From Herbaspirillum sp. AP02 (GTDB taxonomy: Bacteria > Pseudomonadota > Gammaproteobacteria > Burkholderiales > Burkholderiaceae_D): a stretch of DNA of 64,000 bases. The number at the start of each line of letters is the position of its first letter. Position 1 is the first letter of the stretch. A program made the translations under genes and the position numbers. The stretch is taken from assembly GCF_015767275.1 (NCBI RefSeq), contig NZ_JADWMY010000001.1:620001-684000 (forward strand), in the 5' to 3' direction. The notes under the pieces are model-generated. The model did not search any database, had not been told where the DNA came from, and was given only the letters and a program-made list of their open reading frames with translations. This document shows positions 1 to 64,000 of the stretch, piece by piece.

Positions 1-2201
1 CGCCCAGCCCTGCCCTGTCGCTGAAAGCGCAGCTGCATGAGGCCGCCCGCGACTGGTGGCGCAGTGATGCCCCGACCTGGGTCTATGTGTTCAAGATGGT
101 CTTCGCTGGCCTGCTGGCACTGGGTATCGGTTACGGCCTGGACCTGGAGTCGCCGCGCTCGGCGCTGATCACGGTCTTCATCGTCATGCAGCCGCAAAGC
201 GGCATGATCCTGGCCAAGAGCTTCTACCGGGTCATCGGCACCCTGGTCGGCTCGGCCGCGGTGGTGATCTTCGTGGGCCTGTTCGCGCAGACGCCGGAGC
301 TGTTCCTGCTGGCTTCGGCCCTGTGGATCGGGCTGTGCACGGTGGGCTCGGCGCACAACCGTAACTTCCGCTCCTACGGCTTCGTGCTGTCCGGCTATAC
401 GGTGGCCCTGATCGGCCTGCCGGCCGCGCTGCATCCGGCCATTACCTTCGATTCGGTGATGACACGGGTCTCCGAGATCATGGTCGGCATCGTCTGCGTG
501 GGCCTGGTCAGCGCATTGGTGTTCCCGCAGGCCAGCGCACCGGGGCTGGTACGCATCATCCGGGGGCGCTTCACCGCCTTCGTCGACCTGATCAGCGCCA
601 CCCTGGGCGGCAGCAACGACCGCAAGCAGCTGGAAGCCACCAATGCCCGCTTCGTGGGCGACATCATCGGCCTGGAAGCCCTGCGCAGCTCGGCCATCTT
701 CGAAGACCCGGAAGTGCGCCTGCGCAGCGGCCGCCTGAGCCGCATGAACAGCGAATTCATGGCGCTGTCCACCCGCGTCCACGCGCTGCACCAGTTGATG
801 AACCGGTTGCACGCCAATCCCGCGCCCGGTGCGCAGGTGGTCATCGCCGCCATCTCGCCCTATTTCCGCGAGGTGCAGCCCTTGCTGACCCGCGCCAGCG
901 GCGAGCCGGTGATGAGTGCAGTGGATGCCGCCGATGCCGCCCTCAAGCTGGACGCCTTCAAGCGCGAGCTGCCGCGCCGCGTGCGCGCCACCCGAGGCAC
1001 GCTGGCCGAACAGTGCGACAGCGACAGCGCCATGCTGGATTTCGATACGGCATCTGAACTTCTGTACCGCGTGGTCGAAGAACTGCATGCCTACACCCTG
1101 ACCTATGCCTCGCTGAACCAGCGCCACCACGAGCGCGAGCAATGGGAGCATTCCTACGCCCCCAAGACCAGCATGACCACGGCATTGATCGCCGGTGCCC
1201 GGGCCGCCATCGTGATGCTGTGCCTGGCCGGGTTCTGGATCGCCAGTGGCTGGCCCAGCGGCGACGTAGCCGTGCTCAACGCGGCGGCTTTCTGCGCCAT
1301 CACCTCGGCCGCACCCGACCCGGCCAAGGCCACCCGTACGGTCGCCATCGGCGTGCTCTTCGCCGCCGTGGCCGGCTATGTCTACACCTTCCACATCCTG
1401 CCGCGCCTGGATGGCTACTGGATGCTGGCCAGCGCGCTCATGCCGGTACTGATGCTGGCCGTCTGGCTGACCACCAAACCCAAATGGGCCGGTTACGGCC
1501 TGGGGATCTGCATCTTCTTTCCCTTCCTGGCGGTACCGGACAACTTCGCCCACTTCAACGCGGCCGGCTACCTGAACGAATCGGTGGCACTGGTGGTGTC
1601 CTTGCTGGTGACGGCCGTGGCCTTCATGCTGCTGCTGCCGCCGACCACCGACTGGACCGTGCGCGTGCTGGAAAAGCAATTGCGCAAGCAGGTGGTGGAC
1701 GCCTGTTTCGGCAAGCTGGGCCGCCTGGCGCTGAAGTTCGAAAGCGGCACCCGCGACCTGATGCACCAGATCACGATCCTCACCAGCAGTCGCCCGGTCC
1801 TGCGCCAGAAGGCGCTGGGCTGGATGTTTGCCACCCTGGAAGTGGGCCACGCCATCATCGAACTGCGTACCGAACTGCACGGCATCCGCACCGAAACCCC
1901 GGACCTGCTGCCGCCGTCCGCCTATGCCGCACTGAACCGCCTGCGTGAAGCCATCCCGGCCCTGTTCGCCCGGCCGTCGGCGGCGACCCTGCAGACGGCG
2001 CTGGACGCCAATGACGCCACCATCGTCGAAGTCCAGACCGCCATCGGCCCGCATTACCGCGAACGTAGCGAGCGTCATCGTCTGCAACGCACCCTGAGTT
2101 ACCTGCACTTCATCCGCACCGCCCTGCTCGATCAGCAATCGCCGCTGCATACCATGCGCGCCGGTGCCAACCCTGCTTCCGGAGAACGCCATGCCACGTG
2201 A
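1..2201 (+). CDS. FUSC-family inner-membrane efflux permease (AaeB-like), 5' end outside window
   Basis: The reading frame is open to the left edge (in frame from base 3), so the start lies outside the window. A GTG at 87 is only an internal codon. At least 730 residues are visible. They show the FUSC layout: an N-terminal block of hydrophobic helices, a long soluble stretch, a second helix block (around 380-550 of the visible protein) and a soluble C-terminus. Family members such as AaeB and YccS are inner-membrane components of efflux pumps for aromatic carboxylic acids and similar compounds. The downstream DUF1656 and HlyD genes complete an aaeXAB-type set, in the order B-X-A. Substrate is inferred only from family. 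Confidence 0.9.
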   Translation, partial: PSPALSLKAQLHEAARDWWRSDAPTWVYVFKMVFAGLLALGIGYGLDLESPRSALITVFIVMQPQSGMILAKSFYRVIGTLVGSAAVVIFVGLFAQTPELFLLASALWIGLCTVGSAHNRNFRSYGFVLSGYTVALIGLPAALHPAITFDSVMTRVSEIMVGIVCVGLVSALVFPQASAPGLVRIIRGRFTAFVDLISATLGGSNDRKQLEATNARFVGDIIGLEALRSSAIFEDPEVRLRSGRLSRMNSEFMALSTRVHALHQLMNRLHANPAPGAQVVIAAISPYFREVQPLLTRASGEPVMSAVDAADAALKLDAFKRELPRRVRATRGTLAEQCDSDSAMLDFDTASELLYRVVEELHAYTLTYASLNQRHHEREQWEHSYAPKTSMTTALIAGARAAIVMLCLAGFWIASGWPSGDVAVLNAAAFCAITSAAPDPAKATRTVAIGVLFAAVAGYVYTFHILPRLDGYWMLASALMPVLMLAVWLTTKPKWAGYGLGICIFFPFLAVPDNFAHFNAAGYLNESVALVVSLLVTAVAFMLLLPPTTDWTVRVLEKQLRKQVVDACFGKLGRLALKFESGTRDLMHQITILTSSRPVLRQKALGWMFATLEVGHAIIELRTELHGIRTETPDLLPPSAYAALNRLREAIPALFARPSAATLQTALDANDATIVEVQTAIGPHYRERSERHRLQRTLSYLHFIRTALLDQQSPLHTMRAGANPASGERHAT

Positions 2202-2391
2202 GATTTCCTTCTTCGATGCCTACATTCCAACGGTCCTGCTGCTGGCCGTGGTGGCCGCCATCCTGGCCATGGCGGCGGACCGCGTCCTGGTGCGGCTGGG
2301 CTTCTACGACCTGACCTGGCACCCGGCGCTGTTCCGCGTGAGCCTGTTCGTCTGCCTGGCCGCCTTGCTGGGGCTGTTCGTGTATCGCTAG
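2191..2391 (+). CDS. DUF1656 small membrane protein (AaeX-like)
   Basis: A 66-residue protein with two hydrophobic segments (about residues 10-28 and 45-64) and the polar D-L-T-W-H-P motif between them, typical of DUF1656/AaeX peptides found with FUSC and HlyD partners. I chose the ATG at 2191 because GGAG at 2181-2184 precedes it and the upstream in-frame ATG at 2164 lies deep in the permease gene. It overlaps the permease end by 11 bases, so translation is probably coupled. The family's function is unknown; context makes it an accessory of the efflux pump. Confidence 0.85.
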   Translation: MPREISFFDAYIPTVLLLAVVAAILAMAADRVLVRLGFYDLTWHPALFRVSLFVCLAALLGLFVYR

Positions 2392-2469
2392 CGGACATCG
2401 GCTTTACTGCCTTCTGCGCCAAACCCATCACTTCAGAAAAGATAAAGAAACCATCAGGAGTAGTTCACC

Positions 2470-3444
2470 ATGTCGGTCAAATCGATTTTCCGCGTCCTCG
2501 TCACTTCGGTGATTTTCCTCTTGGCCATCCTGCTCGCCTGGAGCCTGTGGCAGCACTACATGCATTCCCCCTGGACCCGCGACGGCCGGGTGCGCGCCGA
2601 AGTGGTCAACGTCGCGCCGGACGTCTCCGGTCAGGTGGTGGCCCTGCCGGTGCGTGACAACCAGTTGGTCAAGAAGGGGGATCTGCTGATGGAAATCGAC
2701 CCGGCCCGCTACACGCTGGCACTGCAACAGGCTGAAGCCGCCGTCACCGCGCGCAAGGCAGAGCTGGATGTGCGCCGTGCCGAAGTCGAGGCACGCCGCG
2801 CTGACCTGGCCATGCGCCGCGCCCAGGCCCGGCGCCGGGCCGACGTGGATGCGCTGGTGGTCTCACGGGAAGCCCGCGAAGATGCCGGCAGCCAGGTCAC
2901 CGCTTCGCAAGCCCAGCTGGAAGCCGCCCAGGCCCAGCTGCAAGGCGCCCAGGCGCAATACCAGGCGGCCCTGTCGCAGCGCGATACGGCCAGACTGAAC
3001 CTGGAGCGCACCAAGGTATTCTCCCCGGTGGATGGCTATGTGACCAACCTCTCCGTGCGTCGCGGCGACTACGCGGCTGCCGGCGCGGCCAAGATCGCGC
3101 TGATCGACAGCCACTCCTTCTGGGTCTATGCCTACTTCGAGGAAACCAAGCTGCCGCTGCTGTCCATCGGGGACCGCGCCAAGATCCAGCTGATCAACGG
3201 CGCCACCCTGGAAGGCCACGTCGACAGCATCGCCCGCGGTATCTATGACCGTGACAATCCGCAAAGCCGCGAACTGACTGCCGATGTGAACCCGACCTTC
3301 AACTGGGTGCGGCTGGCGCAGCGCATCCCGGTGCGCATCCAGCTCGACAAGGTGCCGGAACATGTACTGCTGGCCTCGGGGCTGACTTGCACGGTGGTCT
3401 TGGCGCCGGGGAGCGGCAAGTCGCAGGCGGCAGTGCGCAACTGA
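2470..3444 (+). CDS. HlyD-family periplasmic adaptor of efflux pump (AaeA-like)
   Basis: 324 residues. An N-terminal membrane anchor (about 8-27) is followed by a biotinyl-lipoyl-like half motif (VAPDVSGQV, about residues 49-57), a long Ala/Arg/Glu/Gln-rich alpha-hairpin (about 80-180), the second lipoyl half (F-S-P-V-D-G-Y) and a beta-barrel domain. This is the standard membrane-fusion adaptor joining an inner-membrane permease to an outer-membrane channel. AGGAG just upstream (about 2456-2460) supports the ATG at 2470. It is third in the FUSC-DUF1656-HlyD set. No outer-membrane factor gene is adjacent on this side; one may lie left of the window. Confidence 0.92.
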   Translation: MSVKSIFRVLVTSVIFLLAILLAWSLWQHYMHSPWTRDGRVRAEVVNVAPDVSGQVVALPVRDNQLVKKGDLLMEIDPARYTLALQQAEAAVTARKAELDVRRAEVEARRADLAMRRAQARRRADVDALVVSREAREDAGSQVTASQAQLEAAQAQLQGAQAQYQAALSQRDTARLNLERTKVFSPVDGYVTNLSVRRGDYAAAGAAKIALIDSHSFWVYAYFEETKLPLLSIGDRAKIQLINGATLEGHVDSIARGIYDRDNPQSRELTADVNPTFNWVRLAQRIPVRIQLDKVPEHVLLASGLTCTVVLAPGSGKSQAAVRN

Positions 3445-3462
3445 ACCAGGCTAAGGTAGTGG

Positions 3463-3497
3463 AAAGGCGGCCCTGATGTAGCATCAGGGCCGCCTTT
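3463..3497. terminator. Bidirectional Rho-independent terminator
   Basis: A perfect 16-bp stem, 3463-3478 with 3482-3497, and a 3-base loop. The arms begin with AAA and end with TTT, so it can work in both directions. It separates the plus-strand efflux genes from the convergent minus-strand hip genes. Confidence 0.93.
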
Positions 3498-3498
3498 T

Positions 3499-3786
3499 TC
3501 ATGTGCGCTTGCGCGCCACCGCACCCACGCTCATGCCGACCGGCTTGAGCAGCTTGTCGGCAGTGGCCAGCGTGGGGCTGGACTCACCGCGTTCGATATC
3601 CTGCAAGGTGCGGGCAGATACGCCGCACAGCTTGGCGTATTCGGCAATGGTCAGGCGCAAGGTGGTGCGGATCTTGCGGATCACGGCGGGAATGGGCAGG
3701 GCCGGATCGGCGGCCAGTTCATCGAACAGCGCACGCCGTTCTTCCAATTGCTCGATGGCAGTGAGAGGCTTGAAGCGCTTGTCCAT
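3499..3786 (-). CDS. hipB: HipB-like XRE-family antitoxin/repressor
   Basis: 95 residues. Residues about 35-90 form a Cro/C1-type helix-turn-helix (LTIAEYAKLCGVSARTLQDI, then ERGESSP). This is the HipB fold: it neutralises HipA kinase and represses its own operon. The ATG directly abuts the TGA of hipA (TGAATG), indicating tight translational coupling. Here the antitoxin comes second, whereas the textbook order is hipB then hipA. An N-terminal extension of about 30 residues precedes the HTH. The assignment rests on the HTH and on the neighbouring HipA. Confidence 0.88.
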   Translation of the reverse strand: MDKRFKPLTAIEQLEERRALFDELAADPALPIPAVIRKIRTTLRLTIAEYAKLCGVSARTLQDIERGESSPTLATADKLLKPVGMSVGAVARKRT

Positions 3787-5076
3787 TCAAAGCGCCTCCA
3801 GCTGGGTACGGACCTGGGCCAGCGTGACGGCCAACGGGTCGAGGAATGGCGCTTCGATGCCCAGCGCCAGCGCACGCTCCAGCAAACCCGCCAGCGGTCC
3901 GGCCATCTCGCGCACAGCCGCCCTCACCGGTGCCGCATCCAATCGGGCGACATCGCAGGCCTGCTCGATGGCGCTGGCCCACTGCGGCGAGCCGCCGTCA
4001 TCGTGCTCCCAGCGCATGCGCCGGGCGATGCCATCGGGATGCAACCACATCGGCGCGAAATCGAACAGCGGCGTGAGTCCGATCGCCCCCTGCGCATCGC
4101 GCCGTATGGCGGTGTTGCGGGCGTGGTTGTCGCGGTTGCGCAAGACGATGTTGGCGATGTCGCGCTTGAGGTATTCGATGATCTCCCCCATCGGATCGGT
4201 GGCGACCTGGCCCAGCCGGGCACAGGCGGCATTGTGCGACGGGGTCGCGGCAAAGCCGGTGACCCCGCATAGCGAGGCGATGCTTTCCTGCGCATGACGC
4301 ACCACCCGGCCGTGGCGCAGCTCCCGGTCGAAACGCGGGATGAACAAGGCCTTGCCATGCAGTTCCAGCGCATCGTGGACCTTCAGGCCGAGGCTGGCGG
4401 CCAACTGCATGTAAGGGGCTTCCAGCCGCAGGATGTTGGCCAGATCAGGATCGGGGCCACGCCCGAACTTGACGATGTAGTGGCGTTCGGCCAGTTCATC
4501 GGGCAAGGCGTGGTCCAGGTAGAACAGGCCGTCGCGCGCGCGCGTCAACAGAATCTTCGGCCATTCCCCCTGCACCCCTGAGGAGCCGGCCAGGAACAAG
4601 CCGTGTTGGGCCAGGTATTCGCTGAAGTCTTCCGAACGCGCGGCGATTTCATCGATGCCGAATCCGCGCAACAGCGGCCCGCTGCGTTGCTGGGCCCATT
4701 GCCAGGCTTCGAGCACGCGCATGTTCCCGATGGGATTGCCAGCCCCGGCGCAGAGCAGCGGCCAGTCGGCGCTGGCCTCGGCACGCTCGTCCAAGCCAAG
4801 CTGGCGCAGCAACTCGCCACGGCCATAGCCCTGCGGCAATAGATCGATCAGAAAAGCCGGCCACCGGCTTTCTTGCAAAGCGTCGAAGCTCACCGGCACA
4901 TTGACCGACACCGCAGCCGCATCGCGCCTATCCTGGTAGTCCACCACGTGCGCGGCTTCATAGACCAGGAAAGACGGCGCGCCCATACCCTGCTCGAGCG
5001 GGCCAGTCAGCGACAGGGCAGCCGCGTCGCGCCAGGCGCCGTCGATATGCAGTTGCAGGGTGCAGGAGTTCTTCAT
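3787..5076 (-). CDS. hipA: HipA-family serine/threonine kinase toxin
   Basis: About 430 residues, the usual HipA length. I prefer the ATG at 5076; an in-frame GTG sits at 5082 and neither has a strong Shine-Dalgarno. In numbering from the GTG, the sequence shows a Gly/Ser-rich nucleotide loop (about 165-176, G-S-S-G-V-Q-G), the catalytic segment N-R-D318-N-H-A-R-N323 and the metal-binding F-D341-F. Spacing matches D309, N314 and D332 of E. coli HipA, so the kinase looks intact. Family members phosphorylate glutamyl-tRNA synthetase or other targets and cause persistence. The pair sits between a terminator and mntH, with an inverted-repeat operator upstream. Confidence 0.9.
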   Translation of the reverse strand: MKNSCTLQLHIDGAWRDAAALSLTGPLEQGMGAPSFLVYEAAHVVDYQDRRDAAAVSVNVPVSFDALQESRWPAFLIDLLPQGYGRGELLRQLGLDERAEASADWPLLCAGAGNPIGNMRVLEAWQWAQQRSGPLLRGFGIDEIAARSEDFSEYLAQHGLFLAGSSGVQGEWPKILLTRARDGLFYLDHALPDELAERHYIVKFGRGPDPDLANILRLEAPYMQLAASLGLKVHDALELHGKALFIPRFDRELRHGRVVRHAQESIASLCGVTGFAATPSHNAACARLGQVATDPMGEIIEYLKRDIANIVLRNRDNHARNTAIRRDAQGAIGLTPLFDFAPMWLHPDGIARRMRWEHDDGGSPQWASAIEQACDVARLDAAPVRAAVREMAGPLAGLLERALALGIEAPFLDPLAVTLAQVRTQLEAL

Positions 5077-5079
5077 ATA

Positions 5080-5137
5080 CACATCATACTATCATCAATA
5101 ACCAGAAAATCCAGGATAAAGATGATAGTTTGATGTG
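5080..5137. promoter_or_regulatory. AT-rich inverted repeat, probable hipAB operator
   Basis: The 17-base arm CACATCATACTATCATC (5080-5096) is matched by GATGATAGTTTGATGTG (5121-5137) with a single mismatch and a 24-base spacer. Each arm contains repeated ATCAT-type half sites. It lies immediately upstream of the hipA ATG in the only gap between mntH and hipA. HipB proteins bind inverted repeats in their own promoter; identity as the operator is inferred. Confidence 0.7.
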
Positions 5138-5152
5138 AAAATAAGGCTGTGC

Positions 5153-6517
5153 TCAAGCGACAAACACCTGCCACACCAGCCACACATTGGCGGCCGAAAT
5201 CGCCACGAACAGCAGCCACGCCGTGGCACTGACCCACCAGCGGTTGACCAGCTCGCCCATCAGGTCGGCACGGCTGGTCAGGCGGATCAGCGGGTACATG
5301 GCAAAGGGCAACTGCAGCGACAGCACCACCTGGCTGGCCACCAGCAGCTTGCCCACCGAATGCGGCCCCAGGGTAAGCACGCCGATCAGCGCCGGCACCA
5401 GCGCCAGGGCGCGGGTGATGACGCGGCGCTGCCAGCAGGGAATCTTCAGCTTTAGGAAGCCTTCCATGATGACCTGGCCAGCAATGGTGCCGGTGAAGGT
5501 CGAGCTCTGGCCAGACGCGAACAGGCCCACGCCGAACAGGATGGCCGCCATGGCCGAGCCGGTGATGGGGTCCAGCAGATGGTAGGCCTCATCCAGCTCG
5601 GCGACCTGGGTATTGCCGCTCTTGTGGAAGGCGGTGGCGGCCAGGATCAGGATGGTGGCGTTGATGACCATGGCGATCAGCAACGAGATCGTGGTATCGA
5701 CCCGGGTGTAGCGCACCGCTTCCAGCAGGGAGGCCGGATCGCGCCGCACGCTGCGGGTCTGCACGATGGAAGAATGCAGGTAGAGATTGTGCGGCATCAC
5801 GGTGGCGCCGATGATGCCGATGGCCAGATACAGCGGCTCGCGGCTGGAGATGGCCTGCAGCGAGGGGACGAAGCCTTGCATCACTTCGTGCCAGTCGGCC
5901 TTGACGAAGGCCAGTTGTGCCAGCAGGCAGGTGGCGATCGTGACGACCAGTCCGAGGATGATGGCCTCGACCTGGCGGAAGCCCCTGCCCTTCAGTCCAA
6001 GCACGATCAGGGTATCGAGCGCGGTCAGCAGCACGCCCACCGGCAGCGATACGCCCAGCAGCAGGTTGAAGGCCAGTGCGCAGCCCAGCACTTCGGCCAG
6101 GTCGCAGGCGATGATGGAGAGTTCGGCCAGCACCCACATGCCCTTGCCCACGGCGGGCGGGTAGTGTTCGCGCGAATGCACCGCCAAATCCTTGCCGGTG
6201 GCGATGCCCAGGCGTGCGCACAGGCATTGCAGCACGATGGCGGCCAGGCTGGAGAGCATCACCACGAACAGCAGCTGGTAGCCGAACTGTGAACCGGCCT
6301 GGATGGAGGTGGCCCAGTTGCCCGGGTCCATGTAGCCGATCGACACCAGCAGGCCGGGGCCGACGTAGATGCGCAGCTTTTGCCAGACCGAGGCACCGGC
6401 CGGCACAGCGACCGAGCCCGCCACTTCGGACGGGCAGAATGGCGCGGTGGCCGTGGTCGGCAGACCGGGAATGCGCGGCATGCGTGGTAAACGTGGAAAT
6501 TGAAACTTCAGTGGCAA
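5153..6517 (-). CDS. mntH: NRAMP-family proton-coupled manganese/divalent metal transporter
   Basis: 454 residues with about 11 membrane helices. The TM1 metal-binding motif D64-P-G-N67 and the TM6 motif M241-P-H-N are both present, which is diagnostic of NRAMP/MntH importers of Mn(II) and Fe(II). The start is TTG: a strong AGGGGGA purine tract lies about 8 bases upstream of it, and no ATG is better placed (the first in-frame ATG is at 6481). It follows moaE by 66 bases on the same strand, so it may be read from the moaE transcript or from a promoter in that gap. I could not identify an MntR or Fur site. Confidence 0.95.
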   Translation of the reverse strand: MPLKFQFPRLPRMPRIPGLPTTATAPFCPSEVAGSVAVPAGASVWQKLRIYVGPGLLVSIGYMDPGNWATSIQAGSQFGYQLLFVVMLSSLAAIVLQCLCARLGIATGKDLAVHSREHYPPAVGKGMWVLAELSIIACDLAEVLGCALAFNLLLGVSLPVGVLLTALDTLIVLGLKGRGFRQVEAIILGLVVTIATCLLAQLAFVKADWHEVMQGFVPSLQAISSREPLYLAIGIIGATVMPHNLYLHSSIVQTRSVRRDPASLLEAVRYTRVDTTISLLIAMVINATILILAATAFHKSGNTQVAELDEAYHLLDPITGSAMAAILFGVGLFASGQSSTFTGTIAGQVIMEGFLKLKIPCWQRRVITRALALVPALIGVLTLGPHSVGKLLVASQVVLSLQLPFAMYPLIRLTSRADLMGELVNRWWVSATAWLLFVAISAANVWLVWQVFVA

Positions 6518-6583
6518 GACGGTTTCCCCCTGTGATCGCCCTTGGCGGCCGGCGCCGGGATCAAGCTCCCGAGGCAGGACGCC

Positions 6584-7036
6584 TTATTGTTTCCACTTGG
6601 TCAGCGCAGTGTCGTCGCTCTCGCGGGCATCAACCCAGCGGGCGCCGTCCGGCGTCTGTTCCTTCTTCCAGAACGGCGCCTGGGTCTTGAGGTAATCCAT
6701 GATGAATTCGCAGGCCGCGAAGGCTTCGCCGCGATGGGGCGAGGTGACCGCCACCAGCACGATCTGCTCCAACGGCTGCATGGGGCCGATGCGATGGATC
6801 ACCAGCGCATCGAAGATGGGCCAGCGCGCCTTGGCCTGTTCCACGATCTGCTCGAGGGCGCGCTCGGTCATGACCGGATAGTGTTCCAGCTCCATGGCCG
6901 AGACGGCCGCGCCCTCATTGAGATCTCGCACCGTGCCCACGAAGCTCACCACCGCCCCTACGCGGGGATTGGACAGGCGCAGTTGCGCCACTTCGGTGGA
7001 AAGATCGAAATCGGCGGTCTGGACGCGGACAGGCAT
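6584..7036 (-). CDS. moaE: Molybdopterin synthase catalytic (large) subunit
   Basis: 150 residues, the normal MoaE length. It has the conserved G-T-V-R-D-x-N segment (34-40), the H81-R-I-G motif, and lysines K117 and K124 that match the active-site lysines of E. coli MoaE. The enzyme transfers sulfur from the MoaD C-terminal thiocarboxylate to cyclic pyranopterin monophosphate. Its partner moaD lies 2.2 kb away, separated by gntP and a methyltransferase gene, whereas moaD and moaE are usually adjacent. A hairpin between gntP and moaE suggests moaE has its own promoter. Confidence 0.95.
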   Translation of the reverse strand: MPVRVQTADFDLSTEVAQLRLSNPRVGAVVSFVGTVRDLNEGAAVSAMELEHYPVMTERALEQIVEQAKARWPIFDALVIHRIGPMQPLEQIVLVAVTSPHRGEAFAACEFIMDYLKTQAPFWKKEQTPDGARWVDARESDDTALTKWKQ

Positions 7037-7055
7037 GGCTGGACGGAAAGTGAAA

Positions 7056-7089
7056 GGCAGGGCTGCGATTCTACCAGCGCAGCCCTGCC
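7056..7089 (-). terminator. Probable terminator after gntP
   Basis: A perfect 12-bp inverted repeat (7056-7067 with 7078-7089) with a 10-base loop. Read on the minus strand it is followed by TTTCACTTT, a weak U-run. It lies between the gntP stop and the moaE start. Confidence 0.6.
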
Positions 7090-7113
7090 CGCGAGCACGC
7101 GTCGATCAGACGA

Positions 7114-8484
7114 TCAGACGATCAGCCCCCACAGCAGCAGCGTCATGCCCAGCCCGATCACCGAGACCAGGGTCTGGATCACCGACCAGGTCGCCAGGGT
7201 CTGCTTGAGGTTCAGGCCGAAGTATTCCTTGACCATCCAGAAGCCGGCGTCATTGACGTGGCAGAAGAACACCGAGCCGGCACCGATGGCCAGGGCCATC
7301 AGCGAATTGTGGGTCGCCGACAGGCCCGCCACCAACGGCGCGACGATGCCGGCGGTGGCGGTGGTGGCGACGGTAGCCGAACCGGTGGCCTGGCGCAGTG
7401 CCACGGCGATGATCCAGGCCAGGAGGATGAGCGGCATGTGGGTGCCGGTGGCGATCTTGGTGATGGTGTCGCTGATGCCGGCGGCCAGCAGGGTCTGCTT
7501 GAGGCCGCCGCCAGCGCCGATGGTCAGCAGCAGGCCAGCGATGGGCGGCAAGGCGCGGCGCAGCGTGGCACCCACCTCGAAGCGGCTGCTGCCCTGGCCC
7601 CAGCCCAGCACCACCACGGCAAACAGCACCGTGACGGTGAGTGCGATGATGGGTTCGCCGAAGAAGTTGAGCATCTCGAACAGCTCGGTCTTGGGGGTGA
7701 CCCAGATGCGCGCCACGGTACGGCCCAGCATCAACGCCACCGGCAGCAGGATGGTCACCAGCGAGGCGACGAAGCCCGGCTGCGACTGGCCTTCACGGGC
7801 GCTGAAGAGCTTGCCGATCTGGTCCGGTTCGGCCAGGTTCAGGCGCGGTGCCAGGAAGTTGCCATACAGCGGTCCAGCAATGATGACCGCCGGAATGGCG
7901 ACGATGAAACCCAGCAGCATGGTGGTGCCGAGGTCGGCATGCAGGGCCGACACGGCAATCAAGGGGCCGGGGTGCGGCGGCAAGAGCGCGTGCAGCGTGG
8001 TCATGCCGGCCAATGCGGGAATGGCCACGCGCATGATGGGCAACTGCGAACGGCGTGCCATGACGAAAATGATCGGCGCCATCATCACCAGCCCGACCTC
8101 GAAGAACAGCGGCAGGCCGACCACCAGGGCCACCAGTGCCATCATCCAGGGAATGATGCTGCCACGCGCGTAGCGCAGCAGGGTATTGACGATGCGGTCG
8201 GCCGCGCCGGACTCGGCCATGAGCGCGCCCAGCATGGCGCCCAGGGCGATGATGATGCCGGCCTCGCCCAACAGGCTACCGGCACCCTTGCTGAAGGCCT
8301 TGGCAATCTCTTCCAGCGGCAGGCCGGCGCCGATGCCGGCGATGAAGGTGCCGATGAGGATGGACAGGAAGGGTGCGATAGATAGAAAGCTGATCAGCAC
8401 CACGATGGCGATCAATGCCGCCAGCGTGACCAGCAGCAACTGCGTGTCCTGGGCCGCCCAGGCGGCCAGATGGGTCGAAATCAA
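7114..8484 (-). CDS. GntP-family gluconate:proton symporter
   Basis: 456 residues, strongly hydrophobic with about 12 or more helices. GntP-family signatures include G-A-G-x-G-L-K-Q (about residues 327-334), H-V-N-D-A-G-F-W in the C-terminal part and the P-P-H-P-G-P segment. GntT/GntP proteins import gluconate or related aldonates. No gluconate kinase or Entner-Doudoroff gene is nearby, so the substrate is uncertain (GntP members also carry fructuronate, idonate or glycerate). It interrupts the moaD-moaE pair. A triple GATCAG repeat covers the stop codon region (7103-7123) and is probably chance. Confidence 0.88.
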   Translation of the reverse strand: MISTHLAAWAAQDTQLLLVTLAALIAIVVLISFLSIAPFLSILIGTFIAGIGAGLPLEEIAKAFSKGAGSLLGEAGIIIALGAMLGALMAESGAADRIVNTLLRYARGSIIPWMMALVALVVGLPLFFEVGLVMMAPIIFVMARRSQLPIMRVAIPALAGMTTLHALLPPHPGPLIAVSALHADLGTTMLLGFIVAIPAVIIAGPLYGNFLAPRLNLAEPDQIGKLFSAREGQSQPGFVASLVTILLPVALMLGRTVARIWVTPKTELFEMLNFFGEPIIALTVTVLFAVVVLGWGQGSSRFEVGATLRRALPPIAGLLLTIGAGGGLKQTLLAAGISDTITKIATGTHMPLILLAWIIAVALRQATGSATVATTATAGIVAPLVAGLSATHNSLMALAIGAGSVFFCHVNDAGFWMVKEYFGLNLKQTLATWSVIQTLVSVIGLGMTLLLWGLIV

Positions 8485-8619
8485 GATGGTTCCTTCTTCA
8501 GGTGTGGATGAATGCGCATCGATGGACGATGTCTTTTGTGCAGCCCCTCCGCAAGCCTGTTTGGCGCAGGCTTGGTCTCCTCCTAAAGAATCCGGATGTC
8601 GAATGTCCTGGTGGTTTGC

Positions 8620-9264
8620 TTAGCTCCGGTCTTCTGTTTTTTGCCAGACGCTGGCCAACCACGGCTGCTGCTCACGTGGCAAGCCGTCGGGGCGGTAATA
8701 ATGCCGCAATTCAACGAATCCTGCTGGCAACAGGTAACGGCGCCAGCCTTCCAGGCTATGCCAGACGCCATAGCGGGGACCGCTCCAGCCTTCCAGGTCC
8801 TCCCCGCGGGGATTGGAACTGAACAGGATGCCGCCCGGCTTGAGGCTGGCATGCAACCGGACAAGCACGTTCGGCAGCGCGGCCGAAGGCACATGGAACA
8901 GCGAGGCATTGGCGAAGATGCCGTCGAAGCGCTGCAATGGCAGGTCCAACTGCAGGAAATCCTGGTGCAAGACCTCGCAGCCGCTGGCCGCACGCGCCAT
9001 CTCGACGAACTCGGCAGTGCCATCCAGGCCCACGGCGACATGGCCACGCCGGGTGAATTCGATCAGATCGCGTCCCGGGCCGCAGCCGAAGTCCAGAATC
9101 GTGAAGGGTCCCTGTCCGGCCTGGCCGGCTCTGGTCTGCAAGGCCTCCAGCAACGCCGCCATGTTCTGGCTGACATCATGATCCCAGGTGCCTTCGCGAA
9201 AGCTCTCCGCATTGCTGCTGTAGTGCGCAATCGTGCCGACCGAGGGATCCCGACGGGTGCCCAT
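8620..9264 (-). CDS. Class I SAM-dependent methyltransferase
   Basis: 214 residues from the ATG at 9264, which starts two bases after the moaD stop codon (TGACATG), so it is probably coupled to moaD translation. The SAM-binding motif I, D58-F-G-C-G-P-G-R-D66, is clear, followed by the acidic end of strand 2 (G-L-D-G-T-A-E-F) and F-A-N-A-S-L-F-H. It resembles small-molecule methyltransferases of the Methyltransf_11/25 type. The substrate is unknown. Position inside the molybdopterin gene set might link it to that pathway, but nothing in the protein shows this. Confidence 0.85.
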   Translation of the reverse strand: MGTRRDPSVGTIAHYSSNAESFREGTWDHDVSQNMAALLEALQTRAGQAGQGPFTILDFGCGPGRDLIEFTRRGHVAVGLDGTAEFVEMARAASGCEVLHQDFLQLDLPLQRFDGIFANASLFHVPSAALPNVLVRLHASLKPGGILFSSNPRGEDLEGWSGPRYGVWHSLEGWRRYLLPAGFVELRHYYRPDGLPREQQPWLASVWQKTEDRS

Positions 9265-9265
9265 G

Positions 9266-9523
9266 TCAGCCACCGGTGACCGGCGGGAAGAAGGCCACTT
9301 CGCCGCCCTCGGCAATCTCGGTATCGGCCTCGGTCATGTCATGGTCGTAGGCCATGCGCAGGTTCTTTTCCGGCCCCAGCACGTCGGCCCAGATGCCGCC
9401 GCGTCCCATCAGGAAGGCGCGCACGTCGCCGACGGTCTTGACGCTGTCCGGCAACTCGATGATTTCCTGCGAGGTCTGCAGGGCTTCGCGCACGCTGGCG
9501 AAGAAACGGAGTTCGATTTTCAT
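9266..9523 (-). CDS. moaD: Molybdopterin synthase sulfur-carrier (small) subunit
   Basis: 85 residues, a ubiquitin-like beta-grasp protein ending in V-T-G-G. The terminal Gly-Gly is adenylated and thiocarboxylated by MoeB and donates sulfur within the MoaD-MoaE complex. Its length and C-terminus are normal for MoaD. It begins 21 bases after moeA, with AAGGA about 11 bases upstream of the ATG, so moeA and moaD form an operon. Confidence 0.95.
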   Translation of the reverse strand: MKIELRFFASVREALQTSQEIIELPDSVKTVGDVRAFLMGRGGIWADVLGPEKNLRMAYDHDMTEADTEIAEGGEVAFFPPVTGG

Positions 9524-9544
9524 GAAAGGAAATTCCTTGATGGT

Positions 9545-10822
9545 TCAGTTGAGCAGATGATCGAAGGTCAGGAACTGCACCATGTCGCCGGCGGCGATGG
9601 TCTGTCCGGGCGGGTTGTCAATCAGGCCGTCGGCCCAGGCGGTCGAGGTCAGGACCGCCGAGCCCTGGCTGGGGAAGAGATCCAGTCCGCCCAGTGCATT
9701 GCGGCGCACGCGCAGGAATTCCTGGCGGCGGTCGGCGCGGGGCCAGTCGAAGTCAGCACGCATGCTCACTGCCTGCGGCAACACGGCTGCGCGTGGCAGG
9801 CCCTGCAGACGCAGCAGGAAAGGTCGTACAAACAGCAGGAAGGTGACGAAGGAAGAGACAGGATTACCGGGCAAGCCCATGAAGAACGCTTCGCCCGCGC
9901 CCTCTTCTCCGCGCCGCACCTGACCGAAGGCCAGGGGCTTGCCGGGTTTCATGGCGATCTGCCACATGTTGATGCGCCCTTCCGCTTCCACGGCCGGCTT
10001 CACATGGTCTTCCTCGCCCACGGAAACGCCACCGCTGGTGATGATGAGGTCATGCTCGCGGGCGGCTTCGCGCAGGGTCTGGCGGGTGGCGGCCAGGTTG
10101 TCGGGAACGATGCCGTAGTCGCTGACGGCGCAACCCAGTTTTTGCAGCAGGCCACGCAGGAGGAAGCGGTTGGAGTTGTAGATGGCACCGGGCTTGAGAG
10201 GCTCGCCGGGCATGGTCAGTTCGTCGCCGGTGAAGAACACCGCCACCCGTACCCGGCGCAATACCTCCAGTTCGGCCTGGCCGACTGAAGCCGCCAGCCC
10301 CAGTTCCTGCGGGCGCAGACGGGTGCCGGCGTCGAGGACGGTGCTGCCCTGGCAGATGTCTTCGCCGATGGTACGGACCCATTCGCCGCAGATGGGCACA
10401 TGGCGGATCACGACGTGGTCACCGTCCACCTCGCAGGCTTCCTGCATGACGATGGCGTCTGCGCCCTCGGGCAGCATGGCGCCGGTGAAGATGCGGGCGG
10501 CCGTGCCGGCTTCCAGCGGCTGGCCGACGTGACCGGCGGGAATGCGCTGCGACACCCGCAGGCGCGCCTGGCCGGAGGCGCAATCGGCGGCACGTACCGC
10601 ATAGCCATCCATCTGCGAATTGTCCATGCCCGGGACGTTGATATGGGCCTGCACGGGCGCGGCCAGCACGCGGCCACAGGCGTCCAGGGTGGCGATGGTC
10701 TGGCTGCCGGTGACCGGCACGGCCGCCTCGAGCAAGGTGTCGAGCGCCTGGGCGACACTTTGCATGGGCGCGCGGGCGGGCTTGACCGGGGAGTCTGGAC
10801 TAGGAGTGGACGTGGATTGCAT
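9545..10822 (-). CDS. moeA: Molybdopterin molybdenumtransferase
   Basis: 425 residues from the ATG at 10822; an in-frame ATG 48 bases upstream gives a basic, low-information extension and is less likely. MoeA signatures are the M-D-G-Y-A-V motif near the N-terminus, the S-G-G-V-S-V-G-E-E-D segment in the MoCF-binding domain and G-L-P-G-N-P-V-S-S before the C-terminal domain. It inserts molybdate into adenylylated molybdopterin. First gene of moeA-moaD-methyltransferase, downstream of a thrC terminator. Confidence 0.95.
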   Translation of the reverse strand: MQSTSTPSPDSPVKPARAPMQSVAQALDTLLEAAVPVTGSQTIATLDACGRVLAAPVQAHINVPGMDNSQMDGYAVRAADCASGQARLRVSQRIPAGHVGQPLEAGTAARIFTGAMLPEGADAIVMQEACEVDGDHVVIRHVPICGEWVRTIGEDICQGSTVLDAGTRLRPQELGLAASVGQAELEVLRRVRVAVFFTGDELTMPGEPLKPGAIYNSNRFLLRGLLQKLGCAVSDYGIVPDNLAATRQTLREAAREHDLIITSGGVSVGEEDHVKPAVEAEGRINMWQIAMKPGKPLAFGQVRRGEEGAGEAFFMGLPGNPVSSFVTFLLFVRPFLLRLQGLPRAAVLPQAVSMRADFDWPRADRRQEFLRVRRNALGGLDLFPSQGSAVLTSTAWADGLIDNPPGQTIAAGDMVQFLTFDHLLN

Positions 10823-10929
10823 GGCGGGCCTGAGGGATGGAATGCGGGAAGCGCGCTGTTTTCTGGTCAATTCCGGTCAATACAGCGACCCGACATTCTA
10901 ATGCAATCGCAGCCCGCCTGCGGCCCATG

Positions 10930-10964
10930 AAAAACGCCGCCCGGGCCTGCGGCGCGGACGGCGT
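10930..10964 (-). terminator. Probable terminator after thrC
   Basis: On the minus strand a GC-rich hairpin (ACGCCG at 10964-10959 pairing with CGGCGT at 10939-10934, with further pairing inside) runs into five U residues (10934-10930). It lies 23-57 bases past the thrC stop. Confidence 0.7.
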
Positions 10965-10986
10965 GATCGGGGAGAACCAACAATGC

Positions 10987-12447
10987 TTACAGGTCGGTAT
11001 GCTCGGCCACGAAGGCCTTCACGCGAGCGGCGTCGGCCGGTATGACCTCGAAGCGCTGCGGCAACGCCTCGATGTTCTCGAAGCCGGCCGGGCGGTCGGC
11101 GTCGCGCCCCAGGGCTTCGCGGATGGTCTCGTTGAACTTGGCCGGCAAGGCGGTCTCCAGCACGATCATGGTGACGCCCGGGGTGAGGTTTTCACGCGCC
11201 ACCTTGATGCCGTCGGCGGTGTGGGTATCGACCGTGATGCCGTAGGACTTTTCGGCAAAGCGGATGGTGTCCAGACGGTCGGCGTGGGAGGACTTGCCGG
11301 AGGCGAACCCGTACTTGATCACGCTGGCGAATTCATCGCCATCGCTGCCGGGCTTGCCGGTCAGGTCGAAGCCACCAGCGGTCTCGACCTTGTGGAACAG
11401 GGTCTTGACGCGGGCGCTGTCGCGACCCAGCAGGTCATAGACGAAGCGCTCGAAGTTGGAGGCCTTGCTGATGTCCATGCTGGGGCTGCTGGTGTGGTAG
11501 GTCTCGGCCGACTTGCGTACGCGGTAGACACCCGTGCGGAAGAACTCGTCGAGCACGTCGTTCTCGTTGGTGGCCACCACCAGCTTGTCGATGGGCAGGC
11601 CCATCATGCGGGCAATGTGGCCGGCGCAGATATTGCCGAAGTTGCCCGAGGGGACGGTGAAGGACACCTTCTGTTCGTTGCTGGTGGTGGCCGCCAGGTA
11701 GCCGCGGAAGTAGTACACCACCTGCGCCACCACGCGCGCCCAGTTGATCGAGTTGACGGTGCCGATCTTCTTAGCAGCCTTGTAGCCGAGATCGTTGGAG
11801 ATGGCCTTGACGATGTCCTGGCAGTCGTCGAAGACGCCTTCCACCGCCAGGTTGAAGATGTTGGGGTCTTGCAGGCTGAACATCTGCGCGGTCTGGAAGG
11901 CGCTCATCTTCTTGTGCGGGGACAGCATGAAGACGCGGATGCCCTTCTTGCCACGCATGGCGTATTCGGCAGCGCTGCCGGTGTCCCCGGAGGTGGCACC
12001 GACGATATTCAATTCGGCGCCCTTCTTGGCGAGCGCATATTCGAACAGGTTACCCAGCAGTTGCATGGCCATGTCCTTGAAGGCCAGCGTGGGGCCGTTG
12101 GACAGGCTTTGCAGCACCAGCTTCTTGCCATCGCGCTCTTCCAGCGTGCGCAGCGGGGTGATCTGGCCGGCATCCTCGCCGGCGCGGGTGTTGCGGTAGA
12201 CGTCGGCGGTATAGGTCTTGTGCGCCAGGGCCTTGAGATCGGCTTCGGGAATATCGGTGGCGAACTTGCGCAGCACCTCGAAGGCCAAGTCGGCATAGGA
12301 CAGCTTGCGCCACTGGTCGAGCTCGGCACCGCTCACCTGCGGATACTGCGCCGGCAGGTACAGGCCACCATCCGGGGCCAGGCCGCCCAGCAGGATGTCG
12401 GAGAAGGAAGGAGTTGCAGCGTGACCGCGTGTGGAGACGTATTGCAT
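10987..12447 (-). CDS. thrC: Threonine synthase
   Basis: 486 residues from the ATG at 12447 (M-Q-Y-V-S-T-R-G), the conserved N-terminus of the long proteobacterial ThrC; the open frame extends upstream to 12603 but that part is arginine-rich and not ThrC-like. The PLP lysine is K124 in L-A-F-K-D-M. The G-A-T-S-G-D-T-G-S-A segment binds the cofactor phosphate. It converts O-phosphohomoserine to threonine. hom lies upstream on the same strand, but an opposite-strand gene sits between the two. Confidence 0.96.
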   Translation of the reverse strand: MQYVSTRGHAATPSFSDILLGGLAPDGGLYLPAQYPQVSGAELDQWRKLSYADLAFEVLRKFATDIPEADLKALAHKTYTADVYRNTRAGEDAGQITPLRTLEERDGKKLVLQSLSNGPTLAFKDMAMQLLGNLFEYALAKKGAELNIVGATSGDTGSAAEYAMRGKKGIRVFMLSPHKKMSAFQTAQMFSLQDPNIFNLAVEGVFDDCQDIVKAISNDLGYKAAKKIGTVNSINWARVVAQVVYYFRGYLAATTSNEQKVSFTVPSGNFGNICAGHIARMMGLPIDKLVVATNENDVLDEFFRTGVYRVRKSAETYHTSSPSMDISKASNFERFVYDLLGRDSARVKTLFHKVETAGGFDLTGKPGSDGDEFASVIKYGFASGKSSHADRLDTIRFAEKSYGITVDTHTADGIKVARENLTPGVTMIVLETALPAKFNETIREALGRDADRPAGFENIEALPQRFEVIPADAARVKAFVAEHTDL

Positions 12448-12770
12448 GTCGATAGGAAGCGCCGGCAGGCGGCTGGAGGGTGAATTGGCAGGAAAGCCTT
12501 GGATTATAAGGCCAGACGGCCTACGACAAAAGCGCAGCAGGGGCCCGGCCGCGAAATCCCTGCCACGCACTGATCGCCGCGCCGCTGCGCGGGTGGACCG
12601 CACTATTGCCCCGGAACATCACAGACCTGAAATAAAACGTTACCACCCTTGAAAGCCGGCCATGGCCGGGCTATGCTGCGCCACTTCGTGCTGCAGCGCC
12701 GGATTGACGGAATGTTTGCACGCTGGCTGCGTCAAAGACCTATTCAAACTCAACAAGGATGGAAAACGGC
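12448..12770. other. Divergent intergenic region between thrC and the adhesin-E-like gene
   Basis: 323 bases that must hold the thrC promoter (minus) and the promoter of the small secreted protein (plus). A perfect 14-bp palindrome CCGGCCATGGCCGG is at 12656-12669. An AAGGAT ribosome-binding site is at 12755-12760. I see no convincing gene and no confident -35/-10 pair. Confidence 0.5.
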
Positions 12771-13208
12771 ATGAATCACAAGACCAAGACCCTGCTCGCA
12801 ACGACCGGCCTGTTCGCGGCCCTCCTGGCGAGTCTGCCGGCCCACGCCGAGAACTGGCAATCGCTGGGCGGCACCGACCAGTCCGAACTGCTGGTCGATA
12901 CCGACTCCATCGTCGAGTCCGGCGGCGTGCGCGAGGCCTGGTCGCTGTGGAACTTCAAGGAAGCGCGTCCCAACAATGGCGACAAGAGCTTCCCGACGCT
13001 GAAGTCCTACAAGGACCTGCACCAGTACAACTGCAAGGCCGGCACCATGAAGCTGGTGCGCGAGATCATCTTTGCCGAGAACGATGGCAAGGGCGACAAG
13101 CGCGACCATTCCGACGCGCTCAAGGGCATGGATTTCATCAAGCCCAAGCCGATGTCGGTGGGTGATGCCATGCTGCAGGCGGTGTGCAGCTTCGAACTGA
13201 AGAAGTAA
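12771..13208 (+). CDS. Small secreted protein, surface-adhesin E-like family
   Basis: 145 residues from the ATG at 12771 (AAGGAT 10 bases upstream); an ATG at 12759 is too close to that ribosome-binding site. A signal peptide is clear: M-N-H-K-T-K, a hydrophobic core, and a signal peptidase I site after A-H-A (about residue 23). The mature part has W-x-x-L-G, two cysteines (in Y-N-C-K and V-C-S-F) and the D-T-D-S-I layout of the adhesin-E-like family. I assign a periplasmic or surface location; the real role is unknown. It lies opposite to hom and thrC and splits that pair. Confidence 0.75.
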   Translation: MNHKTKTLLATTGLFAALLASLPAHAENWQSLGGTDQSELLVDTDSIVESGGVREAWSLWNFKEARPNNGDKSFPTLKSYKDLHQYNCKAGTMKLVREIIFAENDGKGDKRDHSDALKGMDFIKPKPMSVGDAMLQAVCSFELKK

Positions 13209-13260
13209 GACACAGCAGGACGGCCATCGCCCGGCGCGGCGGTCCGCCCTGCCGGAATAA

Positions 13261-13288
13261 AAAATCGGAGCCCGCGGGCTCCGATTTT
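13261..13288. terminator. Bidirectional terminator between adhesin-E-like gene and hom
   Basis: A perfect 28-bp palindrome (AAAATCGGAGCCCG followed by its reverse complement), flanked by A- and T-runs. It ends both the plus-strand small gene and minus-strand hom. Confidence 0.9.
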
Positions 13289-13318
13289 CGTTGGCGGCAA
13301 GACTTGACCGGCCGGGGA

Positions 13319-14629
13319 TCAGCTCAGCTCTTCCAGGCGGATCTTGGTGACCTTGCCCACGACGGTGGACAGGGCTTCGATCTTGGCGATGGCGGCCTCG
13401 ATGTTCTTTTCCTGGGTCTGGTGGGTCAGCATGATGATATCGGTCTGCTGTTCACCTTCGGCCGGCTCTTTCTGCAGCATGGCGTCGATAGAGATGGTCG
13501 AATCGGCCAGGATGCGGGTCACGTCGGCCAGCACGCCGGCCTGGTCGGCCACGCGGATGCGCAGGTAGTAGCTGGTCACCACTTCGCTCATGGGCAGCAC
13601 CGGAGTATCGGCCATGGCATTGAGCTGGAAGGCCAGCGAAGGCACATGGTGTTCCGGGTCGGCCGTGGCCAGGCGGGTGATGTCGACCAGGTCGGCAATC
13701 ACGGCCGAGGCGGTCGGCTCGGAACCGGCGCCCTTGCCGTAGTACAGGGCTTCGCCGACGGCGTCGCCACGTACCACCACCGCATTCATCGCGCCCTCGA
13801 CATTGGCGATCAGGCGCGAGGCCGGGATCAGCGTCGGGTGCACGCGCAGTTCGATGCCCTTCTCGGTCTGGCGCGTGATGCCCAGCAGCTTGATGCGGTA
13901 GCCCAGCTTTTCGGCATAGGTGATGTCGCTGGCCTGCAGCTTGGTGATGCCTTCCACGTGGGCCTTGTCGAACTGCACCGGGATGCCGAAGGCGATCGAG
14001 GCCATGATGGTCAGCTTGTGGGCTGCGTCCACGCCTTCGATGTCGAAGGTCGGATCGGCCTCGGCATAACCCAGACGCTGCGCTTCCTTCAGGACCACGT
14101 CGAAGTCCAGCCCCTTGTCGCGCATCTCGGAGAGGATGAAGTTGGTGGTGCCGTTGATGATGCCGGCCACCCACTGGATGCGGTTGGCGGTCAGGCCTTC
14201 ACGCAGTGCCTTGATGATGGGGATGCCACCGGCCACGGCCGCCTCGAAGGCCACCATGACGCCCTTTTCCTGCGCGGCCTTGAAGATCTCGTTGCCATGG
14301 GTGGCGATCAGGGCCTTGTTGGCCGTGACCACGTGCTTGCCGTTGGCGATCGCCTTGAGCACCAGATCGCGGGCGGTGTCGTAGCCGCCGATCAGTTCGA
14401 CGACGATATCGATCTCGGGATCGTTCACCACCAGGTTGCCGTCGTTGACGACCTTGACTTCTCCATGGGTCAGTTCGGTCGCACGGGCAGTGTTGCGAGC
14501 GGCGACCATGGTAATTTCAATGCCCCGGCCTGCACGGCGCGCAATCTCTTCCTGGTTGCGCTTGAGAACATTGAACGTACCGGAACCCACGGTGCCGATG
14601 CCGAGCAAACCTACTTTGATGGATTTCAT
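13319..14629 (-). CDS. hom: Homoserine dehydrogenase
   Basis: 436 residues from the ATG at 14629 (M-K-S-I-K-V-G-L-L-G). An N-terminal Rossmann motif G-L-L-G-I-G-T-V-G (7-15) binds NAD(P)H, the middle is the homoserine dehydrogenase catalytic domain (N-G-T-T-N-F-I-L, and E-A-D-P-T-F-D-I-E-G-x-D-A), and about residues 350-425 form a C-terminal ACT domain for threonine feedback control. No aspartokinase domain is fused. It is 71 bases downstream of alaA with no terminator between, so the two are probably cotranscribed. The reaction is aspartate semialdehyde to homoserine. Confidence 0.96.
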   Translation of the reverse strand: MKSIKVGLLGIGTVGSGTFNVLKRNQEEIARRAGRGIEITMVAARNTARATELTHGEVKVVNDGNLVVNDPEIDIVVELIGGYDTARDLVLKAIANGKHVVTANKALIATHGNEIFKAAQEKGVMVAFEAAVAGGIPIIKALREGLTANRIQWVAGIINGTTNFILSEMRDKGLDFDVVLKEAQRLGYAEADPTFDIEGVDAAHKLTIMASIAFGIPVQFDKAHVEGITKLQASDITYAEKLGYRIKLLGITRQTEKGIELRVHPTLIPASRLIANVEGAMNAVVVRGDAVGEALYYGKGAGSEPTASAVIADLVDITRLATADPEHHVPSLAFQLNAMADTPVLPMSEVVTSYYLRIRVADQAGVLADVTRILADSTISIDAMLQKEPAEGEQQTDIIMLTHQTQEKNIEAAIAKIEALSTVVGKVTKIRLEELS

Positions 14630-14700
14630 ATTGTCTTCGTGGTTGATGAAAAAGACCGCCATGCCGTTTCAGCGGACAGGACGGGGTACTGCAGAAACGG

Positions 14701-15930
14701 TCAGGCGGTGCCGTGGCGGCGACGATAGCCCTCCAGGAAATGGGCGATGCGGCCCATGGATTCGGTCAGATCGTCGGTATTGGGCAGGAACACCACGCGG
14801 AAGTGGTCCGGCGTGGGGCAGTTGAAGCCTGTGCCCTGCACGATCAGTACCTTTTCCTCGGCCAGCAGTTCGTAGGCGAATTCCTGGTCATCCTTGATCG
14901 GGTAGACGTCCGGGTCCAGGCGCGGGAACATGTACAGCGCCGACTTGGGCTTCACGCAGGTGACACCCGGGATGTCGGTCAGGAGCTTGTGCGCCAGGTC
15001 GCGCTGCTTGGTCAGGCGGCCGTTGGGGCCGACCAGGTCATTGATGCTCTGGTAGCCGCCCAGCGCGGTCTGGATCGCGAACTGGCCTGGCGCATTGGCG
15101 CACAGGCGCATCGAGGCCAGCATGTTGAGGCCTTCGATATAGTCGCGGGCGTGCTTCTTCTCGCCCGAGACCACCATCCAGCCGGCACGATAGCCGCAGG
15201 AACGATAGTTCTTGGACAGGCCATTGAAGGTGATGAACAGCACATCGTCGGCCAGCGACGCCAGCGAGGTGTGGGTGTTGCCGTCGTAGAGCACCTTGTC
15301 GTAGATCTCGTCGGCCAGGATGATCAACTGGTGCTGGCGCGCCAGTTCGATGATTTCCTTCAGCACCTCGACCGAATAGAGCGCGCCGGTCGGGTTGTTG
15401 GGGTTGATGACGACGATGGCCTTGGTGTTGGGGGTGATCTTCTTCTTGATGTCGGCGATATCGGGTTGCCAGCCTTGCTGCTCGTCGCACACATAATGCA
15501 CCGGAGTACCGCCGGACAGGCTCACGGCCGCGGTCCACAGCGGATAGTCGGGCGACGGCACCAGCACTTCGTCGCCGGTGTTGAGCAGCGCGTTCACGCT
15601 CATGACGATCAGCTCGGAGGCGCCATTGCCCAGGTAGATGTCATCGATGGTGACGCCTTCGATCTTCTTTTGCTGGGTGTAGTGCATGACCGACTTGCGG
15701 GGGGCGAACAGGCCCTTGGAGTCGGTATAGCCGGAGGCATTGCCCATGTTGCGGATCATGTCCTGCACGATCTCGTCGGGGGCGTCGAAGCCGAAGGCGG
15801 CCAGGTTGCCGATGTTGAGCTTGATGATCTTGTGGCCCTCTTCCTCCATCTGGCGCGCCTTTTCCAGCACGGGACCCCGAATGTCGTAACACACATCTGC
15901 CAGCTTCTTGGATTTCTGAATCGGTCGCAC
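14701..15930 (-). CDS. alaA: Alanine-forming aminotransferase AlaA
   Basis: 409 residues. The start is GTG at 15930: AGAGGAAG lies a few bases upstream, and the protein then begins R-P-I-Q-K-S-K-K-L, aligned with E. coli AlaA. The longer open frame to 16008 is not family-like. Class I/II PLP aminotransferase features are I-N-P-N-N-P-T-G (175-182), D207 in A-D-E-I-Y, and the PLP lysine K240 in G-L-S-K-N-Y-R. It makes alanine from pyruvate and glutamate. Position directly upstream of hom is common in beta-proteobacteria. Confidence 0.93.
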   Translation of the reverse strand: MRPIQKSKKLADVCYDIRGPVLEKARQMEEEGHKIIKLNIGNLAAFGFDAPDEIVQDMIRNMGNASGYTDSKGLFAPRKSVMHYTQQKKIEGVTIDDIYLGNGASELIVMSVNALLNTGDEVLVPSPDYPLWTAAVSLSGGTPVHYVCDEQQGWQPDIADIKKKITPNTKAIVVINPNNPTGALYSVEVLKEIIELARQHQLIILADEIYDKVLYDGNTHTSLASLADDVLFITFNGLSKNYRSCGYRAGWMVVSGEKKHARDYIEGLNMLASMRLCANAPGQFAIQTALGGYQSINDLVGPNGRLTKQRDLAHKLLTDIPGVTCVKPKSALYMFPRLDPDVYPIKDDQEFAYELLAEEKVLIVQGTGFNCPTPDHFRVVFLPNTDDLTESMGRIAHFLEGYRRRHGTA

Positions 15931-16324
15931 AGCTCTTCCTCTAATCGTTTCGCAGGGGACCGGCCAGCCTGGCCCCCATCGGATCTCATCGGGTCTCTCG
16001 GCTTGCATGGCGGGTCCGGAACCTTTGCCTCGCGGTCCTCTCCATTACCACGCTTGCCGTCATTTTCCTGCATGTTCGTACCTGCTGCAGTGCAATGTAA
16101 AGCACGTGCAAAGAGGCCGGTGGCAGCACCCCACGGGCCCGCCGGGAACCGGCCATTTTGCCCAAAGCTAAGCATTTTATCAATCAAATAGGCGTGCGCC
16201 GGGGTCGGAAACGGCTACAATGGCGCACTTTACGACCACGTTGCCGCGATGCATGTCGCCATGACATCCCGGCCCGGCCGTCTGCCCGGACCGGGCGCCT
16301 GCAACCCATCCTGCCCATCCTGCG
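15931..16324. other. Divergent intergenic region between alaA and the Mth938-like gene
   Basis: 394 bases without a credible gene. The alaA ribosome-binding site lies at its left end. A TACAAT hexamer at 16216-16221 could be a -10 element for the plus-strand gene, but I find no matching -35. The part at about 16156-16193 is locally AT-rich. Nothing else stands out. Confidence 0.5.
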
Positions 16325-16705
16325 ATGAAGCTCCACACGACCGAGACCAAGCAATACCAGACCGTCACCGCCTATGATGAGGACGGTGTCGAGCTCAATG
16401 CCATCCGTTTCACCAACAGCTTGCTGGTGCTGCCCGAAACCGAGCCGGTGCCCTGGCCGGTGGACAGCTTCGAGGCGCTCACCCCGCAGCATTTCGACCA
16501 GATCGACGCCACCGCGCCCGACGTGGTCATCCTGGGTACCGGCGAGCGCCAGCGCTTCGTCCATCCCAAGCTGACCACCGTGCTCACGGCGCGCCGCATC
16601 GGTGTGGAATGCATGGACAACCAGGCCGCCTGTCGCACCTACAACATCCTCATGGCCGAGGGACGCAAGGTGGCACTGGCGCTGATCATCGCGCCACAAG
16701 CCTGA
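16325..16705 (+). CDS. Mth938-like domain protein (DUF498)
   Basis: 126 residues covering one complete Mth938-like domain. Recognisable parts are the N-terminal Y-D-E-D-G-V-E-L-N segment, the central V-V-I-L-G-T-G motif and the C-terminal E-C-M-D-N-Q-A-A-C-R-T-Y-N-I-L segment. Homologues are found in bacteria, archaea and mitochondria (NDUFAF3-related) and their bacterial function is not established. No clear Shine-Dalgarno precedes the ATG. It is 55 bases upstream of arnT on the same strand, so it is probably the first gene of the Ara4N transcript. Confidence 0.88.
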   Translation: MKLHTTETKQYQTVTAYDEDGVELNAIRFTNSLLVLPETEPVPWPVDSFEALTPQHFDQIDATAPDVVILGTGERQRFVHPKLTTVLTARRIGVECMDNQAACRTYNILMAEGRKVALALIIAPQA

Positions 16706-16760
16706 ACCGGCACTTGCCGCGACAAGAAACCCAAGAACACGCAACAAGGAACCGCTGTCA

Positions 16761-18503
16761 ATGCGCGAACTGTACAAATCCAAGGCGTTCGTCTGGACGC
16801 TGCTTATCCTCTTCCTGCTGGTCTGGTTCTGGATGCTGGGCGCTCGCGTCCTGGTGCCCACCGATGAAGGCCGCTACGCCGAGATGGCACGCGAAATGGT
16901 GGCCACGCAAGACTGGATCACCACCCGCCTGAACGGCATCAAGTATTTCGAGAAGCCGCCGCTGCAGACCTGGATGAATGCCATCACCTTCGAGCTGTTC
17001 GGCCTGGGTGAATGGCAGGCGCGCCTGTGGACGGGCCTGTGCGGCCTGCTCGGCATCGGCCTGGCCGGCTACACCGGCACCCGCGTGTTCAATGGCCGCG
17101 TGGGCTACTATGCCGCACTGGTGCTGGCGTCCAGCTTCTTCTGGGCCGGCATGGGTCACATCAATACGCTGGACATGGGCCTGTCGGGCATGATGACCAT
17201 CGCCCTGTGCGCCCTGCTGATGGCCCAACGCGACGGGGCCTCACGCGAAAGTCAGCGCAACTGGATGCTGTTGTGCTGGACCGGCATGGCCCTGGCGGTG
17301 CTGTCCAAGGGGCTGATCGGCATCGTGCTGCCGGGTGCGGTACTGGTGCTCTACACCGTCTTCGCCCGCGACTGGGCGATCTGGAAGCGGCTGCACCTGG
17401 TCAAGGGCCTGATCCTGTTCTTCGCCATCTGCACGCCCTGGTTCGTGGCGGTGTCGCTGCGCAACCCGGAATTCCCGCAGTTCTTCTTCATCCACGAGCA
17501 CTTCCAGCGCTTCACCAGCAAGATCCATAGCCGGACTGGCCCGTGGTACTACTTCATCCCCATCCTGGTGCTGGGTATCATTCCGTGGTTGGGCGTGTTC
17601 TTCCAGAGCCTGTGGAAAGGCACCCGCGAACAACGCGATACGGCGGGCTACAACAGCCTCAACGGCGGGCGCTTCCAGCCCAAGCGACTGTTGCTGGTGT
17701 GGGCGGTGTTCATCTTCGTGTTCTTCAGCATTTCGGACTCCAAGCTGCCTTCCTACGTGCTGCCGATCTTCCCGGCGCTGGCGCTGCTGATCGCCTGCCA
17801 CCTGGAAGAAGCCGACTACAAGGCGCTGGCCTGGGCCGGTTCGCTGGTGGCCCTGCCCGCCGCAGTGGCGCTGGCCTTCATCCCGCGCGTGCCGTCGATG
17901 GCCAAGGATGCCTACTCGCTGCCGCTGGTGGAAGCCCACGTGCCCTACCTCTACGCCGCGGCGCTGATCTTCTTCGTCGGCGGCATCGCCGCGATCCGCC
18001 TGGCCCGCCAGCACAAGGACTGGGCCGTCACCTCGCTGGCGACAACCGCCTTCGTGGCCGGACAGTTGCTGCTGCTGGGGCATGACCCGCAAGGCCGCTA
18101 TTCGGCTGGCGTGGACTACGTGCCGGCGCTGCAGGCCGAGCTCAAGCCGGAAACCCCGATCTACCTGGTCGGTCGCTATGAACAGGCCCTGCCCTTCTAC
18201 CTGCGCCGCACCATGACCCTGGTGCAGCACGCCGACGAAATGGAGTTCGGCCTGAAGCAGGAACCGCAGCTGTGGCTGCCAACGGTGGACGCCTTCGTGG
18301 CCCAGTGGGTGGCCGACAATGCGGCCGGCAAGAAGGATATCGCCATCATCGATCCGACCATCTACAAGCAGCTGGTCGAGCGCAAGTTGCCGATGCGCCT
18401 GATCGGCCAGGACCCGCGCCGCGTCATCGTGGCCAATGATCCGCCGCCTGCGTCCACTCCTGCCGCTGCCCACGCCAACGGCGAGAAAAAGGCCGGCAAA
18501 TGA
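16761..18503 (+). CDS. arnT: ArnT-type lipid A glycosyltransferase (GT83, PMT superfamily)
   Basis: 580 residues with an N-terminal anchor helix and about 12 further helices, then a C-terminal periplasmic part. The periplasmic-loop acidic motif D35-E-G-R-Y and lysine K65 in Y-F-E-K-P-P match the conserved acid and lysine of ArnT. It transfers 4-amino-4-deoxy-L-arabinose from undecaprenyl phosphate to lipid A phosphates at the periplasmic side, lowering negative charge and raising resistance to polymyxin and cationic peptides. Its TGA overlaps the ATG of the next gene (ATGA). Neighbouring arn genes support the substrate. Confidence 0.92.
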   Translation: MRELYKSKAFVWTLLILFLLVWFWMLGARVLVPTDEGRYAEMAREMVATQDWITTRLNGIKYFEKPPLQTWMNAITFELFGLGEWQARLWTGLCGLLGIGLAGYTGTRVFNGRVGYYAALVLASSFFWAGMGHINTLDMGLSGMMTIALCALLMAQRDGASRESQRNWMLLCWTGMALAVLSKGLIGIVLPGAVLVLYTVFARDWAIWKRLHLVKGLILFFAICTPWFVAVSLRNPEFPQFFFIHEHFQRFTSKIHSRTGPWYYFIPILVLGIIPWLGVFFQSLWKGTREQRDTAGYNSLNGGRFQPKRLLLVWAVFIFVFFSISDSKLPSYVLPIFPALALLIACHLEEADYKALAWAGSLVALPAAVALAFIPRVPSMAKDAYSLPLVEAHVPYLYAAALIFFVGGIAAIRLARQHKDWAVTSLATTAFVAGQLLLLGHDPQGRYSAGVDYVPALQAELKPETPIYLVGRYEQALPFYLRRTMTLVQHADEMEFGLKQEPQLWLPTVDAFVAQWVADNAAGKKDIAIIDPTIYKQLVERKLPMRLIGQDPRRVIVANDPPPASTPAAAHANGEKKAGK

Positions 18504-18871
18504 ACCTGGCGACATTTGGCTTCATCTTTGTCGGCATCTGCCTGAACGCAGTGGCGCAACTTCTGCTCAAGGCCGGCACCAATGCCGTGGGCGCGATCCA
18601 TCTGACCGCGGACAACTGGTTTTCCACCGGCCTCAAGCTGGCCACCCAGCTGCCCATCATCGGCGGCCTGTCCTGCTATGTGATTTCGGTGGGCGTGTGG
18701 ATCATCGGCCTGTCGCGGGTGGATGTCACCATTGCCTATCCACTGCTTTCACTGGGTTACATCATCAACGCCATCGGTGCCTGGTATTTCCTGGGTGAGG
18801 CCATTTCCATGCAGCGCCTGCTGGCCATCGGCGTGATCATTGTCGGCGTGGTCTTGCTGACCCGAAGCTGA
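18500..18871 (+). CDS. SMR/EamA-type flippase subunit (ArnE/ArnF-like)
   Basis: 123 residues with four hydrophobic helices in the small multidrug resistance fold. The C-terminal part carries the S-L-G-Y-I-I-N-A segment and the G-E-x-I-S-x-x-R-L-L motif common in ArnE/ArnF-type flippases. E. coli uses two such proteins to flip undecaprenyl-phosphate-Ara4N; only one is present here, so it may act as a homodimer. Start ATG overlaps the arnT stop by four bases. Flippase activity is inferred from context. Confidence 0.85.
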   Translation: MNLATFGFIFVGICLNAVAQLLLKAGTNAVGAIHLTADNWFSTGLKLATQLPIIGGLSCYVISVGVWIIGLSRVDVTIAYPLLSLGYIINAIGAWYFLGEAISMQRLLAIGVIIVGVVLLTRS

Positions 18872-18958
18872 TTTACAATACCGGGTCGCCGCGCGGCGCT
18901 CGCCCGCCAGCGCCGCGCCGGCCCTCCCATCCTGAATATCGTCTGACCGGATTCCACC

Positions 18959-20089
18959 ATGAGCCTGCCTTCGCTGCCATTCCTCCCTTTCGCCAAACCC
19001 ACCATCGATGAAGCCACCATCGCCGCCGTCGGCGAGGTGCTGCGCTCGGGCTGGATCACCAGCGGCCCCAAGGTTCAGGCGTTCGAAAAGGCGCTGTCGG
19101 AATACCTGGGCGGACGCATCGTGCGCACCTTCAATTCCGGCACCTGCACGATGGAAATCGCGCTGCGCATCGCCGGCATCGGCCCGGGCGACGAAGTCAT
19201 CACCACCCCCATCTCCTGGGTGGCGACGGCCAACGTGATCCTGGAAACCGGCGCCACCCCGGTGTTCGCCGACATCGACCCGATCACCCGCAATATCGAT
19301 CTGGACCGCCTGGAAGCAGCCATCACCCCACGCACCAAGGCGATCATCCCGGTCTATCTGTCCGGCCTGCCGGTGGACATGGACCGCCTGTATGCGATCG
19401 CCGCCAAGCACAAGCTGCGCGTGGTGGAAGACGCCGCCCAGGCGCTGGGTTCGACCTGGAATGGCAAGCGCATCGGCTCGTTCGGCGACTTTGTCTCCTT
19501 CAGCCTGCAGGCCAACAAGAACATCACCAGCGCCGAAGGCGGCTTCCTGGTACTGAACAATGCCGACGAAGCGCGCCTGGCCGAGAAATATCGTCTGCAG
19601 GGCGTCACCCGCAGCGGCTTCGACGGGCTGGAAGTGGACGTGCTGGGCGGCAAGTACAACCTGACCGATGTGAACGCCGCCATCGGCCTGGGCCAGTTCG
19701 CCCACATCGACGCCGTGACCGCCCACCGCAAGGAACTGGCACGCCATTACTTCGCCTGCTTCGGCAGCAACTTCGAGGCCAACTACGGTGCCCAGCTGCC
19801 GGTGGCCGACTTCGAGAACTCGAACTGGCACATGTTCCAGCTGGTGCTGCCGGAACGCATTACCCGTGCTGCCTTCATGGAAAAGATGATGGAAAAGCAG
19901 GTCGGCATCGGCTACCACTACCCGGCCATTCACCTGCTCAAGCTCTACCGTGAACGCGGCTTCAAGGAAGGCATGTTCCCGGTGGCCGAACGCGTCGGCC
20001 AGCGCATCGTCTCCCTGCCGATGTTCAATGTCATGCGTAAAGAGGACGTTGTGCGCGCGGTTGAAACGGTAAAATCGGTGCTTGGCTGA
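18959..20089 (+). CDS. arnB: UDP-4-amino-4-deoxy-L-arabinose aminotransferase
   Basis: 376 residues of the DegT/DnrJ/EryC1/StrS aminotransferase family. The PLP lysine is K187 in Q-A-N-K-N-I-T-S-A-E-G-G; other family marks are G-W-I-T-S-G-P near residue 31, the F-N-S-G-T cofactor segment (58-62) and E-D-A-A-Q-A-L-G (157-164). ArnB converts UDP-Ara4O, made by the ArnA dehydrogenase domain, to UDP-Ara4N with glutamate. It lies 87 bases after the flippase gene and before arnC. Confidence 0.93.
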   Translation: MSLPSLPFLPFAKPTIDEATIAAVGEVLRSGWITSGPKVQAFEKALSEYLGGRIVRTFNSGTCTMEIALRIAGIGPGDEVITTPISWVATANVILETGATPVFADIDPITRNIDLDRLEAAITPRTKAIIPVYLSGLPVDMDRLYAIAAKHKLRVVEDAAQALGSTWNGKRIGSFGDFVSFSLQANKNITSAEGGFLVLNNADEARLAEKYRLQGVTRSGFDGLEVDVLGGKYNLTDVNAAIGLGQFAHIDAVTAHRKELARHYFACFGSNFEANYGAQLPVADFENSNWHMFQLVLPERITRAAFMEKMMEKQVGIGYHYPAIHLLKLYRERGFKEGMFPVAERVGQRIVSLPMFNVMRKEDVVRAVETVKSVLG

Positions 20090-20269
20090 TTTTTGCGAAA
20101 TTGTTCGAAAATTTCGGCATAATTCGATTTATTTGCATTTTCGCAATTTGCCGCTTTCGCAATTCGTCATCCTTGCAACACGCTGGCCTGAACGCCGCGA
20201 CCACCACCGTCGCAGCGCATCGGGCCTTTGATTTATTTCAGTACCTGCATTTCCAGCATTCGATATTTG

Positions 20270-21226
20270 ATGAAACCAGAACTGTCCGTCGTCATCCCGG
20301 TTTACAACGAGGAATCCGGGCTCTCCAAACTGTTCGAGCGCCTCTACCCGGCGCTGGACGCCTTGGGCTACAGCTATGAAGTCATCTTCGTCAACGATGG
20401 CAGCCGCGACCGCTCGGCCGGCATCCTGGCCGAACAGTATCGGCTGCGTCCGGACGTCACGCGGGTGGTGCTCTTCAATGGCAACTACGGTCAGCACATG
20501 GCCATCATGGCCGGCTTCGAGGCGACCCGGGGTGATGTGGTGGTGACGCTGGACGCTGACCTGCAAAATCCCCCCGAAGAAATCGGCAACCTGGTCGCCA
20601 AGATGCGCGAGGGCTACGACTATGTCGGCTCGATCCGCCGCGAGCGCCAGGATTCGGCCTGGCGAACCTACGCCTCCAAGGCCATGAACCGCCTGCGCGA
20701 GAAGATCACCCGCATCAAGATGACCGACCAGGGCAATATGCTGCGCGCCTATGGCCGCAACGTCATCGACCTGGTCAACCGCTGCCGCGAAGTGAACACC
20801 TTCGTACCGGCATTGGCCTATACCTTCTCGCGCAATCCGACCGAGATCGTGGTGGAGCATGAAGAGCGCTCGGCCGGGGAGTCGAAATATTCCTTCTACA
20901 GCCTGATCCGCCTGAACTTCGACCTGGTGACCGGCTTCTCGCTGGTACCGCTGCAATTCTTCTCGCTGCTGGGCATCGCCCTGTCGTTCGCCTCGGCGGC
21001 CTTGTTCATCCTGATCGTACTGCGCCGGCTGCTGATCGGTGCCGAAGTGGGCGGCGTCTTCACGCTGTTCGCCATCACCTTCTTCCTGATGGGCGTGATC
21101 CTGTTCTCGATCGGCCTGCTGGGTGAATACATCGGCCGCATCTACATGCAGGTGCGCGCGCGCCCGCGCTATGTGGTGCAGGCCATCCTTGAGCAATCCT
21201 CTTCGGAAGACAAGCAAGCCCTATGA
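20270..21226 (+). CDS. arnC: Undecaprenyl-phosphate 4-deoxy-4-formamido-L-arabinose transferase
   Basis: 318 residues from the ATG at 20270; an in-frame ATG 42 bases upstream gives a Cys/Ser-rich extension unlike the family. A GT2 catalytic domain has I-P-V-Y-N-E-E (9-15), V-N-D-G-S (41-45) and D95-A-D97, and two C-terminal membrane helices follow (about 225-250 and 260-290). It moves Ara4-formyl-N onto undecaprenyl phosphate on the cytoplasmic face. The stop overlaps the next start (ATGA). The 180-base gap in front of it is AT-rich and may hold an internal promoter. Confidence 0.92.
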   Translation: MKPELSVVIPVYNEESGLSKLFERLYPALDALGYSYEVIFVNDGSRDRSAGILAEQYRLRPDVTRVVLFNGNYGQHMAIMAGFEATRGDVVVTLDADLQNPPEEIGNLVAKMREGYDYVGSIRRERQDSAWRTYASKAMNRLREKITRIKMTDQGNMLRAYGRNVIDLVNRCREVNTFVPALAYTFSRNPTEIVVEHEERSAGESKYSFYSLIRLNFDLVTGFSLVPLQFFSLLGIALSFASAALFILIVLRRLLIGAEVGGVFTLFAITFFLMGVILFSIGLLGEYIGRIYMQVRARPRYVVQAILEQSSSEDKQAL

Positions 21227-22140
21227 ACGCCGTCGTATTCGCCTACCATGACGTGGGGGTGCGCTGCCTGAAAGTCTTGCTCGCCCGTGGCGTGCAGGTC
21301 TCGCTGGTGGTCACGCACGAAGACAATGCCGCCGAGAACATCTGGTTCGGCTCGGTGGCCGGGGTCTGCCGGGAACATGGCATCGCCTGCATCACCCCCA
21401 CCGACCCGAAGTCGCCGCAATTGCTGGCCCAGGTGCAGGCGGCGCAGCCGGAGTTTATCTTCAGTTTCTATTACCGTCACATGTTGCCTGTGGAAGTGCT
21501 GGCGACGGCCCGGCGCGGCGCCTACAACATGCATGGTTCGCTGCTGCCCAAATACCGTGGCCGCGTGCCGATCAACTGGGCGGTGCTGCATGGCGAGACC
21601 GAGACCGGTGCCACCTTGCATGAAATGACCGTCAAGCCGGACGCCGGCAGCATCGTGGCCCAGACGGCCGTGCCTATTCTGCCTGACGATACGGCCCACG
21701 AGGTATTCGGCAAGGTCGTGGTCGCTGCCGAGATGACGCTGTGGAATGCCCTGCCGGCCATGCTGTCGGGGCACACGCCGGAGTTGCCCAATGATTTGTC
21801 CAAGGGCAGCTACTATAGCGGCCGCAAGCCCGAGGATGGCCGTATCGACTGGCGCCGTACCGCCCGCGAAGTCCATAATCTGGTGCGCGCCGTAGCGCCC
21901 CCCTACCCCGGCGCCTTCGAGGAAATCGCGGGTGATAAAATTACGGTCACGAGAACCCGGCTGGTTCCGCAGTCGGCCCACCCGCCCCTGCAACGGGCCC
22001 ACGGCATGCAGGACAAGTTCTTCGAAGGCGGCAAGTTGTACGCCCGTTGTGGCGATGGCAACTTCCTCCAGATCCTGGGGATCCAGATCAATGATCAGGA
22101 TGCTTCACTCAACAATTATCTGAAATACATGGCCTCCTGA
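21223..22140 (+). CDS. arnA: UDP-Ara4N formyltransferase (ArnA N-terminal half as a separate protein)
   Basis: 305 residues equal to the transformylase half of E. coli ArnA. N102, H104 (in Y-N-M-H-G-S) and D140 stand at exactly the E. coli catalytic positions, and S-L-L-P-K-Y-R-G-R follows. It uses N10-formyltetrahydrofolate to formylate UDP-Ara4N. The protein ends at a true stop, and the dehydrogenase half begins 29 bases later with its own ATG, so ArnA is encoded as two genes. The ATG overlaps the arnC stop (ATGA). Confidence 0.92.
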   Translation: MNAVVFAYHDVGVRCLKVLLARGVQVSLVVTHEDNAAENIWFGSVAGVCREHGIACITPTDPKSPQLLAQVQAAQPEFIFSFYYRHMLPVEVLATARRGAYNMHGSLLPKYRGRVPINWAVLHGETETGATLHEMTVKPDAGSIVAQTAVPILPDDTAHEVFGKVVVAAEMTLWNALPAMLSGHTPELPNDLSKGSYYSGRKPEDGRIDWRRTAREVHNLVRAVAPPYPGAFEEIAGDKITVTRTRLVPQSAHPPLQRAHGMQDKFFEGGKLYARCGDGNFLQILGIQINDQDASLNNYLKYMAS

Positions 22141-22169
22141 AGTCCGGCCATTCACTAGCTCTCTACATT

Positions 22170-23225
22170 ATGAAAAAAGTCCTCATTCTCGGCGTCAACG
22201 GCTTCATCGGCCACCACCTGTCCAAGCGCATCCTGGAAACCACGGATTGGCACGTCTATGGCATGGACATGATGACCGACCGCATCACCGACATCCTGGA
22301 AAACGAGGCCTACAAGTCGCGCATGCACTTCTTCGAGGGCGACATCACCATCAACCAGGAATGGGTGGAATACCACGTCAAGAAGTGCGACGTGATCCTG
22401 CCGCTGGTGGCCATCGCCACTCCGTCGACCTACGTCAATGCGCCGCTGCGCGTGTTCGAGCTGGACTTCGAAGCCAACCTGCCGATCGTGCGTTCGGCCG
22501 CCAAGTACAAGAAGCACCTGGTCTTCCCCTCGACCTCGGAAGTCTATGGCATGTGCCACGACGAGGAATTCGATCCGGAGGAATCCGAGCTGATCTGTGG
22601 TCCGATCAACAAGCCGCGCTGGATCTACTCCTGCGCCAAGCAGTTGATGGATCGCGTGATCTGGGGCTATGGCATGGAATCCGGCCTGAATTTCACCCTG
22701 TTCCGTCCGTTCAACTGGATCGGTGCCGGCCTGGACTCGATCCATACGCCCAAGGAAGGCTCGTCCCGCGTGGTGACCCAGTTCTTCGGCCACATCGTGC
22801 GCGGCGAGAACATCTCGCTGGTCGACGGCGGCCTGCAGAAGCGCGCCTTCACCTATATCGATGACGGCATCGATGCGCTGATGAAGATCATCGCCAACGA
22901 AGGCGGCGTAGCCACGGGCAAGATCTACAACATCGGCAACCCGGTCAACAACTACTCCATCAAGGACCTGGCCGACATGATGTTGAAGCTGGCCACCGAG
23001 TATCCGGAATATGCCGAGACCGCCAAGCAGGTGCAACTGGTCGAGACCACCTCCGCTGCCTACTACGGCAAGGGTTACCAGGACGTGCAGAACCGCGTCC
23101 CGAAGATCACCAATACCTGCGAAGAACTGAACTGGGCGCCCAAGACCACCATGGCCGACACCCTGCGCAATATCTTCGACGCCTATCGCAGCCAGGTCGC
23201 CGAAGCCCGTGCCCTGATGGACTGA
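22170..23225 (+). CDS. UDP-glucuronate dehydrogenase/decarboxylase (ArnA C-terminal half as a separate protein)
   Basis: 351 residues of the extended short-chain dehydrogenase family, equal to the C-terminal half of ArnA. It shows the NAD motif G8-V-N-G-F-I-G14, the S-T-S-E124-V-Y-G segment and the catalytic Y153-x-x-x-K157. It oxidises and decarboxylates UDP-glucuronic acid to UDP-Ara4O, the first committed step. The product is the substrate of ArnB. It is last in the main arn operon, directly followed by a terminator. UDP-glucose dehydrogenase (ugd), which supplies its substrate, is not in the window. Confidence 0.92.
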   Translation: MKKVLILGVNGFIGHHLSKRILETTDWHVYGMDMMTDRITDILENEAYKSRMHFFEGDITINQEWVEYHVKKCDVILPLVAIATPSTYVNAPLRVFELDFEANLPIVRSAAKYKKHLVFPSTSEVYGMCHDEEFDPEESELICGPINKPRWIYSCAKQLMDRVIWGYGMESGLNFTLFRPFNWIGAGLDSIHTPKEGSSRVVTQFFGHIVRGENISLVDGGLQKRAFTYIDDGIDALMKIIANEGGVATGKIYNIGNPVNNYSIKDLADMMLKLATEYPEYAETAKQVQLVETTSAAYYGKGYQDVQNRVPKITNTCEELNWAPKTTMADTLRNIFDAYRSQVAEARALMD

Positions 23226-23246
23226 TTTCCGTCCCGCCACGGCCCA

Positions 23247-23279
23247 CAAAACCGCGCTTCTGGCGCGGTTTTGTTTTTT
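23247..23279 (+). terminator. Rho-independent terminator after the arn operon
   Basis: An 11-bp stem (23247-23257 with 23263-23273), a 5-base loop and a run of six T. It separates arnD from the rest of the arn genes. Confidence 0.93.
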
Positions 23280-23479
23280 CCGGCGAGAAACCGCAACAGA
23301 GGCGATCGTCATGGGCCGATGTGCAGCCTGTTTTCCCCATTTTGCTGCATCGCTGCATATTGTTCTATCGGCCGCACAATGCTAGTCTCGCAACTTGTCG
23401 GCGGTCACTGGAATCATCTCCCGGAGCCCGCCCCACACCATGGCGAAACACAGCCATCACCCATTCCCGGTTCAGCGAA

Positions 23480-24421
23480 TTGCCCAAACTCACACTCAAG
23501 ATCGACGCCGACACCTACCGCGGTACCCGCGTCGGCGTCCCCAACCTGATCGCGCAATTGCGCCGCCATGGCGCTGGCGCCACCTTCCTGTTCTCCCTGG
23601 GTCCCGACCACACTGGCTGGGCGCTCAAGCAGATCTTCCGCCCGGGTTTCTTCAGCAAGGTGTCGCGCACTTCGGTGGTGGAACATTACGGCATCAAGAC
23701 GCTGATGTACGGCACCCTGCTGCCGGCACCGGACATCGGCAAGACCTGTGCCGGCTTCATGCGCCAGGCCCGTGATGCCGGCTTCGAATGCGGCATCCAT
23801 ACCTGGGACCACCGCGTCTGGCAGGACGATGTACGTACCGCCGATGCCCAGTGGACGGTGGAGACCATGCACCAGTCGCACCAGCGTTATCGCGAGATTT
23901 TCGGCGAGGCGCCACGCACCCACGGTGCCGCCGGTTGGCAGATGAACGACCATGCCTTCGTACAGCTGGACCAGTTCGGCATGGCCTATTCCTCCGATGG
24001 TCGTTCGCAACTGCGCGAGGATGGCCGCCTGGCCGACCAGGACGCCGGCCCGCATCGGCTGTCGGCCTTCGGCAAGCCGTTGTCCTGTGTGCAATTGCCG
24101 ACGACGCTGCCCACGCTGGACGAAATCCTGGGACGCGAGATCGGCGGCAAGATGATCGACGCTGGCAATGCCGCCGAATTCCTGCTGCAGCTGACCAAGC
24201 AACCGCGTGATCATGTGTTCACCTTGCACGCCGAACTTGAAGGCCAGAAACTCGCCCCCATTTTCGAACGATTGCTAGCCGGCTGGCGAGCCCAGGGTTA
24301 TGAACTGGTCTCCATGGGCGACTACTACGACAGCGTCAGCAATGACGTCCTGCCCATCCTGCCGATCAGCTGGGGCGAATTGCCCGGCCGCTCGGGCGAG
24401 ATGATCGTACAGGCCATGTAA
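23480..24421 (+). CDS. arnD: 4-deoxy-4-formamido-L-arabinose-phosphoundecaprenol deformylase
   Basis: 313 residues if started at TTG 23480 (P-K-L-T-L-K-I-D-A-D-T), which matches the N-terminus of E. coli ArnD. It is a NodB-like polysaccharide deacetylase: D9 and D11, then H107-T-W-D-H111 give the metal and catalytic set. It removes the formyl group from undecaprenyl-phosphate-Ara4FN before flipping. The start is uncertain: the frame is open back to an ATG at 23321 but that stretch is not family-like, and the best-placed ATG (23440) is in another frame. A start at a rare codon or a frameshift is possible. Confidence 0.85.
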   Translation: MPKLTLKIDADTYRGTRVGVPNLIAQLRRHGAGATFLFSLGPDHTGWALKQIFRPGFFSKVSRTSVVEHYGIKTLMYGTLLPAPDIGKTCAGFMRQARDAGFECGIHTWDHRVWQDDVRTADAQWTVETMHQSHQRYREIFGEAPRTHGAAGWQMNDHAFVQLDQFGMAYSSDGRSQLREDGRLADQDAGPHRLSAFGKPLSCVQLPTTLPTLDEILGREIGGKMIDAGNAAEFLLQLTKQPRDHVFTLHAELEGQKLAPIFERLLAGWRAQGYELVSMGDYYDSVSNDVLPILPISWGELPGRSGEMIVQAM

Positions 24422-24491
24422 TCCAGGCAACAGCTGAAGCTTTCTGCCTGCATCACTTCCACCAACAAGACTTCACCTACGGGGCGCCACT

Positions 24492-24968
24492 TTGACAGAC
24501 CGACCATCCATCCTGAACAAGACCGTGCCGGAGTTTTCGGCCGCCATGACCAGTGGCAAGACTTTCAACCTGGCCGATTACCGGGGCAAGAACCTGGTGC
24601 TGTATTTCTATCCCAAGGACAACACGCCGGGCTGTACCACCGAGGGGATGCAGTTCCGTGACCTGCATCCGCAATTCCAGGCCGCCAATACCGAAATCTT
24701 CGGCATCAGCCGCGACAGCCTGAAGTCGCACGAAAACTTCAAGGGCAAGCTGGGCATGCCTTTCGAGCTGATCTCCGATCCGGATGAAACCCTGTGCGCC
24801 ATGTTCGATGTCATGAAGATGAAAAACATGTATGGCAAGCAGGTGCGCGGTGTGGAGCGCAGCACGTTTGTGATTGACGGCGCAGGTAAAGTGGTGAAAG
24901 AATGGCGTGGAGTGAAGGTTCCTGCCCACGTGGATGAGGTACTGACCTTCATCAACACCCTCGCCTGA
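24492..24968 (+). CDS. bcp: Thiol peroxidase of the Bcp/PrxQ type
   Basis: 158 residues, thioredoxin-like AhpC/TSA fold. The peroxidatic cysteine is C48 in T-P-G-C-T-T-E. The usual PrxQ resolving cysteine five residues later is replaced by methionine, so it may act as a 1-Cys enzyme or use another cysteine (one lies in E-T-L-C-A-M). It reduces hydroperoxides with thioredoxin or a small thiol. The best start is TTG 24492; no in-frame ATG precedes the conserved region. Ends 157 bases before a terminator. Confidence 0.92.
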   Translation: MTDRPSILNKTVPEFSAAMTSGKTFNLADYRGKNLVLYFYPKDNTPGCTTEGMQFRDLHPQFQAANTEIFGISRDSLKSHENFKGKLGMPFELISDPDETLCAMFDVMKMKNMYGKQVRGVERSTFVIDGAGKVVKEWRGVKVPAHVDEVLTFINTLA

Positions 24969-25355
24969 ACTGCACAAGAAGCGCTGCCGTGCTTTGCGTG
25001 AACGCCCATGAGGCGGCAGGTTCCGGCAGCGAAGGATCCGTCTGGCAAGCGTTTCCGACGCGTTCGACAAAAATGCGGTCAAACGATACAAGCCATTGAA
25101 TTCAAACAGAAAAACGTTTGCTGGAAGCCGTTTCAGGTTTAGGCCTCAGGCCTGCCGAAACGGCTTTTTTACTTTTCGATTTGCCGCCCCCTCTAATCAA
25201 GCCCTTGCCACTCCCTTTGCCAGCTTGCCCGGCAAGGGTTTCATTAGACTTCTCGGCCCCGCAGCTTCACTTTGCTTCCCTTTGCTGTTCGCTGTTTTGC
25301 TTCACCTGTTCGCTCTGACAAAGCGGAGTTTTCTTCATCCACTTCCGAGGTCCTG
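24969..25355. other. Intergenic region between bcp and phoH
   Basis: 387 bases. It holds one clear terminator (25125-25170) and, after it, about 185 bases of leader to phoH with GAGG at 25347-25350 as ribosome-binding site. The phoH promoter must be here, but I find no confident -35/-10 pair. An open frame starting at 25272 is only an upstream extension of phoH. Confidence 0.5.
25125..25170 (+). terminator. Rho-independent terminator downstream of bcp
   Basis: Stem of 10 bp (AAGCCGTTTC at 25125-25134 with GAAACGGCTT at 25157-25166), an internal AGGCCT repeat in the loop, and a run of T from 25165. Confidence 0.85.
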
Positions 25356-27059
25356 ATGCCCCTGCCCAAAATGCCGAGCAAACCAGCTTCGATGCTGTCT
25401 CCCGAGGACTATCCCAAGGCCGATCGCAACAAGCCTGTCAAACCGAACATCACTCTCGTTGAAACGTCCGCTCCTGCCGTTGCACCACAAGAAGTCGCCG
25501 TCGCCGCGCCCACCGTTGCCGATGCCAAGGTCGCAGCACCCCGTGCGCGCATCACCGGCAAGACCGCCGCCGTGACCGAAAAGCCGAAAGCCGCACCCAA
25601 GAGCGCCGAGATCCGACCCAAATCCTCCACCAGCCGGGTGGCCGACAAGCTGGGCAAGTCCAAGCTGTTCGTGCTGGACACCAACGTGCTGATGCATGAT
25701 CCGACCTCGCTGTTCCGCTTCGAGGAACACGACATCTACCTGCCCATGGTCACGCTGGAAGAGCTGGACAACCACAAGAAGGGCATGTCCGAAGTGGCCC
25801 GCAATGCCCGTCAGATCTCGCGTTCGCTGGATGCGCTGGTGTCCGACATCGCCGAGGACGCGATCGACCTGGGTATCCCGCTCTCCAAGCTGGGCAACAA
25901 GGACGCCAAGGGTCGCCTGTACTTCCAGACCAAGCTGCAGAACGCCGCCCTGCCCGAAGGCCTGCCCGAGGGCAAGGCCGACAACCAGATCCTGGGCGTG
26001 GTGCGTGCGCTGGACCAGCAGAATCCGGAGCGTCCGGTGGTGCTGGTGTCCAAGGACATCAACATGCGCCTGAAGGCGCGTGCCATCGGCCTGCCTGCCG
26101 AAGACTACTTCAACGACCATGTGCTGGAAGACACCGACCTGCTGTACTCGGGCATCCAGCAATTGCCGGATGACTTCTGGAACAAGCACGGCAAGGGCAT
26201 GGAATCCTGGCAGGAAAGCCGCCACGGCAGCAGCTACACCTACTACCGTGTCACCGGCCCCTACGTGCCCTCGCTGCTGGTCAACCAGTTCGTGTTCATC
26301 GAGCCCAAGAATGGCGAACCGGCTTTCTACGGCCAGGTCAGCCAGATCAACGGCAAGACCGCAGTGCTGCAGACCTTGCGTGACTTCGGCCATGCCAAGA
26401 ACAGCGTCTGGGGGATCACTGCGCGCAACCGCGAACAGAACTTCGCGCTGAACCTGCTGATGAACCCGGAGTGCGACTTCGTCACCCTGCTGGGCCAGGC
26501 CGGTACCGGCAAGACCTTGCTGGCGCTGGCCTCGGGCCTGGCGCAGGTGCTTGAAACCAAGCTCTACAACGAGATCATCGTCACCCGCGTGACGGTGCCG
26601 GTCGGCGAAGACATCGGCTTCCTGCCCGGAACCGAGGAAGAAAAGATGGGCCCCTGGATGGGCGCCTTCGACGACAACCTCGAGGTGCTCAACAAGTCGG
26701 ACGGCGATGCCGGTGAATGGGGTCGTGCCGCGACCCAGGACCTGATCCGCTCGCGCATCAAGATCAAGTCGCTCAACTTCATGCGTGGGCGTACTTTCGT
26801 GAACAAGTTCTTGATCATCGATGAGGCGCAGAACCTGACGCCCAAGCAGATGAAGACACTGGTCACGCGAGCCGGTCCGGGTACCAAGATCGTCTGCCTG
26901 GGCAACATCGCCCAGATCGATACACCCTACCTGACCGAAGGCTCGAGCGGCCTGACCTACGTGGTCGACCGCTTCAAGGGCTGGGCCCACAGCGGCCACG
27001 TCACCCTGGCGCGGGGCGAACGCTCCCGCCTGGCGGATCACGCGAGCGACGTGTTGTAA
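25356..27059 (+). CDS. phoH: PhoH-family ATPase with N-terminal PIN domain
   Basis: 567 residues from ATG 25356 (GAGG upstream). A low-complexity Ala/Pro/Lys N-terminus (about 1-100) is followed by a PIN nuclease domain (from F-V-L-D-T-N-V-L-M-H at 105) and a C-terminal PhoH P-loop domain with Walker A G-Q-A-G-T-G-K-T near residue 380 and Walker B-like I-I-D-E-A-Q-N. The PIN-PhoH (PhoH2/YlaK-type) fusion is known in many bacteria and has been linked to RNA unwinding and cleavage. The name reflects the phosphate-starvation homologue; phosphate control is not shown here, though the neighbours are phosphate transport genes. Confidence 0.92.
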   Translation: MPLPKMPSKPASMLSPEDYPKADRNKPVKPNITLVETSAPAVAPQEVAVAAPTVADAKVAAPRARITGKTAAVTEKPKAAPKSAEIRPKSSTSRVADKLGKSKLFVLDTNVLMHDPTSLFRFEEHDIYLPMVTLEELDNHKKGMSEVARNARQISRSLDALVSDIAEDAIDLGIPLSKLGNKDAKGRLYFQTKLQNAALPEGLPEGKADNQILGVVRALDQQNPERPVVLVSKDINMRLKARAIGLPAEDYFNDHVLEDTDLLYSGIQQLPDDFWNKHGKGMESWQESRHGSSYTYYRVTGPYVPSLLVNQFVFIEPKNGEPAFYGQVSQINGKTAVLQTLRDFGHAKNSVWGITARNREQNFALNLLMNPECDFVTLLGQAGTGKTLLALASGLAQVLETKLYNEIIVTRVTVPVGEDIGFLPGTEEEKMGPWMGAFDDNLEVLNKSDGDAGEWGRAATQDLIRSRIKIKSLNFMRGRTFVNKFLIIDEAQNLTPKQMKTLVTRAGPGTKIVCLGNIAQIDTPYLTEGSSGLTYVVDRFKGWAHSGHVTLARGERSRLADHASDVL

Positions 27060-27077
27060 GCATTTTTCTTCAGCAGC

Positions 27078-27115
27078 AAAGCAAAAAGCCACGGTAAAAC
27101 GTGGCTTTTTGCTTT
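27078..27115. terminator. Bidirectional terminator between phoH and the phosphate transporter
   Basis: A perfect 16-bp stem (27078-27093 with 27100-27115) with a 6-base loop. A-rich and T-rich ends let it serve both converging genes. Confidence 0.93.
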
Positions 27116-27160
27116 CGGGCGACTGCTGCGGAAGCTGCGGCGGTCGCGAACCAGGATGAC

Positions 27161-28168
27161 TTACAGCACGTGCACGCCGATCCACCAGGCAATCGCCGCC
27201 ACGAAGGCCGAAGCCGGGATGGTGAAGATCCAGGCCCAGACGATGTTGCTGGCCACGCCCCAACGCACGGCCGACATCTTCTGCGCCGCGCCCACGCCGA
27301 CGATGGCGCCGGTGATGGTGTGAGTAGTGGAGACTGGGATACCGAGGGCGGTCGCAATGAACAGCGTGATGGCGCCGCCGGTTTCGGCACAGAAGCCGCC
27401 CACTGGCTTCAGCTTGGTGATCTTCTGACCCATGGTCTTGACGATGCGCCAGCCGCCGAACAGCGTGCCCAGGCTGATGGCGCAGTAGCAGCAAATGATG
27501 ACCCACATCGGTGGCGCTTCCGGCGAGGAATAGCCGGAGGCGATCAGGAGCATCCAGATGATGCCGATAGTCTTCTGCGCATCATTGCCGCCGTGGCCCA
27601 GGCTGTACATGGACGCCGACAGCAACTGCAGCCGTCGGAACCAGCCATCGATCTTGCGCGGTGTCGAGCGGAAGAATATCCACGACACCATGAGCATCAT
27701 CAACGAGCCGAATACCAGGCCCAGCAAGGGCGACAGCACGATGAAGAGGATCGTCTTGAGCAAGCCCGCCGAGATCAGGGCGCCAGTACCGGCCTTGGCC
27801 ACGGCCGCACCGACCAGGCCGCCGATCAGGGCATGGGAGGACGAGGATGGAATGCCGTAGTACCAGGTCACCAGGTTCCAGAAGATGGCGCCGATCAGGG
27901 CGCCGAAGATGACGTACTGGTCGACGATGGCCGGCTCGATGGTGCCCTTGCCAACCGAGGCCGCCACGTGCAGCTGGTGGAACACGAACACCGCCGCCAG
28001 GTTGAAGAAGGCCGCCATCGCCACCGCTGTCTGCGGACGCAGCACACCAGTGGAGACCACGGTGGCGATCGCGTTGGCCGCGTCATGGAAGCCGTTCATG
28101 AAATCGAACAGCAGGGCCAGGACGATCAACAGCGCGAGGATATGTAAACTGATTTGGATTGTTTGCAT
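27161..28168 (-). CDS. PiT-family inorganic phosphate transporter
   Basis: 335 residues with about 10 helices. The two inverted PiT signature repeats are visible: F-D-F-M-N-G-F-H-D-A-A-N-A-I-A-T near the N-terminus and S-L-G-H-G-G-N-D-A-Q-K in the second half. Such proteins are low-affinity metal-phosphate:proton symporters. It follows the PhoU-like DUF47 gene by 60 bases on the same strand, the usual pit operon order (accessory then transporter). PitA is the closest named relative, but I leave the symbol open. Confidence 0.95.
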   Translation of the reverse strand: MQTIQISLHILALLIVLALLFDFMNGFHDAANAIATVVSTGVLRPQTAVAMAAFFNLAAVFVFHQLHVAASVGKGTIEPAIVDQYVIFGALIGAIFWNLVTWYYGIPSSSSHALIGGLVGAAVAKAGTGALISAGLLKTILFIVLSPLLGLVFGSLMMLMVSWIFFRSTPRKIDGWFRRLQLLSASMYSLGHGGNDAQKTIGIIWMLLIASGYSSPEAPPMWVIICCYCAISLGTLFGGWRIVKTMGQKITKLKPVGGFCAETGGAITLFIATALGIPVSTTHTITGAIVGVGAAQKMSAVRWGVASNIVWAWIFTIPASAFVAAIAWWIGVHVL

Positions 28169-28228
28169 GGGGGAAACCGTTGTATGAAGCCAGCGGCGTC
28201 CCCGGAGGAATCGCCGCTACGCCGGGGA

Positions 28229-28855
28229 TCAGGCGTTTTCGACGATGATGCCTTCGATGATGTTGGCCACGTCTTCGCAGCGGTCGGTGACGGTTTCCAG
28301 GATTTCGTAGATGGCCTTGAGCTTGATGAGCGTACGCACATCAGGCTCGTCGCGGAACAGCTTGGACATGGCCGCACGCATGACGTGGTCGGCATCGGAT
28401 TCCAGGCGGTCGATTTCCTGGCAGATGGCCAGGATCTGACGCGAATTATCCATGTTCGACAGCAGGCCAACGGCCGCCTGCACCTTCTCCGCACAGGACA
28501 GGCACAACTCGGCCAGGCGCTTGGCTTCAGGAGTGATGGCCTTGATGTCGTACAGGGAGATGGTCTGGGCAGCGTCTTCCAGCAGGTCCAGGATGTCGTC
28601 CATGCGGGTGATCAGCTGGTGGATGTCATCACGGTCCAGCGGCGTGATGAAAGTCTTGTGCAGCAAATCGATGGTATTGTGCGTGATCTTGTCGGCCTCC
28701 TTTTCGACGGCTTCAATGGCATGCACGCGGATTTCGAGGTCATCGAAATTGGTCATCAGCGCTACCATTTCCTTCGCGCACTTGACCGCCAGCTCTGCAT
28801 GCTGATTGAAAAGGTCAAAGAATTTGCCTTCCGTCGGCATCAATCGTCCAAACAT
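28229..28855 (-). CDS. PhoU-like DUF47 protein, accessory to Pit transporter
   Basis: 208 residues, almost all helical, of the DUF47/PhoU_div family (E. coli YkaA-like). Characteristic parts are the N-terminal F-F-D-L-F-N-Q-H, the acidic E-K-E-A-D-K-I-T-H motif and D-D-I-L-D-L-L-E-D-A. Members bind metal ions and are nearly always next to a pit gene, where they probably modulate phosphate uptake. The ATG is preceded by GAGAG. A small perfect hairpin (28878-28894) lies in its leader. Confidence 0.93.
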   Translation of the reverse strand: MFGRLMPTEGKFFDLFNQHAELAVKCAKEMVALMTNFDDLEIRVHAIEAVEKEADKITHNTIDLLHKTFITPLDRDDIHQLITRMDDILDLLEDAAQTISLYDIKAITPEAKRLAELCLSCAEKVQAAVGLLSNMDNSRQILAICQEIDRLESDADHVMRAAMSKLFRDEPDVRTLIKLKAIYEILETVTDRCEDVANIIEGIIVENA

Positions 28856-29058
28856 TTTTCTCTCTCATCAATGGTGAGCGCCCGTCTCGGGCGCCGTTTC
28901 GAACCGGCCTGCGGCTGCCCCCTTGGAAGCCGGAATCCCGCCCTGCCGGTCCTGCACGAATGGCCTCGGAAGCCATCCGTCTTACATGACACGAGCGGCC
29001 CTGCGCCGCCCGTGATCCTCATGCGGTGACGGCCATCGCTGCCCGCCACCCCAACCGT

Positions 29059-30504
29059 TCAGTCGCCGCCGTAAGGCTGCGCCAGATTCCCGATATAGTT
29101 GTCGTACTTGGTATACATCCCCAGGAAAGACAGGCGAATGCTGCCAATGGGGCCGTTACGCTGCTTACCGATGATGATTTCCGCAGTGCCCTTGTCGGGC
29201 GAGTCCGGATTGTAGACTTCATCCCGGTAAATGAACAAAATGACGTCGGCATCCTGCTCGATGGCGCCGGATTCGCGCAAATCGGACATCACCGGACGCT
29301 TGTTGGGACGTTGTTCCAGCGAGCGGTTCAGCTGCGACAGCGCGATCACCGGACAATTGAGTTCCTTGGCCAGGCCCTTCAGGCTACGCGAGATTTCCGA
29401 GATTTCGGAGGCCCGGTTTTCCGAAGAGTTGCCACCATTACCCGACATCAGTTGCAGGTAGTCGATGATGATCAGGCCCAGCTTGCCGCACTGGCGCGCC
29501 AGGCGCCGCGAACGCGCGCGCAATTCGATGGGCGACAGTGCGGGTGTTTCGTCGATGTAGAACTGGGCATCGTTCATCTTCTGGATGGCGTGCGTCAAGC
29601 GCGGCCAGTCCTCGTCCAGCAGGCGACCGGTACGCAGACGGTGCTGGTCCAGGCGACCCACCGAGCCCAGCATACGCATGGCCAGCTGGGTACCGCCCAT
29701 TTCCATGGAAAATACGGCCACCGGCAGACCGGACTCGATGGCCACGTGTTCGCCGATGTTGATCGAGAATGCCGTCTTGCCCATCGAAGGACGACCGGCG
29801 ACAATGATCAGGTCGCCCGGCTGCAGGCCGGAGGTCATCTTGTCCAGATCCATGAAGCCGGTAGGCACGCCGGTGATATCGCTGCTGTTGTCGCGGTTGT
29901 AGAGCTCGTCGATGCGTTCCACCACCTGGGTCAGCAAGGGCTGGATTTCCATGAAGCCCTGGGAACCGCGCGAGCCCTCTTCGGCAATCGCGAAGATCTT
30001 CGATTCGGCCTCGTCCAGCATGGACTTCACATCCTTGCCCTGAGGATTGAAGGCTTTGCCGGAGATCTCGTCGGCCACCGTGATCAGCTTGCGCAGGATG
30101 CCACGGTCGCGCACGATCTCGGCATAGCGACGGATATTGGCCGCCGATGGCGTGTTCTGCGCCAGCGCGTTCAGATAGACCAGGCCACCCACTTCTTCGG
30201 CCTTGCCGCTGGTGGACATGGCCTCGTACACGGTGATCACGTCGGCCGGCTTGGTGCTGTTGATGAGCTTGACGATGTGCTCGAAGATGATGCGATGGTC
30301 GTAGCGGTAGAAATCCTCCGCGCTGACGAAATCGGCGATGCGGTCCCAGGCTGCGTTATCCAGCAGCAGGCCGCCCAGCACCGATTGCTCGGCCTCGATG
30401 GAGTGTGGCGGCACGCGGAGCGCATCGATCTGGGGATCGGAAGACTCCTTCTGGCCGCGGAAAAATTCAGGATTGCCGCGGGACGATTCTTTCATGGCGC
30501 GCAT
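29059..30504 (-). CDS. dnaB: Replicative DNA helicase DnaB
   Basis: 481 residues from the ATG at 30504 (M-R-A-M-K-E-S-S); the ATG at 30495 is a near-equal choice, and the longer frame to 30588 is not family-like. The N-terminal helical domain ([14 protein letters not shown]) is joined by a linker to a RecA-like motor with Walker A G-R-P-S-M-G-K-T and Walker B-region I-I-I-D-Y-L-Q-L-M. It unwinds DNA at the replication fork with DnaC/DnaG and the polymerase. No intein is present. It sits downstream of the rplI ribosomal operon but behind a terminator. Confidence 0.97.
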
Positions 30505-30645
30505 TATAACCTGCTGATGTGAAGCCGTTGGTTCAGGTGGACGTTTTTGCAGCACGCGGCCGGCGCAAGGAACGGATGTGAAGCGCAATCCCCGGGAGAT
30601 GGTAGGCCAACACGCTTTCCCGGCAGGAACAGCCGAAGCAAAATG

Positions 30646-30683
30646 GCAATAAAAAAGCCAGGCGAACCCGGCTTTTCTATTGC
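30646..30683 (-). terminator. Rho-independent terminator after rplI
   Basis: A 14-bp stem with one mismatch (30646-30659 with 30670-30683). On the minus strand the hairpin core ends in TTTTTT (30656-30651). It lies 27 bases after the rplI stop. Confidence 0.85.
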
Positions 30684-30709
30684 AAAACGAATTGCAGCCA
30701 ACAGGCGTA

Positions 30710-31162
30710 TTACGCTTGCTCGCCCTTCACTGCGATGGTCACGTCGACCACGACGTCGGTGTGCAGAGCAACCGAGACGGGGTGTTCGCCAACCGTCTTC
30801 AGCGGGCCGTTGGGCAGACGCACTTGCGACTTTTCCACGGCAAAGCCCTTCTTGCCCAGGGCTTCAGCGATGTCGAAGTTGGTCACGGAACCGAACAGAC
30901 GGCCGTCAACGCCGGCCTTCTGCGACACTTCCACGGTGGCGCCAGCCAGCTTTTCGCCTTGGGCTTGTGCGGCAGCCAGCTTCTCGGCAGCGGCCTTTTC
31001 CAGTTCGGCGCGCTTGGCTTCGAATTCGGCGATGGCAGCGTCGGTAGCACGACGGGCCTTGCGTTGCGGGATCAGGAAGTTGCGTGCGAAACCGTCCTTG
31101 ACGCGCACGACATCACCCAGACCGCCGAGATTAACGATTTTTTCCAACAGAATGACTTGCAT
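30710..31162 (-). CDS. rplI: 50S ribosomal protein L9
   Basis: 150 residues, the standard L9 length: [17 protein letters not shown] at the N-terminal RNA-binding domain, a long charged connecting helix (about 45-75) and the C-terminal domain with V-T-I-A-V-K. Last gene of the rpsF-priB-rpsR-rplI operon, 26 bases after rpsR and just before a terminator. Confidence 0.98.
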
Positions 31163-31188
31163 GTTTTTCTCCTATTTCTCGGCGCTGA

Positions 31189-31473
31189 TTACGCGTTGTG
31201 CAGATCGGTGTACGGCAGCAGGGCCAGGTAACGCGCGCGCTTGATGGCGGTGTCAACTTGACGCTGGTAGTGGGCCTTGGTACCGGTCAGGCGTGCCGGC
31301 ATGATCTTGCCGTTTTCCTGTACGAAGTCCTTCAGGGTGTCCACGTCCTTGTAATCGACCTGTTCAACGCCAGCGGCGGTGAAACGGCAGAATTTCTTGC
31401 GCTTGAACAGCGGGTTTTGCTGTTGACGCTTGTTTTTCAGCTTGCTTTTATCGAACTTTTTACCGAATGCCAT
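31189..31473 (-). CDS. rpsR: 30S ribosomal protein S18
   Basis: 94 residues. The S18 core [10 protein letters not shown][10 protein letters not shown] is followed by [11 protein letters not shown]18 pairs with S6 on the 30S platform; both are encoded in this operon, with priB between them. Confidence 0.98.
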
Positions 31474-31526
31474 GATTGGCTCCTGTATCTAAAAATTGGG
31501 TAAGGTCTTTTTGGCGCTGTCTTGCG

Positions 31527-31829
31527 TCAGTCTTCCGACGGGACGGCGCCAAAATCAACGATATGAAACACGACGCTCTTGCTGTTGCGATTCCTGCGGG
31601 CCAGAAAGCCGGTGAAGCGGAAGACGTCACCCAGCGCTGCCTTGTTGAGCGCGCCGGAGATTTCTCCTGCTGCCATCGCCGCGATCTCGAATTCGACCTG
31701 GCGACGCATGCCAGCTTCCATCTGCTCCGACTGATGCTGCAACCTGGCAGTCACGATCGGGATACCGGCTGGCGTATAACGCAGTACATCACGTTCGGCC
31801 AGGCTGGCGATGACTTGAAGCTGGTTCAC
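31527..31829 (-). CDS. priB: Primosomal replication protein N (PriB)
   Basis: 100 residues with the single-stranded-DNA-binding (OB) fold: N-Q-L-Q-V-I-A-S-L at the start, T-P-A-G-I-P, and G-F-L-A-R-R-N-R-N-S. PriB stabilises PriA on stalled forks during replication restart. Location between rpsF and rpsR is the classical place for priB in beta- and gamma-proteobacteria. The spacing of 24 bases from rpsF implies cotranscription. Confidence 0.96.
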   Translation of the reverse strand: MNQLQVIASLAERDVLRYTPAGIPIVTARLQHQSEQMEAGMRRQVEFEIAAMAAGEISGALNKAALGDVFRFTGFLARRNRNSKSVVFHIVDFGAVPSED

Positions 31830-31853
31830 TCTCCGCTATGAATCGCAGCGCAA

Positions 31854-32219
31854 TCAGGCTGCCGGTGCTTCGGTACGGCTCTTGGCCGCGTCTTCCTTCT
31901 GCACTGCCTTCAGGATGGGCGAAGGACCGGTTTCGGCCTTCTTCATCTTGACGGTCAGGTGGCGCAGGACGGCGTCGTTGAACTTGAAGCCGGTTTCGAT
32001 TTCGGCCAGCGTTTCGCTGTCGACTTCGATGTTCAGGCAGACGTAGTGAGCCTTGGCCAGCTTCTGGATCTGGTAGGCCAGTTGACGACGGCCCCAATCT
32101 TCGACACGGTGAACCTTGCCGCCGCGGGTGGTGACGATGCCCTTGTAACGCTCGATCATCGCCGGCACTTGCTCGCTTTGGTCCGGATGGACGATAAATA
32201 CGATTTCATAATGACGCAT
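31854..32219 (-). CDS. rpsF: 30S ribosomal protein S6
   Basis: 121 residues. [18 protein letters not shown] is the typical S6 N-terminus, followed by [16 protein letters not shown] basic/Ala-rich tail follows. First gene of the operon, with a strong TAAGGAG ribosome-binding site and a 65-base structured leader. S6 and S18 together are known to repress this operon in several bacteria by binding the leader. Confidence 0.98.
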
Positions 32220-32243
32220 GTAGACTCCTTATGGACTATTGAA

Positions 32244-32275
32244 GACGCCCACCCCGGCGTCAAGACGGGTGTGGG
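32244..32275 (-). promoter_or_regulatory. Structured rpsF leader RNA with two alternative hairpins
   Basis: In the leader RNA, GACGCC and GGCGUC (32261-32256 and 32249-32244) form a perfect 6-bp hairpin. Overlapping it, CCCAC-A-CCCG (32275-32266) can pair with CGGG-GUGGG (32256-32248) with one bulged A. The two folds exclude each other. It is a candidate S6:S18 autoregulatory element by position; I have not matched it to a family model. Confidence 0.45.
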
Positions 32276-32291
32276 AAGAGGAAAGCCCAAG

Positions 32292-32320
32292 ACTATACAA
32301 GGTTTCGCGCAGAACAGCAA
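32292..32320 (-). promoter_or_regulatory. Sigma-70-type promoter of the rpsF operon
   Basis: On the minus strand a -35 TTGCTG (32320-32315), a 17-base spacer and a -10 TATAGT (32297-32292). Transcription would begin near 32285, giving a leader of about 65 bases. Confidence 0.75.
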
Positions 32321-32467
32321 TGTCGACCATCGCCGGCGAGGTCGCACGGACACAGCTGTCACGAGGTTTCCTCCAGATCAGCCATGAAAATCTCTTCAGC
32401 TATTTATATATTGATCAGAAAGTCCGGGCTTTTACGCACTTTCCGCATTGCAAATTGCATGTTGCCG

Positions 32468-32518
32468 TTGACACAAGGATTGCACCTGTATAAAAATACA
32501 GACTGTTCATCCAAACAG
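32468..32518 (+). promoter_or_regulatory. lexA promoter with two tandem LexA (SOS) boxes
   Basis: Two CTGT-N8-ACAG sites: CTGTATAAAAATACAG at 32486-32501 and CTGTTCATCCAAACAG at 32503-32518, offset by 17 bases. A TTGACA -35 is at 32468-32473, and the first box covers the -10 region. This arrangement is classical lexA autoregulation. Confidence 0.93.
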
Positions 32519-32544
32519 CCTTCCCCAAGAGAAAGGCCCACCTC

Positions 32545-33204
32545 ATGCTCAAACTGACCGCGCGCCAGGAACAGATCCTGAACCTGATCAAGAACGCCAT
32601 CGAGAACACCGGCTTCCCTCCCACGCGCGCCGAAATCGCTGCCGAGCTGGGCTTTCGCTCCGCCAACGCGGCTGAAGAGCATCTGCAGGCGCTGGCCCGC
32701 AAGGGTGCCATCGAGATTTCCCCCGGCACCTCGCGCGGCATCCGTCTGCGCGAATCAGGCGCCACCCCCTCGGGCAGCATCGCCCGCCAGATGGCCCTGC
32801 CCCACCCGGCCCTGATGCAACTGAGCCTGCCCCTGATCGGTCGCGTGGCCGCCGGCTCCCCCATCCTGGCACAGGAACATGTCGAAAAGACATACCAGCT
32901 TGATCCGGCGATGTTCCCGAGCAAGCCCGATTACCTGTTGAAGGTACGCGGCATGTCCATGCGCGACGCTGGCATTCTCGATGGTGACCTGCTGGCCGTA
33001 CGCAAGACCGACCAGGCGCGCAACGGCCAGATCGTGGTGGCGCGGCTGGCCGACGAGGTCACCGTCAAGCGCTACCAGAAAGCTGGCTCGGTCATCACCC
33101 TCTTCCCCGAGAACCCGGAATTCGACCCCATCATCGTCAAGCCCGACGCCGACGAGTTTGCCCTCGAAGGACTTGCAGTCGGCCTGCTGCGCAGCTGGAA
33201 CTGA
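32545..33204 (+). CDS. lexA: LexA repressor
   Basis: 219 residues. N-terminal winged HTH (1-70), then the self-cleavage site A103-G104 in V-A-A-G-S-P and the catalytic dyad S138 (G-M-S-M) and K175 (T-V-K-R-Y). LexA represses SOS genes and is cleaved when RecA is activated by DNA damage. Two SOS boxes lie directly upstream of its start. A strong terminator follows, so it is monocistronic. Confidence 0.98.
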
Positions 33205-33268
33205 ACCAGTAGGCAGCACGACCGCCCCCCCCATTGCATCGGCGCCACCGCCCGCGCCGCTCCATTCC

Positions 33269-33299
33269 AAAAAACCTTCGCCTAAAACGAAGGTTTTTT
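33269..33299 (+). terminator. Rho-independent terminator after lexA
   Basis: A perfect 12-bp stem AAAAAACCTTCG (33269-33280) with CGAAGGTTTTTT (33288-33299), 7-base loop. Confidence 0.93.
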
Positions 33300-33402
33300 G
33301 CGTTCTATTCGCCTCTTCGGCATTCCGTCCTTGCGCATATTATTTCTACTGGATAGCCATGTCCGGCGCAAAGCATGCGCCCAACCAAGAGGACCCCTTT
33401 CG

Positions 33403-35376
33403 ATGTCGACGCGCAAGAGCAACAACAAGCACGGTAACCAGGCCCAGGCCGCCGCCAAGTCCAATCTGCAAGACCTGCTGGATGTCCGTAAATGCCTGGA
33501 TCTCCTGGACAATCGCAAGGTCGATGAAGCCAAGGCGCTCTGCAGTGCGGTCCTGGCACGCGTTCCCGACCTGGTGTTTGCCAATCATGCGCGCGGGCTT
33601 ATCGCCATGCAGGAAGGCCTTAACAAGGAAGCTGAACTGTACTTGCGCAAGGCCATTGCGGCTGACCCGGACAATGCCGAATACCTGAGCAATCTGGCCG
33701 CCGCGGTGCTGGCACAGGATCGGATCGACGACGCCATCGCCCTCTATGAGCGCGCAATCTCGGTCGACAAGGAAAGCAGGACGGCCCGCGTCGGCCTGGC
33801 CAACGCCCTGCACGAGAAAAACGATCCGGAAGCCTCGATTGCCTATTTCGAAGACGCCGCCAGACGTGAGCCCGAGGCAGCCGGCCCGCTCTCCCACCTT
33901 GGTCGCGCCCTGGTCGAGGCACGCCGTTATGACGAGGCAGTGGCCACCATTCTCAAGTCGCTGGAACTGCAGATCAGCTTTGCGCCCTCGCACACGGCGC
34001 TCGGAGAGGCCTTCCACGCCATGGAGATGTACAAGGAAGCGCTGGAGTCGCATAAAACGGCCATCCTGCTGGACCCCGAAGACACCTACGCGCACTACAA
34101 GATTGCTGATACGTATTTGAAACTGCACAAGATTACAGAAGCCCATGAGCATCTCCAGCGTGTCATCGACATCGCGCCAAAGGATCCCAACAGCTATCTC
34201 AAGCTGGGTGCCAGCTACTTCTCCGCCGAAGATCGCTTCGACGATGCCATGCGCATGTTCAACAAGGCGCTGGAACTGAACCCCAAACAGGCCCTGACTT
34301 ACAACAACATCGGCGCCATCAAGCACGATCATGGCGACACGCATGAGGCCGTGGAAATCTTCCGCAAGGCGCTCGAATTGCGCCCCAACTACTCCACCGC
34401 CAAACATAACCTGGCCTTGAGCTTGCTGCTGCATGGCGATCTCAAGGAAGGCTGGGAGTGTCATGAGAGTCGCCTGGAAACCCGCGAGCGCGCCTATGTC
34501 TACAAGCTCATCCACAAACTGTTCGAGATCATTCCCAAGTGGGATGGCAAGAGTTCACTGGAAGGCAAATTCGTGCTGCTGATGCACGAACAGGGCTTCG
34601 GCGACAGCATCCAATTCCTGCGCTATGCGCGCCTGGTCATGGACCGCGGCGCGCGGGTAGCGGTACACGTGAAGAATCCGCTGTATCGGCTGTTCCAGTC
34701 ATTTACTCCTGAAGTCACCCTGATCCGGGAAAGCGACCCGCTGCCGCCCTGCGACTGCGCATACGTGATGATGAGTCTGCCCTATGCACTGGGCACTGAT
34801 ACCGTGGAGGACATCCCTTCCTTCCCGAGCTACCTGGCGGCCGATCCGCTGCTGGCAGAAGACTGGCGCCAGAAAATTGCCGCCCTGACAACATCGGAGC
34901 AACATCTGCGGGTGGGTGTGGTGTGGGGCGGCAATCCGGAGCACGGCAACGATCGGCACCGTTCGATTCCCCTGGAGACCTTCAAGCAATTGTTCGGACT
35001 TCCGAAGATCGAGTTCTACTCCTTGCAAAAGGGCAAGCCACTGGAAGACCTGAAAAACCTGCCTGAGGACCGGACTGCGCACAATCTGGGCGACCAGTGT
35101 GCAGACTTTGCCGATACCGCCGCTGCCATCCACAACCTGGATCTGGTCATCAGCGTGGACACATCGGTGGTGCACCTGGCCGGTGCCATGGGCCATCCCA
35201 CCTGGGTACTGCTGCCGCACATCCCCGACTGGCGCTGGCTGCAAGACCGCGACGACTCGCCCTGGTACCCGAGCATGCGCCTGTTCCGCCAACCGACCTT
35301 CAGCGACTGGGACTCAGTGATGAAGCGCGTCGCCGAGGAATTAATCAGATTGCAACAAAAAAAGACGCAGCAATAG
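33403..35376 (+). CDS. TPR-repeat glycosyltransferase, candidate flagellin glycosyltransferase (FlmG-like architecture)
   Basis: 657 residues from ATG 33403 (AAGAGGA at 33387-33393). About nine tetratricopeptide repeats cover residues 56-340. The C-terminal 270 residues (387-657) form a GT-B type domain of the heptosyltransferase/GT9-GT41 kind, with H-E-Q-G-F-G-D-S (395-402), V-V-W-G-G-N (506-511) and D586-T-S-V-V-H-L-A-G-A-M-G. There is no signal peptide, so it is cytoplasmic. The TPR plus GT layout equals that of FlmG of Caulobacter, which binds flagellin through its TPRs and glycosylates it. The next gene is flagellin fliC, after a terminator. The substrate is inferred only from this. Confidence 0.85.
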   Translation: MSTRKSNNKHGNQAQAAAKSNLQDLLDVRKCLDLLDNRKVDEAKALCSAVLARVPDLVFANHARGLIAMQEGLNKEAELYLRKAIAADPDNAEYLSNLAAAVLAQDRIDDAIALYERAISVDKESRTARVGLANALHEKNDPEASIAYFEDAARREPEAAGPLSHLGRALVEARRYDEAVATILKSLELQISFAPSHTALGEAFHAMEMYKEALESHKTAILLDPEDTYAHYKIADTYLKLHKITEAHEHLQRVIDIAPKDPNSYLKLGASYFSAEDRFDDAMRMFNKALELNPKQALTYNNIGAIKHDHGDTHEAVEIFRKALELRPNYSTAKHNLALSLLLHGDLKEGWECHESRLETRERAYVYKLIHKLFEIIPKWDGKSSLEGKFVLLMHEQGFGDSIQFLRYARLVMDRGARVAVHVKNPLYRLFQSFTPEVTLIRESDPLPPCDCAYVMMSLPYALGTDTVEDIPSFPSYLAADPLLAEDWRQKIAALTTSEQHLRVGVVWGGNPEHGNDRHRSIPLETFKQLFGLPKIEFYSLQKGKPLEDLKNLPEDRTAHNLGDQCADFADTAAAIHNLDLVISVDTSVVHLAGAMGHPTWVLLPHIPDWRWLQDRDDSPWYPSMRLFRQPTFSDWDSVMKRVAEELIRLQQKKTQQ

Positions 35377-35402
35377 GCGTTCGTCCACGCGCACCTCTCT
35401 CC

Positions 35403-35430
35403 AAAGCCGCTCACACCAAGCGGCTTTTTT
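35403..35430 (+). terminator. Rho-independent terminator after the TPR-glycosyltransferase gene
   Basis: A 9-bp stem (AAAGCCGCT 35403-35411 with AGCGGCTTT 35419-35427), 7-base loop, and TTTTTT. Confidence 0.88.
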
Positions 35431-35469
35431 CATTGGGACGAAAATTTCTCGGTTTCAACAAAATTTCGC

Positions 35470-35496
35470 TAAAGTTTTCCTGATCGGCGTCGAAAA
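35470..35496 (+). promoter_or_regulatory. Candidate upstream sigma-28 promoter of fliC
   Basis: TAAAGTTT (35470-35477, exact consensus -35), 11-base spacer, GTCGAAAA (35489-35496, 6 of 8 to GCCGATAA). Weaker -10 than the downstream copy. Confidence 0.45.
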
Positions 35497-35571
35497 AGGA
35501 TTTGCTTGCAGTTTCAAAGCACGCAGTTTTAGTTCGGAAAGCCTTGAAAGAGATTTTTTTCGCGAAAGCCC

Positions 35572-35598
35572 TAAACTTTTTCCAAGACTGCCCGATAA
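35572..35598 (+). promoter_or_regulatory. Sigma-28 (FliA) promoter of fliC
   Basis: TAAACTTT (35572-35579), 11-base spacer, CCCGATAA (35591-35598). Each hexamer-octamer differs from TAAAGTTT and GCCGATAA by one base, and spacing is exact. Confidence 0.85.
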
Positions 35599-35698
35599 AG
35601 CAATCAACAGAGGTTGAAACGCCTGGGGCTCATGGGTAGAAGACCAAAGTTAAGCACTGAAACTCGGATCATCGGTCTCAAATCTTAGGAGAATTAAC

Positions 35699-36787
35699 AT
35701 GGCATCAGTCATCAATACCAACATTCCGTCGCTGAACACGCAACGAAATCTGAATTCGTCGCAGGCGTCGCTGAACACCTCGATCCAACGTCTGTCGTCC
35801 GGCCTGCGCGTCAACAGCGCAAAGGACGACGCCGCCGGCCTGGCCATCGCCGACCGCATGAACTCCCAGATCAAGGGTCTGGCAGTTGCACAACGTAACG
35901 CCAACGACGGCATCTCGATGGCTCAGACCGCTGAAGGCGCTCTGTCCACCGTGACCGACAACCTGCAGCGTATGCGTGAACTGGCTGTTCAGGCTGCCAA
36001 CGGCACCAACAGCGCACAAGACCGCAAGACCCTGAACGACGAATACAAGCAACTGTCCAGCGAAGTCTTCCGCGTGCTGAACGGCACCAGCTTCAACGGT
36101 CAGAACCTGTTCACCGGCGCCGGTCAAGGCGCATCGGCTGGCGTCGGCTCCAGCTCGGCCAACGTTTCGGCTTCCCTGACCCTGTCGTTCCAGGTCGGCG
36201 CCAACGTCCAGGACAACAAGCTGAACGATCAGATCACCATCACCCTGGATGACCTGTCGAACAACAAGACCGTCGCCGACGTCATCGGTACCAGCGCCAA
36301 GGGCCTGATCGGTCTCGGCGACACCTCCGGCGTGAGCACTGCTCAAACCACCTACACCTCGGCCAAGGCCAAGCTGGACAACCTGTTCGCTACCGGCTCG
36401 ACCCTGAGCGCCAGCGCCCTGGCATCTTCCGCAGTGACCCTGCAGAAGGCCGTGGACAGCGCCAAACTGTCCCTGGACAAGGCTGTTGCCGCTCCGTCGG
36501 CACAAAGCGATGCACAGAAGGCAATCACCAACCTGGACAAGGCCATCAGCCTGATCTCGTCCAAGCGTGCAGAATTCGGTGCCGTTCAGAACCGCTTCAG
36601 CGCCGTCATCAGCAACCTGCAAGTGTCGAGCGAGAACATCACCGCGTCCCGCAGCCGTATCATGGACACCGACTACGCTGCAGAAACTGCAAACCTGACC
36701 CGTGCGCAGATCCTGCAACAGGCTGGTAACGCGATGCTGTCGCAGGCCAACTCGGCACCGCAGCAAGTCCTGTCGCTGTTGAAATAA
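35699..36787 (+). CDS. fliC: Flagellin
   Basis: 362 residues. Conserved D0/D1 regions at both ends (M-A-S-V-I-N-T-N at the start; N-L-T-R-A-Q-I-L-Q-Q-A-G and Q-V-L-S-L-L-K at the end) surround a short variable region (about 140-270). L89-Q-R-M-R-E-L95 matches the TLR5 contact site, and residues 30-51 are the flg22 equivalent. The central part is rich in Ser/Thr, possible O-glycosylation sites for the neighbouring TPR-glycosyltransferase. Exported by the flagellar apparatus with FliS as chaperone. Driven by a sigma-28 promoter; only one flagellin gene is in the window. Confidence 0.98.
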   Translation: MASVINTNIPSLNTQRNLNSSQASLNTSIQRLSSGLRVNSAKDDAAGLAIADRMNSQIKGLAVAQRNANDGISMAQTAEGALSTVTDNLQRMRELAVQAANGTNSAQDRKTLNDEYKQLSSEVFRVLNGTSFNGQNLFTGAGQGASAGVGSSSANVSASLTLSFQVGANVQDNKLNDQITITLDDLSNNKTVADVIGTSAKGLIGLGDTSGVSTAQTTYTSAKAKLDNLFATGSTLSASALASSAVTLQKAVDSAKLSLDKAVAAPSAQSDAQKAITNLDKAISLISSKRAEFGAVQNRFSAVISNLQVSSENITASRSRIMDTDYAAETANLTRAQILQQAGNAMLSQANSAPQQVLSLLK

Positions 36788-36808
36788 GCCTGATAGCTAG
36801 GTAGGATG

Positions 36809-36841
36809 ACGTGCGGAGGATAGGCCTTATTCTCCGCACGT
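36809..36841 (+). terminator. Strong hairpin between fliC and flaG (terminator or 3' stabiliser)
   Basis: A perfect 10-bp stem ACGTGCGGAG (36809-36818) with CTCCGCACGT (36832-36841), 13-base loop, followed by TCCTTTAA. The T-run is imperfect, so read-through into flaG is likely. Confidence 0.6.
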
Positions 36842-36865
36842 TCCTTTAAGGAAGGGAGTAGTAAC

Positions 36866-37225
36866 ATGTCGATTGCCCCACTTAATATCACAGCTGCTGG
36901 CGATTCCGGTACGGCGTATGCCTTGCCGCAAAGCGCTGTCAAGCCAGATCCCGTGGTATCGACCGTTGCCCCGGCAGCGACTTCGGAAGCACGGCGTGCG
37001 ACGGAAAGCGATGTCAACGATGCCGTCAGCAAACTCAATGACTTCGCGAAGACCAGCGCCTCGGCACTGAATTTCTCCAAGGACGAAGAGACTGGCCGCA
37101 CCATCGTCAAAGTCGTGGATACCGCGACCGACACCGTGATTCGCCAGATTCCCAGTGAAGAAGCGATCTCCATCGCCAAGTCCATCGACAAGATGCAAGG
37201 CCTGTTGATCAACCACAAGGTCTGA
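36866..37225 (+). CDS. flaG: FlaG family protein
   Basis: 119 residues. The C-terminal half carries the FlaG motif: A-L-N-F-S-K-D-E-E-T-G-R-T-I-V-K-V-V-D, then V-I-R-Q-I-P-S-E-E-A. FlaG is linked to filament length control in other bacteria but its mechanism is unclear. GGAAGGGAG before the ATG is a strong ribosome-binding site. It lies between fliC and fliD, its usual place. Confidence 0.92.
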   Translation: MSIAPLNITAAGDSGTAYALPQSAVKPDPVVSTVAPAATSEARRATESDVNDAVSKLNDFAKTSASALNFSKDEETGRTIVKVVDTATDTVIRQIPSEEAISIAKSIDKMQGLLINHKV

Positions 37226-37455
37226 ATTGAACTTGAGTCTGGTACGAACTGCAGTGGCTCGAAAGACCGCGTGCGCCCATGTTCACTCATGGCGCATGAC
37301 GGGTTCGGCTACCCCAGTTCATAATGGATTCGCATAACACCCGCACAGCGTCCCTCCTGCACCGACGCCGTACTTGAGAGCCACTCTCCTCTTGACCGCG
37401 CGCGCAGCTCCCCCCTAAAGCGCTGTGCCTTACGCAAAGATTCAGGAGTTGAACC

Positions 37456-39525
37456 ATGGCCACTTCCACCGGCACTATCTCCACCTCGGCAGGTCCACTT
37501 GACGTCGCGACCCTGGTCAGCCAGTTGATCTCCGCGGAGAGCCAATCCCAGCTGACTCCGCTGACCACCCAGGCCAGCAGCTACAACACCCTGATCTCCG
37601 CGTACGGCAGCCTCAAGAGCGCGCTATCGACTTATCAGTCGGCCATCAAGGGCATGAGTGCAGCCAGCTTCAGCTCCCAGAAAAGCAGTGTCAGCAACGC
37701 CGGCACCGGCAGCAGTCTGACCACCGATCCGTTCACCGCCGACATCAACAGCGACGACTCGACCAAGATCCTGGCGCAGAAGATCAAGTCCGAGGGCGTC
37801 GCCAGCGGCACCACCTTCAGCGCCGGAGACTCGCTGGCCATCAAGATCGGTACCAACTCGCCCACGTTCATCACGCTCAAGGCAAACTCCACCCTGGCAG
37901 GTGTGCGCGACGCCATCAATGCCTCCAAGGCGGGGGTAAGCGCATCCATCGTCACCGATGGCAGCGGTGATCACCTGGTGCTGGAATCAAACACCGGCGG
38001 CACCGCCAATACCATCAAGGTCACGGCCAACAACAGCCTGTCCCGCTTCGCCTACGATCCATCGAGTTCAACACCCAGCACCACGACCCAGATCCAGGCG
38101 CCGCGCGATGCCACCAAGGCCGCCTCGGGCACCTATTCGGTCGGCGTGACGCAACTGGCGCAGACCGCCAAGCTAAGCTCGGCCAGCATTACCCCGGGCA
38201 GCACCTTCGAAAACGGCTTGCTGGCGATCAAGACCGGCACCGGTTCGACCACCATCATCAAGCCAACCACCAACAGCCTGGCAGGCGTGCGCGATGCCAT
38301 CAACAGCAGCGATGCCGGCGTGAATGCCACCATCGTCAGCGACGGCACCAACGATCACCTGGTACTCACCGCCAAGGACAGCGGTGCCACCAATACCATC
38401 AAGGTCACCGGCACGTCGGACTTTGCAGTATTCAATTCGGACCCGAGCGGTACGGTCACCACCCCCAATGTCGGCAACAGCCAGCTCTTTACCACCGGCT
38501 CGCTGAACCTGAAAGTGGGTGACAGCACCATCGCCATCAACCCGACGGCCAATGGCAGCGGCGACATCGACCTGACTCAGGTCATGACCGCGATCAATGG
38601 CGCGGCCGCTGGCGTGACCGCCTCGATCACCAACGATGGCACCAATAGCCGCCTGGTGCTGACACCCAACGCCGCGAACGCCACGGCTGCCATCTCCCTC
38701 GCCGGTAGCGGGGATTATTCGGGCCTCACCGCCAGCGGCATGGGCCAGTTGCTCAAGGCGCAGGACGCCAAACTGTCCATCGACGGCGTGACCGTCACCA
38801 GCCCCAGCAACAAGGTGGAAAACGTGATTTCAGGCGTAACCCTGAACCTCTCCAAGGTCACCACCTCGGCTGACGATTTCACACTCAATATCAGCAATGA
38901 CACCACCGGCCTGACCAGCGCGGCCAACACCTTCGTCTCTGCCTATAACACCCTGGCCAAGGCGATCGCCAGCATGACCGCGCAGACACCCTCGACCACG
39001 CTGGGCCAGGCCAACACCTCGGCGCCACTGGCCAGCGAATCGTCGGTCCAGACCATCATGACCCAGTTGCGCAACACCCTGTTCTCCTCGGTGGATGGTG
39101 GCAACGGCATCAACACGCTGTCCGACATCGGCATCGGGTTCCAGAAGGACGGCACGCTGGCACTGGACGCCACCAAGCTGTCGACCGCGGCCACCAACAA
39201 TTTCGCCGGCATCGCCAACCTGTTCGCCGGCACTGATCCGGATACCACCAACACCACCTCCTCCAAAAATGGTATCGTCACCAAGTTGACGACGCTGATG
39301 ACGAACCTGTTGAGTGACACCGGCATCATCGCCACCAAGACCAACGGCCTGCAAGCCAGCCTGAAGATCAACCAGGATCGCCAGACTGCAGTACAGAGCC
39401 GCTTGTCCAATCTGAAAGATGCCTACACCAACCAGTTCAACCAACTCAACATCACGCTGGCCAGCATGCAGTCCACGCAGAGCTACCTGACCCAGCAATT
39501 GGCCAGTCTGGCCAAGAGCAGTTGA
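37456..39525 (+). CDS. fliD: Flagellar filament capping protein FliD (HAP2), enlarged
   Basis: 689 residues, well above the 450-500 common in enteric bacteria. FliD N-terminus (S-T-G-T-I-S, L-D-V-A-T-L-V-S-Q-L) and C-terminal coiled-coil region (Q-S-R-L-S-N-L, Y-L-T-Q-Q-L-A) are conserved. The extra length is a central block of three flagellin-IN-like repeats at about residues 121-203, 251-331 and 347-427. The first two share a longer unit including L-A-G-V-R-D-A-I-N and N-T-I-K-V-T. FliD forms the distal cap that folds flagellin at the filament tip. AGGAG precedes the ATG. Confidence 0.96.
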   Translation: MATSTGTISTSAGPLDVATLVSQLISAESQSQLTPLTTQASSYNTLISAYGSLKSALSTYQSAIKGMSAASFSSQKSSVSNAGTGSSLTTDPFTADINSDDSTKILAQKIKSEGVASGTTFSAGDSLAIKIGTNSPTFITLKANSTLAGVRDAINASKAGVSASIVTDGSGDHLVLESNTGGTANTIKVTANNSLSRFAYDPSSSTPSTTTQIQAPRDATKAASGTYSVGVTQLAQTAKLSSASITPGSTFENGLLAIKTGTGSTTIIKPTTNSLAGVRDAINSSDAGVNATIVSDGTNDHLVLTAKDSGATNTIKVTGTSDFAVFNSDPSGTVTTPNVGNSQLFTTGSLNLKVGDSTIAINPTANGSGDIDLTQVMTAINGAAAGVTASITNDGTNSRLVLTPNAANATAAISLAGSGDYSGLTASGMGQLLKAQDAKLSIDGVTVTSPSNKVENVISGVTLNLSKVTTSADDFTLNISNDTTGLTSAANTFVSAYNTLAKAIASMTAQTPSTTLGQANTSAPLASESSVQTIMTQLRNTLFSSVDGGNGINTLSDIGIGFQKDGTLALDATKLSTAATNNFAGIANLFAGTDPDTTNTTSSKNGIVTKLTTLMTNLLSDTGIIATKTNGLQASLKINQDRQTAVQSRLSNLKDAYTNQFNQLNITLASMQSTQSYLTQQLASLAKSS

Positions 39526-39554
39526 GTCTGAATCCGCGAACATAGGAGAAAGTC

Positions 39555-40013
39555 ATGTTCGGAAGCATGAAACGCGGGGCCAACGCCTACGCCAATATCG
39601 GGGTGGAAACCGGCGTGGTCGCCGCCAGCCCGCACAAGCTCATCACCATGCTCTTCGATGGCGCACTGGTAGCTATTGCGCTGGCCAAGAAGTACATGGG
39701 CGAAGGCAATATCAAGGACAAGGGCGAGTCCATCACCAAGGCCATCCTGATCATCGACAATGGCCTGCGCGCGAGCCTGAACAAGGAAGTCGGCGGCGAA
39801 CTGGCATTGAACCTGGATGCGCTGTACGAGTACATGAGCCGCCGCCTGTTCGAAGCCAACACCAGCAACAATCCTGCCATTCTCGATGAGGTCCACCGGC
39901 TGCTGGATGAAATTCGTTCGGCGTGGGAACAGATCGGGCCCAACGCCGCACAGTCCACACCGCAGATGGCCATTGTTCCGGATCATTCCCAACCCAGCTT
40001 CGCAAAGGCCTGA
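39555..40013 (+). CDS. fliS: Flagellin export chaperone FliS
   Basis: 152 residues, helical. The FliS N-terminus Y-A-N-I-G-V-E-T-G-V-V-A-A-S-P-H-K-L-I-T-M-L-F is conserved in pattern (Y then a P-H-K-L-I-x-M-L-F/Y segment). It binds the flagellin C-terminus in the cytoplasm and prevents premature polymerisation. Located 29 bases after fliD and 5 bases before fliT, an operon. Confidence 0.96.
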   Translation: MFGSMKRGANAYANIGVETGVVAASPHKLITMLFDGALVAIALAKKYMGEGNIKDKGESITKAILIIDNGLRASLNKEVGGELALNLDALYEYMSRRLFEANTSNNPAILDEVHRLLDEIRSAWEQIGPNAAQSTPQMAIVPDHSQPSFAKA

Positions 40014-40018
40014 CTGAT

Positions 40019-40348
40019 ATGAACGGTGACGAAGTCATCGCCATTTACGAGTCGATCTCCCAATTGACCGATGAAATGCTGGCTGCCGCGCGGGCAGCGG
40101 ACTGGGACCTGCTCGCCGCACTGGAAGCGCAATGTGGCAAGCATATCGCCAACCTGCGCAATTGCGAGGACCATGTGTCCCTTCCCGAGGCACTGCGTCA
40201 CCGCAAGGTCGACATCATCAAGAAAATCCTCGAAGACGATCGCCACATCCGCAATCTGACCGAGCCGGGATTGCGCAAGCTGTCGGCGCTCATCCAAAGC
40301 AACCAAACCGAACAGAAGCTGCTCAATACCTACGGCATGGGTAGTTGA
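40019..40348 (+). CDS. fliT: FliT-like flagellar export chaperone
   Basis: 109 residues from ATG 40019. Small helical protein; position directly after fliS, size, and the C-terminal L-L-N-T-Y-G segment common to beta-proteobacterial FliT proteins support the call. FliT binds the FliD cap protein and, in enterics, also FlhDC. Sequence conservation in this family is low, so the assignment leans on context. Confidence 0.8.
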   Translation: MNGDEVIAIYESISQLTDEMLAAARAADWDLLAALEAQCGKHIANLRNCEDHVSLPEALRHRKVDIIKKILEDDRHIRNLTEPGLRKLSALIQSNQTEQKLLNTYGMGS

Positions 40349-40350
40349 AC

Positions 40351-41535
40351 ATGCTGCCGCGGGCCGATATTGCCAGCGCCGTCCAGCCTGTCCACGCAGT
40401 TGACGCGGCCACCGCCGTTGTTTCGGTTGCCGATACCCGACAAGAAGCGTTCAGCCGGCTGGCCCAGATCGCCATCGGCCAGCAGATGTCCGGCCGCATC
40501 CTCTCGAACTTCAGCGACGGCACTTTCCTGGTACGCATTGCCAATACGGCAGCGCGCATGGTGTTGCCCAACAATGCCAAGGTCGGCGATTCACTGATCC
40601 TCACACTGGTCTCGAAGGACCCTCGCCCTACGTTTTCCGTCAACGAAGGCAGCATTCGCACCGACGAAGACAGTGCCGCTGTCGCGCTGAGCAATGCCGG
40701 CCGCGCCATGCAGAAGGACCTGAAGTCCCTGCAATTCGTCACTCGCGACGAAAGCGGTGCGGGCCAGATCGCCCAGAACGAGGAAGTCCCGGTCGACGCC
40801 AGGGCCAAGTCCCCGGGCCAGGGCGAATCTGGCCCCCCGTCCAGCACCACCACCACGCTCAGCAATGCCGGCCGCCTCATCGGCAGCCTGCTGCACGCCT
40901 CGCAGCAAGGCGACATGGCCGATCATGTCAGTGCCCCTGCCCCGTTGCTGGCCAAGCCCAATGTCCCCACCGAACAGATGGCCGGCGCACTCAAGGACGC
41001 CATCGCCTACAGCGGTGTGTTCTACGAATCGCACGTATCGGCCTGGGCAGCCGGCCAGCGCCCGGCTGAAGAATTGATGAAGGAACCCCAAGCCCAGGTG
41101 GCGGCGCAAAAAGGCGGCGACATCAATCTGCTCAGCCAGAGCGATCCGGCCCAGAACCAGCTTGGACAGTTGATCAATCTGCAACTCAACGCCCTCGAAC
41201 AGCAGCGGGTGGTCTGGCACGGGCAAGTCTGGCCAGGGCAGCAGATGGAGTGGGAGATCAGCCGGGAGCACGACCAGCCCTCTTCCGGTGCGCACAGCGA
41301 CGAGGAAGCGGCGCCCACCTGGCACAGCGTGGTGCGCTTCAACTTCGCCCAGCTGGGTAGCGTTTCCGCTTCGATCCGCCTGATCGGGCAGCAGATCCAC
41401 GTACAAGTCAAAGCCGACAACGAAGCTGCTGCGGCGGCCCTGCGTGGTCAAAGCAGCCTGTTTGCCAACGCCATGGCAGCCGCCGGCACCTCCCTCGACT
41501 CCCTGACCGTCAAGCATGCCGATGGAGAAACCTAA
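40351..41535 (+). CDS. Second FliK-like hook-length control protein
   Basis: 394 residues. The C-terminal domain (about 290-390) has the FliK pattern W-H-S-V-V-R-F-N-F-A-Q-L-G-S-V-S-A-S-I-R-L followed by V-Q-V-K-A-D-N-E. The N-terminal two thirds are Ala/Gln/Ser-rich and disordered-looking, as in FliK. ATG 40351 begins two bases after the fliT stop. Its end overlaps the FlhB-like gene. A regular fliK (48964-50256) also exists, so this is a paralogue whose partner is probably the small FlhB-like protein. Conserved in gene order in related beta-proteobacteria as far as I recall. Confidence 0.75.
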   Translation: MLPRADIASAVQPVHAVDAATAVVSVADTRQEAFSRLAQIAIGQQMSGRILSNFSDGTFLVRIANTAARMVLPNNAKVGDSLILTLVSKDPRPTFSVNEGSIRTDEDSAAVALSNAGRAMQKDLKSLQFVTRDESGAGQIAQNEEVPVDARAKSPGQGESGPPSSTTTTLSNAGRLIGSLLHASQQGDMADHVSAPAPLLAKPNVPTEQMAGALKDAIAYSGVFYESHVSAWAAGQRPAEELMKEPQAQVAAQKGGDINLLSQSDPAQNQLGQLINLQLNALEQQRVVWHGQVWPGQQMEWEISREHDQPSSGAHSDEEAAPTWHSVVRFNFAQLGSVSASIRLIGQQIHVQVKADNEAAAAALRGQSSLFANAMAAAGTSLDSLTVKHADGET

Positions 41536-41866
41536 CATCCCCCTGCAAAATGCCGTCGCGCTGGCCTACAATGGCAGCCAGGGCGCGCCACAGGTCGTGG
41601 CCAAGGGCCGCGGCCTGGTGGCCGAAGCCATCATCGCCCGCGCCAAAGAAAGCGGCGTCTATGTTCATGAATCCAAGGAACTGGTTTCCCTGCTGATGCA
41701 GGTGGAACTGGACCAGCAGATCCCGCCTGCCCTCTACCGCACTGTGGCGGAATTGCTCGCGTGGTTATATCGTATTGAAAATATGCAATTAGGTGGGTCT
41801 GTGATGTATGATACTGCGTTAAATTATTCAAATAATTTCCCAGGGGAAAGCGAGTCCACTCGCTGA
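41522..41866 (+). CDS. Orphan FlhB C-terminal domain protein (FhlB-like export switch)
   Basis: 114 residues (ATG 41522; 41516 also possible). It aligns with the cytoplasmic FlhB tail after the autocleavage point: N-A-V-A-L-A-Y-N, A-P-Q-V-V-A-K-G-R-G-L, then I-P-P-A-L-Y-R-T-V-A-E-L-L-A-W-L-Y-R. The self-cleaving N-P-T-H is absent (the site reads P-L-Q-N), and there are no membrane helices. FlhB-like tails of this kind can partly replace the FlhB C-terminus in substrate switching. It overlaps the fliK-like gene by 14 bases. The last 20 codons are unusually AT-rich. Confidence 0.82.
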   Translation: MEKPNIPLQNAVALAYNGSQGAPQVVAKGRGLVAEAIIARAKESGVYVHESKELVSLLMQVELDQQIPPALYRTVAELLAWLYRIENMQLGGSVMYDTALNYSNNFPGESESTR

Positions 41867-41893
41867 ATTCAGACGCACAAGACGCACAGATAG

Positions 41894-42649
41894 ATGCCTA
41901 ACCACGACGATATCGAAGACGACAGTCCCTTCCGGGTTCATTCGCGGCGGGAAATCATCGCCCTGCTGACCAGCATGATGGAGAAGAACCAGCTCCTGAG
42001 CCTGCTGATCAAGGGTGGCTCCGAATCCGTGATCACTTCCATACTTGAAGTCGATGCCGATGATGACTCGGTCATCATCGATGCTGCTCCCAGCGCCATG
42101 CTCAATGAGAGCATCGTTGCCAGCAAGCGCATCAATTTCGAAGCACTGTACAACAGCATCCGCATCACCTTCGCAGTCGACGGCGCCAGCCAGATCGAGT
42201 ACCAGAACCGCCCCGCATTCAGGGTGGCCATTCCCGAAAGCCTGGTTCGTCTGCAGCGCCGCGAATATTTCCGCATCCCCACGCCGATTGCCAAGCCGTT
42301 GCGCTGCACCTTCCGCGTGACACAGACCGACGGCTCCTTTGCCACCGTGATCACGCTGCTCAACAACATCAGCGCCGGCGGCGTAGGCATCACCGACGAA
42401 AAGAAGATCCTGCCTTCGACACCCGGCATGATCTATGAAGATTGCCAGCTGGAACTGGGCGACAACACCCTGGTGTCCGTCAAACTGCAAGTCCGGGATT
42501 GCAAGGAATTCAAGATGACCAACGGCAAGGTGGTCAACCGCTTCGGCTGCCAGTTCGTCGACATTCCCCGCACCGTGCTGGCGGCGATCCAGCGCTTCAT
42601 CACCAAGCTGGAACGCGAGCAGAACGCCAAGGCCTCCGGCATGATGTAA
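41894..42649 (+). CDS. ycgR: Flagellar brake protein YcgR (PilZ domain)
   Basis: 251 residues. N-terminal YcgR domain (about 15-115) and C-terminal PilZ domain with the c-di-GMP motif R123-E-Y-F-R127 and N158-I-S-A-G-G163 (the usual D/N-x-S-x-x-G). Under high c-di-GMP it binds the motor (FliG/FliM/MotA) and slows rotation. It is 27 bases after the FlhB-like gene, so it is probably made with the late flagellar genes. A strong terminator follows. Confidence 0.95.
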   Translation: MPNHDDIEDDSPFRVHSRREIIALLTSMMEKNQLLSLLIKGGSESVITSILEVDADDDSVIIDAAPSAMLNESIVASKRINFEALYNSIRITFAVDGASQIEYQNRPAFRVAIPESLVRLQRREYFRIPTPIAKPLRCTFRVTQTDGSFATVITLLNNISAGGVGITDEKKILPSTPGMIYEDCQLELGDNTLVSVKLQVRDCKEFKMTNGKVVNRFGCQFVDIPRTVLAAIQRFITKLEREQNAKASGMM

Positions 42650-42696
42650 TATCGGACGGCACGTCACTGCCTCCGCAACACCCCACCGTACACAAA

Positions 42697-42739
42697 AAAA
42701 CACCCCGAAGACCGGATCAGCCGGTTTTCGGGGTGTTTT
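42697..42739. terminator. Bidirectional terminator between ycgR and fliE
   Basis: A long hairpin: 13-bp outer stem (42697-42709 with 42727-42739) and an inner ACCGG/CCGGT stem, 5-base loop, flanked by A- and T-runs. Confidence 0.93.
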
Positions 42740-42807
42740 GCCATGCAAGCCTGCTCACGGCCGGCAAAGCCGACCCGCGCAAGCATTAACCATCAGGCAT
42801 CAACCGA

Positions 42808-43164
42808 TCACAACTGCATGGTCATGATGTCGCGGTAGGCAGAGACCAGCTTATTACGCACCTGAATACTTGTCTGGAAGGAAATACTAGCCTTTTGTGA
42901 AGCGATCATCACATCAGAAAGATTCACACTATCATCACCCATCGCAAAGGCTTGTGACATCTTGGCTGCCGTTTGCTGGGAATCGTTGACCTGATTGATG
43001 GCCCCCTTGAGCACATCGGCGAAATCGACGCGCTGCGCCGGCTTTTCGGCCTTCAGGCCACTCTGAATCGGATCGGTAACGCCCTGCGCCCGCGCCGCAG
43101 CTGCCTTCAGCTGGGCCACCATCGCCTCGATCTTGCTGGTATCAATCACGCTTTCGATTGCCAT
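42808..43164 (-). CDS. fliE: Flagellar hook-basal body complex protein FliE
   Basis: 118 residues. The conserved C-terminal part reads [26 protein letters not shown]. FliE joins the MS ring (FliF) to the rod (FlgB). It is transcribed alone on the minus strand, divergent from fliF. AAGAGGTGGG just before the ATG is a strong ribosome-binding site. Confidence 0.96.
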
Positions 43165-43269
43165 TTCCCACCTCTTGAGTTCATCTTGCCGGAGCTACCG
43201 GAGCGCAGCACGCACCCCTGCCATCTACAGCAGCACCTTAACACTGCCGCATTGACAAATCGCACCAAT

Positions 43270-43314
43270 AAGCGGGGAATTTGCCATTCTGTTCGGGCGA
43301 TCAAATTCCCGCTT
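43270..43314. promoter_or_regulatory. Inverted repeat midway between fliE and fliF
   Basis: AAGCGGGGAATTT (43270-43282) and AAATTCCCGCTT (43303-43314) are reverse complements except for one missing base, with a 20-base spacer. The centre is about 125 bases from both start codons. It is a candidate shared operator; the binding protein is unknown. Confidence 0.5.
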
Positions 43315-43413
43315 CCAACGGACAATCCACACTGAGCAAAAAACCTCACAAAGGTAGGCAGTGACTAAAGTCTTTATCAAGCTGGCAATCGCGGGGACGC
43401 CAGAGGGGAAATC

Positions 43414-45198
43414 ATGGCGGTAGCAGCCGACGGCACGATGACCGGCGAAACCAATACCACGGGCGACATCAGCAACGCTGAGGGCATGCCCCAGGGCCAA
43501 CCCGCCCAGGGTGGCATGGTTGGCTATGCCCGCTCGCCGCAAGGCAAACGCATCCTGCTCATCATCGCCGCAGCTGCCACCCTGGCGCTGATGGCCGGTA
43601 TCTGGCTGTGGAGCCAGAAGGTCGAGTATCGCGTCCTGTTCTCCAACTTCAATGACCGCGACGGCGGCGCCATCGTGGCCTCGCTGCAGCAGATGAACGT
43701 GCCCTACAAGTATTCCGAGGGCGGCACGGCCATTCTGGTGCCCGAGAACATGGTGCATGACGCCCGTCTGAAGCTGGCCGCCCAAGGCCTGCCCAAGGGC
43801 GGCAATGTCGGCTTCGAGCTGATGGAAAACCAGAAGCTGGGCATTTCCCAGTTCCTGGAACAGGTCAACTTCCAGCGCGCCCTCGAAGGCGAGCTGGCGC
43901 GTTCGGTACAATCCCTGTCCTCGGTACAGACTGCCCGCGTGCACCTGGCCTTGCCCAAGGCGTCGGTCTTCGTGCGCGATCAGCAGAAACCCACCGCATC
44001 CGTAGTGCTGAGCCTCTACCCTGGTCGCTATCTCGACCAGCAACAGGTCAGCGCCATTGTCCACCTGGTCGCCAGCAGCGTCCCCGAACTGTCGCCGAAG
44101 TCGGTCACCATCGTCGACCAGAACGGCAATCTGCTCTCCGACACCACCAAGCAAGCCCAGACCAATACCCTGGACCCGACGCAGCTGAAGTACGTCCAGG
44201 ACCTGCAGCAGGACATCGTCAAACGTGTCGAATCGATCATCGCGCCCATCGTTGGCAATGGCAACGTGCGCGCCGAAGCGACTGCGGATGTCGATTTCTC
44301 CCGTACCGAGCAGGCTTCCGAAGCCTACAAGCCCAACCAGACCAAGGACACCGCTGCCGTTCGCAGCAAGCAGAGCAGCGAAGCCAATAGCGCGACCTCC
44401 GGCACCTCCGGCGTCCCTGGCGCACTGACCAACCAGCCACCGGCCCCGGCCACCGCCCCTATCGTCAACCCGGCTGTGGCCAATGGCGCCGCCAACCAGA
44501 ACGGCACCGCTGCCACGCCCAATGGCGCAGCGCCCGCCCCCACGGCCAGCGGCAACTCGCGCAAGGACGAGACCATCAACTACGAGGTCGACAAGACCGT
44601 GCGTTATACCCAGCAACCCATGGGTGGCGTGCGTCGCCTGACGGTAGCCGTGGTGGTGAACTACAAGCGGACCATGGACAACACCGGCAAGATCGTGATG
44701 CGTCCGCTGACCGAAGCCGAGCGCAACCAGATCACCGACCTGGTCCGCGAGGCGATGGGCTACAACAAGGATCGTGGCGACTCGCTCAACGTGGTCAACA
44801 CCCAGTTCAGCACCGACATGGAACCGGAAGTGCCGCTGTGGAAGCAACCGGGCATGATCGAACTGGCCAAGGAAATCGGCAAGTACGTGCTGGTGGCTGC
44901 AGTGCTGCTGTTCCTCTACTTCCGCGTGCTGCGCCCCATCGTCTGGAAGCTCTCCGGCCGCGAAGAGCGCGAACGCCTGGCCAAGGAAAAGGCCGAGGCC
45001 GAAGCTGCCGCCGCCGCTGCGGCAGTGGCCGCCGGCTTCGATCCGGACGATCCGGATGCCATCGTCAACCTCTCGGGCGAATCCGAAATCGACGAACGCG
45101 CCGCCTACAAGGCCAACCTGGAAACCGCCAAGCAGTGGGCCAAGAACGATCCGAAACTGGTGGCAAGCATCATTAAGTCATGGGTGAACAATGAGTAA
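43414..45198 (+). CDS. fliF: Flagellar MS-ring protein FliF
   Basis: 594 residues. First membrane helix at about 46-66, periplasmic YscJ/FliF domain (Y-R-V-L-F-S-N-F-x-D-R-D-G-G, and Q-V-N-F-Q-R-A-L-E-G-E-L-A-R-S), a Ser/Thr/Ala/Pro-rich linker (about 310-390), second helix near 490-505, and a C-terminal cytoplasmic FliG-binding tail. It is the housing of the export apparatus. GAGGGG before the ATG. The end overlaps fliG by 8 bases. Confidence 0.97.
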   Translation: MAVAADGTMTGETNTTGDISNAEGMPQGQPAQGGMVGYARSPQGKRILLIIAAAATLALMAGIWLWSQKVEYRVLFSNFNDRDGGAIVASLQQMNVPYKYSEGGTAILVPENMVHDARLKLAAQGLPKGGNVGFELMENQKLGISQFLEQVNFQRALEGELARSVQSLSSVQTARVHLALPKASVFVRDQQKPTASVVLSLYPGRYLDQQQVSAIVHLVASSVPELSPKSVTIVDQNGNLLSDTTKQAQTNTLDPTQLKYVQDLQQDIVKRVESIIAPIVGNGNVRAEATADVDFSRTEQASEAYKPNQTKDTAAVRSKQSSEANSATSGTSGVPGALTNQPPAPATAPIVNPAVANGAANQNGTAATPNGAAPAPTASGNSRKDETINYEVDKTVRYTQQPMGGVRRLTVAVVVNYKRTMDNTGKIVMRPLTEAERNQITDLVREAMGYNKDRGDSLNVVNTQFSTDMEPEVPLWKQPGMIELAKEIGKYVLVAAVLLFLYFRVLRPIVWKLSGREERERLAKEKAEAEAAAAAAAVAAGFDPDDPDAIVNLSGESEIDERAAYKANLETAKQWAKNDPKLVASIIKSWVNNE

Positions 45199-46186
45199 CG
45201 ACGGCGTTCAGAAAGGCGCCATCCTCATGCTCGCCCTGGGCGAGGATGAGGCCGCCGAAGTGATGAAATACCTGGGCCCGAAAGAGGTCCAGAAGCTGGG
45301 CGCGGCCATGTCGGCCCTGCGCAATGTCAGCTTCGAGGAAATCAACGAAGTGCTGGAAGCCTTCGTCGCCGAGACCGGCCAGGCCTCTTCGCTGGGACTG
45401 GATTCGGACGAGTACATCCGCAGCGTGCTGACCAAGGCCCTGGGCGACGACAAGGCCACCTCCCTGCTCAACCGCATCCTCGGTGGACGCGACGCTTCCG
45501 GCATCGAAAGCCTCAAGTGGATGGACGCGCAGTCGGTGGCCGAACTCATCCGCAACGAACACCCGCAGATCATCGCCACCATCCTGGTCCACCTGGAGCG
45601 CGACCATGCCTGCGGTATCATCAACAATTTCACGGAACGTTTGCGCAACGACGTCATCCTTCGTATTGCAACCCTGGACGGCGTGCAGCCGGCCGCGTTG
45701 CGCGAACTCAATGACGTGTTGACCAAGCTGCTGACCGGCAACGAAAGCCTCAAGAAGCAACAGATGGGCGGTATCCGTACCGCGGCCGAGATCCTCAACT
45801 TCATGTCGGGCGAGAACGAGACTGCGGTGATGAACAACCTGCGTTCCTACGACGAGGACATGGCGCAGAAGATCATGGACGAGATGTTCGTCTTCGAGAA
45901 CATCATCGACATCGACGGCCGCGGCATCCAGCTGCTGCTGCGCGAAGTCCAGTCCGAGTCGCTGATCGTGGCCCTGAAGGGTGCCTCGCAAGGCCTGCGC
46001 GACAAGATCTTCGCCAACATGTCGCAGCGTGCGGCCGAGATGATGAAGGAAGACCTGGAATCCAAGGGACCGGTGCGTCTGTCCGAAGTCGATGCGCAAC
46101 AGAAGGCCATCCTGCAGATCGTGCGCCGCCTGGCCGACGAAGGCCAGATCGTGCTGGGCGCCAAAGGCGAGGACGCGTTCGTCTGA
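45191..46186 (+). CDS. fliG: Flagellar motor switch protein FliG
   Basis: 331 residues, normal length. The middle domain carries E-H-P-Q-I-I-A-T-I-L (EHPQ motif that binds FliM), and the C-terminal torque helix has charged D-K-I-F-A-N-M-S-Q-R-A-A-E. It overlaps fliF, so stoichiometric synthesis is likely. Part of fliFGHIJK. Confidence 0.97.
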   Translation: MSNDGVQKGAILMLALGEDEAAEVMKYLGPKEVQKLGAAMSALRNVSFEEINEVLEAFVAETGQASSLGLDSDEYIRSVLTKALGDDKATSLLNRILGGRDASGIESLKWMDAQSVAELIRNEHPQIIATILVHLERDHACGIINNFTERLRNDVILRIATLDGVQPAALRELNDVLTKLLTGNESLKKQQMGGIRTAAEILNFMSGENETAVMNNLRSYDEDMAQKIMDEMFVFENIIDIDGRGIQLLLREVQSESLIVALKGASQGLRDKIFANMSQRAAEMMKEDLESKGPVRLSEVDAQQKAILQIVRRLADEGQIVLGAKGEDAFV

Positions 46187-46248
46187 TGCGCTTGACGCCC
46201 ATCGTGCAGTTTGCTGTCGGCATGCCGGCCTGAGGAGTCAAAGAAGCC

Positions 46249-46950
46249 ATGCGTGCAAAGATCATACCCAAGGAAGAGATGACGCCCTACCAGCGTTGGG
46301 AGCTGGCGTCCTTCCACGACGAACCCGAACCGGAGCCCGAACCGCTGCCGGAAGAGGAGGAATTCCTCGAAGAACCGCCGCCGGTACCGCAACTGACCGC
46401 CGAGCAGCTGGATGCCATCCGCGAGGCCGCGCGCCAGGAAGGCTTTACCGAAGGCCGCCAGCATGGCCTGCAGGCCGGCCGCTCGGAAGGCTATATGGCC
46501 GGATTGCAGCAGGGCCAGCAGGAAATCAACGAAGTCATCCAGCATTTCCGCCAGATCGCGGTCAACTTCAGTACCGAAGTCTCCCAGTGCAGCGAACGCA
46601 TGGCCCCTGAGATGCTGGACTTGGCGCTAGACCTGGCCAAGTCCATGCTCAAGACCGCCCTGCGCGCACGTCCGGAACTGGTCCTGCCCACCGTCAGCGC
46701 CGCCATCCACGCGCTGCCCATCTTGCAACTGCCGGCCAGCCTGGCCCTGCACCCGGAAGACGCCGCGCTGGTACGCGAGCACATGGGCGCAGAACTGGCC
46801 CAGCAGGGCTGGAAGATCGACGAGGATCCCCAGATGGACCGTGGCGGTTGCCGTGTCGAAACCCGGACCAACCAGATCGATGCCACCACCCAGACCCGCT
46901 GGAAGCGCCTGGGCGAGTCACTCTCCAAGCAGCTCGACTGGCTGGAATGA
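46249..46950 (+). CDS. fliH: Flagellar assembly protein FliH
   Basis: 233 residues. Acidic Glu/Pro-rich N-terminal region (about 20-50), a G-x-x-x-G-like repeat region (E-G-F-T-E-G-R-Q-H-G-L-Q-A-G-R, about 67-85) and a C-terminal domain related to V/F-ATPase delta/E subunits. FliH holds the FliI ATPase in check and guides it to the gate. Start ATG 46249 is 62 bases after fliG. Confidence 0.94.
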   Translation: MRAKIIPKEEMTPYQRWELASFHDEPEPEPEPLPEEEEFLEEPPPVPQLTAEQLDAIREAARQEGFTEGRQHGLQAGRSEGYMAGLQQGQQEINEVIQHFRQIAVNFSTEVSQCSERMAPEMLDLALDLAKSMLKTALRARPELVLPTVSAAIHALPILQLPASLALHPEDAALVREHMGAELAQQGWKIDEDPQMDRGGCRVETRTNQIDATTQTRWKRLGESLSKQLDWLE

Positions 46951-46988
46951 AGTTGTGCAAGTGATACCGACCTGAACGGGAGCCCCGC

Positions 46989-48395
46989 ATGAACTCCCCG
47001 ATGCCTTCCCATAGCAGCCTCTGGCAAGCCTATCTGCACAACTGTCGCAGCCTGGTTTCCATGGCTGAGCCGACCATGACCGCCGGCCGCATCACCCGCG
47101 TCGCCGGGCTGGTGATGGAAGCGGTCGGACTGAAGCTGCCGGTAGGCAGCCCCTGCAACGTCCCGCTGCCCAATGGCACCATGATCGAAGCAGAAGTCGT
47201 CGGTTTCCAGGACGATCGCCTCTTTCTCATGCCGCAAAGCGATGTCGAGGGCATCGTCCCGGGCACCCGCGTCTATCCGGTCGAACCGGTCCGCCCGCCG
47301 CCGCGCACCGGCCCCATCAGCTTTACTCCGCGCCGTATCGATGAGCACAGCCGCCGCCTGCCGGTCGGCGACGAACTGCTGGGCCGCGTACTCGATGGCG
47401 CCGGCCGTCCACTGGACAATCTCGGCCCGCTGCACACCGAAAGCTCCGCCCCGCTGGGCGTACGCGCCGCCAATCCGCTGGGGCGTGCACCGATCCGCGA
47501 CATCCTCGACACCGGTATTCGCGCCATCAACACCATGCTCACCGTGGGCCGTGGCCAGCGCATGGGCCTGTTCGCCGGCTCCGGCGTGGGCAAGAGCGTA
47601 CTGCTGGGCATGATGGCGCGCTACACCAGCGCCGACGTGATCGTCGTTGGACTGATCGGCGAGCGCGGCCGCGAGGTCAAGGAATTCATCGAACAGATCC
47701 TGGGGCCCGAAGGCCTGGCTCGTTCGGTGGTGGTGGCCGCCCCCGCCGATACCCCGCCCCTGATGCGCCTGCAGGGGGCAGCCTATTGCACCTCGATTGC
47801 CGAATATTTCCGCGATCAGGGCAAGGATGTGCTGCTGATCATGGATTCGCTCACCCGCTATGCCATGGCCCAGCGCGAGATCGCCCTGGCCATTGGCGAG
47901 CCGCCGGCCACCAAGGGCTATCCGCCGTCAGTGTTCGCCAAGCTGCCGGCATTGGTGGAGCGCGCCGGCAATGGCGACGAGGGCGGCGGCTCGATCACCG
48001 CCTTCTACACCGTACTCACCGAGGGCGACGACCAGCAGGACCCGATCGCCGATGCCGCCCGCGCCATTCTGGACGGGCACATCGTGCTCAACCGCCAGCT
48101 GGCCGAGGCGGGCCACTACCCGGCCATCGATATCGAGCAATCCATCAGCCGCGCCATGCACAGCATCACCGATGCCGACCACCAACGCCGCTCACGCCAC
48201 CTGAAACAGCTGTATTCACGCTTCCAGCGTAACCGCGACCTCATCAGCGTGGGCGCCTATTCCGCCGGCAGCGACCCCATCCTCGACGAAGCCATTGCCT
48301 TATTGCCAAGAATGGAAGCCTTTTTGCAGCAAGGCATCCACGAGCAGGCCGATGTATCAGAGAGCTTGAGGCAACTTACCGCTCTATTCGGGTGA
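46989..48395 (+). CDS. fliI: Flagellum-specific export ATPase FliI
   Basis: 468 residues. Walker A G-S-G-V-G-K-S at about 196-202, the E-R-G-R-E-V-K-E-F segment, and Walker B region [10 protein letters not shown]. Homologous to F1-ATPase beta. It powers unloading and export of flagellar substrates. Two ATG (46989 and codon 5) exist; I take the first, with GGGAG ahead of it. Confidence 0.97.
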
Positions 48396-48432
48396 TTGAG
48401 CAGCAGCGCCCAAAAATATAATCTGAGCGATC

Positions 48433-48873
48433 ATGGCTACTCCCTCCGCACTTGATACGCTGATTGAATTGGCGACCAAAGAGACCGACGATGCGACCAA
48501 GCGCCTCGGCCGGGCTATTCGCGTGAGTGAAGAAGCACAGCAGAAGCTGGGCATCCTGCAGCAATACCGCGATGACTATGCAGCACGCTTCCAGGAAACC
48601 CTGACCAATGGCTTGACCGCCCTGGCCTACCGCAACTTCCAGTTGTTCCTGGAGAAGATCGACAACGCCATCGACGGCCAGCAGGATGTGGTGCAGAGCA
48701 GCCAGCAACGCGTGGCTGAAGCTCGCACTGCCTGGCAGGCCTGCGAGCGCAAGCGCATGTCCTACGACACCCTGGCCACGCGTGCCAGGGACAAGGAAAT
48801 GCGCAAGGAAAACAAGCGCGACCAGAAGTCCATGGACGAGCACGCCGCACGCATCAGCTTCTACAAGCGCTGA
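48433..48873 (+). CDS. fliJ: Flagellar export protein FliJ
   Basis: 146 residues, a mostly coiled-coil protein with heptad-like charge pattern (K-E-T-D-D-A-T-K-R-L, ending D-E-H-A-A-R-I-S-F-Y-K-R). FliJ links the ATPase to FlhA and recycles chaperones. Position between fliI and fliK is standard. Sequence conservation is weak, and context weighs in the call. Confidence 0.93.
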   Translation: MATPSALDTLIELATKETDDATKRLGRAIRVSEEAQQKLGILQQYRDDYAARFQETLTNGLTALAYRNFQLFLEKIDNAIDGQQDVVQSSQQRVAEARTAWQACERKRMSYDTLATRARDKEMRKENKRDQKSMDEHAARISFYKR

Positions 48874-48963
48874 TCCGGCCTGCGACAGGCAAGCAGTACA
48901 CGACGACCGCAACGCACAGAGTACGCAGAGCACCGAGTAGCACGTAACCGACAGGCCACCACC

Positions 48964-50256
48964 ATGAACACTTCCCTGCCGCTGTTGAATGTCATTACCG
49001 GCTCGCAAGCCGCCACCGGTTCGCGCTCGGGCAATCCGGCCGACAGCTTCACGGCCGACGTCCCCTTCAACCAGGTGCTCAATAGCCAGGTCAGCACGCG
49101 CAACCAGGAAAATCAGTCGAAAGACAAGCCACAGGCCGCGCCCGCAGCGACGAACCAGACCGCGCAGAATGACGCTGCCAAGCCGGCAGCAGCGGCCAAG
49201 GCCGAATCGAAGTCGGAAGTTGCCGACAAGAGCAAGGACGAGGACGATGCCGACGACGACACCACCACCCCGGCCTCGGCCGAGTTGCTGGCGCTGGTCG
49301 CCAACATCGCCCAGAATGCCGTCAAGCCGGTGACCGAGGGCAAAAGCGAAAACACCGAGGGCGACCTGCTGAGCCAGGCCAAGCGCGGCGGCGCAGCGCC
49401 ATCGCTGGCCGACCAGCATCAGGCCATGATGGAAGACGCCAAACAAGGCAAGATCGACCTGGCGGGCCTACAAAACAGCATGGCCGCCAGCAAGGCCAGG
49501 CAGGACAGCGCAGAACTGGCCCGCAAAGGTGCCGCGACCGAGGCCAATGCCCTGGATCAGGCCAGCGACAAGAGCAGCAAGAACGACAAGCCTGCCATCG
49601 ACCTGGGAAGCGACACCAGCAAGGCCACTCCCAAGGAAGATGCCACTGCCCTGGCCAGCCGCGCCCAGTTCGGCAAGGTGAGTGCGGAAGCCGCACCGGT
49701 GGTCAAACAGGACCTGCCGCAGGCCACCGCAACCCCGTTGGTCATGCCTGCCATGCAGCAGGCCCTGGCCGCCAACCAGCCGCAGGCCGTCTTCGGCAGC
49801 ACCTACACCGACAAGATTCAGCCCAATGTGGGCAGCGCTGGCTGGGATCAGGCGGTCGGCAGCAAGATCACCTGGATGGTCAGCGCCGGCATGCAAAGTG
49901 CCTCCCTGACCCTGAACCCGCCCGATCTCGGACCGATGCAAGTGGTCCTGAACGTACACAACCAGCAGGCCGACGCCACCTTCATCACCGCCCAGCCCGA
50001 AGTGAAGCAGGCGCTGGAAGCGGCCATGCCCAAGCTGCGCGAAATGATGGACCAGGCCGGCATCCAGCTGGGCCAGGCCACCGTCAATACCGGCATGCCC
50101 AATCAGCAGCAAGGCAACAATGGACAGCAGCAAGGCCGCGCTTCGTCAGCATCGGGCAGCTTCGGCAAGGAACAGGACGGCGAGCTGGCCGTCAACGCGA
50201 CCACCACCACGACCGCCACCAGCAGCGGCGCAGGTCTGGTGGACACCTTCGCCTGA
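48964..50256 (+). CDS. fliK: Flagellar hook-length control protein FliK
   Basis: 430 residues. A long Ala/Lys/Asp/Ser-rich, low-complexity N-terminal region, then the conserved C-terminal domain from about residue 290: S-L-T-L-N-P-P-D-L-G-P-M-Q-V-V-L-N-V-H-N, and P-K-L-R-E-M-M-D-Q-A-G-I-Q-L-G. FliK measures the hook and switches FlhB specificity. This is the orthologue by position; a second FliK-like gene is at 40351-41535. Confidence 0.95.
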   Translation: MNTSLPLLNVITGSQAATGSRSGNPADSFTADVPFNQVLNSQVSTRNQENQSKDKPQAAPAATNQTAQNDAAKPAAAAKAESKSEVADKSKDEDDADDDTTTPASAELLALVANIAQNAVKPVTEGKSENTEGDLLSQAKRGGAAPSLADQHQAMMEDAKQGKIDLAGLQNSMAASKARQDSAELARKGAATEANALDQASDKSSKNDKPAIDLGSDTSKATPKEDATALASRAQFGKVSAEAAPVVKQDLPQATATPLVMPAMQQALAANQPQAVFGSTYTDKIQPNVGSAGWDQAVGSKITWMVSAGMQSASLTLNPPDLGPMQVVLNVHNQQADATFITAQPEVKQALEAAMPKLREMMDQAGIQLGQATVNTGMPNQQQGNNGQQQGRASSASGSFGKEQDGELAVNATTTTTATSSGAGLVDTFA

Positions 50257-50309
50257 GGCCGGCCGCGACCGACCCACTTACAAAAAATGCAATTTCGTCC
50301 GCGCAGGGC

Positions 50310-50336
50310 TCAACAATGGGATTTCCTTGCCGATAA
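50310..50336 (+). promoter_or_regulatory. Candidate sigma-28 promoter of the fliL operon
   Basis: GCCGATAA (50329-50336) is an exact sigma-28 -10 element. The -35 eleven bases upstream, TCAACAAT (50310-50317), matches only 4 of 8. It lies in the only sizeable gap between fliK and fliL. Confidence 0.4.
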
Positions 50337-50382
50337 GCAGATATCCTCGCATTACGCGCTGACGAACTGAAAGGACTAGTAG

Positions 50383-50898
50383 ATGGCAACAAAAGGAAAA
50401 GCACCTGCCAAGGGCGCTGAAGCAGATACAGCACCGGCCAAATCCAGCAAGAAGATGCTGTTCATCATCATCGGCGTCGTGCTGGTGCTGGTCGTCGGTG
50501 GTGCCGGCGCCTTCTTCATGATGGGCGGCAAGGGTAAAAAGGGCGAGGATCACGCCGAGGAAAAGTCCGAGGCCAAGGCCCCGACCTTCGTGGTCATCGA
50601 GCCCTTCGTGGTCAACCTGCAGCAGGAATCCGGCGACCAGTATCTGCAAGTGGCGATGACCCTGCAAGTGCCGGATGGCCAGACCGCCGAAGCGCTGAAG
50701 CTTTACATGCCGCAAGTTCGCAGCCGCCTGCTGATGGTGCTGTCCAGCAAGAAGGCTTCCGAATTGCTCACCAGTGAAGGCAAACGCAAGCTCACCGACG
50801 AGATCATCGACCAACTGGGCGAACCGTTCTCCGGCAAGGGCAAGGGACCGCAGATCACCGACGTGTTCTACACCTCGTTCGTGATCCAACAGCAGTAA
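50383..50898 (+). CDS. fliL: Flagellar basal body-associated protein FliL
   Basis: 171 residues. One membrane helix at about 21-43 after a Lys/Ala-rich N-terminus, then the periplasmic FliL domain (F-V-V-N-L-Q, Y-L-Q-V-A-M-T-L-Q, R-S-R-L-L-M-V-L-S-S-K, ending D-V-F-Y-T-S-F-V-I-Q-Q). FliL rings surround the stator units. First gene of fliLMNOPQR, 126 bases after fliK. Confidence 0.96.
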   Translation: MATKGKAPAKGAEADTAPAKSSKKMLFIIIGVVLVLVVGGAGAFFMMGGKGKKGEDHAEEKSEAKAPTFVVIEPFVVNLQQESGDQYLQVAMTLQVPDGQTAEALKLYMPQVRSRLLMVLSSKKASELLTSEGKRKLTDEIIDQLGEPFSGKGKGPQITDVFYTSFVIQQQ

Positions 50899-50927
50899 CA
50901 CCGCATCGCAGTCAGAGATTTTCGACC

Positions 50928-51932
50928 ATGGCCGAGCATTTTCTATCACAGGAAGAAGTCGATGCCCTCTTGAAGGGCGTGACGGGAGATGAAGACGAAG
51001 AAAAAGTCGTCGAAGAAGCTCCTGGTACGGTACGTACCTACAACCTGGCCACACAGGAACGCATCGTGCGCGGGCGCATGCCCACGCTCGAAATCATCAA
51101 CGAGCGTTTCGCCCGCCTGTTCCGCATCGGCTTGTTCAACTTCATCCACCGTACCGCCGAGATTTCGGTCGGTCCGGTGAAGGTGTCCAAGTACAGCGAG
51201 TTCATTCGCAACCTGGTGGTCCCGACCAACCTGAACCTGGTCCACATCAAGCCCTTCCGCGGTATCGGGCTGGTGGTGTTCGACCCGCAGTTCGTGTTCA
51301 TGCTGGTGGACAACATGTTCGGCGGGGATGGCCGCTTCCACACCCGCATCGAAGGTCGTGAATTCACGCCCACCGAGCAGCGCATCATCATGCGTGTGCT
51401 GGAAATCACCTTCGAGACGTACTCCAAGTCGTGGGAGCCGATCTATCCCATCGAATTCGAGTTCATCCGCTCGGAAATGAACACCCAGTTCGCCAACATC
51501 GCAACCCCCAACGAAGTGGTGGTCTCGACCACCTTCACCATTGAACTGGGACCGGTGTCGGGTGAAATCCATATCTGCACGCCCTACTCGATGATCGAGC
51601 CCGTGCGGGATCGCCTCACCAGCAGCATGCAGGGTGAGGCACTGGAAGTGGACAAGCGCTGGATCCGCCTGATGAAGCAGCAGATCCAGACCGCCGAGGT
51701 CGAACTGATCGTCAATTTTGGCACCGCCCGCGTCAACTTTACCGACCTCCTCCACATGCAGGTGGGTGACGTGATCCCGCTGCAGACCAACCAGACCGTC
51801 GAGGCGCAGGTTGATGGCGTGCCGGTGATGGAATGCAGCTATGGCCAGTTCAATGGTCAATACGCCTTGCGCGTGGAAAAACTGCTGTCCATCACCCATC
51901 AAGAAACACCGGAAAGCTTTCAAGGAGATTAG
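50928..51932 (+). CDS. fliM: Flagellar motor switch protein FliM
   Basis: 334 residues. N-terminal CheY-P-binding motif F-L-S-Q-E-E-V-D-A-L-L, the GGxGR-like segment M-F-G-G-D-G-R in the middle domain, and a C-terminal SpoA domain. It forms the C-ring with FliG and FliN. ATG 50928 is close behind fliL. Confidence 0.98.
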   Translation: MAEHFLSQEEVDALLKGVTGDEDEEKVVEEAPGTVRTYNLATQERIVRGRMPTLEIINERFARLFRIGLFNFIHRTAEISVGPVKVSKYSEFIRNLVVPTNLNLVHIKPFRGIGLVVFDPQFVFMLVDNMFGGDGRFHTRIEGREFTPTEQRIIMRVLEITFETYSKSWEPIYPIEFEFIRSEMNTQFANIATPNEVVVSTTFTIELGPVSGEIHICTPYSMIEPVRDRLTSSMQGEALEVDKRWIRLMKQQIQTAEVELIVNFGTARVNFTDLLHMQVGDVIPLQTNQTVEAQVDGVPVMECSYGQFNGQYALRVEKLLSITHQETPESFQGD

Positions 51933-51934
51933 TA

Positions 51935-52390
51935 ATGGCTGATGAGAACGTAGCAGGCGCAGGCGCGGCGGAAGACGATCCGTGGGGCGCGGCCATGGCC
52001 GAGCAGACCGAGGCCGAAGAAGCGCTGAAAAAAGGTCAGATGGAAGACGAGAAGGGCATCACGGCCGCACCGGCTGCTGCCACCGTCTTCAAGGATCTGA
52101 GTGCCCAGGACATCAAGACCAACACCCCCAACGATATCGACTTCATCCTCGATATTCCGGTGCAATTAACCGTGGAACTGGGTCGCACCAAGATCGCCAT
52201 CAAGAACCTCCTGCAACTGGCGCAGGGTTCGGTGGTGGAACTGGATGGCATGGCCGGCGAACCGATGGACGTACTGGTCAACGGTTGCCTGATCGCCCAG
52301 GGTGAAGTGGTGGTGGTGAACGACAAGTTCGGTATTCGCCTGACCGACATCATCACGCCCGCCGAACGCATCCGCAAGCTCAACCGCTAG
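51935..52390 (+). CDS. fliN: Flagellar motor switch protein FliN
   Basis: 151 residues from ATG 51935 (AAGGAG at 51922-51927), two bases after the fliM stop. A variable acidic N-terminus (D-D-P-W-G-A-A-M-A-E) is followed by the SpoA domain D-V-L-V-N-G-C-L-I-A-Q-G-E-V-V-V-V-N. The open frame reaches upstream to 51833 but overlaps fliM and is not family-like. Confidence 0.97.
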   Translation: MADENVAGAGAAEDDPWGAAMAEQTEAEEALKKGQMEDEKGITAAPAAATVFKDLSAQDIKTNTPNDIDFILDIPVQLTVELGRTKIAIKNLLQLAQGSVVELDGMAGEPMDVLVNGCLIAQGEVVVVNDKFGIRLTDIITPAERIRKLNR

Positions 52391-52409
52391 GCAGGATGGC
52401 TTGAGTTTG

Positions 52410-53045
52410 ATGAAACGCATTTCAGCTGCATTCCGCGTCCCGCCTGCAACACATGCGACGGGCAGACCGCATCAGCATCAGTATCGGGCGGGCCTCGTGT
52501 CCGCCCTGCTCTTTATTGGCGGCAGCCTGATCATCGGCGCCCAGGCCTGGGCCGACAACGCACCGGTGGCTGGTACAGCCGCTACCACCACCGCCACCAC
52601 AGCGAACGCAACCAGCGCCCCCCTCACAGCCGTGCCCGCCGTCACTGGCAGCGCCCTGCCCTCGTCCGGCGGCAGCATCTTCACGATGCTGTTCGGACTG
52701 GTGGCGGTACTGGCCGTCATGGCGGGCATCGCCTGGCTCCTGAAGCGCTTCGGACTGAGCCAGAACCTGAGTGGTCATGCCGCCGCCAAGGTGGTCGGTG
52801 GGGTATCGGTGGGCAGCCGTGAACGGGTGATGGTCATCGAAGTCGGCGAACAGTGGATCGTGGTCGGCGTGGCGCCGGGACGCGTGAACGCCCTGGCCAC
52901 CCTGCCGCGCCAGGAACTGACGGCGCAGCAGAGCAGCCAGACCGGGGCACCAGCCTTCGCCACCTGGCTCAAGCACACCATGGACAAACGTAATGGCGGC
53001 GCCGGCAACGGCAACCGCCCGGGTAATGATGGCAGCACAACCTAA
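52410..53045 (+). CDS. fliO: Flagellar biosynthesis protein FliO
   Basis: 211 residues from ATG 52410. N-terminal hydrophobic leader (about 26-45), an Ala/Thr-rich stretch, then a membrane helix ([11 protein letters not shown]) followed by the FliO domain ([16 protein letters not shown]). FliO is a scaffold for the FliP pore. The end overlaps fliP by 20 bases. Confidence 0.93.
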
Positions 53046-53826
53046 GCCGCAAGGCCTCTTCCGTCTCCTGGCCGCTCATGCCGCCAGTCTGCTGCGCAGC
53101 CGCTACTGGTGGCTGGCACTGGCCTGTCTGCCGCTGGCAGCCTCGGCCCAGCAAGGCATCCCCGCATTGAACAGCATGCCCGCTCCGGGCGGTGGCACGA
53201 ACTATTCGCTGCCGATCCAGACCATGCTGCTGCTCACCTCGCTGTCGTTCATCCCGGCGGCGTTGCTGATGATGACCTGCTTCACCCGCATCGTGATCGT
53301 GCTGTCGCTGCTGCGCCAGGCCCTCGGTACGCAATCGACGCCGCCCACCCAGGTGTTGATCGGCTTGTCGCTGTTCCTGACCTTCTTCGTCATGAGCCCG
53401 GTATTCGACCGCATCTACACCGAGGCCTACCAGCCCTTCGCGGAAAACCGGATCCAGATGATGGAGGCACTCGACAAGGGTGCCGCGCCGCTCAAGGAAT
53501 TCATGCTCAAGCAGACCCGCCAGTCCGACCTGGCGCTGTACGTCAAGCTCTCGCGTGGCCCCGCCCTGCAAGGACCGGAAGACGTGCCGCTGCGCCTGCT
53601 GGTGCCAGCCTTCGTGACCAGCGAACTGAAGACGGCATTCCAGATCGGCTTTGCCATCTTCATCCCCTTCCTTATCATCGACATGGTGGTGGCCAGTATC
53701 CTGATGTCGATGGGCATGATGATGATGTCGCCAGCCATCGTCTCGCTGCCGTTCAAGCTGATGCTGTTCGTGCTGGTGGATGGATGGCAGTTGCTGATCG
53801 GGTCCCTGGCCCAGAGTTTCTATTAG
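53026..53826 (+). CDS. fliP: Flagellar export gate protein FliP
   Basis: 266 residues. Start at ATG 53026 or 53029, inside the end of fliO. A cleavable signal peptide (ends near A-S-A-Q) is typical for FliP. The core is [24 protein letters not shown], with M-G-M-M-M-M-S-P near the end. FliP5-FliQ4-FliR1 form the export pore. Confidence 0.96.
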
Positions 53827-53845
53827 CCGCAGGCAAGGACCAACG

Positions 53846-54115
53846 ATGACTCCCGAAACCGTCATGACCATGGGCCGTCAGGCCATCGAGGTGACCCTCC
53901 TGATCGCCGCCCCGATGCTGCTCACGGCCCTGGTCATCGGCCTCCTGGTGAGCATCTTCCAGGCTGCTACCCAGATCAACGAACAGACCCTGGCCTTCAT
54001 TCCCAAGCTGGTGGGCGTGTTCCTGGCCATGATCATTGCCGGCCCTTGGATGTTGAGCGTCATCCTGGACTATATGCACAACATGCTCGCCGGCATTCCT
54101 GCCATGGTCCAGTAG
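53846..54115 (+). CDS. fliQ: Flagellar export gate protein FliQ
   Basis: 89 residues with two membrane helices. The conserved V-S-I-F-Q-A-A-T-Q-I-N-E-Q-T-L motif is complete. Lies 19 bases after fliP. Confidence 0.97.
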   Translation: MTPETVMTMGRQAIEVTLLIAAPMLLTALVIGLLVSIFQAATQINEQTLAFIPKLVGVFLAMIIAGPWMLSVILDYMHNMLAGIPAMVQ

Positions 54116-54160
54116 CGCGCTTGCCGGGCCACGTGTCCGGCGGCTCCTGACTCCTGACTC

Positions 54161-54964
54161 ATGCTCACCTTCTCCAGCCAGCAACTCTACGCCTGGGTCG
54201 CCATGTTCATCTGGCCGACCACCCGTATCCTCGGGCTGCTATCCATCGCACCGCCCTTCGGCAGTGCCAGCGTGCCGATGCTGGTGAAGGTCTTGCTGGG
54301 CATCGCCATCGGCGCGCTACTGGCGCCGGATGTGCCGGTGCCGCCGGCCATCGATCCGATGTCGATGACTGGCCTGCTGATCCTGCTGCAGCAGCTGCTC
54401 ATCGGCCTGTCCATGGGCCTTGCCATGCGGGTGGTGTTTGCCGCCGTCGAGGCCGCGGGCGAACTGACCAGTTCCACCATGGGCCTGTCCTTCGCCGCCT
54501 TCTTCGATCCCCAGAGTCAGGGCCGTACGGCCGTCATCAGCCAGGTGCTGTCGCTGTTGGCTACCATGGTCTTCCTCAGCCTGAACGGGCATCTGCTGTT
54601 GCTGCAGGTGATGGCCGAAAGCTTCCATACCCTACCCATCACGGGCCAGCCTATCACCACCGAGGGTTTCCACCAGCTCGTCCTGTGGGGTAGCAAGATA
54701 TTCAGCATGGGGGTGCAGTTGTCGTTGCCGCTGCTGATCGCGCTGCTGATCACCAACTTCGCACTGGGCATCCTGACCCGCGCGGCCCCCCAACTCAACC
54801 TGTTCGGGATCGGTTTTTCGATTACCATGCTGTCCGGCTTCATCCTCATCGCCTTTGCCCTGCCCTACATGCTAACTCCCCTGCAACGTTTTCTCTCGGA
54901 TGGCATCGAGATGGTGCGGCTGCTGGGCAGCGTGCCGCCGGTCAATGCGTTGCCCAGACCGTGA
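54161..54964 (+). CDS. fliR: Flagellar export gate protein FliR
   Basis: 267 residues, six or so hydrophobic helices. Typical parts are R-I-L-G-L-L-S-I-A-P-P-F-G near the start, A-G-E-L-T-S-S-T-M-G-L-S-F-A, and P-Q-L-N-L-F-G-I-G-F in the C-terminal half. Last gene of fliLMNOPQR. A GCAGGCGA/TCGCCTGC hairpin right after the stop (54965-55000) lacks a T-run. Confidence 0.96.
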   Translation: MLTFSSQQLYAWVAMFIWPTTRILGLLSIAPPFGSASVPMLVKVLLGIAIGALLAPDVPVPPAIDPMSMTGLLILLQQLLIGLSMGLAMRVVFAAVEAAGELTSSTMGLSFAAFFDPQSQGRTAVISQVLSLLATMVFLSLNGHLLLLQVMAESFHTLPITGQPITTEGFHQLVLWGSKIFSMGVQLSLPLLIALLITNFALGILTRAAPQLNLFGIGFSITMLSGFILIAFALPYMLTPLQRFLSDGIEMVRLLGSVPPVNALPRP

Positions 54965-55100
54965 GCAGGCGATGTTGGCTCCCGTGGGATTTTCGCCTGC
55001 GTGCGATGGCTCCACATTTACTTCTTCTGACGATCCGGCGACCAGCCTTGCTTCACACTGGCGGCTGCCCGGAACTGACCAAAGCGCGTCCATTTTTCGC

Positions 55101-56315
55101 ATGAATATTGCCACCCTTCGCCGTCCCAAGATCATCATCATCGGTCTCGCCATCCTGCTGGCGGGAGGCTACATCATTAATCGCATGCTCACGCCACCGC
55201 CGCCGCCCACGTACCTGAGCGCGACCGCTACCGTGACCGACATCCAGGACGTGGTACTGGCCAGCGGCACCGTCAAGGCCTACAAGCAGGTCAGTGTCGG
55301 TGCGCAGGTCTCGGGCCAGATCAAGTCGCTCAAGGTGGTGCTGGGCGAGCGCGTCAAGAAGGGGCAACTGGTGGCCGAGATCGATTCGCTGACCCAGGCC
55401 AATACCCTGGCCAGCAGCGAATTCTCGCTGCAGAGCCTGCAGGCGCAGTTGCGCTCCAAGGAGGCCTCCCTGAAACAGGCGCAACTGGCCTACGAGCGCC
55501 AGAAAATGATGCTGGCCGGCGACGCCAGCTCACGCGAGAACTTCGAGACCGCCGAAGCCACCCTCAACGCCACCCGTGCCGACATCGCCGGCCTGCAGGC
55601 ACAGATCAAGGACGGCGCGATCAAGGTCGATACCGCCCGCGTCAATCTGGGCTACACCCGCATCACCGCGCCCATCGACGGCCAGGTGGTGGCAGTGGTG
55701 GCGCAGGAAGGCCAGACCGTGAACGCCAACCAGTCCACGCCGACCATCATCAAGGTGGCGCGCATGGATACGGTGACCGTCAAGGCGCAAATCTCCGAAG
55801 CCGACGTGGTCCGTGTCAAGCCCGGCCTGCCGGTCTTCTTCACCATCCTGGGCGACCCCGACCATCGCTACCGCACCACCCTGCGTGCCATCGAACCGGC
55901 GCCGGATTCCATCCTGCAGGACGACACCTCCACCAGCAGTCTCAGCTCCAGCAGCACCAGTGCCAGCTCTACGGCGATCTACTACAACGGCCTGCTGGAT
56001 GTCCCCAATCCGGAAGGCAAGTTGCGCATCTCGATGACCACCCAGGTCAACATCGTGCTCTCCGAAGCGAAGAACGCCCTGGTCGTGCCTTCGACCGCGC
56101 TGGGCGAGAAGGATGCGCAGGGCAGCTATCTGGTGCGGGTGCTCGACGACCAGGGCCAGGCGCACGATCGGCGGGTCAAGATCGGCATCAATACCAATGC
56201 CCAGGTGCAGATCACCGAAGGTCTCAAGGCCGGTGAGCGTGTCGTGACCGGCACTGCCGTGGCCGGTGCCACTGACAGCAGCAGCGAGCGGCGCGGCCCA
56301 CCGCCGCGCATGTAA
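55101..56315 (+). CDS. macA: MacA-like periplasmic adaptor of tripartite efflux pump
   Basis: 404 residues from ATG 55101; the frame is open to 54900 but that part overlaps fliR and is not family-like. Membrane anchor at about 10-30, lipoyl-like halves ([11 protein letters not shown] and [10 protein letters not shown]), long alpha-hairpin (about 100-175), barrel and membrane-proximal domains. MacA proteins link the MacB ABC transporter to an outer-membrane channel. Directly followed by macB and a channel gene. A Ser-rich loop (about residues 275-290) is unusual. Confidence 0.9.
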
Positions 56316-56322
56316 GGCCACC

Positions 56323-58326
56323 ATGACCACTGCCCTGCTGCAACTGCGCGGCCTGCGCCGCGATTTTCCGGCCGGTGACGACAGCATCACCGTGCTCAAC
56401 GACATCAACCTCGATATCGAGGCCGGTGAGCTGGTGGCCATCGTCGGCGCCTCCGGCTCGGGCAAGTCGACCCTGATGAACATCCTCGGCTGCCTGGACA
56501 AGCCCAGCGCCGGCAGCTACCTGGTGGCCGGGCGCGAAACCGGCAAGCTCGACGCCGACGAACTGGCGCAATTGCGGCGCGAGCATTTCGGCTTCATCTT
56601 CCAGCGCTACCACCTGCTCTCGGACCTGGACGCCACCTCCAACGTCGAGGTGCCCTCGGTCTATGCCGGCCAGGACCCGACGCAACGACGCCAGCGCGCC
56701 GCGCAACTGCTGGCCCGCCTGGGCCTGGCCGAACGTAGCCACCACAAGCCCGGGCAATTGTCGGGCGGCCAGCAGCAGCGGGTATCCATCGCCCGCGCGC
56801 TGATGAACGGCGGCGACGTCATCCTGGCCGACGAACCCACCGGCGCCCTGGACAGCCATAGCGGCCACGAGGTGATGAACATCCTCAAGGAGCTGCACGC
56901 GGAAGGCCACACCATCATCATCGTCACCCACGACATGCAGGTGGCCAGCAATGCCCAGCGCATCATCGAGATCAAGGATGGCGTGATCATCGCCGACCGC
57001 CGCAACATGCCCGCAGCCACCGATGCAGAGAGCGGCGTCAGTATCGACGCCAGCACCGAGCAAGGCAGCCACAAACCGCGCCGCCAGCGCAATGAGCGCC
57101 AGCAGCATGCTCGGGCCTGGCGCGCCACGCTGGACCGGCTCAACGAGGCGCTGCGCATGTCGCTGCTGGCCATGAATGCACACCGCCTGCGCAGCTTCCT
57201 GACCATGCTGGGCATCATCATCGGCATTGCCTCGGTGGTCTCGGTGGTGGCGCTGGGCAGCGGCTCGCGGGAGCAGATCCTGTCCGACATCAGTTCCATG
57301 GGGACCAATACCATCGACATCTTCCCCGGCACCGACTTCGGCGACATGAAGTCCGCTGCCATCCGCACCCTCACCCCCGCCGATGCCGCCGCCCTGGCCG
57401 AACAGAACTTCGTCGACAGCGTCACCCCGAGCGTGGCCGCGGCCTCCTCGGCGCGCTACGGCAACATCTCGGTCACCGCCACCATCAATGGCGTGGGCGA
57501 GCAGTATTTCCGGGTGCGCGGCCTGAAGATGGCGCAGGGCATGGTCTTCAATGACGAGAGCATCCGCCGCTATGCGCAGGAAGTGGTGATCGACGCCAAC
57601 ACCTACAAGAAGCTCTTCCCCAACGGTGGCAGTGCCCTGGGTGAAGTGATCTTCCTGGGCAGCGTCCCATGCCGGGTGATCGGCGTGACGCAAAAGCGCG
57701 AGAACGGTTTCGGCAACAACAGCGCCCTCAATGTCTGGGTTCCCTACACCACGGCGATGAGTCGCGTGATCGGTCAACGCTATCTCAGCGGCATCACCGT
57801 GCGGGTCAGCGACAACATTCCCAGCGCCGCTGCCGAAGAAGGCATCACGCGGCTGATGACCCTGCGTCACCGCATCAAGGACTTCTACATCTTCAATACC
57901 GACAGCATCCGCCAGACCATCGAGAAGGCCACCGCCACCCTGACCCTGCTGGTGTCGATGATCGCGCTGATCTCACTGGTGGTGGGCGGCATCGGCGTGA
58001 TGAACATCATGCTGGTGTCGGTCACCGAGCGCACCCGCGAGATCGGGGTGCGCATGGCAGTGGGCGCGCGCCAGAGCGACATCATGCAGCAGTTCCTGAT
58101 CGAGGCGGTACTGGTCTGCCTGGCCGGCGGGCTGCTGGGGGTGTTGCTGGCGCTATCCTTCGGCGCGATCTTCGCGCACTTCGTCAGCAGCTTCCGGATG
58201 ATCTATTCCACCGCCTCCATCGTCAGCGCCTTTGCCTGTTCCACCCTGATCGGCGTGGTGTTCGGCTTCCTCCCGGCCCGCAATGCGGCGCGCCTGAACC
58301 CGGTGGACGCCCTTGCACGCGAATGA
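56323..58326 (+). CDS. macB: MacB-like ABC transporter (ATPase-permease fusion)
   Basis: 667 residues from ATG 56323. N-terminal ATPase: Walker [10 protein letters not shown] (42-50), signature L-S-G-G-Q-Q-Q-R, Walker [12 protein letters not shown]. Then a membrane helix near 290, a large periplasmic domain and three C-terminal helices with [16 protein letters not shown]. MacB drives substrate from the periplasm (macrolides, lipopeptides, heat-stable toxin, or siderophores). Seven bases after macA. Confidence 0.94.
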
Positions 58327-58336
58327 TTCCATAGCC

Positions 58337-59743
58337 ATGTCCAAGCCTCTTCTCTCCCGTCTTCCCCTGCTGCTGGCACTGGCCCTGCTGGGCGGCTGCA
58401 GTTCCCTGACGCGCACACCCTACGCGCCGCCGGTGACCCAGGCGCCGCCGGCCTGGCAACAGGCGCCTGCGGCCGGCACGGTCGATGCCCAGCGCTGGTG
58501 GCAAGGTTTCGGCGACGCCGAACTGACGCGCCTGATCGATGAAGTCCTGCGCAAGAACAATAATCTGGCTGCCGCCACCATCAAGGTACGACGCGCCCAA
58601 CTGTTGGCCGGCCTGGCTGACGATGCCTTCGTCCCGGCGCTCGGCGGGCAGCTCGGCAGCAGCGCCAGCAAGCCCCTGAGCGGCAACAACCGCTCGACCA
58701 CGCGCCAAAGCCAGAATTCGATCACCCTGTCTTATGAAGTGGATCTCTGGGGCCGCCTGGGCGCCAACTATGACGCGGCCCGCTGGGAAGCCCTGGCGAC
58801 CGAGCAGGATCGCGCTTCCACCGCGCTGACCATGGTCGGCACCACCGCCAACCTCTACTGGACCGGCGCCTTCCTGAACCAGCGCATCCGCACCGCCGAG
58901 CAGAGCATCGATTACGCCCGCAAGACGCTGGAACTGGTCAACACGCAATACGGTGCCGGCGCCGTCTCTTCGCTGGAAGTGCTGACGGCGCAGCAGAACC
59001 TGCTGAGCCAGCAGTCCAGCTATACCGACCTGATACGGCAGCGGGTGGAAAACGACAACGCCCTGGCGATTCTTTTCGACAGCCCGCCGGACCAGGCCTT
59101 CACGCTACCGCCCAGCCTGCCTGAGCAGCCACTGCCAGCGCTTGAAGCCGGCCTGCCGGCCGACCTGCTAGGGCGCCGACCGGACCTGCGCGCGGCCGAG
59201 CTGCGCCTGCGCAGCGCGCTGGCCAATGTGGACCTCACACGACTGGGCTTCTATCCGCAATTGAACCTCACCGGCACGCTTGGCACCAGCAGTGACGCCC
59301 TGCTGCGTCTGGTACAGAATCCGATCGCTACGCTGGGCGCCCAACTGACCCTGCCCTTCCTGCAGCAGACGCAGATGAAGCTCAAGGTCGGCGTCTCGCA
59401 GGCCGACTATGACAGCGCCGTCACCAACTTCCGCCAGACCCTGTATTCGGCCTTCAGCGATGTCGAAAATGCCCTCGCGGCACGCCAGCAATATGCCAAC
59501 CAGCAGGCCCTGCTGGTACGTAACCTGGAAGTGGCACAGGCCGCCGAGCGACTGTTCGAACTGCGTTACCGCGCCGGTTCGGTCACCTTGCAGGCCTGGC
59601 TGGATCAGCAGGACAAACGACGTACCGCCGAGACCTCCCTGGCCCAGACCCGGCTGAACCAGCTCAAGAACCAGATGACGCTGTACCAGGCACTGGGCGG
59701 CGATGCCCGGGCGACTCCACCCGCCATGCCGGCAGCGCAGTAG
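58337..59743 (+). CDS. NodT-type outer-membrane efflux lipoprotein
   Basis: 468 residues from ATG 58337. A lipoprotein signal ends with L-G-G-C (cysteine near residue 22). Two TolC-family repeats follow (W-W-Q-G-F-G-D-A-E-L-T-R-L-I; L-L-G-R-R-P-D-L-R-A-A-E-L-R-L in the middle; coiled coils). It is the outer-membrane channel for the MacA-MacB pump. Overlap or close spacing with macB implies one operon. Confidence 0.92.
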   Translation: MSKPLLSRLPLLLALALLGGCSSLTRTPYAPPVTQAPPAWQQAPAAGTVDAQRWWQGFGDAELTRLIDEVLRKNNNLAAATIKVRRAQLLAGLADDAFVPALGGQLGSSASKPLSGNNRSTTRQSQNSITLSYEVDLWGRLGANYDAARWEALATEQDRASTALTMVGTTANLYWTGAFLNQRIRTAEQSIDYARKTLELVNTQYGAGAVSSLEVLTAQQNLLSQQSSYTDLIRQRVENDNALAILFDSPPDQAFTLPPSLPEQPLPALEAGLPADLLGRRPDLRAAELRLRSALANVDLTRLGFYPQLNLTGTLGTSSDALLRLVQNPIATLGAQLTLPFLQQTQMKLKVGVSQADYDSAVTNFRQTLYSAFSDVENALAARQQYANQQALLVRNLEVAQAAERLFELRYRAGSVTLQAWLDQQDKRRTAETSLAQTRLNQLKNQMTLYQALGGDARATPPAMPAAQ

Positions 59744-59763
59744 CAAGCGCACATCCAAAGCAA

Positions 59764-59793
59764 AAAGGCGAACCCGCGGGTTCGCCTTTCTTT
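59764..59793. terminator. Bidirectional terminator between nodT-like gene and flgL
   Basis: A perfect 26-bp palindrome AAAGGCGAACCCG (59764-59776) and its reverse complement (59777-59789), with T-rich sequence after and A-rich before. Confidence 0.92.
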
Positions 59794-59835
59794 TGTCTGG
59801 CGACCGCTGCCGAAAGCAGACGGTCGCGCCAGGAC

Positions 59836-60966
59836 TTACTTCAGATAGTTCAGCAGGGTCAGACCACTGGTGGTGACGAAGACCTTCTGCGCTGCCGACA
59901 GGTAGGTCTGCTTGAGCGTCAGGTCGCTGATCAATTCGCTGGTGTCGGACAGGTTGCGGCCCAGCAGGTTGTTGATGGTCTGGGTGTAGTTTTCCTTGTT
60001 GACCTCACCGGCCGCATCGAGGTTGTCCAGTTCGTTCTGGCGCGCGCCAATGGAGGCCTTGGCAGTCGACACGCCGCTGGAAATGGAATCGATCTGGGTA
60101 TTGAAGGCGGCCAGGTTGCGGTTCAGTGCGGCCTGGCTACCCGGTACCGGCGTACGGGCGGCCTCGGCGGCGTCCGCCTTGAGCTTGGCGGCGGCGGTGG
60201 CGGTGAATTGGGTCTGATACAGCGGATCGTCGGGCTTCATGCCATCCAGAGTGGCCTGGGCCGTCTTGTAGTCCTTGATTGGAAACTGCCCCGTAGTCGG
60301 ATATTCAAAGTTATCGGCCGCGATGTCATCGGCCTTGTTGGCCGCCTCGGTCACCGGCACCGACAGCGTATTGATCATGTTGGTCATGGTCTTGAAGATA
60401 TCCTGACCACCCCCCTGGAAGATCGCCTGACCGGAGGCGCTGATGTCCATCTGACGGGTCGAATCGACCTGCAGCGTCATGGCACCCTGGTCACCGTTGT
60501 AGGTCACGCCGCCGCTGCCATCAAGGGTGAACGGCTGGGTCGTGCTCTTGAAGCCGGCGAAGATGTAGTTGCCCTGCCCGTCCTGGGCATTGGCATAGCC
60601 CAACACTTCATTCAGGTTGCCCTTGATCTCGGTGGCCATGTTGCTGCGTTCGGCGTTGGAGTAGGAGGCATTGCCGGCTGCAATCACATTGGACTTCAGC
60701 TTGGTCAGCATGTTGGTCAGGCTGTCCAGGGTACCTTGCACGCTGGACAGGGCGCTGTTGGCATTCTGCCGATTGGTCTTGTACTGCTCGTTCAGGGCAG
60801 CCGTCTGGGTCATGTCCAGGGCGCGAGCGGCAGCCACCGGATCGTCCGACGGCAGCAAGACCTTTTGCTGCGCCGTTACCTGCTGCGACAGCTTCAGGAT
60901 CTGGCTCTGCATGGTGGTCAGATCGTTGTTGCTCGATTGATAGAGCATCTGGGTGCTAATACGCAT
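59836..60966 (-). CDS. flgL: Flagellar hook-associated protein FlgL (HAP3)
   Basis: 376 residues with the flagellin-like ends: M-R-I-S-T-Q-M-L-Y-Q-S at the start and Q-T-Y-L-S-A-Q-K-V-F at the C-terminus. It forms the second junction ring between hook and filament. 23 bases after flgK on the minus strand, an operon with it. Confidence 0.95.
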   Translation of the reverse strand: MRISTQMLYQSSNNDLTTMQSQILKLSQQVTAQQKVLLPSDDPVAAARALDMTQTAALNEQYKTNRQNANSALSSVQGTLDSLTNMLTKLKSNVIAAGNASYSNAERSNMATEIKGNLNEVLGYANAQDGQGNYIFAGFKSTTQPFTLDGSGGVTYNGDQGAMTLQVDSTRQMDISASGQAIFQGGGQDIFKTMTNMINTLSVPVTEAANKADDIAADNFEYPTTGQFPIKDYKTAQATLDGMKPDDPLYQTQFTATAAAKLKADAAEAARTPVPGSQAALNRNLAAFNTQIDSISSGVSTAKASIGARQNELDNLDAAGEVNKENYTQTINNLLGRNLSDTSELISDLTLKQTYLSAAQKVFVTTSGLTLLNYLK

Positions 60967-60989
60967 ATCGTCTTCCTCTATCTAACTGT

Positions 60990-63335
60990 TCAACCGCCCA
61001 GGGTGAGCAGCACGTTGATCATGTCACTGGCGGCCTGGATGATCTTGGCGGCAGCCTGGTATTGCTGCTGGTTGCGAATCATCTGCGCCAGTTCCTCATC
61101 CTGGTTGACCCCGGACTCGGACTGCTGCTGGGTCTGGATCGCGGTCAGCCTTGCCTTCTCGGCGGTGTTGGTGACGTTGATCTCGTTGGTCTTGTTGCCG
61201 ATGGTGGCGACCAGCTGCGAGTACGAACCCTGGAAGTTGGTGCCATTGATGGTCTTGGCCGTCTGCAGGGCGCCCATGGCCAGCATGTTGCGATTGTCCG
61301 AGGCGGCATTGGTATTGGCCGCGATGGTGAACTGGTCGCCATCGGACGGCTGCCCGGAAATCTGGAACGAGACACCGCTGATCTCGTAGGTATCGCCCGC
61401 CGTGTAGGGCAGGACGCTGACGCCAGCGCCGATCGCGGTCGTGGTGCCATCCTTGTGGGTGATGGTGCCACCGCCGGCAGGGACGGCCGGAGAAATGCTG
61501 AAGTTCGGCGGTGTGGCATTGCCGTCGTATTCCAGCGTGGTCGGCTTGGTCAGCGGCGTGGTGGTGGTCAGATAGGCCGGCGTGACCGAACCGGTGCTGA
61601 TGGTGGCCGTGCCCTTGTTGGCCGCCACCGGGGCGAAGTTGAACTGGTCACCCGTGCCCGTCGTGCTGGGCGTGCCAGTCAACGTGAAGGACACGCCACC
61701 GCTGGTGATGGTCATGCCCGACTGGTAGGGGAATGCCGTGCCGCCGGCGACCGTGCCACCGGTGCCATCCGGATTGGAATAGGTCACATCCGGTACTGGC
61801 GTGGCACCGCTCCAGGCGCTCGTCAATTGCAACACCGACGGTGTTCCTCCGCTCATCGAAGCAGTGAACGACACCGACGAACCCTGCTGGAACTTGGTCG
61901 AATCCAGCGAGGTGCTGGAGATGAGGGCATTGCCGGTATTGGTGGCCGCGGTGCTGGCGTTGACGTTGTTGGTAGCGCTGATCGAGGTCGCGATCGGCGC
62001 TGCCGTGGCCAGCAGCTGGGTATTGTTCAGTGCCAGCGAGAAACCGGCCGCGCCGTTGGCGGTCGGCTGGATCTTGTAGATATTGCCATTCGGGATGGCG
62101 GGCGCGTAAGGACCGGGCGCAGCCGCACCATTCGAGTAGGTCACGCCATCCAGCGTCACCGGGAAATCGGTCGCCGCCTTGACGGTCTTGGTATTGTCCG
62201 ACAGGCGGGTGAAGGTGTAATTGGTACCGTCGTAGGTCAGCGTGTAGTCGCTGGTGCTCAAGGCCGACGGATCGGTAATGGTCGCCTTCAGGTCAGTCGT
62301 GCCGGTATTGGTCGGATAACCGATCAGGTTGGGCGAACTGACATTGAACATGTTGGTGCCGGGATTGCCGTTCTGGTCCAGGCCCAGCTGTTGCTGCTGG
62401 TTGAAAGCGGTACCCAGGGCGATGGCGATGCGACCCAGCGCGTTCTGGGTCGGGTCCAGCGTTTCGCTGCGGTACTTGAGCAGACCACCGAGGCTACCAC
62501 CATCGTAGAAGAAGCTATCTGGGATGGTGGTCGTGGTACCGCCCGTGCCGACCTGGCCGATCTGCAGGCGCGACACATCGGTGGGCGAATTGGTCACCGC
62601 CAGTTGGGTCACGTTTTCACCGGTCACCAGCGCCTGGCCGGTACCGATGAACACGCTCACCGCGCCGGTATCCTGCGGCACCGTGGTGATCTTGACGTAC
62701 TTGTTGAGCTCCGCCACCAACTGGTCGCGCTGGTCCAGCAAGTCATTGGGCTGCTGGCCACCGCCGGTACCGATGGCGTTGACAATGGCCTTGTTGAGCT
62801 GGGCCAGTTGCTGCGCGTAGGAATTGATGGAGGTGACGGTCGAGGTGATCTGGCTGTTGACACTGGCGCTGCTGGCCGAGAGCTGATCGTTGATGCTGGT
62901 CACCCGTGCCACCAGGGTCGACGCCTGCGACAGTACCGACTGGCGCGAAGCCTGGGTATTCGGGTTGGAGGCCAGGTTCTGGATCGCTGCGAAGAAATCC
63001 TGCAAGGACGGCGACAGGCCAGCCTTGGTGTCGGCCACCATGTTGTTGATCTGCGAGATCTCGGAGTAGTACGCATCCAGCGAACTGGCCGAGGTCTGCG
63101 AGGCCAGTGCCTGCTTGGTCAGGAAGTCGTTGTAGACGCGCTTGATCTCGGTGACCTGAGTACCCTGGCCGACAAAGCCATAGCCGTAGTTGATGCCGCC
63201 GGCCGAGCTTTGCACGACTTCCTGGCGGTTGTAGCCGGGCGTGGTGGCGTTGGAGATGTTGTGGCTGGTGGTGGCCTGCGCCGCCATGGCCGCCTGCAAC
63301 GCGGATTGCCCGATACTGAAGATGTTAGTTGCCAT
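60990..63335 (-). CDS. flgK: Flagellar hook-associated protein FlgK (HAP1), enlarged
   Basis: 781 residues, against about 550 in enteric FlgK. N-terminus (S-I-G-Q-S-A-L-Q-A-A-M, N-A-T-T-P-G-Y-N-R-Q) and C-terminus (E-L-A-Q-M-I-R-N-Q-Q-Q-Y-Q-A-A-A-K) are the FlgK consensus. The extra length is a central Thr/Gly/Ser-rich part (about residues 340-700) with at least two similar segments (A-F-P-Y-Q-S-G-M-T-I and V-L-P-Y-T-A-G-D-T-Y, each followed by G-V-S-F and D-Q-F). FlgK makes the first junction ring. A sigma-28 promoter lies upstream. Confidence 0.95.
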   Translation of the reverse strand: MATNIFSIGQSALQAAMAAQATTSHNISNATTPGYNRQEVVQSSAGGINYGYGFVGQGTQVTEIKRVYNDFLTKQALASQTSASSLDAYYSEISQINNMVADTKAGLSPSLQDFFAAIQNLASNPNTQASRQSVLSQASTLVARVTSINDQLSASSASVNSQITSTVTSINSYAQQLAQLNKAIVNAIGTGGGQQPNDLLDQRDQLVAELNKYVKITTVPQDTGAVSVFIGTGQALVTGENVTQLAVTNSPTDVSRLQIGQVGTGGTTTTIPDSFFYDGGSLGGLLKYRSETLDPTQNALGRIAIALGTAFNQQQQLGLDQNGNPGTNMFNVSSPNLIGYPTNTGTTDLKATITDPSALSTSDYTLTYDGTNYTFTRLSDNTKTVKAATDFPVTLDGVTYSNGAAAPGPYAPAIPNGNIYKIQPTANGAAGFSLALNNTQLLATAAPIATSISATNNVNASTAATNTGNALISSTSLDSTKFQQGSSVSFTASMSGGTPSVLQLTSAWSGATPVPDVTYSNPDGTGGTVAGGTAFPYQSGMTITSGGVSFTLTGTPSTTGTGDQFNFAPVAANKGTATISTGSVTPAYLTTTTPLTKPTTLEYDGNATPPNFSISPAVPAGGGTITHKDGTTTAIGAGVSVLPYTAGDTYEISGVSFQISGQPSDGDQFTIAANTNAASDNRNMLAMGALQTAKTINGTNFQGSYSQLVATIGNKTNEINVTNTAEKARLTAIQTQQQSESGVNQDEELAQMIRNQQQYQAAAKIIQAASDMINVLLTLGG

Positions 63336-63377
63336 GCTAGGTTGTCGTCCCTGAAAGCTTTTAGCGGAATAACCAAG

Positions 63378-63404
63378 TCAACGGCAGGATTGACCAAAAC
63401 TTTA
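63378..63404 (-). promoter_or_regulatory. Sigma-28 promoter of flgK-flgL
   Basis: On the minus strand TAAAGTTT (63404-63397, exact -35), 11-base spacer, GCCGTTGA (63385-63378, 6 of 8 to GCCGATAA). It ends 43 bases upstream of the flgK ATG. Confidence 0.75.
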
Positions 63405-63494
63405 GACGGCTGCACGCGAATTTGTTTCCGACCGGCACCGATGAGCTTGCCACCGTGGAATCGGACGCCGGCCAGACCGTGACCGGCAAGAAAC

Positions 63495-64000
63495 TTATGC
63501 CGAGAGCGATTGGCGGATGATGCGCGACAGTTTCTCGGCGTAGTGCGGGTCGGTGGCATAGCCGGCGCGCTGCAGGCCGTAGGCGAACCCGTGGGCATCC
63601 TGGGCGCTGGCCAATACCTTCTCGTAGCGTGGATTGCTGCGCAGCAAGTTGGCGTAGTCCTTGAAGGCATCCGCATAGGAATCATACGCGCGGAATTTCT
63701 CCACCCGCTTTTGCGGCTTGCCGTTGATGTATTCGATGGTGGTGGCCTCGACCACCTTGCCGGTCCAGTTGCCGGTGGCCTTGATGCCGAACAGATTGTG
63801 GGCCGAACTGCCGTCGCGGGCGATGATTTCCTTCTTGCCCCAACCGGTCTCCAGTGCCGCCTGGGCCAGCATGAACTTGGCCGGGATGCCGGTCATCTTG
63901 CTGGCGATCTCGGCGTCAGCCTGCAGGCGGTTCTGGAAGGCCTCCACATGGGCCGGCTTGTTGGAGTTGCGACGCTGCTTGCCGTTGCGGCCATCCTGAT
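63495..64000 (-). CDS. flgJ: Flagellar rod-associated peptidoglycan hydrolase FlgJ, N-terminal part outside window
   Basis: The frame is open to the right edge, so the start is missing. About 168 residues are visible. They form the C-terminal glucosaminidase domain, with the catalytic-type E in Q-A-A-L-E-T-G-W-G-K and the A-x-N-L-F-G-I-K-A motif. This domain cuts the cell wall for rod passage; the missing N-terminal half would be the rod-cap domain. A short linker (G-K-Q-R-R-N-S-N-K) is at the edge. The GTG at 63947 is internal. It ends 159 bases before flgK. Confidence 0.93.
   Translation of the reverse strand, partial: QDGRNGKQRRNSNKPAHVEAFQNRLQADAEIASKMTGIPAKFMLAQAALETGWGKKEIIARDGSSAHNLFGIKATGNWTGKVVEATTIEYINGKPQKRVEKFRAYDSYADAFKDYANLLRSNPRYEKVLASAQDAHGFAYGLQRAGYATDPHYAEKLSRIIRQSLSA

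Follow-up and report, generated by a model that had tools for sequence, protein, structure and literature searches.

Which substrate does a TPR-containing glycosyltransferase serve when its gene lies directly beside a flagellin gene? The window analyzed here—the whole stretch of 64,000 nucleotides from Herbaspirillum sp. AP02—bears such a pair, in which a TPR-glycosyltransferase (TPR-GT) gene precedes fliC. For Caulobacter, the available part of one publication describes FlmG (CCNA_01524), a flagellin O-glycosyltransferase of 596 aa built from TPRs and a GT-B domain (PMC7591256), and a preliminary description of the window, made from its letters alone, had proposed an enzyme of this type. No paper on Herbaspirillum flagellin glycosylation or on the TPR-GT gene was recognized among the results of searches in an open-access library; background is provided by the available parts of two reviews (PMC3958885, PMC12645811), and the available part of an RNA-seq study on H. 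seropedicae treats flagellar genes but not flagellin glycosylation (PMC4440368).

The Herbaspirillum TPR-GT probably recognizes and glycosylates flagellin; it appears to be a counterpart of FlmG that evolved separately and uses a different kind of sugar donor. We place the probability at roughly 0.6 that it is a cytosolic, flagellin-dedicated protein O-glycosyltransferase, whose TPRs hold FliC and whose GT9-like domain adds an NDP-sugar—FlmG-like in its way of working, yet independently recruited.

Domain architecture of the TPR-GT protein

The gene and its main parts are as follows.

33403..35376, + strand: TPR-glycosyltransferase gene, an open reading frame of 657 aa
33466..34470, + strand: TPR region with nine to ten repeats (residues 22-356), by Pfam TPR matches and helices of the AlphaFold2 model
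34528..35373, + strand: GT-B domain with GT9 (heptosyltransferase) fold, residues 376-657; the model of residues 372-657 has a pLDDT of 88.4
34603..34605, + strand: Asp401 of a GxGD motif, candidate catalytic base
35152..35184, + strand: donor-site motif SVDTSVVHLAG with D586, T587, and H591

Translation from the ATG at 33403, which is preceded by AGAGGA, to the stop at 35376 yields the 657 residues; a TTG at 33298 is merely the earliest start codon in the frame. In Pfam and TIGR profile scans covering nine proteins of the window, many TPR matches fall on residues 30-350. In the AlphaFold2 model of the whole protein (mean pLDDT 82.3), residues 22-356 form nine helix pairs and a single long helix (199-223), which adjoins a stretch of low confidence; C-terminal to these repeats follows a GT-B domain of two Rossmann folds. 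No hydrophobic stretch is visible by eye at the N-terminus, MSTRKSNNKHGNQAQ. Hence, the anatomy given in the preliminary description holds: about nine TPRs fused to a GT-B domain in one protein, in the same order as in published FlmG; no evident signal peptide; and fliC as the next gene, with the flagellin at 35699-36787, 322 nt downstream on the same strand. Over 30 loci, mean pairwise identity is 0.68 in the GT part and 0.65 in the TPR part, the former thus being conserved no less than the latter.

A predicted GT9-like fold and its donor-site motif

Among the structure matches listed, the GT-domain model comes closest to the GT9 family, with a Z-score of 19.3 to 3tov (253 aligned residues, 3.1 Å; VIA-align), followed by WaaF (1psw, Z 18.7), TibC (4rap, Z 17.1), and WaaC (Z 16.2-16.7). 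UDP-GlcNAc 2-epimerases reach a Z of about 12. Chains of the chloroplast NDH complex, however, score level with WaaC (Z 15.2-16.1), so that a GT9-like fold alone is no proof of a transferase. On the sequence level, GT9 (PF01075) is the sole glycosyltransferase family of Pfam at E≤0.01, matching residues 569-600 with 17.6 bits, which stays below the curated cut-off of 22, and a PDB sequence search with the GT part returned zero matches at E≤1. The aligned GT9 chains also differ from the TPR-GT in lacking a TPR part. TibC is a protein heptosyltransferase that glycosylates protein serines.

Two other systems invite comparison. Eukaryotic OGT/SPINDLY (GT41) shares the succession of a TPR superhelix and a GT-B domain and is among the best whole-protein sequence and Foldseek matches, the whole-protein OGT structure matches having an rmsd of about 10-15 Å; with the GT domain alone, zero GT41 chains appear among the 50 structure matches listed, which excludes nothing. 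Maf flagellin glycosyltransferases have the same proposed job. The Maf family PF01973 is not among the Pfam families of the TPR-GT protein at E≤0.01, and it was found in 0/34 genomes of the genus, a search of unproven sensitivity in that bacterial control genomes also gave none.

Both GxGD and SVDTSVVHLAG resemble WaaC motifs, and we presume the roles of D401, D586, and H591 to match those of their counterparts in WaaC and GT9 enzymes; a literature search found no paper on the GT9 active site. The WaaC-like protein of the genome itself carries LGD and LDTGLTHIAAA, sharing with the TPR-GT the motifs GD and D[TS]xxxH. The preliminary description had regarded a lack of donor-binding residues as evidence against its reading; candidates for such residues are present, D401, D586, T587, and H591 being invariant in 34/34 orthologs of the protein alignment (which omits locus L037, from the same genome as L083). 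D586 and H591 are also kept in the one ortholog outside the genus, in genome G192, and in 5/5 paralogs—four from the genome itself and one from G016—which likewise keep D401.

Flagellin as a constant neighbor

The genes on either side of the TPR-GT gene are the following.

32545..33204, + strand: lexA, upstream neighbor outside the system, TIGR00498 above cut-off
35699..36787, + strand: flagellin FliC, 362 aa, the proposed acceptor, with PF00669 and PF00700

An ortholog is present in all 34 Herbaspirillum genomes examined, the genome itself included, at identities of at least 54%; named close relatives are those of H. frisingense GSF30 (93%), H. aquaticum (81%), and H. huttiense (78%). In 294 evenly sampled genomes of the family, there are 28 matches at E≤1e-110, namely 27 from Herbaspirillum and that of G192, a member of another genus (46%). 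The ortholog-level gene hence occurs in two of the 44 genera sampled, and flagellin adjoins it in both.

Within the genus, flagellin lies 285-610 bp downstream in 33/34 genomes, made up of 29/30 loci (297-603 bp) and four further genomes (285-306 bp); in the 34th the contig ends, the locus (L018) stopping 148 nt past the TPR-GT gene. This synteny alone is weak evidence, as lexA is an equally constant neighbor, found upstream in 34/34 genomes (the lexA motif in 30/30 loci, plus the four further genomes). Better evidence for a link to flagellin is the neighborhood in G192, where flagellin follows the TPR-GT ortholog at 317 bp and a LexA match is absent from both strands of a 14-kb stretch. The gene directly upstream of this ortholog encodes GT2 and DXD-sugar-binding domains, and the gene preceding that one has zero Pfam matches. 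In the same genus, no fewer than three further genomes of the sample (G080, G114, G136) bear no ortholog at E≤1e-110; hence, G192—the sole example outside Herbaspirillum—might hold a transferred block.

The alternative that weighs most here is that the TPR-GT acts on a non-flagellin target, be it another protein, a polysaccharide, or LPS, the adjacency to fliC being inherited gene order. The constancy of lexA fits this alternative, as does the wider family, in which, among the matches listed, most TPR-GTs are not near a flagellin. GT matches at E≤1e-30 occur in 39 of 89 family genomes; that a listed flagellin lies within 3 kb only in the four Herbaspirillum genomes among them speaks for a flagellin role in this genus. 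This adjacency was compared by eye, and pairs can be hidden by contig breaks; the distance is 6.3 kb in G110 and 20.5 kb in G076. Four further TPR-GT paralogs, each including a GT part, are encoded in the genome itself; they keep D401, D586, and H591.

C6:152591-154243: TPR-GT paralog of the genome itself (G000)
C8:77520-79061: TPR-GT paralog of the same genome
C8:10492-11601: TPR-GT paralog of the same genome
C1:505855-507333: TPR-GT paralog of the same genome

No flagellin match was found around these four (stretches of 12-14.5 kb), around the G016 paralog, or around a delta relative (L090). A TPR-GT hence need not act on flagellin. Against a non-flagellin target stand G192, which keeps flagellin adjacent in the absence of a lexA neighbor, and the restriction of the ortholog-level gene to two genera with flagellin beside it in both; we consider such a target unlikely, though a serious contender.

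Transcription signals

Three putative signals lie around the TPR-GT gene.

33268..33300, + strand: terminator-like hairpin in the gap between lexA and the TPR-GT gene, strict stem in 22/30 loci
35403..35427, + strand: terminator-like hairpin 3' of the TPR-GT gene and before fliC, strict stem in 13/30 loci, some of these perhaps by chance
35572..35598, + strand: sigma-28-type promoter of fliC, TAAA-N15-CCCGATAA, 11/12 matches

The terminator scan of the region gave five sites vs 2.8 (sd 1.7) in shuffles, so that the case for the hairpins comes from where they lie and from their recurrence at other loci. For fliC, a site of the form TAAA-N15-NCCGATA(A/T) is found at 28/30 loci, and a score of 11 arose in 4/900 shuffles. 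The two remaining loci are L018, which ends early, and L037, where the 460 nt searched stop before the flagellin. With a hairpin between the genes and a sigma-28-type site of its own for fliC, "next gene" is the appropriate term rather than "same operon".

The idea that the TPR-GT gene itself has a sigma-28 promoter was considered and rejected, the best scores before the gene being no better than those of mononucleotide shuffles, and no sigma-70-type promoter was found at the scan threshold within 33150-35750. The TPR-GT gene apparently forms its own transcription unit, which would also suit an enzyme serving another target, and its genetic link to fliC is one of position only. Upstream of the gene, at 33300-33360, a block resembling TTCTGTTC ... 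CATATCAT recurs over 30 aligned loci; it is possibly a housekeeping promoter.

Flagellin as the proposed acceptor

If the TPR-GT is a flagellin glycosyltransferase, its TPR superhelix would hold newly made FliC, and the GT9-like GT-B domain would put a sugar on Ser/Thr residues before export. The complete Herbaspirillum flagellins are 362-365 aa long (n=30; of the 34 genomes, three have the gene cut by the locus end and one has no flagellin in the contig). Their central residues 141-280 share 77% mean pairwise identity, and 13 of the 35 Ser/Thr in this region stay Ser/Thr in all 30. These 13 are candidate glycosylation sites, their conservation proving nothing by itself. The flagellin of G192 (L077, 7418-8245, + strand) spans only 275 aa and misses most of the central region; hence, if it is an acceptor, the sites cannot all be located there.

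The sugar donor

The preliminary description had suggested a search for sialic-acid-like or pseudaminic acid genes elsewhere in the genome. A NeuB homolog is present, and PseI remains below its cut-off (238 vs 340 bits).

L072 (G000:C7:263000-278000), 6249-8168, - strand: local NeuB homolog, 639 aa, with NeuB, SAF, and xylose-isomerase-like domains

Its cluster encodes a GHMP kinase, a DegT aminotransferase, a thiamine-diphosphate enzyme, and short-chain dehydrogenases; it is an unusual sugar locus, perhaps of the O-antigen type. Over the genus, NeuB is patchy, occurring in 19/34 genomes, this one included, and missing in 15 that keep the TPR-GT; five of the latter are single-contig and listed as 100% complete (G014, G018, G019, G024, G028). 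PseI exceeds its cut-off in 10/34. The NeuB search of the G192 genome was negative as well (0/1). With NeuB absent from so many genomes that retain the TPR-GT, a sialic-acid-like donor finds no support.

Most likely, the enzyme draws on a nucleoside-diphosphate sugar and not on a CMP-nonulosonic acid. This sugar would be one that all species can supply, for example dTDP-rhamnose, UDP-GlcNAc, or ADP-heptose. An RmlC-family epimerase is found in 34/34 genomes, making dTDP-rhamnose possible everywhere in the genus, and ADP-heptose is expected in every genome of it. A sharper version, in which the TPR-GT is a GT9 enzyme guided by its TPRs and of a second, independent origin, places heptose or another NDP-sugar on FliC as a flagellin O-heptosyltransferase, and shows its donor choice in one motif, would go further than the general proposal, and we regard it as speculative and rather improbable in full. 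FlmG also keeps D401 but carries a changed donor-site motif, so that the link from motif to donor is a deduction.

Relation to Caulobacter FlmG

The FlmG reference used here is a proxy, a 597-aa protein beside flbT-flaF and flagellins. It belongs to a set of ten stretches around FljK-like flagellins, of which seven bear a TPR-GT (the FlmG clade) and three do not (G344, G688, G470). NeuB is present in 10/10 of the tested genomes with FljK-like flagellins, including the seven with a FlmG-clade protein. The likeness to FlmG lies in the N-terminal TPRs and C-terminal GT-B domain, the length of about 600-660 aa, and the position at a flagellin locus (PMC7591256, available part); the putative way of working, in which the TPRs pick flagellin, is likely the same as well.

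The GT domains tell the two apart. Identity to the window protein is 57% for G192 and 40-47% for the five paralogs but only 27-34% for the FlmG clade and 29% for the proxy. D401 is shared by 7/7 FlmG-clade proteins, whereas D586 and H591 are missing in all seven TPR-GTs at FljK-type flagellin loci. Six generic TPR-GTs—two from Azospirillum, one each from Rhodovastum, Methylovirgula, and Paraburkholderia, and one delta—keep D[TS]xxxH, four of them being alphaproteobacterial; the changed motif hence marks the FlmG clade and not a bacterial class. In an unrooted tree with 15/34 Herbaspirillum rows, the FlmG clade (support 100/100) is separate from a clade of Herbaspirillum and G192 (100/99), within which Herbaspirillum without G192 is supported at only 82/82; long branches and the rows par_L076 and fla_L069 of odd composition were flagged. 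TPR-GTs that do not adjoin flagellin fall on the Herbaspirillum side of the tree. This arrangement fits an independent recruitment to flagellin, which probably took place from a large pool of bacterial TPR-GT proteins, although the role on flagellin may instead be ancestral, followed by losses.

What, then, of a strict FlmG ortholog, whose TPRs bind flagellin and whose GT domain uses CMP-pseudaminic or another nonulosonic acid? The published architecture (PMC7591256, available part), the flagellin-locus position in both, and the NeuB homologs in 19 genomes including this one speak for it. It is nevertheless improbable given the 15 genomes without NeuB (compared with 7/7 NeuB in FlmG-clade genomes), five of them complete, the sparse PseI, and a local NeuB fused to a xylose-isomerase-like barrel in a cluster that we read as O-antigen-type, together with a donor motif and tree place unlike those of the FlmG clade. 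Of the preliminary description, the flagellin glycosyltransferase survives as the best explanation, with the flagellin link in 33/34 genomes and in G192, whereas membership in the FlmG type is not supported. Least probable of all, and very much so, is a flagellin chaperone or regulator with a GT domain that is no longer catalytic: similarly built proteins with regulatory roles exist, GmaR being a regulator in Listeria, but the invariance of D401, D586, T587, and H591 and a GT part conserved no less than the TPRs argue against it.

If the Herbaspirillum TPR-GT is indeed an independently recruited flagellin glycosyltransferase, flagellin has become the target of the TPR-plus-GT design on at least two occasions that differ in donor class, and acceptor choice by the TPRs and donor choice by one motif of the GT domain would be separable modules. 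A TPR-GT beside fliC should hence not automatically be called FlmG, nor does the architecture imply a sialic-acid-like donor. Herbaspirillum includes plant endophytes, in which a flagellin-bound sugar may influence immune recognition.

Further flagellar genes of the window

Downstream of fliC, the flagellar genes continue.

36866..40013, + strand: flaG, fliD, and fliS, by profile scan

At 41516-41866 on the + strand, between fliK-like and YcgR-like genes, lies a gene for a 116-aa protein that corresponds to the C-terminal part of FlhB only (PF01312).
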